From assembly GCF_011297335.1 (NCBI RefSeq), contig NZ_JAAOTJ010000002.1:186001-250000 (forward strand): DNA of 64,000 nt, given 5' to 3'. The translations under genes were made by a program, and so were the position numbers. The notes under the pieces were generated by a model. The model made no database searches. It worked only from the letters and a program-made list of their open reading frames with translations, and was not told where the DNA came from. Positions 1 through 64,000 of this stretch are shown here, piece by piece (position 1 is the first letter of the stretch; every line of letters begins with the position of its first letter). The stretch comes from Catellatospora methionotrophica. GTDB taxonomy: Bacteria > Actinomycetota > Actinomycetes > Mycobacteriales > Micromonosporaceae.

Positions 1-427
1 ACGTCTGCGGCGTCACGCACTCGGTGTCGTCGCGCGGTGAGCCGTGGCAGAACCGCACCGCGCCCAGGCCGGTCACGTCGACGACGACGCTGAGCGGGAA
101 CGTGGCAAGGAACTCGACCGCTTCGGGCGTGTGCTGCCGGACCATCCACGGGTCGCGGGGGCGGGTGTGCTCACGTTCGCCACGGGCCAGCTCGACGACG
201 GCACGGTCGGCATTGCCGCGTACTAACACCGCCCGCCGCCCCAGCTCCCGTACCAGGTCGACGGTGGTCTGCGGTTCGGGTCCCCAGCTCAGGTCGCCCA
301 GGAACACGATCAGGTCGACGCCGACGGCGGCGACCTCGTCGAGCACCGCGAGCAGCGCGGGCACGTTGCCGTGCACGTCGGCCAGGGCCGCGACCCGCGA
401 CACCGGGCCGAAACGAGCAGTCGTCAC
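1..427 (-). CDS. Metallophosphoesterase, C-terminal part beyond window
   Basis: Translating the minus strand from the GTG at 427 gives a calcineurin-like phosphoesterase. The DVHGN metal-binding motif comes about 17 residues in, followed by a GDLSWGP motif, a RGNAD motif and then CHGSPRDD. These are the usual metal-ligand blocks (DxH, GDxx, GNxD, GHxx-like) of the YfcE/ApaH-like superfamily, which hydrolyses phosphomonoesters or phosphodiesters in the cytoplasm. The frame stays open to base 1, so the C-terminus lies outside the window. The start was chosen because it sits just ahead of the first motif. The substrate cannot be told. It is transcribed in the same direction as the FAD oxidoreductase upstream, 13 bases away. 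Confidence 0.75.
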   Translation of the reverse strand, partial: MTTARFGPVSRVAALADVHGNVPALLAVLDEVAAVGVDLIVFLGDLSWGPEPQTTVDLVRELGRRAVLVRGNADRAVVELARGEREHTRPRDPWMVRQHTPEAVEFLATFPLSVVVDVTGLGAVRFCHGSPRDDTECVTPQT

Positions 428-440
428 ACCGCCGATCCTG

Positions 441-2456
441 TCACGCCGCGACGAAGCGGGCGGCGTCGGCGACCACGTACCCGTCGGTGGCCTCGGTGCG
501 GATCAGCACGCTGGCGGCGGTGGGGGAGGACCCGGCGGGCAGGGTGAACGTGCCCAGTGACACCCACTGGCCGCCGCCGGTGCGCTGGTCGACGGTGCGG
601 GTGGTGACCGTGCCGCCCGCGCAGACGTCGACGGGCACGTTGCTCGCCCGGTTGGCGTGCGACGTCCACCGCAGGAACACCTGGTAGGAGCCGGTCACCG
701 GGATCGCCGGGGTGAACCGCAGCCGGTTGACGCCCTTGTTGGTGTTGTCGTCGTGCTCGTAGTCCGCGCCGTGGTATCCGGCGATCGAGGTGGACTTCAG
801 CCAGACACCCGCCCGGGTCACCCCGGCCGACGTCGAACTGTCCACGACGATCTCGCCGGGCGTGGTGAGCGGCCAGGTCAGCAGCTGCCCGTCGGCGCGC
901 AGCCGGGCCTGCAGGGACGCGATCGGCACCTGCTGCACGGCCGACCCGGCGGTGATCGCCAGGTGCGCGGCGGTCGCCGCCGACTGCGCGAGGATCATGA
1001 ACACGGGTTCCATCCGGATCGAGCCGTACGCGATGTGGCTCGCCGACAGGCACACCGGCACCAGCAGGTTCGCGCACTGCGACTCCACGGGCACGATCGA
1101 GCGGTAGCTGATCCCGAACGGCTGCGGCACACCGATCTGCACGTCGCCCTCGTTCTTCAGCGCACCCGCGACCACGACGCGCTGGCAGTTGTGCGAGTCC
1201 ATGGTGTAGCTGGCCAGCCCGACCGAGTCGGCCGCGGTCCGGCCGCCGCGGCAGTCGGCCTCGGTCATCACGTACGCCGAGACCATGCGCCGCGCCTCGC
1301 GGATGTACAGCTGGGTCGGCCAGCCGCCGTTGCCGGTGAACTCGTCGGCGGCCAGGCCCCACGACGCGGTCGCGCTGCGCACCGAGGCGGGCAGGCGCGG
1401 GTCGTTGGCCAGGAACCACATGAGTCCCTGCTGGTAGACGCGGTGCTCCTCGACCATGCTCGCGCGGGTGGCGTACGACGCGGTCGGGTAGGTGTAGTTC
1501 TGGCCGATGAAGTCGGTGGAGAACGCCCCGTCGTTGTTGGAGTCGGTCTTGCCGCCGCCGACCTGGTGCGTGGTGAAGAACGGGCCGGTGTATCCGGCCT
1601 GCACGTAGCGGGCCAGCGGCTCGTAGCCGATCGCGTCGTAGCCCGTGGGCTTGGCGAACGGGATCCGGTTGGCGGCCTGGGTCAGGCACATCCGGAAGTT
1701 GTAGGCCTGGATCCGCCCGTCCCCGCTGCCGGTGGGCGCGACCGGGGCCGCCGAGATGCCGGGCAGCAGCCCGCTGGCCGCGCTGCCCGCGGTCACGTAC
1801 GGGTCCACGAACCGGTTGAACTGGTGCCCGCTGCGCAGCTGCACCCCGTTGATCGTCTCGCCGTAGGCGCTGTTGGCCTCGCGCCCCGCCGTCCAGCCGA
1901 CCCCGGCCCGCGCCATCAGGTCACCCTCGTACGTCGCGTCGACGAACATCGGCGCCCGGAACGCCTGACCGTTGTCGCAGGCCAGCTCCGTGATCCGGTT
2001 GCCGGACATGGTCACCCCGGACAGCCGCGTGTTCAGGTAGACGGGCACGGCCGCCTCGGCCAGCAGCTCGTCGAAGATGGTGGCCGCGACGTGCGGTTCG
2101 AACGTGAACCGGGCGGGCGAGGTCGGGGTGACGGCGGTGCCGTTGTACTTGGCGTACACCCGGCGGTAGAACTCGCCCGCGAGGCCGCCGATGGCGGCCT
2201 TGACGCCGCTGTCGGTCATGCCGAGGCCGCCGGTGGACAGGCCGCCGACGTGCGCACCCGGCTCGACGATCAGCGCGCTGCGGCCCAGCCGCCGGGCGGT
2301 GACGGCGGCGGCGATGCCCGCCGACGTCGCGCCGTAGATCACCAGGTCGGCGGTGACGGCGGCGGCGGCGAGGGCGGGCAGCGAGACGGCCGGGACGGCG
2401 GCGACGACCAGGGTCGCGGTGCCCAGTCGCAGGACATGGCGGCGGGTGTACGGCAT
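441..2456 (-). CDS. Secreted FAD-dependent oxidoreductase with golvesin-like C-terminal domain
   Basis: A 671-residue protein starting at an ATG preceded by AGGAG. A twin-arginine-like signal (RRHVLRLG, then a hydrophobic stretch ending in alanines, about residues 5-35) suggests Tat export of a folded flavoprotein. Residues about 36-56 form the dinucleotide-binding strand-loop-helix (IYGATSAG). The body fits the FAD_oxidored family (PF12831), often found with polysaccharide-degrading functions. The last roughly 130 residues (VDSSTSAG to DAARFV) resemble the golvesin/xanthan-lyase C-terminal beta-sandwich, which probably binds carbohydrate or cell surface. Substrate unknown. A longer upstream start is possible but would place the Tat motif internally. 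Confidence 0.85.
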   Translation of the reverse strand: MPYTRRHVLRLGTATLVVAAVPAVSLPALAAAAVTADLVIYGATSAGIAAAVTARRLGRSALIVEPGAHVGGLSTGGLGMTDSGVKAAIGGLAGEFYRRVYAKYNGTAVTPTSPARFTFEPHVAATIFDELLAEAAVPVYLNTRLSGVTMSGNRITELACDNGQAFRAPMFVDATYEGDLMARAGVGWTAGREANSAYGETINGVQLRSGHQFNRFVDPYVTAGSAASGLLPGISAAPVAPTGSGDGRIQAYNFRMCLTQAANRIPFAKPTGYDAIGYEPLARYVQAGYTGPFFTTHQVGGGKTDSNNDGAFSTDFIGQNYTYPTASYATRASMVEEHRVYQQGLMWFLANDPRLPASVRSATASWGLAADEFTGNGGWPTQLYIREARRMVSAYVMTEADCRGGRTAADSVGLASYTMDSHNCQRVVVAGALKNEGDVQIGVPQPFGISYRSIVPVESQCANLLVPVCLSASHIAYGSIRMEPVFMILAQSAATAAHLAITAGSAVQQVPIASLQARLRADGQLLTWPLTTPGEIVVDSSTSAGVTRAGVWLKSTSIAGYHGADYEHDDNTNKGVNRLRFTPAIPVTGSYQVFLRWTSHANRASNVPVDVCAGGTVTTRTVDQRTGGGQWVSLGTFTLPAGSSPTAASVLIRTEATDGYVVADAARFVAA

Positions 2457-2555
2457 GGGACGCTCCTGATCGGCAGACGATCGGTCAGGGAACGCGCCGC
2501 CGCACCCGGCCACAAGGATCATGCGTCCATCGACCCCTGTCAAGCGCTCCGTGGG

Positions 2556-3296
2556 CTACTTGGTCGCGAGGCCGCCCCAGAAGGCGTCGGGGACCTGCTC
2601 GGGGGTGGCGTCGGGGCGCCAGTCGGCGACCGGGACGATGCCGTCGGCGGTGACCTGCCAGCGGCCGAGCAGCTTGCCGAAGTCGGCGGGTTCGCGCATG
2701 TGGAAGCCGGGGCCCATCATGGCCAGCGCCTCGGGGTAGGCGGCCAGCTCCATGGCGTCGAAGTCGAACGCCAGCTGGCTGCCCGCCGGGACCAGGTCGT
2801 ACATGGCGTCCAGGGCGCGGGCCAGGGTCGCGTCGTCGAGGAACGCGGCCAGGCCCAGGAAGATCAGCCCGACGGGGCGGGTGGCGTGGTCGGGCAGCGC
2901 CCGGTCCAGCGCGGCCGGGTCGATGCCGCCCGGATTCGCCGCGTCACCCAGCACGTAGTCCACGTTCGGGTGCCCGGCCAGCAGCTCGCGACCGGCCGCG
3001 ACGATCTCCGGGTCGACGTCGGTGTAGAGGACCCGCGCGCCCGGTGCGGTCTCGTGCACGTTGCCCTGGGCGGGGATGCCCGCGCCGAAGACCAGGAACT
3101 GGTCCACGCCCTCGGTCGCCAGCTGCCGTGTCGCCCGCCCGGAGAACGCCCGCAGCGAGCGGAAGATCTCCGCGCACGGCCCGTAGGCCCCCTCGAACGC
3201 CTGCGCGGCGGCGACGTCGACCGGGTGATGGCCGGTGCCGCCCAGCCAATAGTCGATCATTCGGGCGGTGCTCGGGGCCTGCGGCTGCGTCGTCAT
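2556..3296 (-). CDS. SAV2177-type SAM-dependent methyltransferase
   Basis: A 246-residue protein with the hallmarks of the actinobacterial SAV2177/DUF574 methyltransferase family (PF04672). The N-terminus reads ARMIDYWLGG, followed by QFLVFGAGIPAQGNVHE as the SAM-binding loop region and then YTDVDPEIV, whose acidic residue would contact the SAM ribose. The family is abundant in actinomycetes, but natural substrates are mostly unknown. The ATG start has a clean AAGGAGA ribosome site 7 bases upstream. It lies divergent from the next methyltransferase, with about 210 bases between the starts. Confidence 0.85.
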   Translation of the reverse strand: MTTQPQAPSTARMIDYWLGGTGHHPVDVAAAQAFEGAYGPCAEIFRSLRAFSGRATRQLATEGVDQFLVFGAGIPAQGNVHETAPGARVLYTDVDPEIVAAGRELLAGHPNVDYVLGDAANPGGIDPAALDRALPDHATRPVGLIFLGLAAFLDDATLARALDAMYDLVPAGSQLAFDFDAMELAAYPEALAMMGPGFHMREPADFGKLLGRWQVTADGIVPVADWRPDATPEQVPDAFWGGLATK

Positions 3297-3505
3297 CGAT
3301 CTTCTCCTTATGCGAGGTGCGGCGTACAGTCTCGCACCGTCGTGACCGGACGGTGTCCGCGCGGCCGTGCCAGCGCGTTCACCGGCGTGGCGGGCGAGGG
3401 CCGCCCGCGCACCCCCGTACGACCGAAAAAGCGCACCTGACGTCGTATGGAGTAAACGCGTGTTCCGGGGTGCCGGGCGGCTTGACAACCGTTACGGTCG
3501 AACCC

Positions 3506-4300
3506 ATGAGCAACGTGACCCGTGACGTGTTCGACGACAAGGTGTCCGCCTGGCGGCAGTGGCAGGACGCGCCCTGGGGCCGGTTGCGCTACACCCTGGC
3601 CGAGCACAACATCGCCCGCCACCTCGACGGACGCCGCCTGCGCATCCTCGACGTGGCCGGCGGCAACGGCGTCGAGGCGGTCCGCTACGCCGTCGCCGGG
3701 CACCAGGTCACCCTGGTGGACTACTCGCCGCAGATGCTGGTGTCGGCGCGCTCGCTGGCCGAGTCGACCGGCGTCGCGCACCGGGTCACCGTGATCGAGT
3801 CCGACGTCGCCAAGCTCGGCGACGTCGTCGAGCAGGGCTTCGACCTGGTGCTGTGCCACAACCTGCTGCCGTACGTCGCCGACGTCGAGTCGACGCTGCA
3901 GACGGTGATGGCGCCGCTGGCCGAGGGCGGGCTGCTGAGCGTCATCGCGGGCAACGCCCACTCCGAGCCGCTGCGCGCGGCGATCCGCGACATGGACCTC
4001 ACCGCCGCGTACGAGACCCTCGACGCGTCCGAGCGGTTCACCCACACGTTCAACACCCCGGTGTATCCGCGTACCGCCGACGAGGTGTGCACCGCGCTGC
4101 GGCGGCTCGGCGCGGGCGTGCTCGGGCACTACGGCATCCGCTCGGTGTGCGACTACATCCCCGACGACGAGCGCAAGTACGACGCGTCGTTCTTCGCCGA
4201 GCTGGAGCGGCTGGAGATCGCGCTGTCGGACCGGATGCCGTTCCCGCTGACCGCGCGGCTGTTCCACGTGATCGCCAGCGCGCCGGTCACAGCTGGGTGA
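3506..4300 (+). CDS. Class I SAM-dependent methyltransferase, CmoM-like
   Basis: A 264-residue Rossmann-fold methyltransferase. Motif I is LDVAGGNG near residue 50, motif II is TLVDYS, and post-motif residues read LVLCHNLLPYV. The overall pattern (FDDK start, VAGGNGVEAVRYA, NTPVYPRTADEV, GIRSVCDYIPDD, RLFHVIA end) matches my memory of the CmoM family, tRNA uridine-34 carboxymethoxy methyl-ester methyltransferases. Orthology is not proven. The gene ends by overlapping the convergent AmiC-like gene by 14 bases. No strong Shine-Dalgarno is visible before the ATG. Confidence 0.8.
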   Translation: MSNVTRDVFDDKVSAWRQWQDAPWGRLRYTLAEHNIARHLDGRRLRILDVAGGNGVEAVRYAVAGHQVTLVDYSPQMLVSARSLAESTGVAHRVTVIESDVAKLGDVVEQGFDLVLCHNLLPYVADVESTLQTVMAPLAEGGLLSVIAGNAHSEPLRAAIRDMDLTAAYETLDASERFTHTFNTPVYPRTADEVCTALRRLGAGVLGHYGIRSVCDYIPDDERKYDASFFAELERLEIALSDRMPFPLTARLFHVIASAPVTAG

Positions 4301-5405
4301 GCACGTTGAAGTCGAGCCGGTCGGCTTCGGCGAGGTAGATGCGCTGGCGGGCGTGCCTGCGGCGCATCGCGATCGCGCCGCGCGGGCCCTCGTAGGTGAC
4401 CGTGTCCGCACCCGATCCGATCGCCCGCACGTCCAGCGACCCCGCCCGGTTGATCAGCGCGGCGAGCAGCAGCACGCCCTCGTAACAGGACTCGCCGAGG
4501 CTGCCCGGCTGCGGCGCCTCGACGCCGAAGCGGCGCGCGTACTGGCCGTGGAAGTCCAGGTTCTCCGGCGTCACCAGCGTCGCGAAGAACCCGGCTGTGC
4601 TGAACAGGCCACGGGTGGCGTGCGCGCCGCTGGCCATCAGCATGTTCTCGTCCATCAGCGTGCTCAGCCGCAGGCATCGCTGGTCCAGGCCGGACGCGGC
4701 GAACGCCCGGTTGAAGCGCACCGCGTCGTTGCCGACCAGCAGCATCAGCACCGCGTCGGCCGCGCTGGCCTCGACCCGGCGCAGCACGTCGGCGAAGCCG
4801 TGCACGCCCAGCGGCAGGAACGCCTGCCCGCACACCCGCGTACCGGACTCGACCGCGTACCGGTGGGCGGCCGCCGCGGTGCGCCGGGGCCACACGTAGT
4901 CGTTGCCGACGATGAACCAGCGCCGGACCCGGTGCTCCCCGGCCAGCAGCCGCATCGCGGGCAGCAGCTGCTCGTCGGGCGTCTCGCTGGTCAGGTAGAC
5001 GCCGTCGGTGCGCTCGCCGCCCTCGTACAGGGCGGTGTAGACGTACGGCACACGGTGCGCGATGCGCGGCGCGAGCGCCTGGCGCACCGACGAGATGTGC
5101 CAGCCGGTCACCCCGTGCACCGCGCCGAGCGCCACCAGCGCCTCGACCTCGGCGGCGACCCGCCCCGGAGCCGCCCCGCCGTCGACCGGCACCAGGCTCA
5201 GCTCCCGGCCCAGCACCCCGCCGTTGCGGTTGACCTCCTCGACGGCGAGCTGCGCGCACAGCTCGCAGGTCGGACCGAAGATCCCGGCCGGGCCCTGCAT
5301 CGGGAACACCAGTGCCACGTGCACGGTCTCACCGAGGGTGCCCGTGTTCCGGCCGGGCAGTCCGGGGACGACCAGGCCTGGCAACCGCTGCGGCGGTACG
5401 GGCAT
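4287..5405 (-). CDS. AmiC/UrtA-like ligand-binding protein without signal peptide
   Basis: A 372-residue type-1 periplasmic-binding-fold protein of the AmiC/UrtA kind (Peripla_BP_5-like). It reads VHVALVFPMQGPAGIFG, then EEVNRNGGVLGREL, TALYEGGE, SETPDEQLLPA and NDYVWPRRTAAAAHRYA. These regions run parallel to the exported urea-binding protein encoded at 21466-22710. The difference is that no signal peptide or lipobox precedes the domain, so it is probably cytosolic. AmiC itself senses short amides and controls amidase expression. Its divergent neighbour is a MarR regulator, which fits a sensory role. The ATG at 5405 is chosen, but an in-frame GTG two codons upstream is also possible. Its stop overlaps the methyltransferase gene. 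Confidence 0.75.
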   Translation of the reverse strand: MPVPPQRLPGLVVPGLPGRNTGTLGETVHVALVFPMQGPAGIFGPTCELCAQLAVEEVNRNGGVLGRELSLVPVDGGAAPGRVAAEVEALVALGAVHGVTGWHISSVRQALAPRIAHRVPYVYTALYEGGERTDGVYLTSETPDEQLLPAMRLLAGEHRVRRWFIVGNDYVWPRRTAAAAHRYAVESGTRVCGQAFLPLGVHGFADVLRRVEASAADAVLMLLVGNDAVRFNRAFAASGLDQRCLRLSTLMDENMLMASGAHATRGLFSTAGFFATLVTPENLDFHGQYARRFGVEAPQPGSLGESCYEGVLLLAALINRAGSLDVRAIGSGADTVTYEGPRGAIAMRRRHARQRIYLAEADRLDFNVLTQL

Positions 5406-5448
5406 GGGCACATGTTCCCGTGGACCGGGCACGATCTCCAGCCGTTCC

Positions 5449-5473
5449 CGAACCTTAAGCCGTTCGATAGGAT
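5449..5473 (+). promoter_or_regulatory. Candidate MarR operator and -10 box
   Basis: The palindrome CGAAC-N8-GTTCG (5449-5466) sits directly upstream of TAGGAT (5468-5473), a good actinomycete -10 box. It lies between the divergent AmiC-like and MarR genes. MarR proteins usually bind such palindromes in their own promoter, so autoregulation is a reasonable inference. No clear -35 element is visible. Confidence 0.4.
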
Positions 5474-5502
5474 GAGTCACGTCCATCGGCCGAGGAGGGA
5501 CC

Positions 5503-5952
5503 TTGCCCGCCCCAGCTCCCCACGGTCCGACCCCCGATCTGCTGCAGCTGCTGACCCAGGCGGAGCGGCTGCTGCAGCGGCGGCTGTCGGCGATCCTGCG
5601 CGCCGAGCAGTGTTCGCCCGAGGCGTGGCGGGTGCTGACGCTGCTGGCCGCCGAGGGCGGACGCCCGATGACCGAGGTCGCCGACGGGGCGTTCCTGCCG
5701 CCCGGCACCCTGACCAAGGTCGTCGACCAGCTCGTCGAGCACAGCCTGGTGTACCGGCGGGTCGATCCACTGGACCGCCGGCGCGTCCGCGCCTACCTCA
5801 GCCCACGCGGCCGCCAGCTGCACGATCGCGTCGCCGAGCGGGTGCGCGCGAGCATCGGAGAGCTGGCCATGCCCGTGGCCGAGCGCGATCAGCTCGGAGC
5901 GTTGCTGGGCGCGCTGACCGGCGCGCTGTCACGCCACCCTGCCGCCGCCTGA
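5503..5952 (+). CDS. MarR-family transcriptional regulator
   Basis: A 149-residue winged-helix protein. It has an N-terminal dimerisation helix (DLLQLLTQAERLLQRRL), the recognition region EAWRVLTLLAAEGGRPM-TEVADGAFLPPGTLTKVVDQL, then the beta-wing signature VDPLDRRRVRAYLSPRG that is typical of MarR proteins. The TTG start is supported by a strong GAGGAGG about 5 bases upstream. It is divergent from the AmiC-like ligand-binding protein, which suggests joint control of a response to a small molecule. Ligand unknown. Confidence 0.85.
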   Translation: MPAPAPHGPTPDLLQLLTQAERLLQRRLSAILRAEQCSPEAWRVLTLLAAEGGRPMTEVADGAFLPPGTLTKVVDQLVEHSLVYRRVDPLDRRRVRAYLSPRGRQLHDRVAERVRASIGELAMPVAERDQLGALLGALTGALSRHPAAA

Positions 5953-6292
5953 CCGGCGCGACGGTCATTGCCAAGGGGATCGACCTGCCTTAATATGAGG
6001 CTGCGGTGGGCGGGAGCGTTTCCACGGCTCGGGCAGGTGCGAAGCGTTCCGCGATGACATCGGGCGAAGGGCCACGACGCCGGAGTCCACATCGGTCGCG
6101 GTGTGGCAGATCGCGGGAGGCGCGATGCGCCCGCGTCCCGCCACCGGACCCGTGCCGCACGCGCCGCGCCACTCCACTTCACCACTTGATGATCGACGCC
6201 CCCGAGGGGCATGCCGACCCGTCCCGGTGCCTGGGGGTACAGCCCGCGCACCGGGACGCCTCCACCCGCCCACCCCGCCGCTTCCCCTGTCG

Positions 6293-6351
6293 CAACTCTT
6301 AAAGAGTCGCGGCCTCGGCAGCCCCCTGAGGCCGCGACTCTTTAAGAGTTG
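6293..6351. terminator. Perfect 24-bp inverted repeat, likely bidirectional terminator
   Basis: Arms at 6293-6316 and 6328-6351 are exact reverse complements around an 11-base loop. Part of each arm (AACTCTTAAAGAGT) is nearly self-palindromic. The element lies just past the 3' end of the minus-strand UDG-ART gene and downstream of the plus-strand MarR gene, a terminator position for both. Confidence 0.65.
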
Positions 6352-6356
6352 TCGCA

Positions 6357-6391
6357 GGGTGGGGCGGGGTTGGGGGTGGGTGGGTGGGTGG
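6357..6391 (+). other. G-quadruplex-prone G tract
   Basis: A run of seven separate G3-G5 blocks with 1-2 base spacers, ending immediately before the stop codon of the UDG-ART gene. On the mRNA of that gene the same tract is C-rich, so any quadruplex would form on the plus DNA strand. Confidence 0.5.
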
Positions 6392-8005
6392 TCAGGAGAC
6401 CATGTGTTGGTCGGTGAGTTCGGTCAGGTGGACGGTGCACAGGCCGCCGCGGTCGGTTTGGACGTCGGTCACGGTGAGTTGGGTGCCGGGGGCGAGGATG
6501 TACTCCTCCTCGCCGGTGAAGGCGGAGAAGCTGCGGATGCCGACCGCCCGCACCGGGGTCACCTCGAAGATGGTCCGCTTGCCCCGGCTGCCGAGGAACG
6601 CCCGCGCCACGCCCAGCTTCGACGTGCAGGACGACACACCCCACCAGGTCACGGTCTGGCCCACCGGGTACGGCGCCCGCAGGTCCAGCGCCACGCCGCG
6701 CCACAGCGGCTCGGTGCGGGCGGGCAGCCGCGACACGGCCGAGAACAGCAGCCGCAGGTACGGCAGGTACGGCTCGATCCGGGTGCGGTCGGGGTGGCGC
6801 AGCGTCGCGTTGATCTGCCGGTAGAACGCCGACTCGCAGGTGTAGAGGTACAGCGCGGCGACCTCGTCGGCCGACAGCCCACCGGTCGCCTGCGCGGCGT
6901 GCTGGCGGCCGAAGTCGTGTGAGCTCTGCACGTACCAGTCGAGCCCGGACAGCAGTTTTGCGGCCGGGGCGACGGCCTCGCGGAAGTCCATCAGCGGGGT
7001 GTCGAACACGCCGGTGATCGCGGGCAGGGCCAAGCCCTCGTCCTTGACGCTGGCGAGGCGCTCCAGGTAGAGCTTGTGCAGTTCCATCGTGGAGGCGATG
7101 AACGCGCCCATCCGGTCGGCCGTGCCCGGCTGGCCGTCAGACCCCGCGTCCGTGTTCCAGCCCTTGGCGGGCAGCCAGTCGATCTCGTCGGCCCCGAGCG
7201 TGCGCAGCGCCTCGTTGACCGCGCCGAAGTGGTCGCCGTCGCAGAAGATGTCGCCCTGCGCGGCGGGGTTGGGGTGGTCGATGTGGCGGACCTCGACGCC
7301 GGGATACTTCTTCTGCAGGCGTACGACCAGGTTCTTCAGGGTGCGGGCGTGCGCGCCCCACCATGCGAACACGACGCCCTTGTCCTGCTCGTCGTCGGTC
7401 GCCTGCTTGGCGCGCAGGATCTCCTCGACGAGCTTCTCGACGACCGGCCGCCAGAACGCGGTGTGCTGGTCGACGCCCATGGCCCCGTCGGCGCTGGCGG
7501 TCAGCGAGGCGTTCAGCAGCAGTACGCCCTGGGTCAGCATCGCCTGGAACCACTCCGGCGGCTGCACGGTGTCGTGCTCGCGCAGCAGCTTGCGGATGTC
7601 GGCGATCGGGGTCTTCTTCGGGATGCCGTGCTTCCACATCGCCGCGGCCTTGATGATGCAGCGGATGCTGATCACCTTGCCGAACTGGCTGTCGTTCCAG
7701 TCGTGGAACGTGTTGTCGAACATGGCGATGCCGGTCGCGCTCTCCGGGCGCGGGTAGGGGTTCTGCCCGAAGACGACGACCTTCCACTTCTGCGGCGGAT
7801 GCGGCTTGAGCGCCTGGAACGTCAGCTCGCGGACCGGCACGACCTGCGGCCCACGGCCGGGGCCGATGAACGTCGCCGCGGCGGGCTGCGCCTCGATGAC
7901 CGGCTTCAACAGCGGCAGCCACGGCTCGCCACCACCGTTGAACAGGTCGGCGAGGGCGAGCGGGTCGTCCTGCCCGGACGGCGGCGGCGCGGCGTTGTCA
8001 CTCAT
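6392..8005 (-). CDS. Uracil-DNA-glycosylase-like / ADP-ribosyltransferase fusion
   Basis: A 537-residue two-domain protein. Residues about 70-285 align by eye with family-1 uracil-DNA glycosylase: VVVFGQNPYP (78-85) for the Ung water-activating loop GQDPYH, TQGVLLLNASLTA (158-170, uracil-recognition Asn kept), GVVFAWWGAHA (210-220), HPNPAA (244-249) for HPSPLS, and EIDWLP. The catalytic Asp is Asn and the following His is Pro, so normal glycosylase chemistry is doubtful. Residues about 375-515 form an R-S-E ADP-ribosyltransferase domain: YTCESAFYRQINATLR, LWRGV (Arg436), WGVSSCTS, and an EEE stretch at 499-501 that would supply the E-x-E. Such enzymes transfer ADP-ribose from NAD. A macrodomain protein is encoded divergently 172 bases away. 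The target (DNA base or protein) is unknown. Confidence 0.85.
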   Translation of the reverse strand: MSDNAAPPPSGQDDPLALADLFNGGGEPWLPLLKPVIEAQPAAATFIGPGRGPQVVPVRELTFQALKPHPPQKWKVVVFGQNPYPRPESATGIAMFDNTFHDWNDSQFGKVISIRCIIKAAAMWKHGIPKKTPIADIRKLLREHDTVQPPEWFQAMLTQGVLLLNASLTASADGAMGVDQHTAFWRPVVEKLVEEILRAKQATDDEQDKGVVFAWWGAHARTLKNLVVRLQKKYPGVEVRHIDHPNPAAQGDIFCDGDHFGAVNEALRTLGADEIDWLPAKGWNTDAGSDGQPGTADRMGAFIASTMELHKLYLERLASVKDEGLALPAITGVFDTPLMDFREAVAPAAKLLSGLDWYVQSSHDFGRQHAAQATGGLSADEVAALYLYTCESAFYRQINATLRHPDRTRIEPYLPYLRLLFSAVSRLPARTEPLWRGVALDLRAPYPVGQTVTWWGVSSCTSKLGVARAFLGSRGKRTIFEVTPVRAVGIRSFSAFTGEEEYILAPGTQLTVTDVQTDRGGLCTVHLTELTDQHMVS

Positions 8006-8177
8006 GAACGTGCTCCCGGAGCGGTCGTGCTGACGGCGGACCGGCGGACGCTAACACCGCCCGACGACAACTCTCCGCGGGCAGTTCGATCTCGACTGTC
8101 CCGCTCGGATTTCGTCGGTGCGGACCGCTATCTTTCGAGCCGCTGCACCGAATCCCTAGTCGCGACCGGAGCGAATC

Positions 8178-8852
8178 ATGACTGTCAGCAACTCCAAGCC
8201 CCAGCTCAAGGTAGTGCTGAGCGACGTCAACGCGAAGGTGGTGCAGGCGTGGCAGTCGGCGTTCGCCGACACCCCCGAGGTCGAGATCTCCCGTGGCTCG
8301 ATCATCGACCGGCACGTCGACGCGTGGGTCAGCCCGACGAACGCGCACGGCGCGATGAACGGCGGCGTCGACGCGGTCATCAAGCGGCACCTCGGCGCGG
8401 GCATCGAGCTGCGGGTCCAGCGCGCGATCCGGGACGGGTTCGGCGGCGCGCTGCCGATCGGCAGCGCGGTGTGCGTGCCGTCCGGCGCGGCCAACCCCAA
8501 GTTCCTGATCTCGACGCCGACGATGCACCACTCGGCGGAGAACGTACGTGAGACGCTCAACGTGGCACTGGCCTGCGCGGCCGCATTCCAGGCCGTACAC
8601 CTGCAGAACGAGCGCCAGCCCGGCAGCATCACGTCGATCGCGCTGGTCGGCATGGGCGCGGCCACCGGCAAGGTGCCGCCGCAGGTGTGCGCGAACCTGA
8701 TGTGGGCCGGTTACACCCTGTTCCAGGACCACTCGTTCGGCGACTACGACGAGCTGCGCGCGACGGTCTGCGGCCAGCTCGGCGACATCGACAGCCGTCC
8801 GGTGCAGCGGGTGCGGATCACGCCCCCGGCGCGGCCCGCCGCCCGCCGCTGA
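8178..8852 (+). CDS. Macrodomain (ADP-ribose-binding) protein
   Basis: A 224-residue protein. A macrodomain is visible from about residue 33: ISRGSIIDRHVDAWVSPTNAHGAMNGGVDAVIKR, where PTN-N10-GVD is the ribose/diphosphate-binding segment. GMGAATGKVP (158-167) would be the second phosphate loop. Macrodomains bind ADP-ribose, and several hydrolyse it from proteins or DNA (for example DarG). Lying head-to-head with a predicted ADP-ribosyltransferase, it is a good candidate eraser or antitoxin. The ATG has GGAGCG upstream. The C-terminal 15 residues are Arg/Pro-rich. Whether it is catalytic cannot be judged from sequence alone. Confidence 0.85.
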   Translation: MTVSNSKPQLKVVLSDVNAKVVQAWQSAFADTPEVEISRGSIIDRHVDAWVSPTNAHGAMNGGVDAVIKRHLGAGIELRVQRAIRDGFGGALPIGSAVCVPSGAANPKFLISTPTMHHSAENVRETLNVALACAAAFQAVHLQNERQPGSITSIALVGMGAATGKVPPQVCANLMWAGYTLFQDHSFGDYDELRATVCGQLGDIDSRPVQRVRITPPARPAARR

Positions 8853-8868
8853 ACCCGGCCCGGTGCCG

Positions 8869-10143
8869 TCAGCGGCGGGCCACGTGGCTGGCGCGGCGAC
8901 GCCGGGCGGCCAGGGACAGCAGGAGCCCGGCCGCCGCGATCACCGCACCGAAGACGAGCAGGGACGGCGTGCCCGTGCCACCGGCGCCGGCGAGCGCGTT
9001 GGCGCCGGTGCCGGGTGTGTCGGCCGCCTGGGCCGCCGCGGACGGGTTCGCCGCGGTGGCCCCCGGGTCGACGAGCCTGCCGACGGCGGCGTCGGCGGGC
9101 TGGGCGAAGCCCCAGTCGAGCAGTGCCGCGCCCTGCTCCCAGCCGCGTAGCGGCACGTACTCCGCGCCGAGCAGCGCGACGACCAGCCGCCTGCCGTCGC
9201 GTTCGGCCGCGCCGACGTAGGTGTGCCGGGCCAGGTCGGTGTAGCCGGTCTTGCCGCCCAGCGCGCCGGGGTAGTGGTCGATGAGCAGGTTCTGGTTCTG
9301 GATCTGGAAGCCCTTGTGGTGCTTGCCCTGGTCGGGCATCTGCGTGTACCGGGTGAGCGCGTACTTGCCGAACAGGGGCTCGGCCAGGCACGCCCGCATG
9401 ATCAGGGCGAGGTCGTAGGCGCTGGTGAACTGTCCCGGCGCGTCGAGGCCGGACGGGGTCACCGCGTGCGTCTGGAACGCGCCCAGCCGCGCGGCGACGG
9501 CGTTCATCTCGCGTACGCCGTCGGCTGCCGTGCCGCCGCCGAGCCGGGCCAGCGTGTTGGCGGCGTCGTTGCCGGACGCCAGCAGCAGCCCGAGCCACAG
9601 CGTCTCGATCGTGTAGCGACCGCCCTCGACCAGCCCGGCCGAGGAGCTGCCCGGCTCGATGTCGACGTCGGCGTGGGTGATCGTGACGGTCCGCTCCGGG
9701 TCGAGCTTGGCGATCATGGCCGCCGCCAGCAGGAGTTTCTGCACGCTGGCCGGGGTGGCGTACTCGTGCGCCCCGCACGCGCCGAGCACCGCGCCGCTGT
9801 CGAGGTCGGCGACCAGCCACGACGTGGCGCTGACACCGGGCGGCGCGGTCGCGCCCGTGGGCACGGCCAGGCCCGCGGTGGCCAGCTGGTCGCCGCCGAC
9901 GGTGCGCTGGACCGGATCGGCCGCGGGCGGCGACGGGCGCGTCGGCGCGGACACCTTCGGCCCGGCGGGCTTGGGACAAGGCATGATCCGTTTCGAGATG
10001 CCGGGCAGGGCCGCGACATCCTGTGCGCGCGACACGGCGGTGCCGGTATGGGCGGTCGCGGGGGCGGCGGCCGCCGAGACGGCCAGCGCGGCGGTGGCCA
10101 CCGCGACGGCAAGGCGCTGCCCGGTGTACGCAAAACGGTTCAT
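8869..10143 (-). CDS. D-alanyl-D-alanine carboxypeptidase (PBP5-type)
   Basis: A 424-residue serine penicillin-binding protein that would trim D-Ala from peptidoglycan stem peptides outside the membrane. A signal peptide covers about residues 1-31. The three active-site motifs are present: SVQK (SxxK), SGN (SxN-type, in LLASGNDAAN) and KTG (GALGGKTGYTD). The C-terminus has a hydrophobic helix (LLVFGAVIAAAGLLLSL) followed by RRRR, giving a membrane anchor. A Pro/Ala-rich linker precedes the catalytic domain. The chosen ATG starts the signal peptide; the ribosome site is weak, and a longer start 19 codons upstream exists but disrupts the signal. Confidence 0.88.
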   Translation of the reverse strand: MNRFAYTGQRLAVAVATAALAVSAAAAPATAHTGTAVSRAQDVAALPGISKRIMPCPKPAGPKVSAPTRPSPPAADPVQRTVGGDQLATAGLAVPTGATAPPGVSATSWLVADLDSGAVLGACGAHEYATPASVQKLLLAAAMIAKLDPERTVTITHADVDIEPGSSSAGLVEGGRYTIETLWLGLLLASGNDAANTLARLGGGTAADGVREMNAVAARLGAFQTHAVTPSGLDAPGQFTSAYDLALIMRACLAEPLFGKYALTRYTQMPDQGKHHKGFQIQNQNLLIDHYPGALGGKTGYTDLARHTYVGAAERDGRRLVVALLGAEYVPLRGWEQGAALLDWGFAQPADAAVGRLVDPGATAANPSAAAQAADTPGTGANALAGAGGTGTPSLLVFGAVIAAAGLLLSLAARRRRASHVARR

Positions 10144-10268
10144 GTACGGCACGTTAGTAAAAATCGCCCGTGAGCGGAGATATCTTCGCAGAATCCGCAT
10201 GCATCCCTACGACCTGCCAGGCCGAGCGCCACGGGCCGACGCCCGGCCCGCGGCGCTCGCACGGCTCA

Positions 10269-11084
10269 TCACACGATGAACGTCGCCGACGCGTGTACGC
10301 CGATCGCCGTCGTGCCGTTCGTCAGCTGCACGAACCGCGGCGTCACGCCCGCGCCGTCGCGGGCCGCGCCGGTCAGGTAGGTGATCGCCCCCGCCGGAGC
10401 CGCACCCAGCAACTGCAGGCCGAACGTGTGGTAGCCCGCGATGTCACGCTGGCTGGACTCGCCGCACAGCCGCAGGTACTCCGCGACCCACGCGGCGCGG
10501 GTCATCGCGACCCCGCGCAGTGCCACCGGCAGGGCCAGCCCGATCTCCGAGGTCACCCGCGCCGTCGCCGCGTCGGCCGTGGTGAACGGGCCGAACCTGC
10601 CCCGCGCGGCGACCGCGGCCAGCGCGTTGTCCAGCTGCACCAGCGAGTTGTTGTACGCGTACACGTGGTCGGCGCAGTGCTCCAGCTCGGCGTCGCGGTT
10701 GCGCAGCGCGATCGGGGCGGTCAGGTACAGGTAGACCCGGTCGTCGTCGTAGCCCTCGAACGGGCACAGGCTGTCGCGTACGTTCGGGGCGGCGTTGTAG
10801 GCCGTCATGTCGATGGCCAGGTTCGTCTCGTAGATGCCCGCGGCCAGGTAGTGCGAGGCGTTGGTGCCCTGGTCGGAGTTCGCGTTGACGACGACCTGGC
10901 CGAAGTAGCGGCGGTTGTCGCCGTCACCGGAGTGCGTGACGTTGATCGTCCACTGCGGGGCCTGCGGGTTCACCGGGTCGGTGGTCAGCCCGACGGTGCC
11001 CTCGGCGGCGGTCGCCGGGTTGCTGCCGCCGAGCTGTACCAGCGCGGCGAGAGTGGTCGCGATCGAGGCGTTGACGAGTGGCAT
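10269..11084 (-). CDS. Hypothetical protein, 271 residues
   Basis: I do not recognise a family. The ATG is supported by AGGAGAG seven bases upstream. The N-terminus (MPLVNASIATTLAALVQLGG) is mildly hydrophobic but not a clear signal peptide. The body has a sandwich-like alternation and several aromatic/acidic stretches, including FEGYDDDRVYLYLTAP and HCADHVYAYNNS. Three cysteines occur. It stands alone on the minus strand, between the carboxypeptidase and the divergent remnant at 11273. Confidence 0.7.
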   Translation of the reverse strand: MPLVNASIATTLAALVQLGGSNPATAAEGTVGLTTDPVNPQAPQWTINVTHSGDGDNRRYFGQVVVNANSDQGTNASHYLAAGIYETNLAIDMTAYNAAPNVRDSLCPFEGYDDDRVYLYLTAPIALRNRDAELEHCADHVYAYNNSLVQLDNALAAVAARGRFGPFTTADAATARVTSEIGLALPVALRGVAMTRAAWVAEYLRLCGESSQRDIAGYHTFGLQLLGAAPAGAITYLTGAARDGAGVTPRFVQLTNGTTAIGVHASATFIV

Positions 11085-11272
11085 GTTCTCTCCTGAGGCC
11101 GAAGCGATGTCGGTTGGGGAGAGCGGCGGCGACGGGCCGTTGATACCGCCCCGGCGGTCGCGTATCCGGCCGTCCGCGATGTATCCGAAAACATCGGTGG
11201 CCCCTCGTATGATCCGCCGCGACGAGGCCGGGGCTGTCCCGGCCCGCACGCGCGGACTCGGGGGACGGCACG

Positions 11273-11404
11273 GTGGTGAGCGGGATCGCGGCGACCCTCG
11301 GCGAACGGCGGCTGGTCCAGCGGCACGCGGTGCCCGGCTGGATGATCGCCGAGTGCGCCGACGCCCGGGAACGCGGCGACTGGCCGTCCCATCGTGCTAG
11401 GTGA
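11273..11404 (+). pseudogene. Truncated N-terminal remnant
   Basis: From GTG GTG at 11273 a frame reads VSGIAATLGERRLVQRHAVP, then GWMIAECADARERGDW, and stops after 43 residues. The Arg-rich opening looks like the start of a longer actinomycete hypothetical protein. The frame breaks just as the next gene begins, so it looks truncated by a deletion or frameshift. It could also be a short real peptide. Confidence 0.4.
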
Positions 11405-11993
11405 CCTGACGTCGCTGGCCCCGCTGGGCGAGTACGGGTTCGGCATCACGTCGTTCAAGCAGAACGTCGCGAAGGCGGCCGACGCGCGGTCCAACACCGG
11501 CTACACGGCGCTGCGGACGGATGCGGATTGTGCCGCCTACGGTGCCGCGCTCGGCCCCTGCATCACGGCGGCACCGGACGTCGCGACCTTCGTCCCCGAC
11601 GGCCAGGGCGAACTCGCCGCCGAACTGGAAAAGCTGCTCGGTGATCAGGAGAAGAGTCCGTCGGCCGCGGTCAAACTGACGGCCTACGGCGACTGCATGA
11701 CGGAGACTGGCTATCCCGTTCGGAACTTCCTTGAGCTTTATCAGTTGGTGGAGAGCAGGTTTCCCGACCCCGGAGCTGGCTGGAAGGTCATGGAGTCCGA
11801 CGCCCGCTGGACTGCGGCGGTGGCGTTCGAGCGGACTGCGGCCGACGTGGACAGCGGCTGCCGTTCGGATCTTCACACGCACGTCATGTCTGCCGTGCAG
11901 CCGGAGTTGGCGCGATTCGTCGAGCGGCATGCGGCCGCGATCGCCGAAGTGCGACGACAGTGGTCCGAGTATCGGGCCACAGCGACGAAGTGA
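11394..11993 (+). CDS. Hypothetical protein, possibly N-terminally altered
   Basis: A 199-residue frame beginning at a GTG with no convincing ribosome site. The frame opens only 48 bases upstream of it, without another start. Visible features are four cysteines (near DADCAAYG, GPCITAA, GDCMTETGY and DSGCRSD) and a helical C-terminal half (ARFVERHAAAIAEVRRQW). No family recognised. Codon use is that of a real gene in its second half. It overlaps the broken frame at 11273-11404, so the present start may be a product of the same rearrangement. Confidence 0.5.
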   Translation: MLGDLTSLAPLGEYGFGITSFKQNVAKAADARSNTGYTALRTDADCAAYGAALGPCITAAPDVATFVPDGQGELAAELEKLLGDQEKSPSAAVKLTAYGDCMTETGYPVRNFLELYQLVESRFPDPGAGWKVMESDARWTAAVAFERTAADVDSGCRSDLHTHVMSAVQPELARFVERHAAAIAEVRRQWSEYRATATK

Positions 11994-13193
11994 TCACCGG
12001 CTGGTCGCGGGGTCGGTCGGGGTCGCGGAGGCGGGCGGGTCGAACACCGCCAGCCGGGGGTCGGCGGCCAGGGCCGTCACCTGCTCGCCCAGCGGCGTGT
12101 ACTGGGTGCTGGCCGGTAGCGCCGCCCGGACGTCGAGGGTGTTCGTGATGGTCACCAGCACCATGCTGTGCCCGGTGTAGACGGCGACCGACCACCAGTC
12201 CGCGTCGGCGCCCAGCCGGTGTCCGGCGGCTTGGGCCTCGGGGGTGTCGTGTACGCCGTACTGCTCGATGACCAGGCCGTCCTCGGTGACCGTGGACAGC
12301 CGGCAGATGGCCAGACGGGCGCAGTGCCGCTGGTCGGGGACCGCGACGGTGGGCGCGGCCGAGATGGTCACGGTGCCCTGCCCGCTGGCGGTGGCGACCC
12401 GTACGCTCACCGTCAGCGCGGCGGGCCCGATCGCCGGGTCGAGCAGCGCCGCCAGCGGCCGCTCGTCGCCGCGCCCGTCGAGTCCCAGGTCGATCCGCTC
12501 CAGCCCGGCCGGGTTCACCTTGCTGCGGAAGTACGCGCCCACCTCGCAGCTGAGCCGTTCCCGCCGCACCTGCTCGGGCATCACGGTCGCGCCGCGCAGC
12601 GGCAGGTCGCCGGTCAGCGCGGTGAGCCGGTCCATACCGGCGTCATCGGCGGGGCCGGGCGACGGCGTACCGGTCGGTGACAGCACGCTCGGGGACGGCG
12701 GCGCGCTCGTCGACGGGAGCCCGGCCATGCAGTCCTCGGCCTCGGGCACGGGTGTGCCGCCGGGGACCGGGCGCAGCAGCATCAGGGCGGCACCGGCCGC
12801 GACGACGCCGATCACCGTGACGGCGGCGGTGACGGCGCGGACCACCCGGCGGCGGGCCCGTCCGGCTGCCAGCAGTTCGTCGGAGTGGAACGGCACCGGA
12901 GGCGCGAGCACGTCGGACCCGTCCCCGGCGTCCTGCGGGCCGGTGCGGGCGCCGAGGAGGCCGAGCAGGGCGCGTTCGGCGTACACCTCGGGCGGGTCCT
13001 GGTGGGGGGAGTTGCCGCGCCGGTAGACGGCCAGCAGCACCCGGCGGGTGAGCCGGTCGGCGGTGTCCCAGTCGCCGCAGCGCACGTACGCCAGGCGACG
13101 CAGCCGTCCGGCGTAGACGGTGACGAAGTCGGTGTAGTCGGCCTCCCAATCGCGCACTCCGCCAGTGAACACCTTCGATCGTGATCGCGTCAT
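11994..13193 (-). CDS. Sigma-factor-like N-terminus with single membrane helix
   Basis: A 399-residue protein whose first 110 residues resemble ECF sigma region 2 of the SigE-like type (TDFVTVYAGRLRRLAYVRCG, DWDTADRLTRRVLLAVYRR) but lack an obvious region 4. A transmembrane helix (AVTVIGVVAAGAALMLL, about residues 120-140) is followed by a Pro/Ser/Thr linker and an outer domain of about 220 residues with four cysteines. Its start overlaps the ureD stop by 4 bases, so it is probably translated at the end of the urease operon. This class of sigma-like membrane proteins is common in Micromonosporaceae. Function unknown. Confidence 0.7.
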   Translation of the reverse strand: MTRSRSKVFTGGVRDWEADYTDFVTVYAGRLRRLAYVRCGDWDTADRLTRRVLLAVYRRGNSPHQDPPEVYAERALLGLLGARTGPQDAGDGSDVLAPPVPFHSDELLAAGRARRRVVRAVTAAVTVIGVVAAGAALMLLRPVPGGTPVPEAEDCMAGLPSTSAPPSPSVLSPTGTPSPGPADDAGMDRLTALTGDLPLRGATVMPEQVRRERLSCEVGAYFRSKVNPAGLERIDLGLDGRGDERPLAALLDPAIGPAALTVSVRVATASGQGTVTISAAPTVAVPDQRHCARLAICRLSTVTEDGLVIEQYGVHDTPEAQAAGHRLGADADWWSVAVYTGHSMVLVTITNTLDVRAALPASTQYTPLGEQVTALAADPRLAVFDPPASATPTDPATSR

Positions 13194-13930
13194 CCCCCGT
13201 ACGGAGAGCGCTCTCCGGTGCTGAGGTAGCCGCGCAGCACGTGCGCGTCCGGGGCGGTGGCGCTGACCAGTGTCGCCGCGCCGGTCAGCGGCATCCGCAC
13301 CGCAGTCGCGCCGAGCACGGCCGGTGGCGCGGGCGGCGCGGCGGCGTCGACGGTCAGCAGCGAACCGGTCGCGCGGGCCCCGCCGAGCACCGCCGGGCCG
13401 TCCCAGCCCGGCGTGCCCGGACCGACCGTCAGCGACTGCCGCAGCAGGGCGGCACCGTCGTAGTCGACCGACGTGCTCACCGTGGCGTCGCCCGGCTGCT
13501 CGGCGTGGCGGCCGCAGATCAGTTCCTCCCGCCACAGCAGGCGCGCCCCGGCGGCCAGCTCCACGGTGGACGACGCCAGGTGGCGGCAGCCCGCCGCGGC
13601 GACCAGCTGCTCGGGCAGCCAGCGCAGCTCACCGCCCGCCGCGACGGTCGCGGTGACCGTCGTGCGGGACGGCGACCCGTCCCGGCCGGGCAGGGCGATC
13701 GAGGCGGCGACGGAGCGTACGCACAGCACCGCTCCCTCGCCGACCTCGATCTCGATGCGCAGGTCGTCGCCGCCGAGCGGCCCGGCGGCGCTGCCGATCA
13801 GGTGCACCGTCGCCGCCGCCGAGCCGTCCGGGGTGTGCCGCAGTTGCAGGGGCGGTTCGCCGCGCAGGCGCGCCAGCCGGGTGCCGCCGCGCCCGTCGGC
13901 CTCGGCGACGATCCTGGCCAGCGCCCGCAT
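13190..13930 (-). CDS. ureD: Urease accessory protein UreD
   Basis: A 246-residue UreD/UreH-type protein, the scaffold that holds apo-urease while UreF and UreG deliver nickel. Recognisable blocks are RLRGEPPLQLRHTPDG, IGSAAGPLGGDDLRIEIEVGEGA, the typical EQLVAAAGCRH and LLWREELICGRHAE. Length is a little below the family average of about 270, as usual for actinobacteria. The start overlaps the ureG stop by one base (TGATG) and the stop overlaps the following sigma-like gene, so it lies deep within the operon. Confidence 0.88.
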   Translation of the reverse strand: MRALARIVAEADGRGGTRLARLRGEPPLQLRHTPDGSAAATVHLIGSAAGPLGGDDLRIEIEVGEGAVLCVRSVAASIALPGRDGSPSRTTVTATVAAGGELRWLPEQLVAAAGCRHLASSTVELAAGARLLWREELICGRHAEQPGDATVSTSVDYDGAALLRQSLTVGPGTPGWDGPAVLGGARATGSLLTVDAAAPPAPPAVLGATAVRMPLTGAATLVSATAPDAHVLRGYLSTGERSPYGG

Positions 13931-14700
13931 CAGCGCATCCCGGCGGTCGCGGGCCCGCGACCGAGCTCGTCGGCGTGGTCGTGACCGTGCGCCTCGGCGT
14001 CGCCTCGGCGGTGTGCGACGAGGTGGCGTACCCAGTCGGCGACCTGACTCGCGTGCGGGTCCTTCGCGATCGACTGGAAGACCGTGGGCAACGTGCCCCG
14101 GCGGGCGCGGGCGTCGCGGTCCATCACGGCCAGGTCCGCCCCGACCAGCGGGGCCAGGTCCGTCTTGTTGATGACCAGCAGGTCGGCCGTGGTGACGCCG
14201 GGGCCGCCCTTGCGGGGCACCTTGTCGCCACCGGCCACGTCGACCACGAAGATCTGCTGGTCGACCAGGCCCTTGCTGAACGTGGCGGTGAGGTTGTCGC
14301 CGCCGCTCTCGACCAGCACCAGATCCAGCGGGCCGAGCGTGTCCTCCAGCTCCTCGACGGCGTCGAGGTTGGCGGAGATGTCGTCACGGATGGCGGTGTG
14401 CGGGCAGCAGCCGGTCTCCACGGCGCGGATACGGGACGGGTCGAGCACCCCGGCCCGTTTGAGGAAGTCGGCGTCCTCGGTGGTGTAGATGTCGTTGGTC
14501 ACCACCGCCAGCCGCAGCTCCCCGGCCAGCGCCCGGCACAGGGCGGCGACCAGCGCGGTCTTGCCGGAGCCGACCGGCCCGCCGATGCCGATGCGCACCG
14601 CCCGGTCCAGGCGGGGCAGCGGCGGGTGCGGATCGACGCCCGGCTCCGGGTGGGTGTGGGGCACCGATTCGTCGTGGTCGTAGGCGTGGTCAGCTCGCAA
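13930..14700 (-). CDS. ureG: Urease accessory GTPase UreG
   Basis: A 256-residue nickel-chaperone GTPase. The P-loop is [12 protein letters not shown]. Switch-like blocks are [13 protein letters not shown] and [13 protein letters not shown] (the Cys-Pro-His nickel site). The G4 motif is NKTDL. The N-terminus is His-rich (DHAYDHD, PHTHPEP), as in actinobacterial UreG. A TTG start at 14700 is chosen because GGGAGG lies 8 bases upstream inside ureF. GTG at 14664 is an alternative. It hydrolyses GTP to insert nickel into urease with UreD and UreF. There is also a His-rich tail. Confidence 0.92.
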
Positions 14701-15397
14701 AGAGACGCACCTCCCAGGTGGCGTGCAGTTCGGCGGAGATGTCGGCCAGCGGCGCCGCGTGGGCCGGCAACTCCTGCGGGGACTTGTGCGCGACCGCCGC
14801 GGCGGCTGCCGCGATCTCGTCACATGCGCCGGCCATCCTGGCCAGCAGATTCTGCACCTGGTACGGGTCCAGCCCGAGCAGCCGCACCGCCGCGCTGGCC
14901 GGTCCGGTGAGCACCCCGTACACGGCGAGCTGGGCGGCCTCCTCCGTGGACAGTCCCGCCGCGGCCGCCGTCATGCCCAGCGCCAGCGGCTGGTGTGGGC
15001 CGTCGGGGTGCTTGGGCAGGTGCCCGTACAGCTCGCTCGGCCAGGTGAGCCGCCCCGCTCGCAGCAGCGCCCGGCCCTGCCGCCGCGACGCCAGCCGCAG
15101 CGCCGGTGACACCGTCCGCGCCTCCAGCTCCCGGTCCAGGGAGAGGAAGGGCACCTTCACATCGGATTCCGCGAAGGAAGGTGCCCTTCCCATCCGTGTG
15201 GCGGACAGGTGCGTGGCGGCGGTGAAGGCGGCGGTGACGGGGGCGGCGTAGGAGAGTCGGCCGTGCAGGAACTGCTCCAGGCCGGCCAGGTCGGTGACCC
15301 GGCCGGCGACGACGGCCGCTTCGAGGCCGCTGGAGTGGGCGTGGCCGCCGGACGGGAAGCGCCCGTCGGCCAGCAGCAGGTATGCGGTGCGGTGCAT
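14690..15397 (-). CDS. ureF: Urease accessory protein UreF with inserted palindrome
   Basis: A 235-residue UreF that regulates UreG GTPase activity in urease maturation. Family blocks include [18 protein letters not shown] at the N-terminus, [15 protein letters not shown], and [13 protein letters not shown] at the C-terminus. The segment [16 protein letters not shown] (about residues 69-84) has no counterpart that I recall in UreF and is encoded by a 46-base palindromic element (15145-15190) lying in frame. Otherwise the protein is complete. It overlaps ureG by 11 bases and follows ureC by 16. Confidence 0.88.
15145..15190. repeat. Palindromic element inside ureF
   Basis: Arms at 15145-15158 and 15177-15190 are exact 14-base reverse complements (GGAAGGGCACCTTC and its complement) with an 18-base loop. 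The AAGGGCACCTTC-type arm resembles intergenic palindromes that I recall as common in Micromonosporaceae genomes. Here the element is in a coding sequence without breaking the frame. Confidence 0.7.
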
Positions 15398-15413
15398 CAG
15401 AACAGACCGTGCC

Positions 15414-17120
15414 TCAGAAGAGGAAGTACCGCTGGGCCATGGGCAGGACCGTCGGCGGGTCCGGTTCGACGACCGCGCCGTCGATGCGGACCGTGAACGT
15501 GTCCGCGTCGACCTCGATGCGCGGCATCGCGCTGTTGTGCGGCAGGTCGGCCTTGCCACGCGAGCGCACGTCCGCGACGGGCACCAGTGCCCGCTTGACG
15601 TCCAGCTCCAGACCCGCGTCCAGGGCCGCCGGGGCGACGAAGGCGAGCGAGGTCTTGGCGGGCACGACGCCGTACGCGCCGAACATGGGGCGGGGCAGCA
15701 TCGGCTGCGGAGTGGGGATGGACGCGTTCGCGTCGCCCATCTGCGCGTACGCGATCATGCCGCCCTTCATCACCAGGTGCGGCCGCACCCCGAAGAACGC
15801 CGGGTCCCAGATCACCAGGTCGGCGAGCTTGCCGGGCTCGACCGAGCCGATCTGTTCCTCCAGCCCGTTGGCCATCGCCGCGCAGATGGTGTACTTCGCG
15901 ACGTACCGCTTGGCCCGGTGGTTGTCGGCTGACGAGTCGCCGGGCAGCGAGCCGACCCGGTCCTTCATCACGTGCGCGGTCTGCCAGGTGCGCAGCACCA
16001 CCTCGCCGATGCGGCCCATCGCCTGCGAGTCCGAGCCGATGATCGAGATCGCGCCGAGGTCGTGCAGCAGGTCCTCGGCGGCCATCGTGGACGGCCGGAT
16101 GCGGCTCTCCGCGAACGCCAGGTCCTCGGGCACGGCCGCGTTCAGGTGGTGGCACACCATCAGCATGTCCAGGTGCTCGGCCAGGGTGTTGCGGGTGTAC
16201 GGCCGGGTCGGGTTCGTCGACGACGGCAGGATGTTGGGCAGGCTCGCCACCGTGATGATGTCGGGCGCGTGCCCGCCCCCGGCCCCTTCCGTGTGGTACG
16301 AGTGGATCGCCCGCCCGTTGATCGCGGCCAGGGTGTCCTGCACGAACCCGGCCTCGTTCAGGGTGTCGGTGTGGATCGACACCTGCACCCCGGACGCGTC
16401 GGCGACGCGCAGGCACGCGTCGATCGCCGCCGGGGTGGTGCCCCAGTCCTCGTGCAGCTTGAACCCGCCCGCCCCAGCGCGCAGCTGCTCCCACATGGCC
16501 TCCTCGGAGACCGTGTTGCCCTTGCCGAGCAGCAGCACGTTGACCGGGAACGTGTCCAGCGCCTCGAACATGCGGGCCAGGTGCCAGGCGTTCGCGGTGA
16601 CCGTGGTCGCCTTGGTGCCCTCGGCCGGGCCGGTGCCGCCCCCGACCAGCGTGGTCACGCCGCCCGCGAGGGCCTCGTGCACGAGCTGCGGACAGATGAA
16701 GTGCACGTGGGTGTCCACGGCCCCGGCGGTCACGATCTTGCCGTTGCCCGCGACGACCTCGGTCGCCGGTCCGATGACCAGATCCGGGTGTACGCCCGGC
16801 ATGGTGTCGGGATTGCCGGCGCGTCCGATCGCGACGATCCGCCCGTCGCGGATGCCGATGTCGGCCTTGACGATGCCCCAGTGGTCCAGGATCACCGCCC
16901 CGGTGATGACCGTGTCGACCGCGCCCTGCGCGCGGGTGGCCCGCGACTGGCCCATCGACTCGCGGATCACCTTGCCGCCGCCGAAGACGGCCTCGTCGCC
17001 GCCCGCGCAGCGGTCCTCCTCGACCTCGATGAGCAGGTTCGTGTCGGCGAGCCGGATGCGGTCACCGGTGGTGGGGCCGTAGAGCGCGGCGTAGCGCTCG
17101 CGGCTGACCAGGATCGTCAC
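15414..17120 (-). CDS. ureC: Urease alpha subunit
   Basis: A 568-residue catalytic subunit, of standard length. Nickel ligands are HVH (138,140), the carbamylated lysine in [10 protein letters not shown] (Lys221), His250 and His276, and Asp364 in GSDSQAMGR. The flap is MVCHHLN (320-326), with the mobile Cys323 and catalytic His324. It hydrolyses urea to ammonia and carbamate in the cytoplasm. The subunits are separate genes (ureA, ureB, ureC), as in most actinobacteria. A 148-base gap with a hairpin separates it from ureB, unlike the other tight junctions of the operon. Confidence 0.97.
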
Positions 17121-17164
17121 AGGCCCTCCCTCGACTGGCGCGTGTGTGTGACGCGGCTTTTGCG

Positions 17165-17231
17165 CATAGACGTTGGCCTATGACGTCGAATTTCGGGGCC
17201 GGATTTTCCACGTGATAGGCCAGCGTCTATG
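17165..17231. repeat. Long inverted repeat between ureB and ureC
   Basis: Arms at 17165-17181 and 17215-17231 match at 16 of 17 positions; the exception pairs as G-U on one strand. An inner ACGT/ACGT pair (17083-offset stem at 17183-17186 with 17210-17213) extends the stem. It is the only sizeable gap in the urease operon and may act as an RNA processing or attenuation point. Confidence 0.65.
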
Positions 17232-17268
17232 GGGGTCGATCGGCGCCGACGCCGCCCGGAAGTCGCGG

Positions 17269-17574
17269 TCACAGCTCGCCTCCGCACTCGCCGCGCAGGC
17301 CGGGCACGATGCGCGCCCCGCCCAGCGGGACCAGCTCCACCTCACGCGTCACGCCGGGTTCGAAGCGCACCGCCGTGCCCGCGGGCACCGCCAGGCGCTG
17401 GCCCCAGGCCGCGGCCCGGTCGAAGTCCAGCCCCGGGTTGGCCTCGGCGAAGTGGTAGTGCGAGCCGACCTGTACGGGCCGGTCCGCGGTGTTGACGACG
17501 GTCAGCGTGGTGATCGGCCGATCCACGTTGATCGCGACCGGACCCTCGCCGAAGAGGATCTCGCCCGGGATCAT
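17269..17574 (-). CDS. ureB: Urease beta subunit
   Basis: A 101-residue UreB with the family signature at once: [40 protein letters not shown] and [26 protein letters not shown]. It forms the structural collar of the (alpha-beta-gamma)3 urease. Its ATG overlaps the ureA stop (ATGA at 17571-17574), showing translational coupling. A 148-base hairpin-containing gap follows before ureC. Confidence 0.96.
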
Positions 17575-17873
17575 CGGATCGGGTGGTGCACGGTCACCAG
17601 CTTGGTGCCGTCCGGGAACGTGGCCTCCACCTGCACCTCCTTCAGCATCTCGGGGACGCCGTCGAGCACGTCCGCGCGGGTGAGCACCTGTGCCCCCGCG
17701 TCCATCAGGTCGACCACGGTGCGCCCGTCGCGGGCGCCCTCCAGCAGGAAACGGGTGATGATGGCGACCGACTCGGGGTGGTTGAGCAGTAGGCCGCGGG
17801 CACGGCGCCGCTCGGCGACGTCGGCCGCCACATGGATGAGCAGCCGTTCCTGCTCATGCTGGGTGAGGAACAT
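17571..17873 (-). CDS. ureA: Urease gamma subunit
   Basis: A 100-residue Ure[21 protein letters not shown], then [43 protein letters not shown] and the C-terminal [15 protein letters not shown]. Length and all blocks are standard. It starts 11 bases after the stop of the urea-transporter ATPase gene urtE and overlaps ureB by 4 bases. The urea importer and urease are therefore very likely co-transcribed. Confidence 0.97.
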
Positions 17874-17884
17874 GAACCGTCCTT

Positions 17885-18574
17885 CTACACGGTGAGGGCA
17901 GCGCGTACGGCGGGTTCGGCGCCGGTGCCGCCCGCGCCGGATGACGTCACTCTGCCCGATTCGAGCACGTGGTAGCGGTGCGCCGCGCGCAGCGCGAACC
18001 CCAGATGCTGCTCGACCAGCAGCACCGACAGCCCGTCCCCGGCCAGGGACAGCACCGCCTGCTCGATCTCGGCGACGACGTTGGGCTGGATGCCCTCGGT
18101 CGGCTCGTCGAGCAGCAGCAGCTTCGGCCGGGTGATCAGGGCGCGGGCGATGGCGAGCTGCTGGCGTTGCCCGCCGGACAGCAGCCCGGCCCGGCGGCGC
18201 AGCAGCCCGTGCAGGGCCGGGAACAGCTCCAGCGCCGACGCCATGGCCTGCCTGCCGCCGCGCCGCCCGTCGGCGACCAGCTGCAGGTTCTCGGCCGTGG
18301 TCAGGTGCGGGAAGCACTGCTGGCCCTGCGGCACGTACGCCATGCCGCGCGCCACCCGCACGTGCGGGGCGAGCCTCGTGACGTCCTCGCCGCCGAACAG
18401 CACCATGCCCTGCTTCGGTTTCAGCAGGCCGATCGCGACCCGGAGCAGGGTGCTCTTGCCCGCGCCGTTGTGCCCGAGCACGGCCGCGACCGTGCCGTCC
18501 TCGACGGTCACGTCGACGCCGTGCAGCACGCTGCTGCGGCCGTACCCGGCGTGCACGCCCTCGATCCGCAGCAT
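17885..18574 (-). CDS. urtE: Urea ABC transporter ATPase UrtE
   Basis: A 229-residue LivF-like ATPase. Walker A is GHNGAGKST, the signature motif [15 protein letters not shown], Walker [14 protein letters not shown], and the switch His lies in VEQHLGFAL. The [10 protein letters not shown] wording is typical of UrtE. It powers urea import with UrtD and the permeases UrtB/UrtC. The ATG overlaps the urtD stop by one base. The C-terminus carries a short Gly/Ala-rich extension ([11 protein letters not shown]). Confidence 0.92.
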
Positions 18575-19341
18575 CACGCCTCCGCCCCCTGGGCCACCGC
18601 GTCGGCCGTGTGGCCGAGGTAGACCTCCTGCACCTTCGGGTCGGCCTGCACCTGCGCGACCGTGCCCTCGCTGAGCACCTTCCCGGCGTGCAGCACGGTG
18701 ACGGTGCGGGCGAAGCGGCGCAGGAAGTCCATGTCGTGCTCGATGACGACGACGGTGCGGTCGCTGGCGACCTTGCCCAGCAGCTCGCCGGTCGCCTCGC
18801 GCTCCTCGTGGCTCATCCCGGCGACGGGTTCGTCGAGCAGCAGCAGCCGGGCGTTCTGCACCAGCAGCATGCCGATCTCCAGCCACTGCTTCTGCCCGTG
18901 CGCGAGCGTGCCCGCGAGCACGTCGCGCCGGCCGGTCAGCCCGATCGTCTCCAGCGCCTGCGCGACGTCGTCGGGCACCGTGCCGCGACGGCGCAGCATC
19001 GTCCACGGGCTGCGGCCCGCACCGGCCGCGATGTCGAGGTTCTGCAGCACCGTCAGCTCCTCGAACAGCGCCGCCGTCTGGAACGTACGCCCCACGCCCA
19101 GCCGGGCGACGCGGTGCACGTCCCGGCCGAGCAGTTCCTGCTCGCCGAAGCGCGCCGAACCGGTCGCCTTGACCAGCCCGGTCACCGCGTCGACGAGCGT
19201 CGTCTTGCCCGCCCCGTTGGGTCCGATGAGGAACCGGATGTCACCGGGCTCCACATCGAGGTCGACGCCGTCCACGGCGACGAACCCGTCGAACACCACC
19301 CGCAGCCCGCGAATCCGCAGGCCGCCTGCCGTCTCGCTCAT
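18574..19341 (-). CDS. urtD: Urea ABC transporter ATPase UrtD
   Basis: A 255-residue LivG-like ATPase. Walker A is GPNGAGKTT. The signature is degenerate ([13 protein letters not shown], as is usual for UrtD), Walker B is [15 protein letters not shown], and the H-loop is VIEHDMDFL. The MSHEER wording distinguishes UrtD from branched-chain amino acid ATPases. The ATG has GGAGGAGG upstream. It overlaps urtE at the TGATG junction. Confidence 0.93.
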
Positions 19342-19417
19342 GCCGTCCTCCTCCGGCCGGTCGCCCGCGCCATCAGCCGTGCTCGCCGGTCGGCGGCACT
19401 CGCCGCCGCTTGCCCGC

Positions 19418-20521
19418 TCACGCGGCCACCTCCTGCACCAGCACCCGGTCGCCGTCGGCCGGGACCGTGGCGTCCGGCTGGCGCTCGCGCCTGCGCCGCA
19501 CCATGCCCCACAGCGACGCCAGGCCACCGGGCAGGAACGCGACCACCAGCACGAACATCGCGCCCTGCAGGTAGGTCCAGGTGCCGGGGAAACGCTCGGA
19601 CAGGGCCGTCTTCGCCCACGCCACGGCGACCGCGCCGAGCACGGGGCCGAGCAGCGCCGCCCGGCCGCCGACCGCGACCCCGATCACGAACTCGATCGAG
19701 GGCACGATGCCGATCAGGGCGGGGGAGATGATGCCGACCGCGGGCACGAACAGCGCCCCGGCCAGGCCCGCCATGCCCGCCGCGACGACGTACGCGACGA
19801 GCTTGACGTTGGCGGGGTTGTAGCCGAGGAAGCGCACCCGGTTCTCGGAGTCGCGTACGGCGACCAGCAGCTCGCCGTAGCGGGAGTGCATCAGCTGGCG
19901 GGTCAGCGCGAGCAGGGCCAGCAGCACCCCGGCGATGATGAAGTAGACCATCCGCTGGTTGACCGGATCGTCGAGGTCGTAGCCGAAGAAGCCCTCGATG
20001 TCGGTGAGCCCGTTGGTGCCCCCGGTGGTGCCCTGCTGGCCGATCAGCAGGATCACCATCGCGGCGGCCAGGGCCTGGCTGAGGATCGCGAAGTACGCCC
20101 CCCGCACGCGCCGCCGGAACACCAGCGAGCCGAGCCCGAACGCGACCAGCATCGGCAGCAGCACCGTGGCGGCCAGCGCGAACACCGGGTTCGCGAACGG
20201 GGCCCACCACGCGGGGAGCTCGTCGAGCTGCCCGTACAGCTCCATGAAGTCGGGCATGTTGCCCTCGCCCGCGTCGGCGAGCTTGAGGTGCATGGCCATC
20301 GCGTAGCCGCCCAGGCCGAAGAAGACGCCCTGGCCGAGGGTGAGCAGCCCGCCCCGTCCCCAGGCCAGGCCGATGCCGACGGCGACGATCGCGAAGCACA
20401 GGTACTTGGCCAGCAGGCTGAGCCGGAAGTCGGTCAGCAGCGCCGGGGCGGCCGCGAACAGCACCACCGCGCCGAGCCCGAACCCCAGCCACACCCGCGT
20501 GCGCGGACTCAGGTTCGTCAT
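19418..20521 (-). CDS. urtC: Urea ABC transporter permease UrtC
   Basis: A 367-residue LivM-like permease with about ten membrane helices. Conserved blocks are GLAWGRGGLLTLGQGVFFGLGGYAM, QQGTTGGTNGLTDIEGFFG, and FRRRVRGAYFAILSQALAAA. It pairs with UrtB to form the urea channel in the cytoplasmic membrane. The start overlaps the urtB stop by 4 bases. The very long open frame extending upstream on this strand is only GC-driven read-through across urtB and urtA. Confidence 0.93.
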   Translation of the reverse strand: MTNLSPRTRVWLGFGLGAVVLFAAAPALLTDFRLSLLAKYLCFAIVAVGIGLAWGRGGLLTLGQGVFFGLGGYAMAMHLKLADAGEGNMPDFMELYGQLDELPAWWAPFANPVFALAATVLLPMLVAFGLGSLVFRRRVRGAYFAILSQALAAAMVILLIGQQGTTGGTNGLTDIEGFFGYDLDDPVNQRMVYFIIAGVLLALLALTRQLMHSRYGELLVAVRDSENRVRFLGYNPANVKLVAYVVAAGMAGLAGALFVPAVGIISPALIGIVPSIEFVIGVAVGGRAALLGPVLGAVAVAWAKTALSERFPGTWTYLQGAMFVLVVAFLPGGLASLWGMVRRRRERQPDATVPADGDRVLVQEVAA

Positions 20522-21405
20522 GCCAGGCTCCTGGTCCGCAGCGTGAACAGGCCCTGCGGCCGCCACTGCAGGAACGCCACGATGGCGACGAACACGATCA
20601 CCTTGGCGACGCTGAGCGTGGTCAGGTACTCGACCATCGCCTGCAGCATGCCGAGCACGAAGGCCACGATCACGCTCCCCTTGAGCTGCCCGATGCCGCC
20701 GACCACGACGACGAGGAAGGCGTCGATGATGATGTTGGTGCCCATGGTCGGGCCGATGGGGCCGAGCAGGGTCAGCGCGACCCCGGCGACCCCGGCCAGG
20801 CCGGAGCCGATGAAGAAGGTGAGCCGGTCGACGCGCCCGGTCGCGATGCCGGACACCGCGGCCAGGTCGCGGTTCTGCACCACGGCCCGGATGCGGCGGC
20901 CCAGCGGGGTGAACCTGAGCGCGGCGGTCAGCGCGGCGACGGCGAGCACGACCAGGCCGAGGATGAACAGGCGGCTGTTGGCGATGCTGAGGTCCGTGCC
21001 GAGCGAGGTGCTCTCGGTGAGGATGTCCGGGGCCTTGGTCTGCACGTTCGGTGCGCCGAAGACATCGCGGGCCAGTTGCTGGAGCATCAGCGAGACGCCC
21101 CAGGTGACCAGCAGCGTGTCCAGCGGCCGGGTGTAGAGGCGGCGGATCAGCGCCCATTCCAGCAGCACGCCCATCGCGCCCGCGACGGCGAAGGCGACGG
21201 GCAGGGCGACGAGCAGCGACAGGCCCGCGTCGGTGACGGTCTGCTGCAGCACGTACGTGGTGTAGGCGCCGGCCATGATGAACTCGCCGTGCGCCATGTT
21301 GATGACGTTCATCTGGCCGAAGGTCAGGGCCAGGCCGAGCGCGATGAGCAGCAGCACCGCGCCGATGCTGACGCCGGTGAACAGCTGCCCGAGGATCACT
21401 GTCAT
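20518..21405 (-). CDS. urtB: Urea ABC transporter permease UrtB
   Basis: A 295-residue LivH-like permease. It begins MTVILGQLFTGVSIGAVLLL, followed by ALGLALTFGQMNVINMAHGEFIM, the classical LivH/UrtB block, then RFTPLGRRIRAVVQNRDLAAVSGI and the GPIGPTMGTNIIIDAFLVVVVGG loop. Around eight membrane helices. It lies 60 bases after urtA and overlaps urtC by 4 bases. The longer cyanobacterial UrtB has an extra N-terminal domain, which is missing here as in other actinobacteria. Confidence 0.93.
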   Translation of the reverse strand: MTVILGQLFTGVSIGAVLLLIALGLALTFGQMNVINMAHGEFIMAGAYTTYVLQQTVTDAGLSLLVALPVAFAVAGAMGVLLEWALIRRLYTRPLDTLLVTWGVSLMLQQLARDVFGAPNVQTKAPDILTESTSLGTDLSIANSRLFILGLVVLAVAALTAALRFTPLGRRIRAVVQNRDLAAVSGIATGRVDRLTFFIGSGLAGVAGVALTLLGPIGPTMGTNIIIDAFLVVVVGGIGQLKGSVIVAFVLGMLQAMVEYLTTLSVAKVIVFVAIVAFLQWRPQGLFTLRTRSLA

Positions 21406-21465
21406 GCGTTGCCGCCTTGGGACGGGGCGGTGGAGCGGCCGGGCCGCTCCACCGCCGACGGTGGG

Positions 21466-22710
21466 TCAGGACAGGCCGGACGCCCAGGGGTAGCCCTTGA
21501 GGTACGGGTCCGGCTTGACCGGGCTGCCGGAGTTCCACACCTCGGTGATCAGGCCGTCGTCGCCGATCTTGCCGATGCGTGCCGTCTTGTGGATGTGCTG
21601 CGTCGCGCCGTCGATGGTGACCAGGCCCTCGGGAGCCTCGAAGGTGACGCCGTCCGCGGCGCCCTTCACCTTCTCGACGTCGAACGAGCCGGCCTTCTCG
21701 ACCATGGCCTTCCACAGGTAGACCGACACGTACGCGGCCTCCATCGGGTCGCTGGTCGGCTTGTCCGCGCCGAACTTCGCCTTGTACGCCTTGACGAACT
21801 TGTCGTTGGCCGCGCCCGTGGTCGTCTGGTAGTAGTTCCACGCCGTGAGCTGCCCCGACAGGTACTGCGTGCCGATGCTCTTGACCTCCTCCTCGGCGAT
21901 CGACACCGACACGACCGGCATCGCCGCAGCGGTCAGGCCCGCAGACTTGTACTCCTTGAAGAAGGCCACGTTGCTGTCGCCGTTGAGGGTGTTGAACACG
22001 GCCTCGGCCTTGGACGCCTTGACCTTGTTGACGATCGTGCCGAACTCCGTGCTGCCCAGGGGCGCGTAGTCCTCGCCGAGCACCTTGAGGCCGTTGGCCT
22101 CGGCGTACGCCTTGATGATCTTGTTTGCGGTGCGGGGGAACACGTAGTCGCTGCCGACCAGGTAGACCGATTTCTTGCCCTGCGCCTTGAGGTAGTCCAG
22201 GCCGGGCACGATCTGCTGGTTGGTGGTCGCGCCGGTGTAGAAGATGTACGGCGACTGCTCCAGGCCCTCGTACTGGACGGGGTAGAACAGCAGCGCCTTG
22301 TTCTCCTCGAAGACCGGCTTCACGGCCTTGCGGCTGGCCGAGGTCCAGCAGCCGAACACGGCCGCGACCCGGTCCACTTTGATCAGCTTCTCGGCCTTCT
22401 CGGCGAACGTCGGCCAGTCCGAGCCGCCGTCCTCGCCGACCGGGGCGAGCTTCTTGCCGAGTACACCGCCTGCGGCGTTGATCTCCTCGACGGCCAGCAT
22501 GATGGCGTCGCGTACGGTGACCTCGCTGATGGCCATGGTGCCCGACAGTGAGTTGAGCAGGCCCACCTTGACGGTGTCGCCCGAGGTGTCGGCGGTGACG
22601 CCGCCGGTGTCGTCGCCTTCGCCGGTCTTGCTGCCGCAGGCGCTGACCGCCAGCGCGGCGGCCAGGGCGACGCTGAATGCCGCGAGGCGGCGTCGGTGGA
22701 ATCGGAGCAT
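21466..22710 (-). CDS. urtA: Urea-binding lipoprotein UrtA
   Basis: A 414-residue type-1 binding protein. A signal peptide ends in a lipobox (LAVSAC, Cys near 25), so the mature protein is lipid-anchored outside the membrane. Family blocks are [59 protein letters not shown] and [14 protein letters not shown]. The YEGLEQSP and DYVFPRTAN wording is characteristic of UrtA rather than amino-acid-binding paralogues. The ATG has GGGAG 10 bases upstream. It is the first gene of the urt-ure operon. Confidence 0.95.
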
Positions 22711-22926
22711 GGTGGGGTATCTCCCTGAATCGGCTGAGCACAGGTCAAGGGGGAGAAGCACCGGGGCGGGAGACGTCGGCGTCCTCGGCGTGTCACGTGC
22801 CGGCCCGTGGTGGTGCGAGATCGGTCCTATCCGGATGCCGGCAGCGCGCGGCGAAGGCTTCGTCCGGTTGTGCCGGCCCGTGGGCGTCCGCCTGAATGCC
22901 AGGCACGGCTAGCGTCGGCGAGCGCG

Positions 22927-22942
22927 ATTTCAGTTCTGTTTC
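22927..22942 (-). promoter_or_regulatory. GlnR-like binding box
   Basis: On the minus strand the sequence reads GAAAC-N6-GAAAT, close to the actinobacterial GlnR consensus (GTNAC or GAAAC, N6, GAAAC). It lies about 217 bases upstream of urtA. GlnR activates urea and ammonium uptake under nitrogen limitation in actinomycetes, so control of the urt-ure operon is a plausible inference. Confidence 0.4.
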
Positions 22943-23179
22943 ATCGCTCTTAATACGCTGTATCTGTCCGTGTGAAATGTGGCCGCTGACCTGCGTAAAC
23001 AGCAAGAGCCGACGCCATGGGACCGCGTAGGTCGCGGTCGTGGCATCGGCTCGGCGTGCTATTCGGATTCAGGTGACGGCACCGCCGCGTCAGCGGGATG
23101 CTTCACGCGAGAAGTATCTTGGGGGGCCGGTGTCGTGTCAAGACGGACAGTGCGCCCCTCGCGGGAGCCCGACCCTATG

Positions 23180-23185
23180 TAGAGT
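23180..23185 (+). promoter_or_regulatory. Leaderless -10 box of padR gene
   Basis: TAGAGT lies exactly 7 bases before the ATG at 23193, and no ribosome site is present. This spacing puts the transcription start at or next to the A of the start codon. No -35 element is evident. Confidence 0.4.
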
Positions 23186-23192
23186 CCCTACC

Positions 23193-23525
23193 ATGAACAC
23201 CGAACTGCGCCTGACCGTGCCGGTGGCACGGGTGCTCGCGGCCCTGGTCGCCGACCCGTCCGGCGACCACTACGGGATGGAGTTGATGCAGTCGTCCGGG
23301 CTGCCCAGCGGGACGCTGTACCCGATCCTGGCCCGCCTCACCGAAGCCGGCTGGCTCGACAAACGCTGGGAAGACATCGACCCGTCCGAGGCGGGCCGCC
23401 CCGCTCGCGCGTACTACCGGCTCACCCCCGCGGCCCTGCCGGTCGCCCGGCAGCGGCTCGCCGAACTGCACGAGCAGACCCGGCCGGCGCACCCGCACGT
23501 CGCCGCCAAGGAGGCCACCGCATGA
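23193..23525 (+). CDS. PadR-family transcriptional regulator
   Basis: A 110-residue winged-helix PadR protein. RVLAALVADPSGDHYGMELMQSSGLPSGTLYPILARLTEAGWL is the typical DNA-binding segment, then the wing (RARAYYRLTPAAL) and a short dimerisation helix. PadR regulators of this size usually repress the membrane genes that follow them. Its stop overlaps the ATG of the next gene (ATGA), so the three genes 23193-25149 are an operon. Confidence 0.9.
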   Translation: MNTELRLTVPVARVLAALVADPSGDHYGMELMQSSGLPSGTLYPILARLTEAGWLDKRWEDIDPSEAGRPARAYYRLTPAALPVARQRLAELHEQTRPAHPHVAAKEATA

Positions 23526-24352
23526 TCAGCCGACTGTGCCACACGCTGCTGGCCCGCGCGGCGCGGCGCTGGCCGGTGGACCTGCGCGCCGCGATGCTCG
23601 CCGAGTGGCAGGCCGAACTGCACGTCCTGCCCACCACGGCACAGCGCCTGCGGTACGCGGCCAGCCTCGCCACCTCCCGGCCGCATCGGGAAGGAGCTGT
23701 CCTGATCAGCCCGCAGCGCGCCGTCGCCCACGGACTGCTGTGGCTGGCGCTGATCACGGTGCTGCCGACGGTCTACCTGCCGCTGGCGCTCAATTGGACC
23801 TCCGGCATGGATCCGGGCACCGTCGTGTGGCAGACCTGGGTGGCCGGTGGGAGCGTCGTGGCGGCGGCCGTGCTGGGCGCCGTCTGCGGAAGCCTCACCA
23901 CAGGCGTGACGCGCGTGATCGAGCCGATGTCGGTGGCGCGCTGGACGGTCGGCGTCGGCTACGTGACCGTCGTGGCCTACTACCTGGTCGGCGGAGGGCT
24001 GGACGGGGCGATGCTGACCGACATGACGTACTGGGCGCTGAGCGCCGTGGCGCTGTGCACGCTGGCGGCCAAGGTCGCCGGAGCCGGGTGGAGGCTGCTC
24101 TCCTGGGTGATCGTGGTGATCGCCGTGCCGGTGACGTTCTGGTTCGCGCACCTGCACAGCGCCCTCAGCGACTTCTCCGCACTGGGCATGGAGTACTTCT
24201 TCGGCGGCGAATACCTGCCCGCCTTCCTCTTCGCGGTCGGCAAGCAGGAACTGCTCCACGTCATCATCTTCCTGTTCGTGTACGCGCATGTCCTGGTGCT
24301 GCGACACCGCGCGGCACCCGTGGCCGAAGCGTCGCAGGAGGTTGCCGCGTGA
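23522..24352 (+). CDS. Multi-pass membrane protein, paralogue 1
   Basis: A 276-residue protein with about six membrane helices (near residues 68-90, 108-130, 140-160, 165-185, 195-215, 240-262). A conserved cytosolic N-terminus reads ARRWPVDLRAAMLAEWQAEL-HVL-LRYAASLATSRPHRE. The same block recurs in the next gene. This prefix is seen in actinomycete proteins encoded beside PadR regulators. No catalytic motif was found. It is coupled to padR upstream and to its paralogue downstream. Confidence 0.8.
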   Translation: MISRLCHTLLARAARRWPVDLRAAMLAEWQAELHVLPTTAQRLRYAASLATSRPHREGAVLISPQRAVAHGLLWLALITVLPTVYLPLALNWTSGMDPGTVVWQTWVAGGSVVAAAVLGAVCGSLTTGVTRVIEPMSVARWTVGVGYVTVVAYYLVGGGLDGAMLTDMTYWALSAVALCTLAAKVAGAGWRLLSWVIVVIAVPVTFWFAHLHSALSDFSALGMEYFFGGEYLPAFLFAVGKQELLHVIIFLFVYAHVLVLRHRAAPVAEASQEVAA

Positions 24353-25149
24353 TCAGGCGCCTGTGCCACGCACTGCTCAGCAGCGCTGCCCGGCGCTGGC
24401 CCGCCGACCTGCGCGCGGAGATGCTCGCCGAATGGCGGGCGGAGCTGCACGCCCTGCCCGGAGGCGGCCGGCGGCTGCGCTACGCGGCGAGCCTGGCCGT
24501 GTCGCGGCCGCACCGCGAGGCGGCGGTCGTGGTGCGGCCGGGACGGAACCTCGCGCACGCGGTGCTGTCGCTCGTGCTGCTCGCCGGGCTGCCCATGGTC
24601 TACCTGGAACTCGCACTGGGCTGGACGACCGGTTACAGCGAGGACACCGTCACCTGGCAGGCCTGGGTCGGCGCGGGCAGCATCCTGGCCGCCGCCGGGC
24701 TGGCGATCATCTGCGCACGTGTCACCCCGGGGGTGACGCAGCTGATCCGCCCGGTGCTGCTGCCGTTGTGGTGCTTCGGCAGCCCGTACGCGACACTGGC
24801 GGCCTGGCCGCTGCTGAGCGGACACCTGCCCAACCGGTCCCACCTCGCGTCCGGGGCGCTCTGGGCGTTGAGCGCGGTCGCGCTGGGCACCCTCGCGGCC
24901 AGGGCACGCCCGGCGCTGGTGTCCTGGGGCATCGTGGCGGCGGCCGTGCCGGTCTCCTTCTGGTTCCTGTCCATGAGCGTCGAGATCATCGCGGCGGGGT
25001 ACGTCGGCAGCGGCCCGCTGGCCGAATACCTGTTCACGCTCGCCGTCCGGACACCCGTGCACGTGGCGGTCTTCCTGCTCGTGTACGCCAACCACCTGGC
25101 CCGGCGACCTCGGGCGTCCGCACCCGAGGTCGCGGCCGCGCGGGCGTAG
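24349..25149 (+). CDS. Multi-pass membrane protein, paralogue 2
   Basis: A 266-residue paralogue of the preceding protein: ARRWPADLRAEMLAEWRAEL near the N-terminus, similar helix spacing (LPMVYLELALGWTTG, TWQAWVGAGSILAAAGL, SGALWALSAVALGTLAA, SWGIVAAAVPVSFWF), and a C-terminal FLLVYANHLARRPRA. It starts at GTG overlapping the previous stop (GTGA). Tandem duplication within the padR operon is the likely origin. Function unknown. Confidence 0.8.
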   Translation: MIRRLCHALLSSAARRWPADLRAEMLAEWRAELHALPGGGRRLRYAASLAVSRPHREAAVVVRPGRNLAHAVLSLVLLAGLPMVYLELALGWTTGYSEDTVTWQAWVGAGSILAAAGLAIICARVTPGVTQLIRPVLLPLWCFGSPYATLAAWPLLSGHLPNRSHLASGALWALSAVALGTLAARARPALVSWGIVAAAVPVSFWFLSMSVEIIAAGYVGSGPLAEYLFTLAVRTPVHVAVFLLVYANHLARRPRASAPEVAAARA

Positions 25150-25238
25150 CGCGGCGGCGCACCGTCGGCGTCACCCGCGAACCGGGTGACGCCGACGTCC
25201 GTCCACTGCGGAACGCAGCGCGCCCGTACCATGGCGCC

Positions 25239-25283
25239 ATGCCAGCATCCAGGGTGGAGCCGACCTCGGCCGGTACGGCGTGA
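25239..25283 (+). CDS. Possible 14-residue leader peptide
   Basis: An ATG at 25239 follows TACCAT (25227-25232) by 6 bases, matching the leaderless promoter pattern. The frame encodes MPASRVEPTSAGTA, and its stop overlaps the GTG of the next gene. It could be a real leader coupling translation of the PH/CHAT pair, or a coincidence. Confidence 0.35.
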   Translation: MPASRVEPTSAGTA

Positions 25284-26368
25284 GCCGCGATCAGGTGCCC
25301 GGCGACGACGTCGCGTTCGACCCGCTGAACGAGGACGAGCTGGCCGGACTGGGGCTGGAGCCGGCCACGCTGCCGGTCCTGCCGCTGGGCGACGAGCCCA
25401 CCCGGACCACGGCGCCCTACCTGTTCCCGACCGAGCGGTATCGAGGTGAGTGGCGCAGGCATGTGATCAGGCTGGTCAGGGGCCTCTGCCTGATCGCCGT
25501 CTACACCGGGCTGCTGATCACCCTGGCCGTGCAGCGGATCAAGCCCGAGTACACCACCCTCGTCGTGACGCTCATCGCCGTCGGGGCGCTGCTGCTGGCG
25601 GCCCACCGCGCCGCGCACTGGTGGTTCTCCCGGTTCGTGCTCACCAACCGGCGGCTGATGCTCATCGAGGGCGTGCTGACCCGGCGGGTGGCGATGATGC
25701 CGCTGCTGCGGGTGACGGACATGAGCTACTTCCAGACCCCGGCCGGCCGGGTGCTCGACTTCGGCGATTTCCACGTGGAGAGTGCGGGGTGGCGTAGCCC
25801 GCTGCGCCGCATCGCCGACCTTCCCCACCCGAACGAGCTGTACCTGCGGATCGTGGAGGAGATGTACGAGCCTGAGGCCGTGGAGGCGCGGCTCGGCGCG
25901 AGCGTGGCGGGAGCGGTCCAGGAGGCCCTCTACGGCCCGCCGCTGGTCAACTACGACGGCTGGATCGCCGTCGAGGTGTCCGACGAGAACGGGCCCGTCT
26001 CGGTGTCACCGCGACGCAGGTTCGAGCTGCACCCGGCGCGCACCTACCGCGTGATGATCACCATCGCGCCGTACCCGATCCGTGGCGTCAGCGAGCCGCT
26101 CGTCGTCACCGGTGGTGTCACCGACGATCGGGTGCGATTCGAGGTGGAGATCGACAGCGACCAGGCCGCGCTGCGCCGGACGGCGGTGGCCGTGCCCGCC
26201 TGGCACGACCGCGCGTCCTCGACGGAGTTCACGCTGGGGCCGTTCAGCGAGGACGACGCGCTCAGCGACTCGCCGTGGCTGTGGGTGCGGGTCGCGCAGG
26301 GCAGGCGCACGCTGCAGAGCATCGAGCTGGAGACCGACCTCGCCACCGGGGACGGGGAGCACGGTTGA
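25280..26368 (+). CDS. Membrane protein with bacterial PH (bPH2/DUF304) domain
   Basis: A 362-residue protein. Two membrane helices (about 62-80, LIAVYTGLLITLAV; and 90-108, TLVVTLIAVGALLLAA) are followed by a YdbS-like bacterial PH domain: WWFSRFVLTNRRLMLIEGVL, then MMPLLRVTDMSYFQTPAGRVLDFGDFHVESAG. The C-terminal 160 residues are beta-rich and unfamiliar (VNYDGWIAVEVSDENG, RRRFELHPARTYRVMI). The GTG start overlaps a possible leader peptide. The gene is joined by a TTGA overlap to a CHAT protease gene, so the two probably act together at the membrane. Confidence 0.8.
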   Translation: MSRDQVPGDDVAFDPLNEDELAGLGLEPATLPVLPLGDEPTRTTAPYLFPTERYRGEWRRHVIRLVRGLCLIAVYTGLLITLAVQRIKPEYTTLVVTLIAVGALLLAAHRAAHWWFSRFVLTNRRLMLIEGVLTRRVAMMPLLRVTDMSYFQTPAGRVLDFGDFHVESAGWRSPLRRIADLPHPNELYLRIVEEMYEPEAVEARLGASVAGAVQEALYGPPLVNYDGWIAVEVSDENGPVSVSPRRRFELHPARTYRVMITIAPYPIRGVSEPLVVTGGVTDDRVRFEVEIDSDQAALRRTAVAVPAWHDRASSTEFTLGPFSEDDALSDSPWLWVRVAQGRRTLQSIELETDLATGDGEHG

Positions 26369-27639
26369 GCGAGGTCATCGCCACCGTCTCCATCCGCGCA
26401 CCGCGTTCGGGCCCCGGCGTCGAGGTGTGCTTCGAGTTCCCCGCCACGGGCGAGACCGTGTACCTGCCGCTGCCCGACCGGCGCGCGCTGGAGGCGATGC
26501 GCCGCAAGGCCGGGGAGTACCTGCGCCGCGTGGTGCCGCTGGTCGCCCGGCTCAACGCGACCACCGAGCAGGCCGCCACCGCGCTGCGCATCCTGCTCAA
26601 CGCGGGCCGGGAACTCACCGGAATGCTGATCCCGGACGACATCGCCCGGTTCCTGCGGCTGGAGTCGGCGTTCCGGGCGGCGTGGCCGCTGTGGCAGGCC
26701 GCGCAGTGGGACGACCCGCACCGGCCGCTCCCGATGATCGAGCTGCACTGCCGGGACGAGACCCTGCCGCTGGAGCTGCTGCCGCTGTTCGACTTCGGTT
26801 CGCTACCGCCGCTGCGTACGTACGACGACCTGGTCCGGGCGGCGTCGCGCTTCCTCGGCTTCGCGACCGTGGTGCGCCGGGTGGTGCCCGCCCGCGCGAC
26901 CGCCGACTCCGTGCTGCGCAACGAGCCCGCGCTGCCGGTGCAGTTCCTGCGGCACCGCGAGCTCGGCAGCGCCCGCGACGAGGAGCGCTTCCTGGCCTCC
27001 CTCGGCGCTCACGTGCAGGTCGAGGGCCCGTGGCCGGTGTCGCAGGACGAGGAGGCCGTCCGCACCTCGCTGCTGCGGGCGCTGTACGACGGCGCGCCGC
27101 TGGACGGCGGCCCCGGTGACGGCGTTCCCGTCCAGGTGCAGCACTTCGCCTGCCACTGCGACACCAGCGCCGAGTTCGACGACGACTACGCGCTGGTCCT
27201 GTCGACGCGCAACGGCAAGACCCGCCGGGTGACCTTCGGCGAGCTGCGCGAGGGCTACTACGACCGGTTCTTCGCCGACCGGAGCACGGCGGGCCACCGC
27301 GCCGTGATCATCCTGAACGCGTGCGCGTCCTCGCGCACCAACCCGCTGACGGCGTACTCGTTCCCGCGCTGGTTCCTCAACCACGGGCACCGGGCGTTCA
27401 TCGGCACCGAGACCGACGTGCCCGACGGTGTCGCGGGCGGCTTCGCGGCAGCGTTCTACGGCCGGCTGCTGGAGGCGCGCCGCCCGCTCGGCGAGGCCGT
27501 CGTCTGGGCCCGCCGCGACCTGCTGCGCGACTTCCGCAACCCGCTCGGCCTGCTGTACGTCATGTACGGCGACACCCAGCTCACCGTCGAGCGGGCCCGC
27601 CCCGGCATCTACCGCGCGTCAGCCGGCCGGGCGGCGTAG
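26365..27639 (+). CDS. CHAT-domain caspase-like protease
   Basis: A 424-residue protein starting at TTG with GGGGAG upstream. The C-terminal half is a CHAT domain. The predicted catalytic His is in VQHFACHCDTS (His264), and the catalytic Cys in VIILNACASSRTNP (Cys320). Supporting blocks are PRWFLNHGHRAFIGTETDVPDGVAGGFAAAFYG and RNPLGLLYVMYGD. The N-terminal ~170 residues look like a sensor or adaptor (TVYLPLPDRRALEAM, LHCRDETLPLELLPLFDFG). CHAT proteases act in bacterial immunity and programmed cell death (for example TPR-CHAT/gasdermin and Csx29), so a role in conflict is plausible but unproven here. Confidence 0.85.
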   Translation: MSEVIATVSIRAPRSGPGVEVCFEFPATGETVYLPLPDRRALEAMRRKAGEYLRRVVPLVARLNATTEQAATALRILLNAGRELTGMLIPDDIARFLRLESAFRAAWPLWQAAQWDDPHRPLPMIELHCRDETLPLELLPLFDFGSLPPLRTYDDLVRAASRFLGFATVVRRVVPARATADSVLRNEPALPVQFLRHRELGSARDEERFLASLGAHVQVEGPWPVSQDEEAVRTSLLRALYDGAPLDGGPGDGVPVQVQHFACHCDTSAEFDDDYALVLSTRNGKTRRVTFGELREGYYDRFFADRSTAGHRAVIILNACASSRTNPLTAYSFPRWFLNHGHRAFIGTETDVPDGVAGGFAAAFYGRLLEARRPLGEAVVWARRDLLRDFRNPLGLLYVMYGDTQLTVERARPGIYRASAGRAA

Positions 27640-28050
27640 GCGCACCAGCAGCTCGTCGGCCAGCGGCACCAGGAACACCGCCATGGTCAGCACCACCCCG
27701 GCCGCGACCTGGTCCAGCCCGATCAGCGCGGCGGCGTGCGCGCTGGTGCCCACCGCCCAGCACAGGTAGGCCACGGCCGCCAGCACGTAGAAGTGCGGCA
27801 GCGGCCGCTCGTCGGCGGGCAGCTTCTGCCCGGCCAGCCACAGGTAGCCGACGGTCCCCGCCAGGCCGACCGCCACCAGCGTGATCAGCAGCGCCCGGCG
27901 CTCGGGCCCGACCACCGCGGCCAGCGGCACGAAGAACGCCAGCGTCTCCGCCGGGACGTACTTGACCAGCCGCTCGGGCAGCCCGTCCCCGCCGACCGGG
28001 CCCGCGTTCGGGCTGCGGAACCGCACGGGCGGGACGACGGTGCGAGGCAT
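27619..28050 (-). CDS. Four-helix membrane protein with YVPAE motif
   Basis: A 143-residue protein with four membrane helices. The segment LVKYVPAETLAFFVPLAAVVG opens the first helix. A KYxPAE motif entering a membrane helix is something I recall from small proteins near bacterial conflict genes, without an assigned function. The ATG has TGGAG 5 bases upstream. Its 3' end overlaps the convergent CHAT protease gene by 21 bases. It may be an effector or partner of the CHAT/PH pair, or merely adjacent. Confidence 0.75.
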   Translation of the reverse strand: MPRTVVPPVRFRSPNAGPVGGDGLPERLVKYVPAETLAFFVPLAAVVGPERRALLITLVAVGLAGTVGYLWLAGQKLPADERPLPHFYVLAAVAYLCWAVGTSAHAAALIGLDQVAAGVVLTMAVFLVPLADELLVRLRRPAG

Positions 28051-28152
28051 GGCCACTCCAGGGGTCGGCGGATCAAGACATTCAACACCATGCGTGCGTA
28101 CGCCGGGCGGACGAGTTGGCGTCCGGGTGCGCCGGTGTGTCAGTGTCGCGGG

Positions 28153-29454
28153 ATGACCACCCTGGGGAGCTCCGACGCCTGGCGACGCCCCGGCCCGACC
28201 GCCGAGCAGCGCCGGGCCGATGTGTTCATCGGGCTGGCGGTGACCGCGGTGGCGCTGTTCAACCTGACCCTGACCACGAGCACCGGCGCGTTCCATCTCG
28301 GCCCGCCGCCGAGCTGGCCCGAGCAGGTGTGCTGGTGCCTGGCGATCACCGTGCCGCTCGCGGTGCGCCGCCGCTTCCCGCTGACCATCGCCGTGGTCGT
28401 GTCGGCGGCGTTCATCGTCGCGCAGGTCCGGGCCGCGCCGGAGATGCAGCTCGCGACCGGGGCGCTGTTCTGCGCCATCTACACCGCCGGGGCCTGGGCG
28501 GGCGACCACCGCCGCTCGCGGCAGGTGCGGGCGGGCATCATCGCGGCGATGTTCTCCTGGCTGCTGCTGTCGATCGGGCTGTCGATCGACGCGGTGCCCG
28601 CGGACGCGTTCGAGGGCGCGCGGGGGCCGGTGCCGCCGCTGCTCGCGGCGATCGTCAGCGCGCTGCTGGTCAACGCGCTGATGTTCGGGTTCGCCTTCTT
28701 CTTCGGCGAGACGGCCTGGGTGGCCGCGCGCCGGGAGCACCAGCTGCACGAACAGGCCGAGCAGCTGCGCCGGGCCCGCGACGAGGCGGGGGAGCGGGCG
28801 GTCATGGGCGAGCGGCTGCGCATCGCCCGGGAGCTGCACGACGTCGTCGCCCACCACGTGTCGGTGATGGGTGTGCAGGCCGCGGCGAGCCGCCGGGTGA
28901 TGGACAAGGACCCGGCGCGGGCGCGTACGGCGCTGGCGGCGATCGAGCAGAGTGCCCGCACCGCGGTCGACGAGCTGCGCCGCATGCTCAGCCTGCTGCG
29001 CCGGGGCACCGGCACCGACGAGGGGCCCGCCACGGTCGGGGTCGAGCGGGTGGAGAGCCTGCTGGCCGGGGCCCGCGACGCCGGTCTGGCGGCCCGGTTC
29101 GGCGTGTTCGGCGCGCCGGTGCCGCTGCCGGACTCGCTGTCGCAGGCCGCGTACCGGATCGTGCAGGAGTCGGTGACCAACACCCTCAAGCACGCCGGGG
29201 CGACGACCATCGACGTACGCATCCGCTATCTGGCTCAGGAGCTGGAGGTGGAGTCCACCGATGACGGCCGCGGGAGCCGCGCCGACCGGCCCGGCGCCGG
29301 TCTGGGGCTGATCGGCATGCGTGAGCGGGTCGCCGCGCACGACGGCACGCTGGAGGTCGGCCCGCGGCCGCAGGGCGGCTTCCGGGTGCGGGCCAGGTTC
29401 CCGCTCGCGGCACAGCCGCTGTGCCCGGTCGAGTCGGCGGAGGCGGCCGCATGA
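28153..29454 (+). CDS. Sensor histidine kinase, NarL/DesK-type
   Basis: A 433-residue kinase. Four to six N-terminal membrane helices (residues about 25-185) lead to a coiled segment (REHQLHEQAEQLRRARDEA). The HisKA_3 box is ERLRIARELHDVVAHHVSVM, with the phosphoaccepting His in RELHD. The HATPase has N box QESVTNTLKHAG and G boxes DDGRG and GLGLIGMRERV. It transfers phosphate to the response regulator encoded next with a 4-base overlap. The signal is unknown. Confidence 0.93.
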   Translation: MTTLGSSDAWRRPGPTAEQRRADVFIGLAVTAVALFNLTLTTSTGAFHLGPPPSWPEQVCWCLAITVPLAVRRRFPLTIAVVVSAAFIVAQVRAAPEMQLATGALFCAIYTAGAWAGDHRRSRQVRAGIIAAMFSWLLLSIGLSIDAVPADAFEGARGPVPPLLAAIVSALLVNALMFGFAFFFGETAWVAARREHQLHEQAEQLRRARDEAGERAVMGERLRIARELHDVVAHHVSVMGVQAAASRRVMDKDPARARTALAAIEQSARTAVDELRRMLSLLRRGTGTDEGPATVGVERVESLLAGARDAGLAARFGVFGAPVPLPDSLSQAAYRIVQESVTNTLKHAGATTIDVRIRYLAQELEVESTDDGRGSRADRPGAGLGLIGMRERVAAHDGTLEVGPRPQGGFRVRARFPLAAQPLCPVESAEAAA

Positions 29455-30161
29455 GCGGGCGTTCCACGCAGCCGGTCAGCGGCGGAGCCGACGATCCGGA
29501 CGTGATCCGGATCCTGGTCGCCGACGACCACCGGCTGGTGCGTACCGGGTTCCGGGTCATCCTGGAGACGGAGGACGACCTGACGGTCGTCGGTGAGGCC
29601 GCCGACGGAGAGGAGGCTGTCGCGCTGGCCGCGCAGACCGCGCCGGACGTGGTGCTGATGGACGTGGAGATGCCCGGCACGGACGGGCTGGAGGCGACCC
29701 GGCGCATCGCCGCCGCCGGTGACGGCCCGGCGGTGCTGATCCTCACCACCTTCGACCGCGACGACTACCTGTTCGCCGCCCTGCAGGCGGGGGCCAGCGG
29801 GTTCATGCTGAAGAACGGCTCGCCGGAGGCGCTGATCGAGGCGGTGCGGGTGCTGGCGCGCGGCGACGCGCTGCTCGCCCCGGAGATCACCCGCCGGGTC
29901 ATCGCGAAGTTCGCCCGGCCCGCCGCCACGCCGCCCTCGGCCTCGGCGCAGGAGCTGAAGGAGCTGACACCGCGCGAGTACGAGGTGCTGGTCCTGCTGG
30001 CCGGCGGCGCGACCAACGCCGAGATCGCCACCCGGCTCTACCTGGGCGAGGCGACCGTGAAGACGCACGTCAGCCGGGTGCTGGCGAAGCTGCGGCTGCG
30101 CGACCGCACCCAGGCGGTGGTGTTCGCGTACGAGCACGGCGTGGTCACCCCCGGCGGCTGA
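29451..30161 (+). CDS. NarL/LuxR-family response regulator
   Basis: A 236-residue regulator. The receiver domain has the acidic pocket VADDHRLVR, the phospho-acceptor Asp in VVLMDVEMPG, the Thr in LILTTFDRDD, and Lys in FMLKNGSPE. The C-terminal LuxR helix-turn-helix reads LTPREYEVLVLLAGGATNAEIA and TVKTHVSRVLAKL. It is coupled to the kinase gene (ATGA). The ABC-2 transporter that follows, 80 bases on, is the likely regulated target, as is common for such pairs. Confidence 0.94.
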   Translation: MSGRSTQPVSGGADDPDVIRILVADDHRLVRTGFRVILETEDDLTVVGEAADGEEAVALAAQTAPDVVLMDVEMPGTDGLEATRRIAAAGDGPAVLILTTFDRDDYLFAALQAGASGFMLKNGSPEALIEAVRVLARGDALLAPEITRRVIAKFARPAATPPSASAQELKELTPREYEVLVLLAGGATNAEIATRLYLGEATVKTHVSRVLAKLRLRDRTQAVVFAYEHGVVTPGG

Positions 30162-30226
30162 CGGATCCCCCTCGCGGCGGAGACAAGATCGATCCCTGGG
30201 CTGACTTCAGCGCGCCGCGCCGCGCC

Positions 30227-30232
30227 TACCGT
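30227..30232 (+). promoter_or_regulatory. Leaderless -10 box of ABC transporter genes
   Basis: TACCGT lies 8 bases before the ATG at 30241, and no ribosome site is present. This suggests a separate, leaderless promoter for the ABC genes, independent of the two-component genes. Confidence 0.4.
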
Positions 30233-30240
30233 CGTCGGGT

Positions 30241-31134
30241 ATGACGACAGTGCTCCGCCTGAACGCGGTGAGCCGCAGGTTCGGCGACCGGCAGGTGCTC
30301 GACGACGTCTCGTTCGACGTGACCGCCGGGCGCATGACCGGGTTCGTCGGCGCGAACGGCGCCGGCAAGACCACCTCCATGCGCATCATCATGGGCGTGC
30401 TCGCCCCCGACGCCGGCGAGGTGACCTGGGCGGGTGCCCGGATGACCCGCGAGGTGCGCCGCAAGATCGGCTACATGCCCGAGGAGCGCGGCCTCTACCC
30501 GAAGATGTCCGTCCGCGACCAGCTGATCTACCTCGGCCGCCTGCACGGGCTGGGCCACGACGCGGTACGCCGCAACGCCGAGGAGCTGATCGAGTGGCTG
30601 AGCCTGGGCGAGCGGGCCGGTGACCCGCTGGAGAAGCTGTCGCTGGGCAACCAGCAGCGGGCCCAGATCGCCGCGGCGCTGATCCACGAACCGGACATCC
30701 TCGTGCTCGACGAGCCGTTCTCCGGCCTCGACCCGATCGCCGTGGACACCGTGGTGGAGGTGCTGCGGGACCGGACCAAGCGCGGCGTGCCGGTGCTGTT
30801 CTCCAGCCACCAGCTCGACGTCGTCGAGCGCCTGTGCGACGACCTGGTCATCATCGCGGCCGGGCGGATCCGCGCCGCGGGCGCGCGCGGGCAGCTGCGC
30901 GCCGAGCACACGCTGCCCCGGTACACCCTGACCGTCGACGGCGACGCGGGCTGGCTGCGTGACCATCCGGGCGTGCGGCTGCTCGACCTCGACGGCGCGC
31001 ACGCGGTCTTCGAGCTCACCCCGTCGGCCGACGAGCAGCAGGTGCTGCAGGCGGCCCTGTCCCGTGGCCCGGTGCGCGCGTTCGGCCCGGTCACCCCGTC
31101 CCTCGCAGAGATCTTCCGGGAGGTCTCCCAGTGA
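30241..31134 (+). CDS. ABC-2 type transporter ATPase (NatA-like)
   Basis: A 297-residue ATPase. Walker A is GANGAGKTTSM, the Q-loop region is IGYMPEERGLYPKM, the signature is LSLGNQQRAQIAAAL, Walker B is ILVLDEPFSGLDP, and the H-loop FSSHQLD. The YMPEERGLYPKM wording is typical of NatA/DUF4162 exporters. The C-terminal 80 residues (YTLTVDGDAGWL...) are the DUF4162-like tail. It is coupled by a 4-base overlap with the permease gene. Likely an export system; the substrate (Na+, drug or peptide) is unknown. Confidence 0.92.
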   Translation: MTTVLRLNAVSRRFGDRQVLDDVSFDVTAGRMTGFVGANGAGKTTSMRIIMGVLAPDAGEVTWAGARMTREVRRKIGYMPEERGLYPKMSVRDQLIYLGRLHGLGHDAVRRNAEELIEWLSLGERAGDPLEKLSLGNQQRAQIAAALIHEPDILVLDEPFSGLDPIAVDTVVEVLRDRTKRGVPVLFSSHQLDVVERLCDDLVIIAAGRIRAAGARGQLRAEHTLPRYTLTVDGDAGWLRDHPGVRLLDLDGAHAVFELTPSADEQQVLQAALSRGPVRAFGPVTPSLAEIFREVSQ

Positions 31135-32225
31135 ACACCTTCGAAGCCGTACGCGTCGTGGCCGCCCGCGAGATCAGGGTGAAGCTGCGTGACAAGACGT
31201 TCCTGTTCAGCACCGTGTTCTTCCTGCTGTTCTCGGTCGGTGCGACGCTGCTGCCGGTGCTGCTGGGCGGCGGCCCGCCGTCGGTCGCGGTGGTCGGCAC
31301 GGCCCCGGCCGCACTCGGCGCGGCCGAGCTGGACGTGCGTACGGTCGCCGACGAGGCGACCGCGCGGGCCCAGGTCCGCGACGGCGACGTCGACGCGGCA
31401 CTGCTCGGCGACGGCACCGTGGTCGCGCTGACCGACGCCCCCAGCGACCTGGTGAACGCGCTGAGCACCCGGCCGACCGTCGAGCTGCTCGACCCGAGCG
31501 CGCTCGACGACACGCTGATGGTGCTGGTGCCCATGTTCTTCGCGCTGATCTTCTTCTTCGTGTCGCTGATGTTCGGCCTGCAGATCGCGCAGAGCGTCAC
31601 CGAGGAGAAGCAGACCCGCGTGGTCGAGATCCTGGCCGCCGCGGTGCCGGTGCGGGTGCTGCTGGCGGGCAAGGTGCTGGCCGGTGCGGTGCTCGCGATG
31701 GGGCAGATCGCGCTGATCGCCGTGGTCGCGCTGGCCGGGATGCGGGTGGCCGGTCCCGCCGACGGTGGCCTGCTGACCCTGCTCGGACCCGCCATCGGCT
31801 GGTTCCTGCCGTTCTTCCTCGTCGGCTTCGTGATGCTGGCGGCCCTGTGGGCCGCGGTCGGCGCGCTGGTCGACCGGCAGGAGGATCTGAGCGGCGCGTC
31901 GATGCCGGTGCAGATGATCGTCCTGTTGCCGTTCTTCGGGGTGGCCATGTTCAGCGGCGACCCGGCCGTGATGAAGGTGCTGTCGTACATCCCGTTCACG
32001 GCGCCGACGGCGATGCCGGTGCGGCTGTTCCAGGGTGACGCGGCGGGCTGGGAGCCGGTCGTGTCGCTGGTGCTGCTCGCGGTCACCGCGCTGGGCGTGC
32101 TGCTCGTCGGCGCCCGGCTCTACGAGGGCTCGCTGCTGCGCAGCAACGGCCGTATCTCGATGGCGAGCGCCTGGCGCGACCGTGAGGCCCGCCGCCTGGC
32201 CGACCTCGACGCCGAGTCCGCCTGA
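31131..32225 (+). CDS. ABC-2 type transporter permease (NatB-like)
   Basis: A 364-residue permease of the ABC2_membrane_3 kind. One N-terminal helix (FLFSTVFFLLFSVGATLLPVLL) precedes a ~120-residue external domain, then five helices (including MVLVPMFFALIFFFVSLMFG and GPAIGWFLPFFLVGFVML). The cytosolic loop EEKQTRVVEILAAAVPVRVLL is the family signature that contacts the ATPase. A hairpin terminator follows at 32240-32298, closing the unit. Confidence 0.9.
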   Translation: MNTFEAVRVVAAREIRVKLRDKTFLFSTVFFLLFSVGATLLPVLLGGGPPSVAVVGTAPAALGAAELDVRTVADEATARAQVRDGDVDAALLGDGTVVALTDAPSDLVNALSTRPTVELLDPSALDDTLMVLVPMFFALIFFFVSLMFGLQIAQSVTEEKQTRVVEILAAAVPVRVLLAGKVLAGAVLAMGQIALIAVVALAGMRVAGPADGGLLTLLGPAIGWFLPFFLVGFVMLAALWAAVGALVDRQEDLSGASMPVQMIVLLPFFGVAMFSGDPAVMKVLSYIPFTAPTAMPVRLFQGDAAGWEPVVSLVLLAVTALGVLLVGARLYEGSLLRSNGRISMASAWRDREARRLADLDAESA

Positions 32226-32239
32226 TCGGCGATCGCCGC

Positions 32240-32298
32240 TCCGGGCGACCGTGAACCTGCGGCACGGCATGCGTGCGGACGGGTCACGGTCGCCCGGA
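32240..32298 (+). terminator. Rho-independent-like hairpin after ABC operon
   Basis: Arms 32240-32257 and 32281-32298 pair at 17 of 18 positions (TCCGGGCGACCGTGA stem), and the loop contains a smaller GCAC/GTGC stem. It begins 15 bases after the permease stop codon. No U-tract is present, as is usual in actinomycetes. Confidence 0.6.
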
Positions 32299-32392
32299 TG
32301 TTCGACCACGCGGCGCAGGATCTGCGGCGAACCCGCACTCGGAAAACCGTTCGGCGACGGGAATGTGCGGTTGTGACGCGTTCGCTCGTTAC

Positions 32393-32674
32393 ATGATCGT
32401 GCGGGAACGCGAGGGCGTGTCGATCAGGCTTGTGATCAGGAACGACGGCAGGACGTACGTGCGCGTGACCTGGCTGCGCACCCGGCATCGGGTGTCGACC
32501 CAGTCCCGGGCGGGCCGTTCCTATCTCGCCGCCGTGCGCGACCTGCAACTGGCCGCGGGCCGGTTACGTGCCGCGGGCCCCTACCCCGGCGGCTGCGATC
32601 AGGTCGACGCGTTCCGGCAGGTCCGCTCGGCCTGGCTGGCGGTGGTCGTGTCCCGGCACCGTCTGCAGCGCTGA
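32393..32674 (+). CDS. Small basic hypothetical protein
   Basis: A 93-residue frame, MIVREREGVSIRLVIRNDG-RTYVRVTWLRTRHRVSTQSRAG and on to VVVSRHRLQR. It is strongly basic and may start at this ATG or at an upstream ATG (32363); neither has a good ribosome site. It lies between the ABC terminator and a convergent membrane-protein gene. It resembles no family I recognise. The position and regular codon use support a real gene weakly. Confidence 0.4.
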   Translation: MIVREREGVSIRLVIRNDGRTYVRVTWLRTRHRVSTQSRAGRSYLAAVRDLQLAAGRLRAAGPYPGGCDQVDAFRQVRSAWLAVVVSRHRLQR

Positions 32675-32696
32675 GCGCCGCAGGCGGTGCGCGGGG

Positions 32697-33677
32697 TCAG
32701 CCCAGCTCGGCCAGCAGGTGCGGGGTACGCAGGTTGCGTGCCACCACCGCGCGCCGTTCCAGGTAGGTCACCAGCACGGACGGGAACAGCAGCATCGCGA
32801 CCGGCACCTCGAACGCCGCCGACGCGGTCACCGCGGCGATGGCGAGGCCGAGGCCCAGCTGGTCACCCACCCCGGCCGAGAACCCGAGCACCGCGCCGGC
32901 GGCCTCGATCACATGGTTGTACCGGTACGCCAGGTACAGGACCACGCCGGGCACCGCCAGCCGGACGGCGTTGGCCCAGAAGGCGTTGTTCACCGTGTCG
33001 AAGGCGCGCTGCAGCGCCTTGCGGCGTTCGAACAGGACGGCCGGTCCGACCATGCCCGCGATCATCATGAAGTAGCCGAGCGCGATCACGGTGGGCACCA
33101 GCGCGGCGAAGGAGAAGATGGTGGCGAAGCACAGGAAGAAGCTGACGATGGCGACAGCGGTGATCAGGTAGGTGACCAGGCTCCAGGCCAGCATCGCCGG
33201 GACGCGGCGCAGCCCGTACGCCAGGGCACGCCCGACGGGGGCGGGCAGCCCCGCCGCCTGCCGGACCGCGGACCAGGTCGCCGCGGCGTACCCCAGCAGC
33301 CGGAACGGCAGCGCCGTCAGCAGCATGAGCACGACCACGGTGAGGACCAGCGTGCCGACGCCCTCGGCCACCCGGTCGCTGACGAGCATGACCTGGCCGG
33401 CGTCGCTGTTCCAGAGCGTGATCAGACCGGCCACGGCCGCGGTGTACAGCAGGAAGCCGGGCACCGCGTGCGTGATCGCGAAGATCGCCAGCTGCTGCCG
33501 CCAGCCGCGCCGCAGCACGCCGGTCGTCTTGCGCGCCCAGCCGGACAGGCCCTCGCCGGGCACGTTCACCAGCACCTCGGGCCCGGTCGGCAGCTCCGGC
33601 GGAAAGGCGTCGTCCGGGGGCAGGAAGCCGCCGCTCGGGACGGGACCGGGATGGGAGTAGGGGTCGGTCGTGGACAC
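32697..33677 (-). CDS. Multi-pass membrane protein
   Basis: A 326-residue protein with a Pro-rich cytosolic N-terminus (PYSHPGPVPSGGFLPPDDAFPPELP) and about six membrane helices (including AIFAITHAVPGFLLYTAAVAGLITL, GTLVLTVVVLMLLTALPF, YLITAVAIVSFFLCFATIF, VPTVIALGYFMMIAGMVGPAVLF). It has no recognised domain. The GTG start at 33677 is preferred because GGAG lies 6 bases upstream. The ATG four codons earlier (33689) has no ribosome site. Confidence 0.7.
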   Translation of the reverse strand: MSTTDPYSHPGPVPSGGFLPPDDAFPPELPTGPEVLVNVPGEGLSGWARKTTGVLRRGWRQQLAIFAITHAVPGFLLYTAAVAGLITLWNSDAGQVMLVSDRVAEGVGTLVLTVVVLMLLTALPFRLLGYAAATWSAVRQAAGLPAPVGRALAYGLRRVPAMLAWSLVTYLITAVAIVSFFLCFATIFSFAALVPTVIALGYFMMIAGMVGPAVLFERRKALQRAFDTVNNAFWANAVRLAVPGVVLYLAYRYNHVIEAAGAVLGFSAGVGDQLGLGLAIAAVTASAAFEVPVAMLLFPSVLVTYLERRAVVARNLRTPHLLAELG

Positions 33678-33914
33678 GCGGGACTCCATGATCGGCGGGA
33701 TGGTGGCCCAGTGTGGCACGCGCCCGGCCGGGCCGGTGTCCGCCGTCCGGGGCGGTGTCCGTGATCGTGAGCGCATGTCATGATCAGCGGTCGGACCGCG
33801 GACTCCGACCTGGACGGTCGTTCGCAGGAGCCTTCGGCATGGCACGTGCCAAGTCGGGGTGGTCGCCGTGATCGCGCGATAGGGTCGCCTAAGCAAGATC
33901 CGGTGGGGGGACCG

Positions 33915-34481
33915 ATGGACGTGCTCGACGTGGAGTCCGCTGAGCGGGTGGCGCAGGGTGGCCGTGCCCGCCACCGCCGGCCGGGCCTGTCCCGGCGCTG
34001 GCTGCGGGCCGGGGCGGCGCTGATCGTGCTCGTCCTGCTGGTGCTGTGGTACGTGCTGTCGCGCGGCCACACGGTGCACGACCCGCGCGCCTACCCCGGC
34101 AGCCAGTCACAGGACCTGCCCGGCACCCTGCGCCGCTACCGTCTCGGCCTGCCCGACTGCGCCACCGGCAGCGTGCGCTACCACCGGTATGCCCAGTGGG
34201 AGGCGGACGCGTTCTACCTGCACTTCGCGGGAGACCGGCACTGCATGAACCAGTTCCTCGTGCTCAACGGCATGTTCCTGACCGGCGAGCCGGAGGAGTC
34301 GGCCGGTCTGCCCTTCGACCCGAAGACGACGGCGGGCTTCGGCTGGCCGCAGGACCACGACCGCCGGTACCGCTCGGTGCACCGTCGGCCCGTCTCGGGT
34401 GACCCGCTGGTCGACGTCGACGTGGCACTGTACGCATCCGGCGAGTCCACCGAGGTGTACCTGCACGCCGGCATCGTCTGA
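33915..34481 (+). CDS. Single-pass membrane protein with external domain
   Basis: A 188-residue protein: a basic N-terminus (GGRARHRRPGLSRRWLR), one membrane helix (AALIVLVLLVLWYVLS, about 38-54), then an external domain of about 130 residues with two cysteines (LPDCATG and DRHCMNQF) that may form a disulfide. The ATG has GGTGGGGGG upstream. No family recognised. Possibly in one unit with the next gene, 135 bases away. Confidence 0.7.
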   Translation: MDVLDVESAERVAQGGRARHRRPGLSRRWLRAGAALIVLVLLVLWYVLSRGHTVHDPRAYPGSQSQDLPGTLRRYRLGLPDCATGSVRYHRYAQWEADAFYLHFAGDRHCMNQFLVLNGMFLTGEPEESAGLPFDPKTTAGFGWPQDHDRRYRSVHRRPVSGDPLVDVDVALYASGESTEVYLHAGIV

Positions 34482-34616
34482 CCCGGCGCGATATCTGTGT
34501 AAACGGACCCGATCCGGTCCGGACACTCTGGATGGGAGCGTGCCCATTGATCTACGCTCATCGCTGCGCCCCCTGCCCGGGGTGGTGCGCCACGGACAGA
34601 GCAGAGGTAGCGCCCG

Positions 34617-35216
34617 ATGACCGAGAACGAGCCCGTACCCGAACAACGGTCCCTCGCCGCCGAGGAGCCGCCGCAGGATCCCCCCGACGCCGCGCAGGCC
34701 GCGGTCTGGCGCAACGGACTGACCGCGGTGACCGCGCTGCTCGCCGCCGTGCTCGTGCTACGCGGCCCCGCCGAACTCGCCAGCGTGCACTGGAGCGTGC
34801 GGGTGCTGTCCGCCGCCCTGCTGCTGGCCGGATTCGCGCTGCTGGTGCGAGCGGTCCTGCTCGCCATCGCGGCCGCGTCGGCACCTGCCGGGCAGCCTGT
34901 CTCGGCCCTGACGCCGGTACGCCGCCTCGCGGTGGTCGGGCTGGCCGTGCTCGGCGCGACGGTGCTGCTCGGCTGGCTCGCCCCGGCTGCCCCCACCCCT
35001 GCCAAGCTCATTCAGCTCACTTACGACCACGGGATCATCTGCGGTCTGGTCTCGCTGGAGCCTGACGGCTACGTCACCGTGCTGCCCGATCCGGGCCAGG
35101 CCCCGAACCGGATCACCGCCAAGGCGCGCACCCTCGTTCCCGTCGCGGCCGTCCACGGTATGACCGAGGTCGGCGTCTGCGAACCACCGGCGACGCTGCC
35201 GACCCCGGCCCCCTGA
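34617..35216 (+). CDS. Three-helix membrane protein with external domain
   Basis: A 199-residue protein with an acidic, Pro-rich N-terminus (TENEPVPEQRSLAAEEPPQD), three membrane helices (about 35-55, 62-85, 98-115) and a C-terminal ~75-residue tail that would lie outside (KLIQLTYDHGIICGLVSLEPDGYVTV). The tail has two cysteines. Family not recognised. It ends 110 bases before a convergent lectin gene; a perfect hairpin lies between them. Confidence 0.65.
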   Translation: MTENEPVPEQRSLAAEEPPQDPPDAAQAAVWRNGLTAVTALLAAVLVLRGPAELASVHWSVRVLSAALLLAGFALLVRAVLLAIAAASAPAGQPVSALTPVRRLAVVGLAVLGATVLLGWLAPAAPTPAKLIQLTYDHGIICGLVSLEPDGYVTVLPDPGQAPNRITAKARTLVPVAAVHGMTEVGVCEPPATLPTPAP

Positions 35217-35260
35217 CCTGCTTCGGTCTCCGCCATCCTGCCAGCCCCGTGGGACGGCGA

Positions 35261-35309
35261 GGCGGCCTGTCCTGCCCACACCGGTGACGGTCCGGAAGGA
35301 CAGGCCGCC
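35261..35309. terminator. Perfect 13-bp hairpin between convergent genes
   Basis: Arms GGCGGCCTGTCCT (35261-35273) and its exact complement (35297-35309) with a 23-base loop. It lies between the ends of the membrane-protein gene (35216) and the ricin-type lectin gene (35327), so it can stop transcription from both sides. Confidence 0.6.
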
Positions 35310-35326
35310 ACCAGCGGGCCTGCCGG

Positions 35327-35863
35327 TCAGGGAACGTAGACCGGATTCATGTACCAGCGCTGGTTGCGGCCGTTCCAGCAGGTGCCCTGCAGGACGTTGG
35401 CCCCGTGGGCCGTGCTCGCGTCCTGGACGTCGAGGCACTTGCCACTGTGCCGGGCGATCAGCGAGATCGTGCCGTCCGACTGAACCGGACCCTCACGCCA
35501 CTGCTGGTTGTAGCCGGCCCAGCAGTCGCCCTGGATCACGTCGGCACCGTGAGCCGTGCTCGCCCACGCGACGTCCAGGCACTTACCACTGTGCCGGGCG
35601 ACCAGCATGAACCAGCCCGTCGTGGCGTATCTGCGGATCCACTGCTGGTTCCAGGTGCCGGTGCAGTTGGCCTGCAACACGTTGGCCATGTGGTTCATCG
35701 ATGCGTCCTGCACGTCCAGGCACTTGCTGCTGTGCAGCGCGGAGATCACGTAGATCCCGTCATTGCGCGACACCTCGGCCTGTGCCGTTCCCGGCACCGT
35801 CATGACCGCGCCCACGACGGCGGCGGCCGTCACCGCGGCGAGCCGCCGTACGAATGTCCTCAT
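35327..35863 (-). CDS. Secreted ricin-type beta-trefoil lectin
   Basis: A 178-residue secreted protein. A signal peptide (about 1-29, RRLAAVTAAAVVGAVMTVPGTAQA) is followed by one ricin B-type domain. Three repeats are clear: KCLDVQDAS, KCLDVAWAS and KCLDVQDAS, each followed by a QxW motif (WNQQW, YNQQW, RNQRW). Each repeat has a Cys pair for a disulfide. Ricin-type domains bind sugars; here no catalytic domain is attached. The ATG has GGGAGGA 6 bases upstream. It is divergent from an NB-ARC/TPR regulator, 72 bases apart. Confidence 0.93.
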   Translation of the reverse strand: MRTFVRRLAAVTAAAVVGAVMTVPGTAQAEVSRNDGIYVISALHSSKCLDVQDASMNHMANVLQANCTGTWNQQWIRRYATTGWFMLVARHSGKCLDVAWASTAHGADVIQGDCWAGYNQQWREGPVQSDGTISLIARHSGKCLDVQDASTAHGANVLQGTCWNGRNQRWYMNPVYVP

Positions 35864-35935
35864 GTTTCCTCCCTCGATCGGACTCCGATCCCGACCATTG
35901 ACACATCGATGCAGGGGATCGGCGACCCGGTCATA

Positions 35936-38581
35936 ATGAAACGCCGCGCACGCGGGTTGACGAATCTGGACGATGCTGGACAGCGGCTTCACCGACAGCG
36001 CGTTACGGAGGTGGCATTGGCCGGGCTGCCCAAGCCGGCCCTCGACGGGGCGATCGGGGTGTTGTTCGACGAACTGCACCGCTTGCACCACCGCGCCGGC
36101 TGGCCCAGCCTGCGCGACATGGCCCGGGAGGTCGGCTGCAGCCACACCACGGTCTCGGCGGCGTTCTCCGAGGCGCGGCTGCCGCGCTGGGGCCTGCTGG
36201 AACTGATCGTCGAAGCGCTGGACGGCGACACCGCGCAGTTCCACCGGCTGTGGCTGGCGGCCAGCCGCCCACCGGCCGACCCCGGCGGCGACGCGACCGC
36301 CTCCACCGTCCCGCAGACGCTGCCTGCCGACATCGGCAGTTTCGTCGGCCGCGGCGAACAGCTCGCCGCACTCGACCAGACGCTGGCCCGCGCCACGGCG
36401 CCGGGCGGCACCGCCACGGTCATCTGCGCGCTGTCCGGCACGGCGGGCGCGGGCAAGACGGCACTGGCCGTGCACTGGGCACACCGCGTCGCCGCCCGGT
36501 TCCCCGACGGCCAGCTCTACATCAATCTGCGTGGCTACGACCCCGACCATCCGGTGCCACCCGACCAGGCACTGGAGTTCCTGCTGGCGCAGCTGGGCGT
36601 CGCCCGCGACGCGATCCCCGCCGGGGTTGCCGCGCGGGCGGCCCGGCTGCGCAGCGCGCTCGCCGGGCGCAGGACCCTGCTGCTGCTCGACAACGCCCAC
36701 TCGCTGGCCCAGCTACGCGAGCTGCTGCCCGGTTCACCCGGCTGCTTCGTGCTGGTCACCAGCCGCGACCGGTTGCCGTCGCTGAGCGCCCGGCACGGGG
36801 CCGTCCGCCTCGCGGTCGACGTGCTGAGCCCCGCCGAAGCGCTCGAACTGCTGCAAGAACTCGTCGGCGTACGGGTCGACGCGCAACCGGCCGCCGCGGC
36901 GGCCCTGGCCCAGCGCTGTGCCCTGCTGCCGCTGGCCGTCCGGATCGCCGCCGAGCTCGCCGCCGCCCGGCCCCACGACACGCTGCCCGAACTCGTCGCG
37001 GAACTGGACCGGGAGCCGGGGCTGCTGGACCTGCTCGACATGGGCGACGAGCACGCGGCCGTACGCAGCGTGCTGTCCTGGTCCCTGCGGCATCTGAGCC
37101 CGGCTGACGCCCGCTGCTTCGCGCTGCTGGGCCTGCACCCCGGTCAGGATCTCGGCCTCGGCGCGGCTGCCGCCCTGTGCGGCGCGGACCCCGGCGCGAC
37201 ACTGCGCACGGTCACCGCCCTGACCCGGGCACACCTGCTGGAGCAGCACCAGCGGGACCGCTACACGATGCACGACCTGCTGCGCGCGTACGCCGCCGAA
37301 CTAGGCCGGGCGCTGCCCGCCGCCGACCGGGAAGCGGCCCGCGACCGGCTGCACGACCACTACCTCGCCCTTGCCCGCGACAGCGTCCGCGCCGCCTACG
37401 ACCCCACCGCCGACCAGGCCGCCGCGCGCCGCGTACTCGACCTCGACCGCGCGAACATGATCAATGCTGCCGCGTACGGCGCACCGCACCACACCCGTGG
37501 CCTCGCCGCCGCGCTGACCCGCCACCTCGAGACGTGCAGCCACTTCCACGACGCGCTCACCCTCGCCGAACTCGACCTGGCGGCCGCCCGAGCGCAGCAC
37601 GACCCGGCCGCCGTGGCAGGAGCGCGCTGCCGCCTCGGCGCGATCCACCGCCGGCTCGGCGACTACGCCCGCGGCCTCGAGCACTACGCGGCAGCCCTGG
37701 ACCAGTACACCGAGCTGTCCGACGACGCCGGAAAGGCCGCTGCCGTGCTCGGCGTCGGCAGCAGCCTGTGGCGGCTCGGCCGCTACACCGACGCCCTTGA
37801 CACGCTGAGTACGTCACTGGCCTGGCACCAGGGCCTCGGCGACCGGCCCGGCCAGGCCGCCACACTCAACCACCTGGGCATCGTCCACCGCCGTCTCGGC
37901 CAGTACCGCGACGCGCGCGCTCACTACGGCCGCGCGCTGGCGATCCAGGTCGACCTCGGCAACGTGGCCGGACAGGCCAACGCCCGCGCCAACCTCGGCA
38001 TCGTGCAACTGCGCCTGGGCGACTACGGCCACGCCCTGGACAACTTTCGACAGGCGCTGGCCGTGTATCGCGAACTCGGCGACCGTGCGGGCGAGGCGGC
38101 CGTGCTCAACAACATCGGGGAGACCCACGAACGCCTTGGTGACTTCACCCTGGCGCTGGAGCACCACCGGCTCGCCCTCGACATCAACCGCGCCGTCGGC
38201 TACCGCGTCGGCCACGCGGTGGCACTGCGCGGGCTCGGCGTGGCGCTGGGCGGGCTGCGCCGGTGGCCGGAAGCGGTCGACCATCTCGAACGGGCGCTGG
38301 CACTCGGCACCGCGATAGCCGAAGCCGACATCCTGACCTGCGCCCTCACCGACCTCGGCGCGATCCTGCACGAGATGGGCCAGTCCGCGCGGGCGCGGGA
38401 GCAACTGACCAGGGCACTCGACCTCGCCGGACAGACCGGCAACGACTACGAGCGGGCCCGCGCCCTGGCCGGGCTGGCGCGCACGGCAGACCCGGCCGAC
38501 GCAGGCGGATACGCCACGCAGGCCCGGGAACTGTTCCACGGCCTCGGCGTGGCCGAAGCGCACCGCACCGAGACCCCCTGA
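35936..38581 (+). CDS. NB-ARC/TPR regulatory ATPase with N-terminal HTH
   Basis: An 881-residue STAND protein. An N-terminal helix-turn-helix-like region (WPSLRDMAREVGCSHTTVSAAF, about 56-77) is followed by an NB-ARC ATPase with Walker A GTAGAGKTA (168-176), Walker B TLLLLDNAHS, and LVTSRDR as the sensor. C-terminal tetratricopeptide repeats (about 560-870) recur as LGxVHRRLGQYxDAxxHYxxAL. This is the SARP-adjacent regulator class of actinomycetes and is likely a signal-gated transcription regulator. The start is uncertain: ATG 35936 has no good ribosome site, and 35909 is possible. Confidence 0.85.
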   Translation: MKRRARGLTNLDDAGQRLHRQRVTEVALAGLPKPALDGAIGVLFDELHRLHHRAGWPSLRDMAREVGCSHTTVSAAFSEARLPRWGLLELIVEALDGDTAQFHRLWLAASRPPADPGGDATASTVPQTLPADIGSFVGRGEQLAALDQTLARATAPGGTATVICALSGTAGAGKTALAVHWAHRVAARFPDGQLYINLRGYDPDHPVPPDQALEFLLAQLGVARDAIPAGVAARAARLRSALAGRRTLLLLDNAHSLAQLRELLPGSPGCFVLVTSRDRLPSLSARHGAVRLAVDVLSPAEALELLQELVGVRVDAQPAAAAALAQRCALLPLAVRIAAELAAARPHDTLPELVAELDREPGLLDLLDMGDEHAAVRSVLSWSLRHLSPADARCFALLGLHPGQDLGLGAAAALCGADPGATLRTVTALTRAHLLEQHQRDRYTMHDLLRAYAAELGRALPAADREAARDRLHDHYLALARDSVRAAYDPTADQAAARRVLDLDRANMINAAAYGAPHHTRGLAAALTRHLETCSHFHDALTLAELDLAAARAQHDPAAVAGARCRLGAIHRRLGDYARGLEHYAAALDQYTELSDDAGKAAAVLGVGSSLWRLGRYTDALDTLSTSLAWHQGLGDRPGQAATLNHLGIVHRRLGQYRDARAHYGRALAIQVDLGNVAGQANARANLGIVQLRLGDYGHALDNFRQALAVYRELGDRAGEAAVLNNIGETHERLGDFTLALEHHRLALDINRAVGYRVGHAVALRGLGVALGGLRRWPEAVDHLERALALGTAIAEADILTCALTDLGAILHEMGQSARAREQLTRALDLAGQTGNDYERARALAGLARTADPADAGGYATQARELFHGLGVAEAHRTETP

Positions 38582-38623
38582 CTCCCGGCAGATCACGTCA
38601 CCAGGTGCGGGATACTCGCACGG

Positions 38624-39310
38624 ATGAGACGCCGCACCCTGCTCACCCTGCCGCTGCTCGCGGCGGCCGCCGGATGTGCCAGGACCGCCCCCGCCCCGCA
38701 CCCGTCCCAGGAGGAGATCGTGACCGAGACCGCCGACCAGCGGCTGCTGGCTGCCGCCGCAGGCGGCGACGCCGCACAAGTGCGCGCGGCCCTGGCCGCC
38801 GGGGCCCACCTGGAGGCCCGCGACGGCAACCAGCGCACCGCGCTGCTGCTCGCCTCCGCCGCCGACCACGTCGAGGCCGCGAAGGCCCTGGTCGCGGCTG
38901 GCGCCGACCCCGACGCGCTCGACGACCGGCACGACACCCCGTGGCTGGTCACCGGTGTGACCGGCAGCGTCGCGATGCTGGAGGCGCTGCTGCCCGCCGA
39001 GCCGGATCTGACCATCGTCAACCGGTACGGCGGGATCTCGGTCATCCCGGCCAGCGAGCGCGGCCACGTCGACTACGTGCGCCGGGTCGTCCAGACCGGC
39101 ATCGACGTGAACCACGTCAACAACCTGGGCTGGACCGCACTGCTGGAGTGCGTCGTGCTCGGCGACGGGTCAGCGCCGTACCAGGAGATCGCGCGCATCC
39201 TGACGGCCGCCGGAGCGCGGGTCGACATCGGGGACAACGACGGGGTCGACGCCCTCGAACACGCGCGCCGCCGCGTGTACGGCGAGCTGGTCACCATCCT
39301 GTCGCGCTGA
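38624..39310 (+). CDS. Ankyrin-repeat lipoprotein
   Basis: A 228-residue protein. The N-terminal signal (RRRTLLTLPLLAAAAGC) ends in a lipobox with Cys18, so it is membrane-anchored outside. Four to five ankyrin repeats follow (about 40-225): DQRLLAAAAGGDAAQVRAALAAGAHLEARDGN, RTALLLASAADHVEAAKALVAAGADPDALDD, and three more diverged copies. Likely a protein-protein interaction module. It follows the regulator by 42 bases and may be read from the same transcript. Confidence 0.85.
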   Translation: MRRRTLLTLPLLAAAAGCARTAPAPHPSQEEIVTETADQRLLAAAAGGDAAQVRAALAAGAHLEARDGNQRTALLLASAADHVEAAKALVAAGADPDALDDRHDTPWLVTGVTGSVAMLEALLPAEPDLTIVNRYGGISVIPASERGHVDYVRRVVQTGIDVNHVNNLGWTALLECVVLGDGSAPYQEIARILTAAGARVDIGDNDGVDALEHARRRVYGELVTILSR

Positions 39311-39361
39311 CTCCGGCGCGAGCCGCCCGCCTCACGTGTGGCACGGGATTCGTACGGGTGG

Positions 39362-39380
39362 TCTACCGTTCGCGCCATGG
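39362..39380 (+). repeat. 19-bp direct repeat, copy 1 (promoter plus start codon)
   Basis: TCTACCGTTCGCGCCATGG is identical to 39943-39961. It contains the TACCGT -10 box (39364-39369) and, 7 bases on, the ATG of the gene at 39377, giving a leaderless promoter. See the second copy. Confidence 0.7.
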
Positions 39381-39574
39381 AATGGCTGCTGATCGTCGTA
39401 GGGGTGCCGGCGCTGCTGATAGTCGCCATGGTCGTCGTCGGCGCGCGGCGCAGCAGGCAGCGCAGCCGGCTCGACCCGAACCGTGACGTCTACTTCGGCG
39501 ACCGCGAGCCCCGCCCGCCGCACGGCCCGTACGGCTCCAACACCGGCGGGTCGAGTTCGAGCGGCCCGCTCTGA
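39377..39574 (+). CDS. Small single-helix membrane protein
   Basis: A 65-residue protein: one N-terminal membrane helix (EWLLIVVGVPALLIVAMVVVG), then a basic/polar tail (RRSRQRSRLDPNRDVYFGDREPRPPHGPYG) ending in Gly/Ser. The leaderless promoter TACCGT-N7-ATG supports the start. Function unknown. Confidence 0.6.
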   Translation: MEWLLIVVGVPALLIVAMVVVGARRSRQRSRLDPNRDVYFGDREPRPPHGPYGSNTGGSSSSGPL

Positions 39575-39726
39575 GCCGACGGCTTACGCGGCCGAGACCG
39601 TCGCTCACCGTGGCACCGACGACGCGCGGGCTGCCGGTCAACGCTCCGGCGGCGTGGCGCGGTGCCCGGTGACCTTCGACGCGGGCAGCCTGCCCGCCCT
39701 GGCCTGCCCGGCCATCGACGCCCCGT

Positions 39727-39841
39727 CGACGACGACGTCGGCTCACCGACGGCGTTCCGGGACAGGTTCAAGCGCATCGTCGGCGCCAGCCCGCAGCACT
39801 ACCGCACCACCTTCCGGCACCGCCCCGAAACGACCTCCTGA
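39727..39841 (+). pseudogene. Remnant of AraC-family regulator C-terminus
   Basis: In one frame this reads GSPTAFRDRFKRIVGASPQH then YRTTFRHRP before a stop, which is the second helix-turn-helix of a GlxA/AraC-type regulator (the F-x-x-xFKRxxGxSPxxYR signature). The upstream part of the frame carries no recognisable AraC sequence, and no start is present. It is a decayed fragment in the 383-base gap between two small membrane-protein genes. Confidence 0.6.
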
Positions 39842-39942
39842 GGGGCCAGAACCGTCGCGGACAGCATGGACCGCATGCCGATTCCTGCGTACGGCGATGA
39901 TGAGAGGCCGGCCACCGCGCGTGGACACGCTCGCTCAGATGA

Positions 39943-39961
39943 TCTACCGTTCGCGCCATGG
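39943..39961 (+). repeat. 19-bp direct repeat, copy 2
   Basis: Exact copy of 39362-39380, again holding TACCGT (39945-39950) followed 7 bases later by the ATG at 39958. Both copies work as leaderless promoters for small membrane-protein genes, so the upstream element may have been duplicated with the AraC remnant caught between. Confidence 0.7.
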
Positions 39962-40437
39962 CGGCTGAAACCGGGTCGAGTTCGAGGTTGAGCCTGCTGG
40001 CCGAAGTCGGCGCGACACGCCTCGCGTACGCCGCTGCGGCGTACCGCGGCAAGGCGCTGCTGCTGGTGAGCCGGTTCGCCGCCGGGCTGGTCATCACGGG
40101 GCTGGCCGTCATCGGCGTCAGCCACGTCGCAGTGGTGCCGTCGCCGGCGTTCGTCGCCCTCGGGCTGGCCGACTTCGTGACGGTGGGCGTCGGCGTCGTG
40201 CTCTGCTGGCCATACCTGCGGGTGGGCGGCCGGGGTTTCGTGCTCAGCGACGAAGCGGACCAGTCACCTCCGTGGCTGATCGCACTGCTGCTCCTCACCG
40301 TCCTCGTCGTGGTGGCGCTGGCCATCACATCCACCAGCGAGAAAGACGTGCGGGTCTTCCTGGGCATGGCCAGCTTCTTCGCGAGTGGCATCGCGTGTTG
40401 GTGCGGAGCCGCCGCCAAGGCGGCCCGGTCGTCCTGA
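39958..40437 (+). CDS. Small membrane protein
   Basis: A 159-residue protein with four membrane helices (about 40-58, 65-88, 105-123, 132-152) after an N-terminal amphipathic stretch (LSLLAEVGATRLAYAAAAYRG). No domain recognised. The start is backed by the leaderless promoter in the repeat 39943-39961. Confidence 0.65.
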   Translation: MAAETGSSSRLSLLAEVGATRLAYAAAAYRGKALLLVSRFAAGLVITGLAVIGVSHVAVVPSPAFVALGLADFVTVGVGVVLCWPYLRVGGRGFVLSDEADQSPPWLIALLLLTVLVVVALAITSTSEKDVRVFLGMASFFASGIACWCGAAAKAARSS

Positions 40438-40482
40438 GCCGCATTACCGGACCAGAGGCGTCGGTGGGGGAACCGCCGTCGA

Positions 40483-40488
40483 TACACT
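40483..40488 (+). promoter_or_regulatory. Leaderless -10 box before DUF6000-like gene
   Basis: TACACT lies 8 bases before the ATG at 40497, and there is no ribosome site. This suggests a transcription start at or near the start codon. Confidence 0.4.
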
Positions 40489-40496
40489 CGCCGGTC

Positions 40497-41105
40497 ATGG
40501 GTGAGGCGAGCGACTTGACGGCTGCGCACGCGCCGTTCCGGCCATACGTCATGGGCCCCGGTCAGACCGATCGCCGCTACCTGAAGCTGCTGGGTGGCGG
40601 GAGTTTCGTGGACAACCTGCCGGACGGGCAGGCCGCCGAGATGATGCGCGGCCTCTGGGTCGACGCCCGCCGGATCACCGACGGTGAACTCACCGCGATG
40701 CTGCTGCTGCGCGACTGGCGGCCACGCCTGTCGGCTGCCTGGCTCATCGGGCTCGACCTGCGCACCCGGTTCCGGGATCGTCTCGGCGAGTTGCTGCTGG
40801 AAAGCGGGTCCGCCCACGCGGGCAAGGGCTACGCATTCGCGCTGGCCAGGTTCGCCGAGCCGGCTGACATAGGGATCCTCACCGGTTACCTGGAGCGTTA
40901 CCTGCCGACCGATCTGCCCTACGACCAGGGGTATGTCCTGGCCGTGCTGCTGGATCTCGACTCGCGCCTGGGCACCGACCATGCCGCCCGGTTCGTCGAC
41001 CCGGCCGGACCGTGGTGGCGGAACTGGTTGCCCACCGACGGTTCGACCGGGTTCGGCGACCGGGTCGCCAGGGTGTACGCGCTGGCCGAGGCGACGTCGG
41101 GCTGA
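40497..41105 (+). CDS. DUF6000-like hypothetical protein
   Basis: A 202-residue soluble protein, MGEASDLTAAHAPFRPYVMG, then RRYLKLLGGGSFVDNLPDG, ITDGELTAMLLLRDWRPRLSAAWLIGLD and YLPYDQG-like blocks later. From memory this resembles the actinobacterial DUF6000 family, whose function is unknown. The body is helical and repeat-like. An alternative longer start upstream would run through the previous gene and is rejected. Confidence 0.65.
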   Translation: MGEASDLTAAHAPFRPYVMGPGQTDRRYLKLLGGGSFVDNLPDGQAAEMMRGLWVDARRITDGELTAMLLLRDWRPRLSAAWLIGLDLRTRFRDRLGELLLESGSAHAGKGYAFALARFAEPADIGILTGYLERYLPTDLPYDQGYVLAVLLDLDSRLGTDHAARFVDPAGPWWRNWLPTDGSTGFGDRVARVYALAEATSG

Positions 41106-41126
41106 CCCGCCAGAACCAGGCCGTGC

Positions 41127-42506
41127 TTACGGCAGCTTTCCCGGGTTGAGCAGGCCGTCCGGGTCGTTGGCGGCTGCTGCCGCGCGGATGCCGGGCAGGG
41201 CCGGGCCGTCGAGCAGCCAGGTGTGCGGGTCGACGACGTGCACGCCCAGGGCCTGTAGGCGCTCGATCCAGGCGTACAGCGATGCGGCGTCGTGGAAGGG
41301 GGCCAGGAGCAGGCCGCCGAAGCCGCGTCCGCGTACCGGGTCGGCCGGGTCGAGGTAGGGGCGCATGCCGTCCAGGTGCAGCATCGAGCCGGGTAGCGCC
41401 GCGCGGACCGCGTCCGGGTCGGTGACCAGTGGTGCGCCGCCGACCTGCAGGTGGCACAGCTCCGGGCGGGCCTTCTTGGCGCGCAGCGTGACGTGGTTGA
41501 ACGACAGCGTCGACACGTAGCCCACGGCAGCGGCGTCGACCTTGTCGATCCGGCCGCCGTGCGCGGCGACGGTCTTGGTCACGGCGTCCACGGCGGAGAC
41601 GTCGACGACGGCTCGCAGGCTGTGGCGGCCTGCGGGCAGGGCAGGGTCGGCGGGGTAGGTCGCGACGAGCGCGGGTTCGTCCAGCGACACCATCCGGGGC
41701 GGCGGGTCGAGGCGGAGCAGGGCCAGCCCGGCCTGCGTGGCGTCCGCGCCGGCGGGGCCGGGGAACGAGGCGAGCAGCGCGGTCCAGTCCCGGGCGGGGG
41801 CGAGTTTGACGGTGGCGGTGGCGATGATGCCGGTGACGCCGTACGCGTGCAGGTAGGGCAGGCACTGTGCGCCGTACGCCCGGCGGGGTTCGTCCTGCGG
41901 GGGGCAGGCGACGACCTCCAGGGCCTGGACGAAGCCGTCCCAGAGCCAGCCGTGTTCGATGGAGCCGAGCCCGCCCGCGCCGCCGCCGAGGAAGCCGCCG
42001 ATGGTGCTGCCGACGGTGGTCGGCATCATCGCGATCTCCTGGCCGGTGCGCCGGGCGGCGGCTTCCAGGGCGACGAAGGTGGCTCCGGCCTGGGCGTGGA
42101 TCCAGCCGTTGCCGACTTCGAGGATGCGGTCGGCGTCGCTGAGGTCGACGACCACGCCTCCGGCCAGCGGCACGGCCTGGCCGTAGTTGCCGGTGCCGCG
42201 GCCGCGGGGCACGACGGGCACCGCGTGGGCGTGCGCGAGGCGTACCACGGTCTGCAGTTGATCTGTTCCGGCCGGGCGGACGACGACGTCGGCGAGGCGG
42301 TCGGGCAGCACCGCGGACAGCAGTGGGGACAGGTATGCCCCGTCGCGGGACGCGGCCAGGCGTGCCGAGTCGAGGGTGGTGACGCGGTCGGCGGGCAGGG
42401 CGGCGGTGAGCGCGTCGAGGAAGGCGGCGAGAGCCGCCGGGCTGGGTGCCCGGCGGCTCGCCCGCTGCGCGACGTGCGCCAGCGGAGGTGGTTCCAGGGT
42501 GCTCAC
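41127..42506 (-). CDS. FAD-linked oxidase (PCMH-type)
   Basis: A 459-residue flavoenzyme. The PCMH FAD-binding domain includes VVRPAGTDQLQTVVRLAHAH, VPRGRGTGNYGQAVPLAGGVVVDLSD, and MPTTVGSTIGGFLGGGAGGLGSIEHG. The C-terminus, NDPDGLLNPGKLP, is the FAD-oxidase_C ending. It has no His or Cys covalent-FAD attachment that I can point to. It is the last gene of a minus-strand operon that begins at 47835, starting 4 bases after the end of an ABC binding-protein gene. Its job is probably oxidation of the imported compound. Confidence 0.85.
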   Translation of the reverse strand: MSTLEPPPLAHVAQRASRRAPSPAALAAFLDALTAALPADRVTTLDSARLAASRDGAYLSPLLSAVLPDRLADVVVRPAGTDQLQTVVRLAHAHAVPVVPRGRGTGNYGQAVPLAGGVVVDLSDADRILEVGNGWIHAQAGATFVALEAAARRTGQEIAMMPTTVGSTIGGFLGGGAGGLGSIEHGWLWDGFVQALEVVACPPQDEPRRAYGAQCLPYLHAYGVTGIIATATVKLAPARDWTALLASFPGPAGADATQAGLALLRLDPPPRMVSLDEPALVATYPADPALPAGRHSLRAVVDVSAVDAVTKTVAAHGGRIDKVDAAAVGYVSTLSFNHVTLRAKKARPELCHLQVGGAPLVTDPDAVRAALPGSMLHLDGMRPYLDPADPVRGRGFGGLLLAPFHDAASLYAWIERLQALGVHVVDPHTWLLDGPALPGIRAAAAANDPDGLLNPGKLP

Positions 42507-42510
42507 GGGG

Positions 42511-43686
42511 TCAGCTCAGCCCGATCGCCGGGTCGATGAACTCGTTGGTCACCAGGTCCTGGGCGGTCAGGCCCGCCTTGACCTCCTTGCGCTGGCCGGA
42601 GTAGATCGGGCCGACGATGCCGATGACCTGCTTGACCCGGTCGACGTCGAAGTCGCCCAGCGTGGCGTTGCCGCCGTTGCCGACGATCTTCAGCTTGAGC
42701 TGCTGGTCGACGCTGAACGCGGCCTGCTCCTTGCTGTACGGGAAACCCTTGTACGCGTCGTTGAGCTTGATGATCAGGTCGTTGGTGGCGGCGAAGTCCT
42801 TCACGTACTCGACCTGCGAGCGCTGGATGATCGGCACCAGGCGCTTGAGGCAGGCGGCGTGTTCGGCCTTCTTGTCCGCGCGCACCACGACGGCCTCGGG
42901 GTAGATCGGGTAGCCGGTGTCGTGGATGAGCTGGAACTTGACCGGCTTCTTCCACTGCGGCAGCGCGTTCTCATAGATGAACGGCTCGTTGGTGGCGAAG
43001 CCCTGCTGGGCGATCTTGCCCTTCTCGGCGAGGAAGCGGGTGGGGCTGCCGTCGTACGCGCCGTCGACCTGGCCGCGGCGCAGGATGCCCGAGCCGGTCA
43101 GGTAGTCCATGTAGGTCGCGCCGTTGAAGAACAGCACCTTGGTGTCGGTCTTGCCGATGTCGACGATCGAGTTGAAGCCGGGGTTGGCCGCCGGGTCCCA
43201 CATGATCATGTACGGCGCGATGTCGAACGGGGCGACGACGGCGACGACGGGCTGCTTGGCCGACAGGCCGATCGCGTCGTCGGTGGCCACCTGGCCGAGC
43301 ATGATCGACGGGTCGGCGTACATCTGCGCGCCCGCGTTCTGGAAGCCGATCGCCGGGCCGCCCGCGCGGATCTCGATGTTGACGCCGGTGCTCTGCCCAC
43401 CCGCCATCAGCGGGCCGGTGACCTTCTTGGCCCCGGCGTCGATCGTCGGCGTGGGGCCGAGCAGGTGGTACAGCGCGCCGTGCTCGGCTTCGGGCGTCCA
43501 GGCCGCCTGCACGACGACCGTGGCCGGGCACACCGCGGCGAGGTCGGTGGAGCCGCTGCCCGCGCTGGGCGCGGGTGCCGGGGTGTCGCCGTCGGACTGG
43601 CAGCCCCCGACCAGCAGCATCGCGACCAGCGCGGTAGCCGCGCCGGCCCGGTGCAAAGGCCTTCGGGAGGCGGGAAGGGTATTCAT
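42511..43686 (-). CDS. ABC transporter substrate-binding lipoprotein, NMT1/ThiY-like
   Basis: A 391-residue NMT1/THI5-type binding protein. A lipobox (LLVGGC, Cys29) anchors it outside. Recognisable parts are VVVQAAWTPEAEHGALYHLLG, near the usual start of the mature domain, PYMIMWDPAANPGFNSI, and KVLFFNGATYMDYLTGSGIL. This class binds hydroxymethylpyrimidine precursors, riboflavin, sulfonates or nitrate. The cytosine-deaminase-like gene in the operon points to a pyrimidine or other N-heterocycle. Confidence 0.85.
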   Translation of the reverse strand: MNTLPASRRPLHRAGAATALVAMLLVGGCQSDGDTPAPAPSAGSGSTDLAAVCPATVVVQAAWTPEAEHGALYHLLGPTPTIDAGAKKVTGPLMAGGQSTGVNIEIRAGGPAIGFQNAGAQMYADPSIMLGQVATDDAIGLSAKQPVVAVVAPFDIAPYMIMWDPAANPGFNSIVDIGKTDTKVLFFNGATYMDYLTGSGILRRGQVDGAYDGSPTRFLAEKGKIAQQGFATNEPFIYENALPQWKKPVKFQLIHDTGYPIYPEAVVVRADKKAEHAACLKRLVPIIQRSQVEYVKDFAATNDLIIKLNDAYKGFPYSKEQAAFSVDQQLKLKIVGNGGNATLGDFDVDRVKQVIGIVGPIYSGQRKEVKAGLTAQDLVTNEFIDPAIGLS

Positions 43687-43728
43687 GGATCTCCTTCGGT
43701 CAGGTGATGGAGGGGGGTGGGGCGGGGG

Positions 43729-44547
43729 TCAGCGGGGCGCGCCGGGATAGGGCCGGCGCTGCTGCGAGGAGTGCCAGGCGGTGGCCCGGCGGGCGAGCAC
43801 GCCGAACAGCCAGAACACGGCCACGCCGAACGCCGAGGCGAGGAACACCGCGGCGAACAGCATTTCCGACTGCAGGCGGCGGGGGTACACGTAGATGAGC
43901 TGGCCGAGGCCGGGTTCGCCCTGCTGGAAGAAGAAGTCGCCGACGATCGCGCCGATGACGGCCGCCCCGGCGGAGATCCGCAGCCCGGTGAGGATCGCGG
44001 GCAGCGCGGCGGGCAGTTGCAGCTTGACCAGCCGGGTCAGCCGCCCGGCGCGGTGCAGGGTGAACAGGTCGTGCAGCGCCGGGTCGACCGAGCGCAGCCC
44101 GAACAGCGAGTTCGCCACGATCGGGAACAGCGCGATGAGCACGCAGGTCAGCACCCGGCTGGAGAACCCGAACCCGAACCAGAACCCGAACAGCGGCACC
44201 AGGGCCAGGATCGGCACGGTCTGCAGCGCCACGGCGTACGGGTACAGCGAGCGCTCCACCCAGCGGGCCTGGCTCATCAGTACCGCGAGCGCGAGTCCCA
44301 GCAGCGCGGCGCAGATCAGGCCGGTGAGCGCGACCTCGGCGGACAGCCGCAACGCGGCGAGCAGTTCGGCCAGGTTGGCCGGGTCGCCGAAGCCGACCTT
44401 GACGACCTCGTGCGGGGCGGGCAGCAGGAAGCGCCGGTCGGCGTCGATCAGCACGTAGCTGCCGAAGTACCAGACGGCCAGCACGATCGCGGCCACGATC
44501 GCGGGCGGGGCGAGCCGCCACGTCTGCCGGGTGAGCACGCGGGTCAT
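43729..44547 (-). CDS. ABC transporter permease (SsuC/ThiX-like)
   Basis: A 272-residue BPD-type permease with six helices. The EAA loop is near LFGLRSVDPALHDLFTLHRAGRLTRLVKLQLPAALPAILTGLRI, which contacts the ATPase. The permease overlaps the ATPase gene by 4 bases (44544-44547). It forms, with the NMT1-like binding protein and the ATPase, a complete importer. Confidence 0.88.
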   Translation of the reverse strand: MTRVLTRQTWRLAPPAIVAAIVLAVWYFGSYVLIDADRRFLLPAPHEVVKVGFGDPANLAELLAALRLSAEVALTGLICAALLGLALAVLMSQARWVERSLYPYAVALQTVPILALVPLFGFWFGFGFSSRVLTCVLIALFPIVANSLFGLRSVDPALHDLFTLHRAGRLTRLVKLQLPAALPAILTGLRISAGAAVIGAIVGDFFFQQGEPGLGQLIYVYPRRLQSEMLFAAVFLASAFGVAVFWLFGVLARRATAWHSSQQRRPYPGAPR

Positions 44548-45311
44548 GCGGCGACCTCGATCCGGTCGGCGGTGCCGCCCTGCAGCAGGGCGGTCACCTG
44601 GGAGGTCAGCGCGGTGAAGGCGGGGGAGAAGCGCACCTCGGGCAGGCGCGGGTATGGCAGCGGCACGGCGACCTCGCCGACCACCCGCCCGGGGCGGTCG
44701 GCCATCACGACGACCCGCTGCGACAGGTACACCGCCTCGGCGACCGAATGCGTGACCAGCAGCCCCGCGAACCCGTCGGCGGCGAACAGCTCCTGCAGGT
44801 CGTCGCCCAGCCGGGCGCGGGTGATCTCGTCGACGGACCCGAACGGCTCGTCGAACAGCATCAGCTCGGGGCGGCCGGTCAGCGTACGGGCCAGCGAGAC
44901 CCGCATCCGCATGCCGCCGGACAGGGTGCCCGGCAGCGCGTCGGCGACGTGCGACAGCCCCACCCGCCGCAGCGCGTCCTCGGCCCGTGCGCGCCGCTCA
45001 CGCGCGGGCACGCCGGTCAGCTCGCCGGACAGTTCGACGTTGCGCCGTACGCTGCGCCAGGGCAGCAGGGTCGGGTCCTGGAACACGAAGCCGAGCCGGT
45101 CGCTGGCGCGGGCAACCGTGCCCGCGGTCGGCTTGAGCAGTCCGGCGGCCAGCCGCAGCAGGGTGCTCTTGCCGCAGCCGGACGGGCCGACCACGGCGGT
45201 GAACTCGCCCGCGGCCAGGTGCAGGGTCACCCCGTCGAGGGCTTCGGTGCCGTCGGGATATCGCACGCCGACCGCCTCCAGGGTCAGGGCGGGTGTGCCG
45301 TCGTCGGTCAC
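44544..45311 (-). CDS. ABC transporter ATPase (SsuB/ThiZ-like)
   Basis: A 255-residue ATPase of the nitrate/sulfonate/pyrimidine-precursor class. Walker A is GPSGCGKST, signature LSGGMRMRVSLARTL, Walker B LMLFDEPFGSVDE (typical for this class), H-loop LVTHSVAEAVYL. It overlaps the amidohydrolase gene before it and the permease gene after it by 4 bases each, showing strict co-translation. Confidence 0.92.
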   Translation of the reverse strand: MTDDGTPALTLEAVGVRYPDGTEALDGVTLHLAAGEFTAVVGPSGCGKSTLLRLAAGLLKPTAGTVARASDRLGFVFQDPTLLPWRSVRRNVELSGELTGVPARERRARAEDALRRVGLSHVADALPGTLSGGMRMRVSLARTLTGRPELMLFDEPFGSVDEITRARLGDDLQELFAADGFAGLLVTHSVAEAVYLSQRVVVMADRPGRVVGEVAVPLPYPRLPEVRFSPAFTALTSQVTALLQGGTADRIEVAA

Positions 45312-46597
45312 GCGGGGTGTCCTATCTGTGCAGGGTGGTCGTGCCGGGTGACCGTGGTGCGGGCGACGGTGCGCCCGCGGTGGAGCACGAGTCGGTGGGC
45401 GGTGGCCGTCGCGAGCGCCTCGCGCAGCGATCCGGCGCGTACGGCCAGCAGCTCGGCCGGGAATCCGGGCGCGACGGCGACCGGGGCCAGCCCGGCGGCC
45501 TTACGGGCCTGGGCGCTGACCGCGTCGTACGCGGTCTCGGGGGTGTCGTGTCCGGCCAGCACCAGCAGCGCCGCCGTCTCCAGGGGGTCGCCCCGGCCGA
45601 GGAGCTGGAACGGGTCCTGCAGGTTGTCGCCGCCCGCGGCGACGGTGACGCCTGCGGCTCGCAGGGTGCGCAGGGCGGTCAGCCCGCGCGGCACGGCCCG
45701 GTCGTGGTCGCGTCCCTGCAGGAACAGGTTGGTCTGCGGCAGGCACGCGACGGCGATCCCGGCGCGGGCGACCTTGTCGGCGATGCGCCCGGCCCGGTCG
45801 GCCGCCATCATGCCGAGGCTGACGCAGTGCCCGGCGATGACGCCGTGCGCGAAGCCGCTCGCGGTCACCGCGTCGGCGAGCAGTTCGAGCGTGCACGGGT
45901 CGGGGTGCAGCCACTCGTCGACGTGCAGGTCCAGCGGGACGCCGTGGCGTGCCGCGAGGTCCAGGCAGATCGCGATGCAGCCCGCCGGGTCGGGGTCGAG
46001 CCCCGGGCAGGCCCCGACCGCGTCGGCTCCGGCGTCCAGCGCGTCGGCCAGCAGCGCGCGGTTGGCGGCTCCGGCCTCCCCGGTCAGCGGGGTCGCCGCG
46101 AACGCGGTGACCTGCACGTCGCAGCGGCCAGCGGCTTCGTCGCGGATCGCGAGCACCGCCAGCAGCCCTCGCAGGCCGATGTCCGCGCCGAGGTCGGCGT
46201 GGGTGCGCACGGCCGTCGCGCCGTGGCCGAGGTAGGCGTTCAGCGCAGCACGGGCGCGGTGCTCGATCTGCTCGCGGCCCAGCGACGGCCGGTAGGCCAG
46301 CCATGCCATGACCGCGCCCATCAGGTCTCCGGCCGGGTTGGGCACCGCGTCGGCGCTCAAGGCCTTGTCGAGGTGGGCGTGGATCTCCATCGGGGCGGGC
46401 AGGAGCAGGTGCCCGGCCAGGTCGACGGCCGCCGAGGCCGAGGCCGGACCTCCGCCACCGCCGAGCACGTCCGCCCCGGCCCTGGCCGTGTCGGCCACGG
46501 CTTCGACGTGGGTGATCATCCCGTTGTTCAGCGTCACGTCGACGTGGCGGCCGTCGGTGAGCGTGGCATGGCGCAGCAGCAGCGGGCCGCCGGTCAC
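45308..46597 (-). CDS. Cytosine-deaminase-like amidohydrolase
   Basis: A 429-residue metal-dependent hydrolase. Ligand motifs are MEIHAHLDK (HxH), LDLHVDEW (His), IAGHCVSLG (His) and GGDNLQDPF (catalytic Asp). The GDNxxDPF block is the cytosine deaminase / isopropylammelide hydrolase subtype. It should deaminate or open a nitrogen heterocycle in the cytoplasm. The GTG start overlaps the previous stop by 4 bases. The neighbouring ABC importer and FAD oxidase suggest that the substrate is imported and then degraded. Confidence 0.88.
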   Translation of the reverse strand: MTGGPLLLRHATLTDGRHVDVTLNNGMITHVEAVADTARAGADVLGGGGGPASASAAVDLAGHLLLPAPMEIHAHLDKALSADAVPNPAGDLMGAVMAWLAYRPSLGREQIEHRARAALNAYLGHGATAVRTHADLGADIGLRGLLAVLAIRDEAAGRCDVQVTAFAATPLTGEAGAANRALLADALDAGADAVGACPGLDPDPAGCIAICLDLAARHGVPLDLHVDEWLHPDPCTLELLADAVTASGFAHGVIAGHCVSLGMMAADRAGRIADKVARAGIAVACLPQTNLFLQGRDHDRAVPRGLTALRTLRAAGVTVAAGGDNLQDPFQLLGRGDPLETAALLVLAGHDTPETAYDAVSAQARKAAGLAPVAVAPGFPAELLAVRAGSLREALATATAHRLVLHRGRTVARTTVTRHDHPAQIGHPA

Positions 46598-47835
46598 GGC
46601 TGGGGCTCCGGGCTGCTCCAGCGGGCCGCCGACGAGGCGAGCTCCACCGGGTAGACGAGCCGGTAGCCGCGATCCTGCCACTGCTCGACCACGGCGGCGG
46701 CGAACTGGTTCTGCCCGTCGTCGCCGAACCGCACCCCGTCCCACGGCATGATCATCTGCACGGCGGACAGGGAGGTCCGGCGCAGCGCGGTGCGGATCGC
46801 GGCGGCATCGGACGAACCGGCCGCGTCGATGGCCGCTGCCAGCGCGATCGTCGCGGTGAAGGCGTCGGCGGCGACGGCGCTCATGGGTCTGCCGAAGCGC
46901 TGCTCGTACAGCTGCGCGACGAGTCGCGCGGTCGGTTCGCGCCCGGCGAGTTCGGCTGACCACGGCACCGCCCGCAGCAGCGCGGCACCGCCGTCCGGCC
47001 GCTCCAGCAGCCGGAAGCCCTGGCCGAGGCCGAACAGGGTCGGCCGTTCGCCGGTCTGCCCGACGGCGTCGGCGACAGCCCGCGCCCCGGCCGCGGTCTG
47101 CGCCCACGCCACGACCGTGTGGCCGGCCTGCGCGTCGAGCCGGTCGTGCAGCGCGTCCCGGTCGGCGGCGGAGGCGGTCACGGTCAGCGTCTCGCCGATC
47201 GGCACGCCCGCCCGGCGGGCCAGTTCCCGCAGGTCGGACATGGCCGCGGCGGAACCGGTCCGCCCGCTCTCGGTGACCAGGGTGATCGTGCCCGTGCCCT
47301 GACCGCGCCGGGCCAGCAGCGCGAACGCCGCTTCCGCCAGGCGGCTGTCGCTCGGTCCGGTCCGGAAGTACCAGTCGATGCCCAGCTCGGTGAGGTAGTC
47401 GTCGGTGCTGCGCGCGTCGAGCAGCGGCACCCGCAGCCGCTGCGCCTGGCTGGCAGCGGACTCGGCGACCTCCGTGGAGTCGGCCAGCACCAGCCCCGCC
47501 ACGTGCTCCTGCTCGGTGAGCGAGGTCAGCGCGGCCGAGGCGGCCTCGGGCCCGCCCGCGGTGTCCCGGGCGGCCAGGCTCAGCCGCGCTCCGCCCCGGC
47601 CGGGCAGGCCGGTGCCCGCGGCCAGGGGCAGTGGCAGCTCGGGGTGGTCGTCGTTGACGACGTCGACGGCCAGCCGCGCGCCGTTGACGGCGTCGACGCC
47701 CCAGCCGGCGTCGGGGCCGGTCAGCGGGGCGAGCACGCCGACAGCGGCCGGCTGCGGGGTGTCGGTGGTGGTCGTGCATCCGGCGATCAGCAGGGTCACC
47801 GAGGCCAGGCCGCATGCCAGGCGCAGCGGATTCAT
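46594..47835 (-). CDS. ABC-type ligand-binding lipoprotein (LivJ-like)
   Basis: A 413-residue type-1 binding protein, different in class from the NMT1-like one downstream. A lipobox (LLIAGC) lies at about residues 13-18. The mature part reads VGVLAPLTGPDAGWGVDAVNGARLAVDVVND, then SLAARDTAGGPEAAS and FRTGPSDSRLAEAAFALLARRG. No LivH/LivM permease is nearby, so it may be a sensor or borrowed binder for the importer. The ATG has GGAG upstream. It is the first gene of the operon 47835-41127. Confidence 0.85.
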   Translation of the reverse strand: MNPLRLACGLASVTLLIAGCTTTTDTPQPAAVGVLAPLTGPDAGWGVDAVNGARLAVDVVNDDHPELPLPLAAGTGLPGRGGARLSLAARDTAGGPEAASAALTSLTEQEHVAGLVLADSTEVAESAASQAQRLRVPLLDARSTDDYLTELGIDWYFRTGPSDSRLAEAAFALLARRGQGTGTITLVTESGRTGSAAAMSDLRELARRAGVPIGETLTVTASAADRDALHDRLDAQAGHTVVAWAQTAAGARAVADAVGQTGERPTLFGLGQGFRLLERPDGGAALLRAVPWSAELAGREPTARLVAQLYEQRFGRPMSAVAADAFTATIALAAAIDAAGSSDAAAIRTALRRTSLSAVQMIMPWDGVRFGDDGQNQFAAAVVEQWQDRGYRLVYPVELASSAARWSSPEPQP

Positions 47836-48060
47836 GAACGCACGCTCCGATGTGGAAAGATCCGGTCGCTGCCGATGATCGTGGACCGGGGTATCTTTTC
47901 GTGCGCGACTGAGACTTTCAAGCCCCGGCGTCGTATGTGTTCCGTTAAATAAGTTCATCCCGGATCTACTTGCTGCGGCGTCACGGCCGACGGTTAGATG
48001 TACGGAGCCAGACCCGGTTCACTCTAATGTGGACTGCGCAAAGTGTACGGAGGTCGTCCG

Positions 48061-50481
48061 GTGACGGATCAAGGGCGTCGCAGCGGGCGGGCGACCGGTG
48101 CGCATCGCCGCATGTCGCCGCTGCGCACACGGCTGTGGCGGGTGCCCACCAAGCTCGCCGCCGTGCTCACCGTGCCGCTGCTGGGCTTCCTCGTCGTCGC
48201 CGGGGTGCAGATCTCCGACTCGGTGCGCACCGCCGCCGACCTCGACGCGTTCTCGCGCCAGGTCGCCCTCGGCGACGAGATCACCAACCTGGTCCACGAG
48301 CTGCAGAACGAACGCGACCGCAGCGTCGGCATGCTGGTCTCGCTGTCGGCGGGCGGCTCGCCGGTCCGCGACGTCGCCGGACTGGCCCCGGAACGCACCG
48401 CCGTCGACCGGGCCGCGGCCCGGTGGCGCACGGCAGCCGCCGCACTGGCCGCCGATCCTGCGCTGTCCGGTCCGTATCTGGCGGCCCGGGACCGGCTCGA
48501 CCAGGTCGCGCCCGTGCGTGCCGGGGTCGGCGGCGGCTGGCTGCGCGCCCAGGCGGCCTTCGACGCGTACACCGGTGTCATCGCCGCCCTGCACGCACTG
48601 CTGCCCGCACCGGTCGACGTCGGCGGCGACGACACGCTGGGCCGCCAGGTGCGCGGCTTCACGAACCTGGCGCGGGCCAAGGAACTCACCGCGCAGATCC
48701 GCGGCCGCCTCTACATGCTCTGCTACGGCGTCACCTTCGAAACCGCGCCCGGCGCCCGCATCGCCCAGTCCCGTGCCCAGCGGCAGGCCGCCCTGGCCGC
48801 GTTCCGGGCCGACGCCGACCCGGCCCAGGTCTCCCGCTTCGAAGACGTCGTGGCCGGTCAGGCCGTACGCAACGCGAACCGGCTCGCCGAGACGATCGTC
48901 GCCGCGGAACCCGGCTCGGGCGTCGACCCCCAGCAGTGGTGGTCGGCCAGCACCACCGAACTCGAACAACTGCGCACCGTCGAGCAGGACCTGCTGTCCG
49001 GCGCGTCCGAGGCCGTCGCCGCGGCCAGCGGCAGCCGCTGGCTCACCACCCTGTTCGGTTCCCTGATCACCATCCTGCTGCTGCTCGCCGCGCTGCTGAT
49101 GTCCATCGTGATCGGCCGCAACATGGCCGCGGCGCTGCGCTCGCTGCGCACCCAGGCGCTGATCGTCGCCGAGGTCGCGCTGCCGGGCGTCATCGAGCAG
49201 CTGCGCCTGTCACCGACGACCGCGCCACCGGTGCATGTCGAACCGATCATCATCGGCTCACGGGACGAGGTCGCCGAGGTCGCCGAGGCGTTCACGGCCG
49301 TGCACCTGAGCGCGGTGCGGCTCGCCGCCGAGCAGGCCAGCATGCGCCGCAACGTCAACGAGATCTTCATCAAGCTGTCCCGGCGCAGCCAGACCCTGGT
49401 CGAACGGCAGCTCCAGCTGCTGGACACCATGGAGTCGGCCGAGGTCGACCCGGACAAGCTCAGCAGCCTGTTCCGGCTCGACCACCTCGCCGCGCGCCTG
49501 CGCCGCAACGACGAGAACCTGCTCGTGCTCGCCGGTGGCGACACCGCCCGGCACTGGAACCGGCCCAAGGACCTCAACACCATCGTGCTGGCGGCCACCG
49601 CCGAGGTCGAGCACTACGAGCGGGTGCACCACGACACCCCCGACGGGGTGTACGTCGTCGGCCACGCCGTCGCCGACGTGGTCAACCTGCTCGCCGAACT
49701 GCTGGAGAACGGCACCGCCTTCTCCCCGCCGGACACCACCGTGCAGGTGCGCGGCAACCCGCTCGCCGACGGCTCGGCCGAGCTGGTCGTCGTCGACGAC
49801 GGCATCGGCATGTCGGACCAGCAGCTCGCCGAGGCCAACAGCCAGGTGTCGGAACCGGTCAGCATCGACACCTCCGCCGCCGAGCGGATGGGACTGGTCG
49901 TGGTCGGGCACCTGGCCCGGCGGCACGGCATCACGGTCCGGCTGAGTTCCGGGATTCGCGGCGTCACCGTACGGGTGCTGCTGCCGGAGGCGCTTATCGC
50001 GCCCGTGCCCGCCGACGAGCCCGAGACCGCGCCGCCCTCCGGCGAGCCTGACGGGTCGGCCATGTCGACACTGCGCCGCCGCGTGCCGACCCGGGCCGAG
50101 GACGTGCTGACCCCCGAGCGCCGCGCGCCCAGCATCTGGTGGAACCGCGACGCCGCCGAGCAGGCGGCCGCCGCCCCGCAGGCCGAGGCCGCGGCGCCGC
50201 CCGCACTGACCAAAGCCGGGTTGCCGACCCGCACCCGGCGCTCGGTGCCGCAGGCCGCCCCGGTCGACACGACCCGGTACGAAGCCGACCCGGATGCGCT
50301 CGGCGACACGCTGACCAGGCTTTACGAGGGTGTACGGCGCGCCGAGGCGGAGGACGGGACGGGACCTGGCGCGAGCGCGCCGGTCGCCCCCGAACCGCCC
50401 GCCGCGACGGAGCCGGAACAGGACGACGCCGCGGGGCGGACCGAGGCGGATCGGCAGCTGACCCAGCCGGCCGGTAAGTGA
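48061..50481 (+). CDS. Conservon-type sensor kinase (CvnA-like)
   Basis: An 806-residue membrane sensor. It has an N-terminal helix (VPTKLAAVLTVPLLGFLVVAGVQI, about 30-53), an extracellular nitrate-sensor-like helical domain (about 55-335), a second helix (LFGSLITILLLLAALLMSIVI), a HAMP-like linker, and a HATPase (ELLENGTAFSPPDTTV N box; DDGIGMSDQQL; AERMGLVVVGHLARRHGI G box). The C-terminal 160 residues are Pro/Ala-rich and disordered. The GTG start has GGAGG 7 bases upstream. The following gene is CvnB-like; the CvnC (DUF742) and CvnD (GTPase) genes of a full conservon are missing here. Confidence 0.88.
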   Translation: MTDQGRRSGRATGAHRRMSPLRTRLWRVPTKLAAVLTVPLLGFLVVAGVQISDSVRTAADLDAFSRQVALGDEITNLVHELQNERDRSVGMLVSLSAGGSPVRDVAGLAPERTAVDRAAARWRTAAAALAADPALSGPYLAARDRLDQVAPVRAGVGGGWLRAQAAFDAYTGVIAALHALLPAPVDVGGDDTLGRQVRGFTNLARAKELTAQIRGRLYMLCYGVTFETAPGARIAQSRAQRQAALAAFRADADPAQVSRFEDVVAGQAVRNANRLAETIVAAEPGSGVDPQQWWSASTTELEQLRTVEQDLLSGASEAVAAASGSRWLTTLFGSLITILLLLAALLMSIVIGRNMAAALRSLRTQALIVAEVALPGVIEQLRLSPTTAPPVHVEPIIIGSRDEVAEVAEAFTAVHLSAVRLAAEQASMRRNVNEIFIKLSRRSQTLVERQLQLLDTMESAEVDPDKLSSLFRLDHLAARLRRNDENLLVLAGGDTARHWNRPKDLNTIVLAATAEVEHYERVHHDTPDGVYVVGHAVADVVNLLAELLENGTAFSPPDTTVQVRGNPLADGSAELVVVDDGIGMSDQQLAEANSQVSEPVSIDTSAAERMGLVVVGHLARRHGITVRLSSGIRGVTVRVLLPEALIAPVPADEPETAPPSGEPDGSAMSTLRRRVPTRAEDVLTPERRAPSIWWNRDAAEQAAAAPQAEAAAPPALTKAGLPTRTRRSVPQAAPVDTTRYEADPDALGDTLTRLYEGVRRAEAEDGTGPGASAPVAPEPPAATEPEQDDAAGRTEADRQLTQPAGK

Positions 50482-50498
50482 CAGGAGAGTGGACGGAA

Positions 50499-50933
50499 AT
50501 GGCGATCAGCGCAGCGGCGCGTGACTTCAACTGGCTCATCAACGGATTCGCCGAGCGCGTGGCCGGTGTCGTGCACACCGTCGTGGTCTCCTCCGACGGC
50601 CTGCTGGTGGCCGCCTCGGACCGGTTGCCGCGCGACAGCGCCGACCAGTTCGCGGCGGTGACCTCCAGCCTGGTGAGCGTGACCAAGAGCGCGGCGTCAC
50701 TGTTCGACGGCGACTCGGTGCGCCAGACCGTGGTCGAGATGGGCCGTGGCTTCCTGCTCGTGATGCCGATCCGCGACGGCTCGATCCTGGCCACCCTGAC
50801 CGCCACCGGCGCGGACGTGGGCGTGGCCGGATACGAGATGGCCAAGCTGTGCAAGCAGGCCGGGGAGGTGCTGACCCCGGCGATCCGCACCGAGCTGCAA
50901 CTGTCCCTGCCCCAGGTGCAGCAGGTCGGCTAG
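50499..50933 (+). CDS. Roadblock/LC7 protein (CvnB-like)
   Basis: A 144-residue roadblock-fold protein, AISAAARDFNWLINGFAERV then GVVHTVVVSSDGLLVAASDRLP, LVSVTKSAASLFDGDSVRQTV, and VMPIRDGSILATLTATGADVG. In conservons CvnB works with the sensor CvnA and the GTPase CvnD. Here it directly follows the sensor gene, and the ATG has GGAGAG 10 bases upstream. No downstream conservon genes are present: the next gene is convergent. Confidence 0.9.
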   Translation: MAISAAARDFNWLINGFAERVAGVVHTVVVSSDGLLVAASDRLPRDSADQFAAVTSSLVSVTKSAASLFDGDSVRQTVVEMGRGFLLVMPIRDGSILATLTATGADVGVAGYEMAKLCKQAGEVLTPAIRTELQLSLPQVQQVG

Positions 50934-50939
50934 CGCCGC

Positions 50940-51779
50940 TCATCCCGCCAGGGCCCGCCGCAGCTCGTCCGTCGCCCGGCCGGTGTCCCAGCGGGCGAGC
51001 TCCGGCCAGGTGTACGCGCGCCGCAGCTGTTGCAGGGCGCGGACCCCGACCAGGTAGCCGATCCGGTCGGGCAGGCGGTGCCCGGCGTTGAGGGTCAGGT
51101 AGCGCCGCTCCGCGTCGCCGTCCGTCGTGTCCAGACACGACAGGATCTCGGCGCGGGCCACGGGCAGCAGCCGCTCGCACTCGTGCAGCCAGGCGTCGTG
51201 GCCGGGGCCGAACCACAGGTGCTCGGCCAGGCCGTACTCCGGCAGCAGTTCGGCGGTGAGCAGCGTCGCGAAGCCCTCGGCGAACACGGCCTGCCCGAGC
51301 GGGCCGTGCTGCGGCCACGGCGTCGCGGGTAGCGGGAACTGGAGCGCGTGCGCCATCTCGTGCGCGGCGAGGATGCGGGCCGCGTCGACGTCGGGGATCT
51401 GCTCGACGGCCAGGAACAGGGTGTGCCTGCCGCCGACCTCGCTGACCCAGCCGTTGGACCTGGCCAGGCCGACCATGCTGACGCATGGCACGGTGCGGTC
51501 CTCGGCGCGCAGCGGCGGGGCCACCAGCCGGTAGGCCTCGGTGATCCAGCCTGCGGCGAGCGGTGCGTTGGCGGTGATCCGCCCGATCAGCTCGGGGTAG
51601 CGGGCGAGCGCGGGCCCGGGATCGGGCTCGCCGCCGCCGCGGGTCACGTCGTCGGCGACCTCGGGGTGGCGGGCGGCGTACTCCCGCCACAGTCGCGTCT
51701 GCCGGTTCGGTGGGGCGTCGGCGGCCTGCTGCCAGAAGCCGAGGAAGGCGGGCACCAGGTCGCGTACCAGGACGGGCAT
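50940..51779 (-). CDS. DUF2268-like zinc metalloprotease
   Basis: A 279-residue protein with HEMAH (residues 140-144, HExxH zinc motif) in LAAHEMAHALQF, and a downstream Glu in VFAEGFATLL (E168) as the third ligand. The N-terminal half (LARSNGWVSEVGGRHTLFLAVEQIPD) fits DUF2268-type predicted Zn-dependent proteases. No signal peptide or membrane helix, so it should be cytosolic. Substrate unknown. It is convergent with the roadblock gene, 6 bases between stops. Confidence 0.8.
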   Translation of the reverse strand: MPVLVRDLVPAFLGFWQQAADAPPNRQTRLWREYAARHPEVADDVTRGGGEPDPGPALARYPELIGRITANAPLAAGWITEAYRLVAPPLRAEDRTVPCVSMVGLARSNGWVSEVGGRHTLFLAVEQIPDVDAARILAAHEMAHALQFPLPATPWPQHGPLGQAVFAEGFATLLTAELLPEYGLAEHLWFGPGHDAWLHECERLLPVARAEILSCLDTTDGDAERRYLTLNAGHRLPDRIGYLVGVRALQQLRRAYTWPELARWDTGRATDELRRALAG

Positions 51780-51819
51780 CCGGCGATTCTAGCGACGTAC
51801 CGCGATGTCGATCCGTGCA

Positions 51820-51848
51820 TTGACATGAACAGATGGAGCCGCTACGTT
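51820..51848 (+). promoter_or_regulatory. Sigma-70-type promoter of small peptide gene
   Basis: A perfect TTGACA (51820-51825), a 17-base spacer and TACGTT (51843-51848), which fits the TANNNT -10 pattern. The predicted transcription start is about 51855, 20 bases ahead of the GTG of the small secreted peptide. It is the best textbook promoter I saw in the window. Confidence 0.6.
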
Positions 51849-51874
51849 CGGTGCATCGTCGGTGACGCTGAGGG

Positions 51875-52015
51875 GTGGTTCCGATAGCGCGTCGTATCAA
51901 GAGAACCGTGCCGGTGCTGGTGGTGGGGGTGCTGGGGGCGTCCCCGGCGTACGCGGACTGGTGCCTGCAGAACACCCCGGACGGCTTCTGGACCTGGATC
52001 GACTGCACGACCTGA
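51875..52015 (+). CDS. Small secreted peptide with two cysteines
   Basis: A 46-residue frame starting at GTG. Residues 1-27 look like a signal peptide: VVPIARRIKRTVPVLVVG, then VLGASPAYA with an AxA cleavage site. The mature part would be 19 residues, DWCLQNTPDGFWTWIDCTT, with two cysteines 14 apart (disulfide likely), three tryptophans and an acidic charge. A consensus promoter lies just upstream. An in-frame stop (51869-51871) rules out a longer start, and the ribosome site (GAGGGG) is close to the start. Possible roles are a bacteriocin-like, signalling or surface peptide. None is shown by the sequence. Confidence 0.6.
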   Translation: MVPIARRIKRTVPVLVVGVLGASPAYADWCLQNTPDGFWTWIDCTT

Positions 52016-52095
52016 GCCGCGCCGCGAGCGGACCGCCCGCGTGTGATCGAATGACTTCCGTGCGAGGATGAGCCCGCCGTCGACGAGGAGAGATC

Positions 52096-52290
52096 ATGCG
52101 CTGGGTGTGGCTGGTGATCGGGGTGCTGCTGGTTCTGTCGGGGATCGTGTGGACCCTGCAGGGCCTGGATCTGCTCGGTCAGTCCGGCGGCATGAACGGG
52201 CAGCGGATCTGGGCGTTCATCGGCCCCGTCACGGCGGTCGCCGGGCTGCTCCTGGTGCGTCTGGGCCTGCGCCGTCCGGCCGGTGGCTGA
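52096..52290 (+). CDS. Two-helix small membrane protein
   Basis: A 64-residue protein: helix 1 WLVIGVLLVLSGIVWTLQGL, loop LDLLGQSGGMNGQRI, helix 2 IGPVTAVAGLLLVRLGL. The ATG has GAGGAGAG upstream. This kind of small hydrophobic protein is widespread in actinomycetes. Function unknown. Confidence 0.75.
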   Translation: MRWVWLVIGVLLVLSGIVWTLQGLDLLGQSGGMNGQRIWAFIGPVTAVAGLLLVRLGLRRPAGG

Positions 52291-52422
52291 GCCCGCTTCC
52301 CGCCTCGCCGAGCGGTCGGCCCGCTACTTGAGACCACATCGGGTCCTGCGAAAGCTTGCTCAATCACCGCTGCGCAGCGCATAGTCGAGGAGACCCCCGG
52401 CTTCTGCGTAAGGAATGCACCT

Positions 52423-52725
52423 GTGTCTGTCGACGATCTTGCGGCCGAACGTACCGATTTGGGCGCATTGACGGAAATGACGCATGAGGCGATGCTCGCG
52501 CGATGGCACCAAGGCCTGGTGACCCCCATGTCATCGACGATCAACACGTTCGCCAAGACCGACGGCAGCTGGTGGACCACCAGCGAGGGCGCTTGGCAGC
52601 GGGTTCCGCAGAGCGCGCGCAGCGAACAGCTCGACTACCACCACGACCGTTTCGCCTCGACCTGCCAGGCAAAAGGCCCGGCGGGGTCGAAATCACCGTG
52701 GGGCGCAGCCAGCCGGGTCGTCTGA
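52423..52725 (+). CDS. Small hypothetical protein
   Basis: A 100-residue frame from a GTG with AAGGA upstream. It reads VSVDDLAAERTDLGALTEMT, then STINTFAKTDGSWWTTSEG and so on. No domain recognised and no membrane helix. It is followed by a perfect hairpin and a convergent gene. Coding potential is modest. Confidence 0.4.
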   Translation: MSVDDLAAERTDLGALTEMTHEAMLARWHQGLVTPMSSTINTFAKTDGSWWTTSEGAWQRVPQSARSEQLDYHHDRFASTCQAKGPAGSKSPWGAASRVV

Positions 52726-52761
52726 CCGGCTGCTGACCTAGCGGAACACCCCTCGAACTGA

Positions 52762-52809
52762 TCGGGCCGGTGTGGTCCAGGACTTCGGTCCCGGACCACA
52801 CCGGCCCGA
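52762..52809. terminator. Perfect 17-bp inverted repeat, bidirectional terminator
   Basis: Arms 52762-52778 and 52793-52809 are exact reverse complements (CGGGCCGGTGTGGTCC core) with a 14-base loop. It sits between the plus-strand small gene (ends 52725) and the minus-strand permease gene (ends 52815). Confidence 0.65.
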
Positions 52810-52814
52810 CGACG

Positions 52815-54371
52815 TCAGTTGCCCGAGTCCGCGGGCGTCGCGGCGGCAACGGCGTCACGGCCGGTCCGCAGCGCGAGCCGGTCCAGCACCAGCACCTGCA
52901 CCACGGCGACGACCGCCGCGACCAAGAGCAGGACCGGCAGCGGGTACAGCCAGCCGAGCGGCACCTCGCCGCCGCGCCGGAACATCTGCACCGCCTGCAT
53001 CACCACCACCTGCATCGGGTTGCTGTCGACCTCGTAGCCCGCGATGATCGGCCACAGCGTGTCCTGCGCCTGGACGATCCACGTGATCAGCGCCGCGAGC
53101 CCGACGGCGGGCAGCGCCAGCGTCCAGCGCACGCCCCGGAACAGCAGCGCCGACCCGAACAGCACCGGAATGGTCAGCGAGGCGGGCGGGATCAGGAACA
53201 GGAACGCGCTGCCGTCGTCGGTGCGGTGCATCCAGGTGTCGGGCGCGAGCCCGGCCAGCCCGGTGAACAGCCACGGCGCGAACGGCAGCAGCAGCAGTGC
53301 GCTGCGCTCGCCGAGCGGCCGCAGCGCGCCGATGCCGTACCCGGCCAGCGCCGCGGCGAGCACCCCGACGACCGTGGAGATCAGCGGCGGCAGCCAGGTC
53401 GACGACAGGTGCGCGAACAGGTTGCCGCGTACCGCCGCGGTGTCGAAGTCGATCGTGCTCAGCAGCCACGGGCCGAGCCCGGCCAGGCCGAGCACCAGCA
53501 GCCCGCCGGTGGCGACGGCGGCGGCCGCCCGCCACCCCGTGACCGTGGACGGGGGCTGCTCCGCCGGGGCGGGCTGGTCCGCGGCCACGATCCGGGCGCG
53601 GGCCACGATCAGCCAGACCGCGATGCCGATGCCGAGGACCGCCAGCGGCAGCCACAGCAGGATCGCACCCGCCGACGCCGAGCCCAGCCGGAACGTCCGG
53701 AACGCATGATCGAAGATCAGCAGCACCGGGGATGCGTACCGTTCGGCGCCCCTGCCCAGCAGGTAGGGGAAGCCGAACGACTGCAGCCCGATCGCCAGCG
53801 CCGAAGCCGCGATGACACCGGTGACCAGCAACCCGGCCGACCAGGTGCCACCAGGCCGGGTCGAGTGCCGGAACACCAGCAGGAACGCGGTGGTGCCGAG
53901 CCCGACGGCGAGCCCGAAGAACGTGATGTACTGCGCGAGCATCGGGTTCATGCTGTCGCGGGTCGGCTCGTAAGCCAGCACCCACGCGATGGCCGCGCCC
54001 GCGGTGCCCAGGGCGGCCATCGGCAGCGCGAACGCGATCCGGGCCGTCCACCGCCCCGCCCGGCCACCCCGCGCCGCGAGATAGGCCAGCACGCCGCCGC
54101 CGACGACCGCGGTGAGCGTGGCCAGCACGGCGAAGACCAGCGGCCAGACCAACGAACCCCCGAAGTCGGGGAACACGTCGGTGTAGTTCTCCAACCCGAC
54201 CTGTTCTGCATCGCGGCCGAGCATGTCGACGTCGGTGAAGCTCGCCAGCGCGGTGCGCACCGTGGGCACGACGTAGCCGCTGACTAGCAGCACGAACGCC
54301 GGGACGACGGCCAGCAGTCCGAACAGGACATTGGTGGTGCGGGCGGGGGTCTTCGGCACTGTGTCGGTCAC
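52815..54371 (-). CDS. Fused double ABC sugar-type permease
   Basis: A 518-residue membrane protein. The first half opens with LFGLLAVVPAFVLLVSGYVVPTVRTALASFTD and LENYTDVFPDFGGSLVWPLVFAVLAT, similar to MalF/UgpA-type permeases. The second half (STVVGVLAAALAGYGIGALR, RTDDGSAFLFLIPPASLTIPVLFGSAL) resembles the MalG/UgpE half. About twelve helices in all. Normally the halves are separate genes accompanied by a binding protein and ATPase; neither is nearby, so it would need partners elsewhere. The GTG start at 54371 has a weak ribosome site. Confidence 0.7.
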   Translation of the reverse strand: MTDTVPKTPARTTNVLFGLLAVVPAFVLLVSGYVVPTVRTALASFTDVDMLGRDAEQVGLENYTDVFPDFGGSLVWPLVFAVLATLTAVVGGGVLAYLAARGGRAGRWTARIAFALPMAALGTAGAAIAWVLAYEPTRDSMNPMLAQYITFFGLAVGLGTTAFLLVFRHSTRPGGTWSAGLLVTGVIAASALAIGLQSFGFPYLLGRGAERYASPVLLIFDHAFRTFRLGSASAGAILLWLPLAVLGIGIAVWLIVARARIVAADQPAPAEQPPSTVTGWRAAAAVATGGLLVLGLAGLGPWLLSTIDFDTAAVRGNLFAHLSSTWLPPLISTVVGVLAAALAGYGIGALRPLGERSALLLLPFAPWLFTGLAGLAPDTWMHRTDDGSAFLFLIPPASLTIPVLFGSALLFRGVRWTLALPAVGLAALITWIVQAQDTLWPIIAGYEVDSNPMQVVVMQAVQMFRRGGEVPLGWLYPLPVLLLVAAVVAVVQVLVLDRLALRTGRDAVAAATPADSGN

Positions 54372-54500
54372 ATCATCCGATGCTAGTGCCCGGCCACGAC
54401 ACGTACACCCTGCCGCATCGACCGCATTGGACGGTCCGGTACGCGGCACCGCGCTCGATCGGACGAGTGCGGCAATGTGGCCGCGGTGCTTGAATGCCTC

Positions 54501-55043
54501 ATGCCGTTCTCCTCCACGCTCGCGGCGATCGACGGCTGGCTGGCCGAGCACGCCCCGCTGACCCTGCGCGACCTGCCCGCGCCCGCGACCGCCGCCGACC
54601 TCGCGGCCGTCCGCGCGCACCTCGGCACCGACCTGCTCAAGGAGGTCGAGCAGCTGCTGCGCTGGCACAACGGAGCAGGCCGCGCCGTGCCGCCGTTCTG
54701 CCTCGCCCCGGGCTACGCCTTCCTGAGCACTGCCGACATGATCGCCACGTCGCGGCGGCACCTCGCCGAGGACGCGGCCCGCCACTGGCACACCTGGAAC
54801 CGGCAGTGGCTGCCCGTGGCCGCAGGACAGCGCGGGCGCGTCCTGACCGTCGACCACGCCGAGAGCGACACACACGGCCACGTCACCATCTCGTCCACCG
54901 ACGACAGCCGTGACTTCCCCAAGACCTGGCCCGACCTCGACGCCCTGCTGTCGCGCACCTACGAGGCCATGCGGTACGGCAACCGGTTCATGAAGTCGCG
55001 GCGAACGGTGCTCGACGGCCGCCTCGACTGGGACGAGGCCTGA
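54501..55043 (+). CDS. SMI1/KNR4 (SUKH) family protein
   Basis: A 180-residue protein. LRDLPAPATAADLAAVRAHLG then LLKEVEQLLRWHNGAGRA and the C-terminal DFPKTWPDLDALLSRTYEAM match the SUKH pattern. In actinomycetes these proteins often serve as immunity proteins to polymorphic toxins, but others are general regulators. No toxin gene is visible beside it. The ATG opens after a GC-rich leader. It lies 64 bases before the PrsW-like protease gene. Confidence 0.75.
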   Translation: MPFSSTLAAIDGWLAEHAPLTLRDLPAPATAADLAAVRAHLGTDLLKEVEQLLRWHNGAGRAVPPFCLAPGYAFLSTADMIATSRRHLAEDAARHWHTWNRQWLPVAAGQRGRVLTVDHAESDTHGHVTISSTDDSRDFPKTWPDLDALLSRTYEAMRYGNRFMKSRRTVLDGRLDWDEA

Positions 55044-55093
55044 GCAGCGCACACCGAGTCGCCTGCCAGACAGTGGGCGTGGTCGATACCGGC

Positions 55094-55099
55094 TACCCT
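55094..55099 (+). promoter_or_regulatory. Leaderless -10 box of PrsW-like gene
   Basis: TACCCT lies exactly 7 bases before the GTG at 55107, and no ribosome site is present, so the transcript likely begins at the start codon. Confidence 0.45.
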
Positions 55100-55106
55100 G
55101 CCCGGC

Positions 55107-57047
55107 GTGACCGTCCTCATGATGTTCGCTGCCTGCTACGGCGTATGGCAGCTCACGATGCTCGCCTCGGCGACCCGTACGGTGCGTATGCCGCTGCTGG
55201 TCCTCGGTGTGGTCGCCGGGCTCTACGGCGCGGGCATGCTCGCCCTCGGCCTGCAGATGCTCTACACCCGCGGCATGACCGCGCTCACCGGCGACCCGCT
55301 GCCCGAGATCGTGCGCACCGCCAGCTACACCGTCGACCCGCTCATCGAGGAGCTGGCCAAGGTCGCCCCGTTCGCGCTGCTCGCCCTCCTGCACCGCAAG
55401 GTCCGCGCGCAGTGGGGCCTGACCGACTTCCTGCTGCTCGGCGCGGCCGGTGGAGCCGGATTCGGGCTCGTCGAGCAGCTGCTGCGCCACGCCGACGAAG
55501 CCGCGTCGGTCACCGGCGGCGGCCCGTTCGAAGGCTGGTCCCGGATGCAGGGCTTCGGCTTCGTGCAGATCTGGGGACTGCCCGACCTGATCACCTCGTG
55601 GCTGCCGACCCCGGTGTCCTACATCGACGCGTTCTCCGCCGACGCACCCAGCCCCGAGATCAGCCTGCACCTGGTCTGGAGCGCCCTGGCCGGCCTCGGC
55701 GTCGGCCTGCTGATCCGGGGCAGCGCCCTGCAGCGCCTGGCCGGCGTCGCGCTGCTGCTGTTCCCGTGGCTCGACCACGCCGCGTACAACCATGAGGTCG
55801 CCGACCCCGACGGCGCGGGCGTCATCAACGCGTTCGCCACGCCGCTGGCGTTCCTGCGCCACGCGCTGTGGCTGTATCCGCTGCTCGCCCTGGCCGCCGC
55901 GACGTTCCTGGACCGGCGCACCCTGCTGGCGGGCAAACGCGCCTGGCCCGACACGCTCACCGCCGCCGAACGCGCCGGGCGGCCCGCCGTGGCCGCCCTC
56001 GGCGGGCACGCCTTCGCGGGCCTGCCCTGGACGCCCTACTTCATCTGGACGTACACGCTGACCCGCCGAGCCGCCCTGTTCAGCCACGCCCGGGTCACCC
56101 CCGACGATCCCATGCACCGGGCCGTCGCGCAGGCCACCACCGCCCTGGACGGCACCGACGCCCAGGCGTGGCGGGGCACCACCGTGCGCCGCCGCGACGG
56201 CGCGACCCCGCCGCGCGGGATCAAACCCTGGCTGCCGCTGATCGTATGGGCCGCGCTGCTCGTGCCCGCCATCGTGTACTTCCTGCCCGGCAGCCTGCCC
56301 ACCTTCTCCGGCGTACAGGGCCTGCTCGCCGAACCCTGGGTGTTCCCGCTGGTCCTGGTCGTCTCCGTGGCAGGACTCGGCTGGCTCGGCTGGCAGCTGT
56401 ACTCCACCGCCCGGCGGCTGCGCCCACTGCTGGCAGCCCCCGCCGCCGACGCCGCCGTCCGCGCCGAACTGCGCCTGCTCACCGGCTTCGGCAGCATCGC
56501 CGCCGGAATCGGCAGCCTGGTCCTCGGACTCGCTGCGGGCGGACCCGACCAGCCGATCCTCACCTCGCACATCCTCGACGCGATCAGCCAGACCCTGTTC
56601 CTCGCCTCGCTGCTACTGGCGATGCTCGCCATGGTCTGGTTCCCGCCCTTGGGTATGGCGGCGCTGGCCGGAGGCGGCTTCCAGCTCGTGCTCACCGCCG
56701 CCGCGGCCGACTTCCTGGCCACCCTCGCCGGTGCGGGTGCGCTGGCGATCCTCGCCGCGATGATGAGCGGCAACGGCAGCGGCGGCGGCCGTGGGGACGA
56801 CTACTGGGAGGAGAAGTACGGCCAGGACGATCCGCCGCCGCGCCAGCAGCGCATGAGCGACGCGAACAAGGCCGAGCTGGAGGACTCCGGCTGGCTCAAG
56901 AACAAGGTCCAGAATCCGCAGACCCGCCGCGACTTCATGAAGTGGCTGGAGAAGGGCCACCAGCAGGGCGAGCCGCACGAGCACCTGAGCCCTGGCTCAC
57001 CACAGGCCGAAGCCAAACTCGCCGAATTCCTCGCCGAGACGCTGTGA
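55107..57047 (+). CDS. PrsW-family intramembrane protease-like protein
   Basis: A 646-residue membrane protein. The PrsW signature is VDPLIEELAKVAPFALLALL (Glu81-Glu82 as the metal/active pair) followed by GAGFGLVEQLL and DHAAYNHEVA. It has about 12 membrane helices in total and extends well beyond the usual ~250-400 residues. The second half holds four more helices and a hydrophilic tail (DDYWEEKYGQDDPPPRQQRM) with no known domain. PrsW cleaves anti-sigma factors; the substrate here is unknown. Confidence 0.8.
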   Translation: MTVLMMFAACYGVWQLTMLASATRTVRMPLLVLGVVAGLYGAGMLALGLQMLYTRGMTALTGDPLPEIVRTASYTVDPLIEELAKVAPFALLALLHRKVRAQWGLTDFLLLGAAGGAGFGLVEQLLRHADEAASVTGGGPFEGWSRMQGFGFVQIWGLPDLITSWLPTPVSYIDAFSADAPSPEISLHLVWSALAGLGVGLLIRGSALQRLAGVALLLFPWLDHAAYNHEVADPDGAGVINAFATPLAFLRHALWLYPLLALAAATFLDRRTLLAGKRAWPDTLTAAERAGRPAVAALGGHAFAGLPWTPYFIWTYTLTRRAALFSHARVTPDDPMHRAVAQATTALDGTDAQAWRGTTVRRRDGATPPRGIKPWLPLIVWAALLVPAIVYFLPGSLPTFSGVQGLLAEPWVFPLVLVVSVAGLGWLGWQLYSTARRLRPLLAAPAADAAVRAELRLLTGFGSIAAGIGSLVLGLAAGGPDQPILTSHILDAISQTLFLASLLLAMLAMVWFPPLGMAALAGGGFQLVLTAAAADFLATLAGAGALAILAAMMSGNGSGGGRGDDYWEEKYGQDDPPPRQQRMSDANKAELEDSGWLKNKVQNPQTRRDFMKWLEKGHQQGEPHEHLSPGSPQAEAKLAEFLAETL

Positions 57048-57073
57048 CCCACGGTCACCGCACCAGCCTGCCA

Positions 57074-57150
57074 TGATCGTTCGACTTGCCTGGCCAACGG
57101 GCGTATCGCGGCTCAAGATACGCCCACCTACCAGGCAAGTCGAACGATCA
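57074..57150. terminator. Composite long hairpin between convergent genes
   Basis: Outer arms 57074-57093 and 57131-57150 are perfect 20-base complements; an inner stem GGGCGTATC/GATACGCCC (57099-57107 with 57117-57125) sits in the loop. It separates the PrsW-like gene (ends 57047) from the convergent phosphotransferase gene (ends 57174), a bidirectional terminator position. The outer arm TGATCGTTCGACTTGCCTGG may be a genome repeat. Confidence 0.65.
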
Positions 57151-57173
57151 CCAACCCGGCCGACTACGTCGAT

Positions 57174-58097
57174 CTATTGGTCCGCGGCGAAGTCGGCCAG
57201 CAGTTCGGCGATGAAGCGCGGGCTGTCACGCACCGCTTCCGGGTTGCGGACACGGTAGTAGGGAAGCGCGATCATCTTCAGGGACAGGGTCCAGCCGCGG
57301 GCGCGTACCCAGGCGTGCTCGTCGATCTCCAACGCGTCACGGAACGCCTGCCGCGAGTCGCCGCTGAACAGGTACCAGGCGGCGAGCAGGTCACCGGCCG
57401 GGTCGGCGGCGCGTGCGGTGGCGAAGTCGATGACCGCGGTCAGCCTGCCGTCGGCCATGAGCACGTTGCCCGGCATGAGGTCGCCGTGGATCCACCGTGG
57501 CGGCCCGCTCCACGGGCCCACCGCCAGGGACGCCTCCCAGGCGGCGAGCACCAGCCCGGTGTCGAACTCGTCCCGCATCTCCTCGACCGCGGCGCGGAAC
57601 AGCTCGTCGCGCGGTGCCAGCGGGGTGCCCCGGCTGAACAGGTCGTCCGTCGGGACCGGGGCGCCGGTCGTGTCGATCTGCTGCAGGCAGTGGATGAACG
57701 CGGCGAGTTCGCGCGCCGTGGCGGACGGGTCGGCCAGCTGGTCCAACTGGAAGGGCGTGCCCTCCAGCCAGCGGTAGACGCCCCAGGTGAAGGGGAACTG
57801 CTCGCTCGGCGAGCCGACGGCCAGCGGCTGGGGCACGGCCAGGGGCAGTTGCGGGGCCAGCCGGGGCAGCCAGGTCAGGTCTTTCTCCACTTGGCCCTGG
57901 GCCCACGGGGTGCGCGGCAGCCGGGCGGCGAGTTCCGTGCCGACGCGGAAGGTCACGTTGTCCGTGCCCGATGAGGGGACCACCTGCACGGGTAGGTCGG
58001 CCCACTGCGGGAACTGCTCGGACAGCAGGCGCGTCACGAGCGGCGCGTCGATGTCGACCTCATCGTCGTGCAGCTTGGGGACTTTCAGCTCGGACAC
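57174..58097 (-). CDS. Aminoglycoside-phosphotransferase-family kinase-like protein
   Basis: A 307-residue protein of the APH/choline-kinase fold. Motifs: SGTDNVTFRVG (N-lobe), WIHGDLMPGNVLM (HGD...N catalytic loop), and VIDFATARAADPAGDL (metal-binding Asp in IDF). The GTG start opens VSELKVPKLHDDEVDID. This family phosphorylates small hydroxyl compounds, including antibiotics. Nothing in the context shows drug resistance, so the substrate is unassigned. Confidence 0.8.
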   Translation of the reverse strand: MSELKVPKLHDDEVDIDAPLVTRLLSEQFPQWADLPVQVVPSSGTDNVTFRVGTELAARLPRTPWAQGQVEKDLTWLPRLAPQLPLAVPQPLAVGSPSEQFPFTWGVYRWLEGTPFQLDQLADPSATARELAAFIHCLQQIDTTGAPVPTDDLFSRGTPLAPRDELFRAAVEEMRDEFDTGLVLAAWEASLAVGPWSGPPRWIHGDLMPGNVLMADGRLTAVIDFATARAADPAGDLLAAWYLFSGDSRQAFRDALEIDEHAWVRARGWTLSLKMIALPYYRVRNPEAVRDSPRFIAELLADFAADQ

Positions 58098-58225
58098 GGC
58101 ACGCAGAATGCCACAGCTGCCAGCCCGTATCCAGTGAATAGATCCGGTCGCGGCGCCCGGCGCGCCCACGACCCGTGGCGACTGCGTCGCAGTCCTGCTG
58201 GCGGGCGGTATCAGAAGCTGTGACG

Positions 58226-58414
58226 CTAACGCTTGAGTGCGCGGTAACGCTTTAGCAGTTCGGTGATTCTGGCATAGTCGCCGTTGCCGTTGAGTTCAGC
58301 CAGCAGGTCGTCGGGGCAGACCTCGTAGTGGTCGCCCCACCATCGGCCGGACCTGTTGTTCCAGATGCGGTAACCGCCGGGGACGCCGCGAGCCACGTAA
58401 CGCCGACGGCTCAT
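58226..58414 (-). CDS. Small conserved-looking hypothetical protein
   Basis: A 62-residue basic protein, MSRRRYVARGVPGGYRIWNN then GRWWGDHYEVCPDDLLAELN and RITELLKRYRALKR. It reads like a real small protein with a WxxWWG core and a helical tail. A fair ribosome site (CAGG) precedes the ATG. It probably forms a unit with the next upstream minus gene (58485-58730). Confidence 0.6.
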   Translation of the reverse strand: MSRRRYVARGVPGGYRIWNNRSGRWWGDHYEVCPDDLLAELNGNGDYARITELLKRYRALKR

Positions 58415-58484
58415 GAATGCCTGCTGGGGGCGGCATAACGGCGATCGGGCCAGGGCTTGGCGCCGCTGCGGAAACCCGCGACGG

Positions 58485-58730
58485 TCAGTGCCATCGGCTC
58501 ATGTGCCGGTCGACGACTTCTCGTACCTGGCGGCGGAGGTGCTTGTCGACGTAGGCCATGTCGCCCATGCCCTCCGCCTCGAAGACCGCATCGGTGAAGG
58601 CGTCCACGTCGCCGGGAGGTGCTGCGCACAGTCGGCGGTTGTCGTCGGGCGGCAGGCAGAAACCCAGCTTGATGCACAGTTCGTTCAGCAGGCGCTGAAC
58701 GTCGGAATCCAGATCATCGCGATAGCCCAC
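58485..58730 (-). CDS. Small hypothetical protein with divergent start uncertainty
   Basis: An 81-residue protein from the GTG at 58730, which has AGGAAGG 8 bases upstream: VGYRDDLDSDVQRLLNELCI, then GFCLPPDDNRRL and DAFTDAVFEAEGMGD, ending in REVVDRHMSRWH. Helical and acidic, no known family. The same frame stays open to 58904, and an ATG at 58850 would give 121 residues, but that start would overlap the start codon of the divergent PCD-VOC gene. I prefer the shorter start. Confidence 0.6.
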   Translation of the reverse strand: MGYRDDLDSDVQRLLNELCIKLGFCLPPDDNRRLCAAPPGDVDAFTDAVFEAEGMGDMAYVDKHLRRQVREVVDRHMSRWH

Positions 58731-58834
58731 GTAGAGAGCCTTCCTGATGGGCTCACACGCTGCCAACTCGTCAAGCGCAGGGGAGACGGCGCGTGGGGCG
58801 GTGATCCTGACTGTTCGGATGCTGGGGTCGAGGA

Positions 58835-58840
58835 TAAGGT
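58835..58840 (+). promoter_or_regulatory. Leaderless -10 box of PCD-VOC gene
   Basis: TAAGGT lies 8 bases before the ATG at 58849, which would give a leaderless transcript. The AAGG within it could also serve as a weak ribosome site. Confidence 0.35.
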
Positions 58841-58848
58841 CCCTGTCC

Positions 58849-59556
58849 ATGGACATGCTGCGGGGCGAGAAGATCGCCGAGGCCGACCTGACCGACTGGC
58901 GCAAGCTGGCCCAGGGGCTGCACGCGCGTTATCTCGTCGGCAGCTTCAGCATCGGCGCGCGGTTCGTCGCCGCGGTGGGAGAGGCGGGCGACGCGATCGG
59001 CCACCACCCGCGTGTATCGATGGGCAACGGATACGTCGATCTCAAGCTGATCACCGACGACGCCGTCTACCGTGACGGCGAGGGCACTGAACACATCATC
59101 GAATGGGTGACCCAGCAGGACGTCGACCTGGCGCGCCGGATCACCGAGATCGCCGCCGAGCACCAGGTCGACGCTGATCCGACTGCGGTCAGCATGATCG
59201 AGCTCGGCCTCGACACGGCGCGCTCCGCGACCATCGCCCCGGTGTGGGCGGCCCTGCTGACCGGAAATCCCGAGTCGCAGGGCCACGGGTCCCCCAGCGA
59301 TGAGATCCGCGACGCCACGGGCCGGGTGCCGAACCTGTGGTTCGGAGACGCCGACGAGCACGCCGCCACACGACCGCGGTTCCATGTCGAGGTCTATGTG
59401 GCGCCCGAGGTGGCCGAGCAGCGCATCGCGGCCGCCGTCGCGGCGGGTGGCACCGTCGTCGACGACAGCAACTCGCCCTCGCTCACGGTGCTCGCCGACC
59501 AGGACGGCAACAGGGGAATCGTATGCGTCGACACGTCCGCCGCGAAGAAGGCGTGA
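58849..59556 (+). CDS. Pterin-carbinolamine-dehydratase-like / VOC fusion protein
   Basis: A 235-residue protein. Residues about 5-95 match 4a-hydroxytetrahydrobiopterin dehydratase: SFSIGARFVAAVGEAGDAIGHHPRVSMGNGYV, the HHP motif, and VTQQDVDLARRITEIA. Residues about 100-235 (PNLWFGDADEH, RFHVEVYVAPEVAEQRIAAAVAAGG, SPSLTVLADQDGN) look like a VOC/glyoxalase-like domain with at least one possible metal residue. In other genomes such proteins are annotated as VOC family proteins. No phenylalanine hydroxylase is nearby, so the role is open. Leaderless start likely. Confidence 0.75.
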   Translation: MDMLRGEKIAEADLTDWRKLAQGLHARYLVGSFSIGARFVAAVGEAGDAIGHHPRVSMGNGYVDLKLITDDAVYRDGEGTEHIIEWVTQQDVDLARRITEIAAEHQVDADPTAVSMIELGLDTARSATIAPVWAALLTGNPESQGHGSPSDEIRDATGRVPNLWFGDADEHAATRPRFHVEVYVAPEVAEQRIAAAVAAGGTVVDDSNSPSLTVLADQDGNRGIVCVDTSAAKKA

Positions 59557-59595
59557 ACCATCAGCACTGCTGGTGACCGACCCGTCGACCAGCGT

Positions 59596-59631
59596 GTCCC
59601 GTCCAGCGGCTGGACCGCCGCCGGACGGGAC
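59596..59631. terminator. Hairpin between convergent genes
   Basis: Arms 59596-59609 and 59618-59631 pair at 13 of 14 positions (GTCCCGTCC stem), loop of 8 bases. It lies between the ends of the PCD-VOC gene (59556) and the aldehyde dehydrogenase gene (59640). Confidence 0.55.
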
Positions 59632-59639
59632 CGGTCCGG

Positions 59640-61061
59640 TCAGCGCTGGACGGACTTGGTCTCCAGGTACTCCTCCAGCCCGAGGTGGCCGAACTCGCGG
59701 CCGTTGCCGGACTGCCGGTAGCCGCCGAACGGGGCGAGGGCGTTCCACGGCGCGCCGTTGACGTCGACCTGGCCTGCGCGCAGCCGCCGGGCGACCGCCA
59801 GGGCATGCTCGGGTTCGCCGAAGACACCGCTGGTCAGGCCGTACATCGTGCTGTTGGCGATGGCTACGGCGTGGTCTTCGTCGGTGTACGGGATGATCGT
59901 GAGCACCGGCCCGAAGATCTCCTCCTGGGCGATGGTCGAGTCCGGGTCGACGTTGGCGAAGATCGTCGGCCGGGCGTACGCGCCGTCGAGCCCGTCGGGC
60001 CGTCCCGGGCCGCCGAACACCAGCGTCGCGCCGTCGGCGATGCCGCGCTCGATGTAGCTGTCGACCTTGCGCCGGTGCTCCTCGGACACCAGCGGCCCGA
60101 GCCGGGTGGCCTCGTCGGTCGGCACCCCGACGGTGTACTGCGCCGCGGCGGCCACGGCCAGCGCGACGATCTCGTCGTGGCGGGCCGCCGGGACCAGCAT
60201 GCGCGGCCATGCGCCGCAGACCTGGCCGCTGTTGGCGAACGCCATCATCAGGCCCTTGTCGACGGCCTTGGCCAGGTCGGCGTCATCGAGGATCACGTTC
60301 GCGCCCTTGCCGCCCAGTTCCAGCGCGACCCGTTTGACGGTCTGCGCGGCGACCTCGGAGATCCGGCGGCCCGCGCGGGTCGAGCCGGTGAACGAGACCA
60401 TGTCGATGTCGGGGTGCGCCGAGATGGCCTCGCCGACGACGTCGCCGGTGCCGTACACGACGTTGAAGACGCCCGGCGGCAGGCCCGCCTCGGCGGTGAC
60501 CTCGGCGAGGATCCGGGCGGTCAGCGGCGCGACCTCCGACGGCTTGAACACCATCGTGTCGCCCGCGACCAGGGCCGGGGCGAGCTTCGAGACGATCTGC
60601 TGGAGCGGGAAGTTCCAGGGCGTGATCGCGCCGACGACGCCGATCGGCTCGCGGACGATCAGCGAGTTGCCGACCTGCTGAGTCCAGGCGAAGTCGGCGG
60701 CCAGCGCGGCGAACGAGGTGGCGACCGCGACCGGGAAGCCGATCTGGGCGGTGCGGGACATGGCGATGGGCGAACCCATCTCGGTGGTGATCGTCACGGC
60801 GATCTCCTCCGCGCGGGCCTGCAGACCTTCGGCGATGCGCCGTACGGCGGCGGCCCGCTCGGCCGGGTCGGTGGCGGCCCAGCCGGGGAAGGCGGCGCGG
60901 GCGGCGGCGACGGCCTGGTCCACGTGCGCGGCGGTGCCCGCAGGCGCCTCGGCGACGACCCTGCCGTCCGCCGGGTTCGTCACGGGGATGGTCTCGCCGG
61001 TGCCGGGGATGATCCGGCCGCCGATCCAGTGGCCGAGTGGGTGGTGTGCTGGGTTGGTCAT
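59640..61061 (-). CDS. NAD(P)-dependent aldehyde dehydrogenase
   Basis: A 473-residue ALDH. Catalytic Cys is in FANSGQVCGAWPRM (the position of the Cys in the GQxC motif), the general-base Glu in LELGGKGAN, the NAD-binding FTGSTRAG and WNFPLQQIVSKLAPAL, and the C-terminal PFGGYRQSGNGREFG. It oxidises an aldehyde to its acid. The ATG start is chosen as the beginning of the conserved N-terminus; the ribosome site is poor. It is divergent from an XRE regulator, 159 bases apart, which may control it. Confidence 0.9.
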   Translation of the reverse strand: MTNPAHHPLGHWIGGRIIPGTGETIPVTNPADGRVVAEAPAGTAAHVDQAVAAARAAFPGWAATDPAERAAAVRRIAEGLQARAEEIAVTITTEMGSPIAMSRTAQIGFPVAVATSFAALAADFAWTQQVGNSLIVREPIGVVGAITPWNFPLQQIVSKLAPALVAGDTMVFKPSEVAPLTARILAEVTAEAGLPPGVFNVVYGTGDVVGEAISAHPDIDMVSFTGSTRAGRRISEVAAQTVKRVALELGGKGANVILDDADLAKAVDKGLMMAFANSGQVCGAWPRMLVPAARHDEIVALAVAAAAQYTVGVPTDEATRLGPLVSEEHRRKVDSYIERGIADGATLVFGGPGRPDGLDGAYARPTIFANVDPDSTIAQEEIFGPVLTIIPYTDEDHAVAIANSTMYGLTSGVFGEPEHALAVARRLRAGQVDVNGAPWNALAPFGGYRQSGNGREFGHLGLEEYLETKSVQR

Positions 61062-61220
61062 GCTTCGACTGTGTCGGCCCTGAACGGCCGTAACCAGGCA
61101 CAACCTGTCCGTGGCTGAGGGGCGCGCAGCGCGCCATGATCGTCTCGGGGTGATCCTCGTCGGCGGGGAAACAGCTCCGGCCGGGGCGTTGTTGACAAGA
61201 TCAGAGAACGGAGCCGCGTG

Positions 61221-62054
61221 ATGCATCGTGATCGACTTGCCGAGTTCCTGCGGACCAGGCGCGAGGCGCTGCAGCCGGAGGACGTCGGGCTGCCCCGAGG
61301 GCAGCGGCGGCGTACCGGCGGCCTGCGGCGCGAGGAGGTCGCGGCGCTCAGCGGTATGTCGACCGACTACTACAGCCGGATCGAGCAGCAGCGCGGTCCG
61401 CACCCGTCGGAGCAGATGCTGGCCGCGATCGCCAGGGGCCTGCGGCTGTCGCTGGAGGAGCGCGACCACCTGTTCCGGCTCGGCGGGCACCCCGTGCCGC
61501 GGCGGGTGCTGCGCGCCGACCACATCAACCCGGGCATGATGCGGATCTTCGATGGGCTCGGCGACGCCGCCGCGCTGGTGGTGAGCGACCTGGGGGAGAC
61601 GCTGGCGCAGACCCGGCTGGCCGTGGCGCTGCTGGGCGACGAGACCGCGTACACCGGGCTCGCCCGGAGCCTGCACTACCGGTGGTTCACCGATCCGACG
61701 GCCCGTGAGCTGTACGACCCGGACGACCATGCGGTGCACAGCAGCCAGCTCACCGCCGACCTGCATCGCGCGTACACCCGTGACGGCGGGGGTGGGCGTG
61801 CGGGTGCGATCGCCGAGGCTCTGCTGCGCGCCAGCCCGGAGTTCGCCGAGCTCTGGCGTGCCCACCCGGTTCCCGGCCCGTACTGCGTCGCGAAGCGGCT
61901 CGTGCACCCTCAGCTCGGTCCGATCGAGCTGCAGTGCCAGACGTTGCTGGATCCCGACCAGTCCCAGTCGCTGCTGGTCTACACCGCCACGCCGGGCAGC
62001 GAGAGCTACGAGAAGCTTCAGCTCCTGTCGGTCACCGGCACGCTGCGCGTCTGA
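61221..62054 (+). CDS. XRE-family regulator with MmyB-like ligand domain
   Basis: A 277-residue regulator. An N-terminal helix-turn-helix (RTGGLRREEVAALSGMSTDYYSRIEQQ) is followed by a ~180-residue MmyB-like domain (PSEQMLAAIARGLRLSLEERDHLFRLGG, INPGMMRIFDGLGDAAALVVSDLGE). The RRTGGLRREEVA and DYYSRIEQQRG blocks are hallmarks of this class, which senses fatty acyl or similar ligands. The ATG at 61221 is favoured over the GTG one codon before, because GGAG has better spacing. Divergent from the aldehyde dehydrogenase it likely controls. Confidence 0.88.
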   Translation: MHRDRLAEFLRTRREALQPEDVGLPRGQRRRTGGLRREEVAALSGMSTDYYSRIEQQRGPHPSEQMLAAIARGLRLSLEERDHLFRLGGHPVPRRVLRADHINPGMMRIFDGLGDAAALVVSDLGETLAQTRLAVALLGDETAYTGLARSLHYRWFTDPTARELYDPDDHAVHSSQLTADLHRAYTRDGGGGRAGAIAEALLRASPEFAELWRAHPVPGPYCVAKRLVHPQLGPIELQCQTLLDPDQSQSLLVYTATPGSESYEKLQLLSVTGTLRV

Positions 62055-62078
62055 GCCCGCCGCCACGTCCGGCCATGC

Positions 62079-62978
62079 TCACCTCGCGGGTTCCGCGGGG
62101 ATCAGGTCGTGTTCGTGGAGCCAGGCGAGCAGGTGTCCGGCCAGCTCCTGGGGGTGTTCGAGCTGGGGGACGTGGCCGGAGTCGAGTTCGACGTAGGTCC
62201 AGTGGGGCAGGCGGGCGGCGACCGCGCGGGCGGAACCGATCGGCACGTGCCGGTCGTGTACGCCGTGGGTGAGCAGCACCGGCATGCGCAGCGACTCCAT
62301 CGCCCGCCAGTAGCCGTCGGGGCGGGCCAGCAGGCGCAGCAGTGACCGGCTGGCGCCGAGGTATCCGGCGGCCCGGCGCGGGCTCGCCGCCGCCATCTCC
62401 TCGTCGAGCGCTACCGCGTCGGCGATGACCTGTTCGGGCACCCGGGACGCGTCGGCGCAGGTCATCGCGAGGGTTTCCTCGACGCGCCGCCGGGCGGGCA
62501 CGGTGGCCAGGCGGCGGCGCATGGCCCAGCCGGCGAGACCGGGCACGAGGTTGATCAGGAACAGCTTCCGGATCTCCGGATCGATCTTGACGTTGGGGGC
62601 GATCGGCACGCTCGGGTCGACCAGTGCCAGCCCGCGTACCGCGTCCGGGGCGGCGGCCGCGGTCAGCGTGGAGATCATGCCGCCCATCGAGTTGCCGACC
62701 AGCACCGCGGGCTCGCCGACGACCTCGGTGACGTAGCGCCGCAGCAGCTCGGCGTTGGCGGTCACGGTGGTGGGCCCGGCCGCGGTGCCCGTGCGGCCGA
62801 ACCCGGCGAGATCAAGAGCGCTGACCCGGGCGTACGGCGTCAGCAGCGGCGCGATCCGCGTCCAGTTCAGGTGCGAACCGCCCAGCCCGTGCACCAGCAC
62901 GACGGGCGGGGTGTCGGGCCGCCCGCCGAAGTCGACGTGGTGCACGGGTCCGCCGAGGTCGGCGTACGCGCTCCTCAT
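62079..62978 (-). CDS. Alpha/beta-fold hydrolase
   Basis: A 299-residue alpha/beta hydrolase. The oxyanion region is VVLVHGLGGSHLNW, the nucleophile elbow is VLVGNSMGGMI (Ser), the acid is in GVHDRHVPIG (Asp) and the His in LDSGHVPQLEHP. It could hydrolyse an ester or an acyl-CoA derivative. It follows the acyl-CoA dehydrogenase gene by a few bases, so a shared role in lipid or CoA-ester metabolism is likely. Confidence 0.88.
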   Translation of the reverse strand: MRSAYADLGGPVHHVDFGGRPDTPPVVLVHGLGGSHLNWTRIAPLLTPYARVSALDLAGFGRTGTAAGPTTVTANAELLRRYVTEVVGEPAVLVGNSMGGMISTLTAAAAPDAVRGLALVDPSVPIAPNVKIDPEIRKLFLINLVPGLAGWAMRRRLATVPARRRVEETLAMTCADASRVPEQVIADAVALDEEMAAASPRRAAGYLGASRSLLRLLARPDGYWRAMESLRMPVLLTHGVHDRHVPIGSARAVAARLPHWTYVELDSGHVPQLEHPQELAGHLLAWLHEHDLIPAEPAR

Positions 62979-62980
62979 GC

Positions 62981-64000
62981 TCAGCTCCGCTCCGCGCTGT
63001 ACTTGCGCAGTTCCCGCTTGGCCAGCGAGGCCTTGTGCACCTCGTCGGGGCCGTCGGCCAGGCGCAGGGTGCGCGCCCCGGCCCACATCTGGGCCAGCGG
63101 GAAGTCCTGGCTGACGCCGCCGCCGCCGTGCACCTGGATCGCCTTGTCGATCACCCAGCCGGCCATCTCCGGCACGACGATCTTAATCGCCTGGATCTCG
63201 GTGTGCGCGCCCTTGTTGCCGACGGTGTCCATCAGCCAGGCGGTCTTGAGCACCAGCAGGCGGGCCTGCTCGATGCGCACCCGGGCCTCGGCGATCCACT
63301 CGCCGACCACGCCCTGCGCGGCGAGCGGCTTGCCGAACGCGACACGCTCGGTGGCGCGGCGGCACATCAGCTCCAGAGCCCGCTCGGCCATGCCGATGAG
63401 CCGCATGCAGTGGTGGATGCGCCCCGGGCCGAGCCGCGCCTGGGCGATGGCGAAGCCTTCACCCTCGCCCGCGACCAGGTTCGCGGCGGGTACGCGTACG
63501 TCGGTGAAGGTGATCTCGGCGTGGCCGCCGTGCCAGCCGTCGTCGTAGCCGAACACCTGCATGCCGCGCTTGATCTCGACGCCGGGAGTGTCCCGTGGGA
63601 CGAGGATCTGGCTCTGCTGGCGGTGCCGGTCGGCGGACGGGTCGGTCTTGCCCATCACGATGAAGATCGCGCAGCGCGGGTTCATCGCGCCCGACGACCA
63701 CCACTTGCGCCCGTTGATGACGTAAGAGTCGCCGTCGCGCTCGATGCGGGTGGTGATGTTGGTGGCGTCGGACGAGGCGACCTCCGGCTCGGTCATGCAG
63801 AACGCCGACCGGATCTCGCCCGCGAGCAGCGGCTTGAGCCAGCGCTCCTGCTGCTCGGGGGTGCCGAACATGGTCAGCACCTCCATGTTGCCGGTGTCGG
63901 GGGCGTTGCAGTTGATCGACTCCGGGGCCAGGTGCGGGCTGCGTCCGGTGATCTCGGCCAGCGGCGCGTACTGCAGATTGCTCAGCCCCGCACCCAGCGG
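62981..64000 (-). CDS. Acyl-CoA dehydrogenase, N-terminus beyond window
   Basis: About 340 residues of an acyl-CoA dehydrogenase. FAD/substrate blocks: [76 protein letters not shown], and the C-terminal [35 protein letters not shown]. The wording fits the CaiA/FadE-like actinomycete group used on medium or long acyl chains. The open frame runs to the right edge, so the start is outside. It precedes the alpha/beta hydrolase gene. Confidence 0.9.

What the first reader, a model, noticed from the sequence alone, without database searches (positions are those of the whole stretch)
6392..8852. UDG-like/ADP-ribosyltransferase fusion divergent from a macrodomain protein
One protein joins a family-1 uracil-DNA-glycosylase fold, whose catalytic GQDPYH has become GQNPYP, to an R-S-E ADP-ribosyltransferase domain. 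A macrodomain gene sits head-to-head 172 bases away. A DNA-binding fold plus an ADP-ribose writer next to an ADP-ribose reader/eraser suggests a DNA- or protein-modifying repair, immunity or toxin-antitoxin module. DarT/DarG is the closest known concept (established), but the UDG fusion and R-S-E type differ from it. I do not recall this combination being described.
Basis: partly seen in the sequence, partly recalled or inferred. Interest (0 to 1): 0.9.

Follow-up and report, generated by a model that had tools for sequence, protein, structure and literature searches.

The report
DNA-damage-controlled UDG-ADP-ribosyltransferase and macrodomain module
Many soil actinobacteria carry a two-gene unit with DNA-damage-type promoters that joins a uracil-DNA-glycosylase-like domain with an altered active site to an ADP-ribose-attaching enzyme, paired with a protein of the kind that binds or removes ADP-ribose; it looks like an undescribed bacterial damage-response system.

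Summary
Window 6392-8005(-) encodes a 537-aa fusion of a divergent family-1-like UDG domain (GQDPY became GQNPY) and an R-S-ExE ADP-ribosyltransferase (ART); 8178-8852(+) encodes a MacroD-like macrodomain, head-to-head, 172 bp apart. The pair is a conserved unit of Actinomycetes: 30 of 200 Micromonosporaceae have the fusion, all 30 with the macro gene beside it; of 80 named loci 79 have it, 69 head-to-head, 6 tandem, 4 fused in frame; the 80th ends at the match. No other gene family recurs in more than 7 of 81 loci. Catalytic ART residues and several UDG pocket residues are invariant in 81 sequences; the UDG catalytic Asp is Asn in all 81. New here: RecA-NDp (PafBC-type) DNA-damage promoters, in 63 of 69 head-to-head regions at >=10/12 (0.4 expected) and before all 10 tandem or fused modules; recA of the window's genome shares the fusion-ward -35 and -10. 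Best reading: a damage-induced, lesion-directed, probably arginine-type ART with a macrodomain partner; not DarTG. Lesion, acceptor and activities are unproven. Ten paper searches showed no description.

The parts
6392..8005 (-). UDG-ART fusion gene, 537 aa
   Evidence: 30 of 200 family genomes, 29 full length and one partial
7157..7963 (-). UDG-like domain, about aa 15-283
   Evidence: PDB phmmer 3tr7, 5x3g; profile search; mean majority-residue frequency 0.90 in 81 sequences
7748..7768 (-). altered UDG motif A, GQNPYPR, aa 80-86 (UNG catalytic Asp replaced by Asn82)
   Evidence: invariant in 81 of 81; one of 17 rows of alignment A1 (L027) has Glu
6416..7114 (-). R-S-ExE ADP-ribosyltransferase domain, about aa 298-530 (R436, S458, E499, E501)
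   Evidence: PF01129; R436, S458, E499, E501 in 81 of 81; Foldseek to Vis, 6drh, HopU1, ART2.2
8048..8070 (-). RecA-NDp-like promoter toward the fusion gene, TTGTCG...TAGCGT, 42 nt before its ATG (10 of 12 printed positions)
   Evidence: same -35 and -10 as upstream of recA of the same genome
8112..8134 (+). RecA-NDp-like promoter toward the macro gene, 43 nt before its ATG (11 of 12 printed positions)
8178..8852 (+). MacroD-like macrodomain gene, 224 aa (N55, D65)
   Evidence: PF01661; N55 and D65 in 80 of 80; MacroD-type alignment
6285..6359 (.). inverted repeat (32-nt arms, 11-nt loop) just after the fusion gene's stop, terminator-like

Best explanation
The two genes form a portable, DNA-damage-inducible ADP-ribosylation module. 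SHOWN from sequence: the fusion, the constant partner, the in-frame triple fusion in Streptomyces, and RecA-NDp promoters on the module. INFERRED: after DNA damage PafBC (or another reader of RecA-NDp) switches the module on. The UDG-fold domain, with several uracil-pocket residues kept but the catalytic Asp changed to Asn, docks on uracil-like or otherwise deaminated bases in DNA and holds or slowly processes them instead of excising them as UNG does. This brings the ART to the lesion, where it uses NAD+ to ADP-ribosylate, most likely on arginine, a protein at the lesion or itself. The macrodomain partner removes or reads the ADP-ribose and keeps the writer in check, so it is encoded with the writer wherever the flank is visible and is the first gene in the tandem and fused forms. 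It would work like a minimal bacterial counterpart of a PARP/macrodomain damage-signalling pair.
For: Damage control: 63 of 69 head-to-head intergenic regions have a site matching >=10 of 12 positions of the printed consensus, 0.4 expected from Markov shuffles; 61 have one toward macro, 53 of these 38-46 nt before the start codon; the strict pattern is in 22 of 69 regions against 5 of 1360 random 200-bp windows of the same loci; all 10 tandem or fused loci have a 12-13/13 site 38-40 nt before macro and no site above 8/13 between the genes. Controls: in one Streptomyces genome the exact motif occurs 12 times, reversed 0, before recA, dnaE, MgsA/RarA, RecD2 and ung, beside others that are not repair genes; upstream of recA in the window's genome stands TTGTCG...TAGCGT. 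Linkage: 30 of 30 fusions have macro; 79 of 80 loci, four as one protein; one plasmid-borne copy is annotated as a single CDS that spans macro and UDG-ART. UDG pocket: Q81, Y84, N165, H244 invariant in 81, as is N82. ART: best solved folds are Vis, 6drh, ExoS, HopU1, ART2.2 and the like; ExE kept 81 of 81. Catalytically inactive UNG is used as a uracil-DNA sensor (PMC7505663, passages).
Against: No biochemistry. The UDG half of the model is unreliable (whole model mean pLDDT 56.5). The base-stacking Phe is Met95, the intercalating Leu is Ala248, motif B is H-x-NPAA, so DNA binding may differ. Asn stands in motif A of Mug/TDG too (GINPG; PMC10359453), so D->N need not abolish excision. One diverged copy (L027) has Glu there and His for N165. 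Writer and eraser chemistry do not match simply: the macro is MacroD-like, none of 80 macro sequences has either printed signature of arginine-specific macrodomains, and that paper states there is no evidence that the three other macrodomain classes act on arginine ADP-ribose (PMC10951314, passages). Nine of 69 regions fell below 11/13, among them both Virgisporangium and three of five Dactylosporangium. The exact motif is absent from the window's genome (0 sites); its own two sites are 10/12 and 11/12. A Streptomyces venezuelae study did not find the PafBC motif conserved (PMC9380542). A damage promoter does not prove a repair role: some exact sites precede a transporter, a SUKH-4 protein and a TnpB-like gene.
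Confidence: 0.5

Rival explanations
1. Toxin-antitoxin or abortive-infection module: the UDG domain recognises foreign or modified DNA (uracil-containing or base-modified phage or plasmid DNA), the ART poisons the cell or the invader, and the macrodomain is the antitoxin.
For: Macro without the fusion occurs (G024, 64% identity; a macro relic in G016) but fusion without macro was not seen in 30 of 30 and 79 of 80 loci, the 80th being cut; macro is first in tandem and fused forms; the pair keeps its company in differing flanks and occurs on two Streptomyces plasmids.
Against: No PADLOC family for the fusion, DarG only at E=0.012 for macro; no relatives found in viral contigs by two pattern scans and no phage record covering 80% of either protein; the RecA-NDp link to recA, dnaE, ung; strong conservation of both domains, though the sample is biased to close relatives.
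Confidence: 0.25
2. Active Mug/TDG-like glycosylase: Asn82 supports slow base excision, and the ART then modifies DNA (abasic or base) or the protein-DNA complex; macro removes nucleic-acid ADP-ribose.
For: Asn in motif A is normal in Mug/TDG (PMC10359453, passage); Tyr84, Asn165 and His244 are kept; the solved relative BdiUng has a wide substrate range (PMC8307549, passage); S. coelicolor macrodomains act on ADP-ribosylated nucleic acids (PMC9411070, passages).
Against: The ART is ExE and its best fold matches are mostly protein-modifying ARTs (targets recalled); DarT does not appear among its family hits; the stacking Phe and intercalating Leu are replaced.
Confidence: 0.15
3. The UDG fold is only a scaffold or protein-binding part (for example a decoy or partner-binding domain) and the module is a general stress ADP-ribosylation switch unrelated to DNA lesions.
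For: Motif B and the intercalation residue are lost; the macro and ART chemistry is not DNA-specific by sequence.
Against: Q81, Y84, N165 and H244 are invariant in 81 sequences and the UDG domain is at least as conserved as the ART (0.90 against 0.87); the promoter class is DNA-damage-linked.
Confidence: 0.1

Closest known systems
DarT/DarG
   Same: ADP-ribosyltransferase paired with a macrodomain protein in adjacent genes; link to DNA
   Different: ART here is PF01129 R-S-ExE, not DarT; a UDG domain is fused; genes mostly divergent; macro is MacroD-like and DarG matches only at E=0.012; DNA-damage promoter
SCO6735 (S. coelicolor ALC1-like macrodomain, RecA-NDp promoter, UV-inducible)
   Same: actinobacterial macrodomain under a RecA-NDp promoter (PMC5087735, PMC9411070; passages)
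   Different: its solved structure 5E3B was not among the listed PDB matches of the macro here; its upstream neighbour is an amino-acid permease and the endogenous transferase is called unknown
Family-1 UNG and BdiUNG
   Same: UDG fold by homology and pocket residues Q, Y, N, H; GQ[D/N]PYPRPESA shared with 5x3g
   Different: catalytic Asp is Asn, Phe is Met, motif B altered, fused to an ART
R-S-ExE ARTs of solved structure: Vis, 6drh (Tre1, recalled), HopU1, mammalian ART2.2
   Same: fold of the ART half and R-S-ExE residues
   Different: the solved ones are toxins, effectors or surface enzymes (recalled in part); here fused to a UDG and paired with a macrodomain
Arr of mycobacteria
   Same: endogenous mono-ADP-ribosyltransferase induced by DNA damage (PMC3138739, abstract)
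   Different: no UDG domain and no macrodomain partner are mentioned in the abstract, the only part read
Eukaryotic PARP1 with PARG/macrodomain hydrolases (recalled)
   Same: DNA-lesion-recruited writer with macrodomain reader or eraser, if the reading here is right
   Different: different ART class and DNA-binding fold; poly-ADP-ribosylation is not implied here

Membership tests
DarTG toxin-antitoxin | DarT-type ART | tested here: not met
   the ART scores as PF01129; DarT is absent from the Pfam and PADLOC hits at E<=1
DarTG toxin-antitoxin | DarG-type macrodomain antitoxin | tested here: not met
   PADLOC DarG E=0.012 only; MacroD-like N55/D65
DarTG toxin-antitoxin | toxicity of the ART neutralised by the macrodomain partner | not testable with these tools
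   needs expression; only the one-way co-occurrence is seen
Family-1 uracil-DNA glycosylase | homology to the UDG fold | tested here: met
   E=3.4e-14; the predicted model is too poor to confirm the fold, and Pfam PF03167 gives no match
Family-1 uracil-DNA glycosylase | motif A GQDPY with catalytic Asp | tested here: not met
   GQNPY in 81 of 81; definition in PMC10359453, passage
Family-1 uracil-DNA glycosylase | motif B HPSPLS with intercalating Leu | tested here: not met
   H-x-NPAA; definition
Family-1 uracil-DNA glycosylase | uracil excision activity | not testable with these tools
   assay needed
R-S-E (ARTC/cholera-like) ADP-ribosyltransferase | R, S-x-x-T/S and ExE residues | tested here: met
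   R436, S458, T461, E499, E501 in 81 of 81
R-S-E (ARTC/cholera-like) ADP-ribosyltransferase | fold match to solved members | tested here: met
   Foldseek E=3.9e-9 to Vis, 6.0e-8 to 6drh
R-S-E (ARTC/cholera-like) ADP-ribosyltransferase | arginine as acceptor | not testable with these tools
   ExE suggests it; rule recalled
MacroD-type macrodomain hydrolase | catalytic Asn and Asp ten residues apart, Asp in the GGVD loop (recalled) | tested here: met
   N55 and D65 80 of 80, aligned with MacroD-type 5fud
MacroD-type macrodomain hydrolase | fold match | tested here: inconclusive
   model pLDDT 67.6; best 1njr E=1.9e-4; MACROD2 only at E=1.3 and above
Arginine-specific macrodomain (DUF4804/MavL) | signatures [VIL]xGxGxGx[FWY] and WDxx[SA]xPGN[DE][FY][FWY] | tested here: not met
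   signatures read in PMC10951314; 0 of 80 macro sequences has either
RecA-NDp/PafBC DNA-damage regulon | tTGTCRgtg-8-TAnnnT upstream at promoter distance | tested here: met
   in the window 10/12 and 11/12, not perfect
RecA-NDp/PafBC DNA-damage regulon | induction by DNA damage through PafBC | not testable with these tools
   needs expression data

The most novel reading that the evidence does not exclude
A bacterial DNA-damage-signalling system built like PARP plus macrodomain from unrelated parts: a UDG fold with its catalytic Asp changed to Asn serves as a natural sensor of uracil or deaminated bases and delivers an arginine-type mono-ADP-ribosyltransferase to lesions, with a dedicated macrodomain as reader or eraser. 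It would also be one of the protein ADP-ribosyltransferases of streptomycetes and their relatives that earlier work called undiscovered, and its macrodomain might be a new class acting on arginine-linked ADP-ribose.
Probability: 0.33. Interest if true: 0.92.

Novelty: new variant of a known kind. Interest (0 to 1): 0.8.

Why it matters
ADP-ribosylation in Streptomyces changes with development, and a 2016 paper says the major protein ADP-ribosyltransferases there are yet to be uncovered (PMC5087735, passages). This module gives a concrete candidate in the species that carry it, a predicted trigger (DNA damage), a predicted partner (macro) and a predicted sensor (UDG fold with Asn for the catalytic Asp). 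If confirmed, lesion-directed ADP-ribosylation would have arisen in bacteria from parts unrelated to PARP. A UDG domain that nature has altered at the catalytic residue could also serve as a uracil-DNA probe.

Tried and rejected
Rejected: membership in DarTG; LexA/SOS control (0 of 69 intergenic regions match CGAACNNNNGTTYG, GAACNNNNGTTC or GAACNNNNGTT); phage origin (the macro is only a 28-32% relative of phage macrodomains, though PHROG 2613 matches at 3e-37); a conserved larger operon or island; free-standing close relatives of the ART or UDG parts in the phylum (2 of 346 genomes for the ART, own genome included; 4 of 296 for the UDG, own included, two of them weak partial matches of 38-40%).

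Led nowhere or weak: AlphaFold of the fusion (mean pLDDT 56.5) and of the macro (67.6) from shallow alignments of 17 and 16 rows; the uracil pocket could not be judged structurally. The first geometry script missed the macro in 12 of 30 loci because they were not strand-oriented and was replaced. The G024 locus, macro beside a canonical ung, was examined for an ART remnant; none was seen. Paper searches returned nothing; others returned no paper whose listing, or the passages I searched in some of them, describe a UDG-ART fusion.
Full report
The finding holds. The minus-strand ORF at 6392-8005 starts with ATG and gives 537 aa; the plus-strand ORF at 8178-8852 gives 224 aa; 172 bp separate the start codons. 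The C-terminal part matches PF01129 (NAD:arginine ADP-ribosyltransferase, E=2.1e-10) and the second protein matches PF01661 (Macro, E=2e-10). Pfam's UDG model does not reach E=1, but phmmer against solved structures gives UNG 3tr7 at 3.4e-14 and 5x3g at 1.1e-12 (that 5x3g is BdiUNG is recalled), and the NCBIfam ung models reach 3.5e-21 while staying below their curated cut-offs. So the N-terminal part is a divergent family-1-like UDG. Its motif A aligns with 5x3g as GQNPYPRPESA against GQDPYPRPESA.

The pair is conserved. Of 200 Micromonosporaceae genomes, own included, 30 hold the fusion (29 full length, one partial, G033) at 75-100% identity. A macro of at least 64% identity is in 31 of 200, among them all 30 (overlap P about 8e-35 by the hypergeometric law, which ignores relatedness). 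The remaining one, G024, has macro without fusion. A class-wide scan found it in 7 of 296 genomes, own included. In one search, 36 loci were examined (30 from the family scan, 6 from the class scan): 31 are head-to-head. The other five are L030 (G033; the N-terminal parts of both proteins are missing, probably assembly or deletion), L062, L065 and L066 (one in-frame macro-UDG-ART protein of 781-813 aa) and L064 (tandem).

Named genomes: 240 stretches matched two peptide patterns (PEWFQAM, PVRELTFQ), 210 encode relatives, and the best 80 were kept; the other 130 were not seen. Of these 80, 68 are head-to-head, one more (L117, Nocardia) is divergent with overlapping start assignments, 6 are tandem, 4 are in-frame fusions and one (L130) has only 21 bases before the match, so nothing can be said of it. 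Genera include Catellatospora, Dactylosporangium, Micromonospora, Actinoplanes, Virgisporangium, Nonomuraea, Microtetraspora, Streptosporangium, Streptomyces, Kitasatospora and Nocardia. On a Streptomyces plasmid a single annotated CDS, 'ADP-ribosyltransferase domain-containing protein', spans macro and UDG-ART. The tree of 81 fusion proteins places five of the six tandem copies and all four in-frame fusions in one Streptomyces group of nine (support 97/74); the four fused ones form a group (100/99); L144 is a tandem copy outside (midpoint root). This suggests head-to-head first, then tandem, then fusion.

The module travels alone. Among 1145 mechanically picked genes in 81 loci the only family found in all 81 is the cluster that holds the fusion and macro genes; the next occurs in 7 loci of five genera, the following ones in 4 (several loci have short flanks). 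The ART part alone finds 2 of 346 phylum genomes, own included; the UDG part alone finds 4 of 296, own included, two of them weak partial matches. Two pattern scans of viral contigs found no relative, and the listed phage records match only the UDG part at 24-28%. The macro's relatives in phages are 28-32% identical. Four records of the plasmid collection hold the whole fusion; two of them are replicons of 5.7 and 11.9 Mb, two are Streptomyces plasmids of 0.33 and 1.5 Mb; the three regions I fetched from these records all have macro next to it, one divergent, two on the same strand.

Residues. In 81 sequences (80 plus window) G80, Q81, N82, P83, Y84, N165, H244, R436, S458, E499 and E501 are invariant; in 80 macro sequences N55 and D65 are invariant. 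The set is the best 80 of 210, so it is biased to close relatives; in the 17-row alignment A1 one row (L027) has GQEPYP and His at the N165 position. The UDG part is at least as conserved as the ART (0.90 against 0.87), so it is not decaying. By alignment the stacking Phe of UNG is Met95, and motif B HPSPLS is H-x-NPAA (UNG numbering and residue roles recalled, motifs A and B also in PMC10359453, passage). Asn is also in motif A of Mug/TDG (GINPG), so loss of activity is not proven. A catalytically inactive UNG is in use as a uracil-DNA sensor (PMC7505663, passages); that the same Asp-to-Asn change was used there is recalled, not read.

Models. The ART half of the fusion model (blocks of ten at pLDDT 51-89; whole model 56.5) matches Vis (E=3.9e-9), 6drh (6.0e-8; an ART toxin/immunity pair, Tre1 by recall), ExoS, HopU1 and ART2.2; that these are arginine-specific is recalled except for Vis, whose PDB name says so. 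The list also holds C3-type ARTs of other specificity (specificity recalled). The UDG half is below 50 over long stretches. The macro model (67.6) is nearest to 1njr, yeast Poa1p (1.9e-4), the only match under 0.001. The profile search aligns N55 and D65 with the Asn and Asp of MacroD-type 5fud.

Sixty-nine intergenic regions (68 head-to-head plus window; L117, L130 and the 10 tandem or fused loci left out) were scanned for RecA-NDp. The strict pattern is in 22 of 69, against 5 of 1360 random 200-bp windows drawn from the same loci, which may include the module itself. With a 13-position form 60 of 69 score at least 11 against 0.16 expected; the nine below include both Virgisporangium and three of five Dactylosporangium. 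With the 12 positions of the consensus read in print (tTGTCRgtg-8-TAnnnT, PMC5656591, passage), 63 of 69 score at least 10 in either direction against 0.4 expected; 61 have such a site toward macro, 53 of these 38-46 nt before its start codon. The loci are related, so these are not independent events. All 10 tandem or fused loci have a 12-13/13 site 38-40 nt before macro and nothing above 8/13 between the genes, which fits one transcript. The window has 8048-8070(-) toward the fusion (10/12, 42 nt before the ATG) and 8112-8134(+) toward macro (11/12, 43 nt).

Controls of the promoter. In Streptomyces genome G498 the exact 13-position motif occurs 12 times and its reverse 0 times; in the window's genome G000 and in G129 it occurs 0 times. 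Of ten predicted downstream proteins scanned, Pfam names RecA, DNA pol III alpha, MgsA, RecD2 HHH and UDG, but also SUKH-4, a transporter, a SWIM protein and a TnpB-like protein, and one has no hit; two of the 12 were not scanned. Five RecA loci were fetched. Upstream of recA in the window's genome and two congeners stands TTGTCGGACCCAGCGCCTAGCGT (10/12), sharing TTGTCG and TAGCGT with the fusion-ward site; its distance to the start is 6-66 nt depending on the start codon chosen; G064 has 9/12, and in G055 my script did not locate the gene.

Interpretation. The best common reading of these facts is a damage-induced ADP-ribosylation module in which the UDG fold aims the ART and the macrodomain reads or reverses the mark. 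Shown: architecture, linkage, conservation, promoters. Inferred: DNA-lesion binding, acceptor, direction of macro activity. One point does not fit easily: ExE ARTs of this fold usually modify arginine (recalled), while there is said to be no evidence that the classical macrodomain classes remove arginine ADP-ribose (PMC10951314, passages), and 0 of 80 macro sequences has either signature of the arginine-specific class. Either the acceptor is not arginine, or the macro is a new specificity, or it acts by binding.

Print. Searches (four terms together; six terms) returned no paper; others listed related work. In the passages searched of PMC9503650, PMC11833690, PMC13036486, PMC9411070, PMC5087735 and PMC7159879 no UDG-ART fusion is described. 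The library lacks most subscription papers. The S. coelicolor census in PMC9411070 lists three characterised transferases and three macrodomain hydrolases, none described there with a UDG domain; I did not test S. coelicolor itself.

Noticed in passing
L147 4265-6458 (G024): A macro orthologue (64%) without UDG-ART lies about 770 bp downstream of a canonical family-1 ung (GQDPY, HPSPMN) on the same strand; no ART seen between them.
   Followed up: partly
L150 6214-6435 (G016, same genus as the window): A relic of the macro N-terminus (51% over 74 aa) without any fusion match in the 12.5 kb held: a decayed module.
   Followed up: no
L183 1501-2258 (G498): An exact RecA-NDp site 54 nt before a canonical ung gene in Streptomyces, suggesting that uracil excision is itself part of the damage regulon.
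   Followed up: no
L174 and L178 (G498): Exact RecA-NDp sites before a SUKH-4 immunity-type gene and a TnpB/IS605-like gene.
   Followed up: no
window 6285-6359: An inverted repeat with 32-nt arms, 91% complementary, and an 11-nt loop directly after the fusion gene's stop codon; terminator-like.
   Followed up: partly
L148 5193-5903 and L149 about 5508-5993 (G007, G026): More distant macro relatives (33-37%) with no UDG-ART match in the 11 kb held around each; their partners were not worked out.
   Followed up: no
window 8178-8852: The macro protein matches PHROG 2613 (unknown function) at 3e-37, far better than Pfam Macro; tblastn relatives sit in Sinorhizobium phages and at tail-fibre genes of Salmonella phages.
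   Followed up: partly
window 13190-17120: Urease alpha and urease accessory-like genes (named by eye), shared only by the three Catellatospora loci among the 81 compared; ordinary neighbourhood.
   Followed up: no
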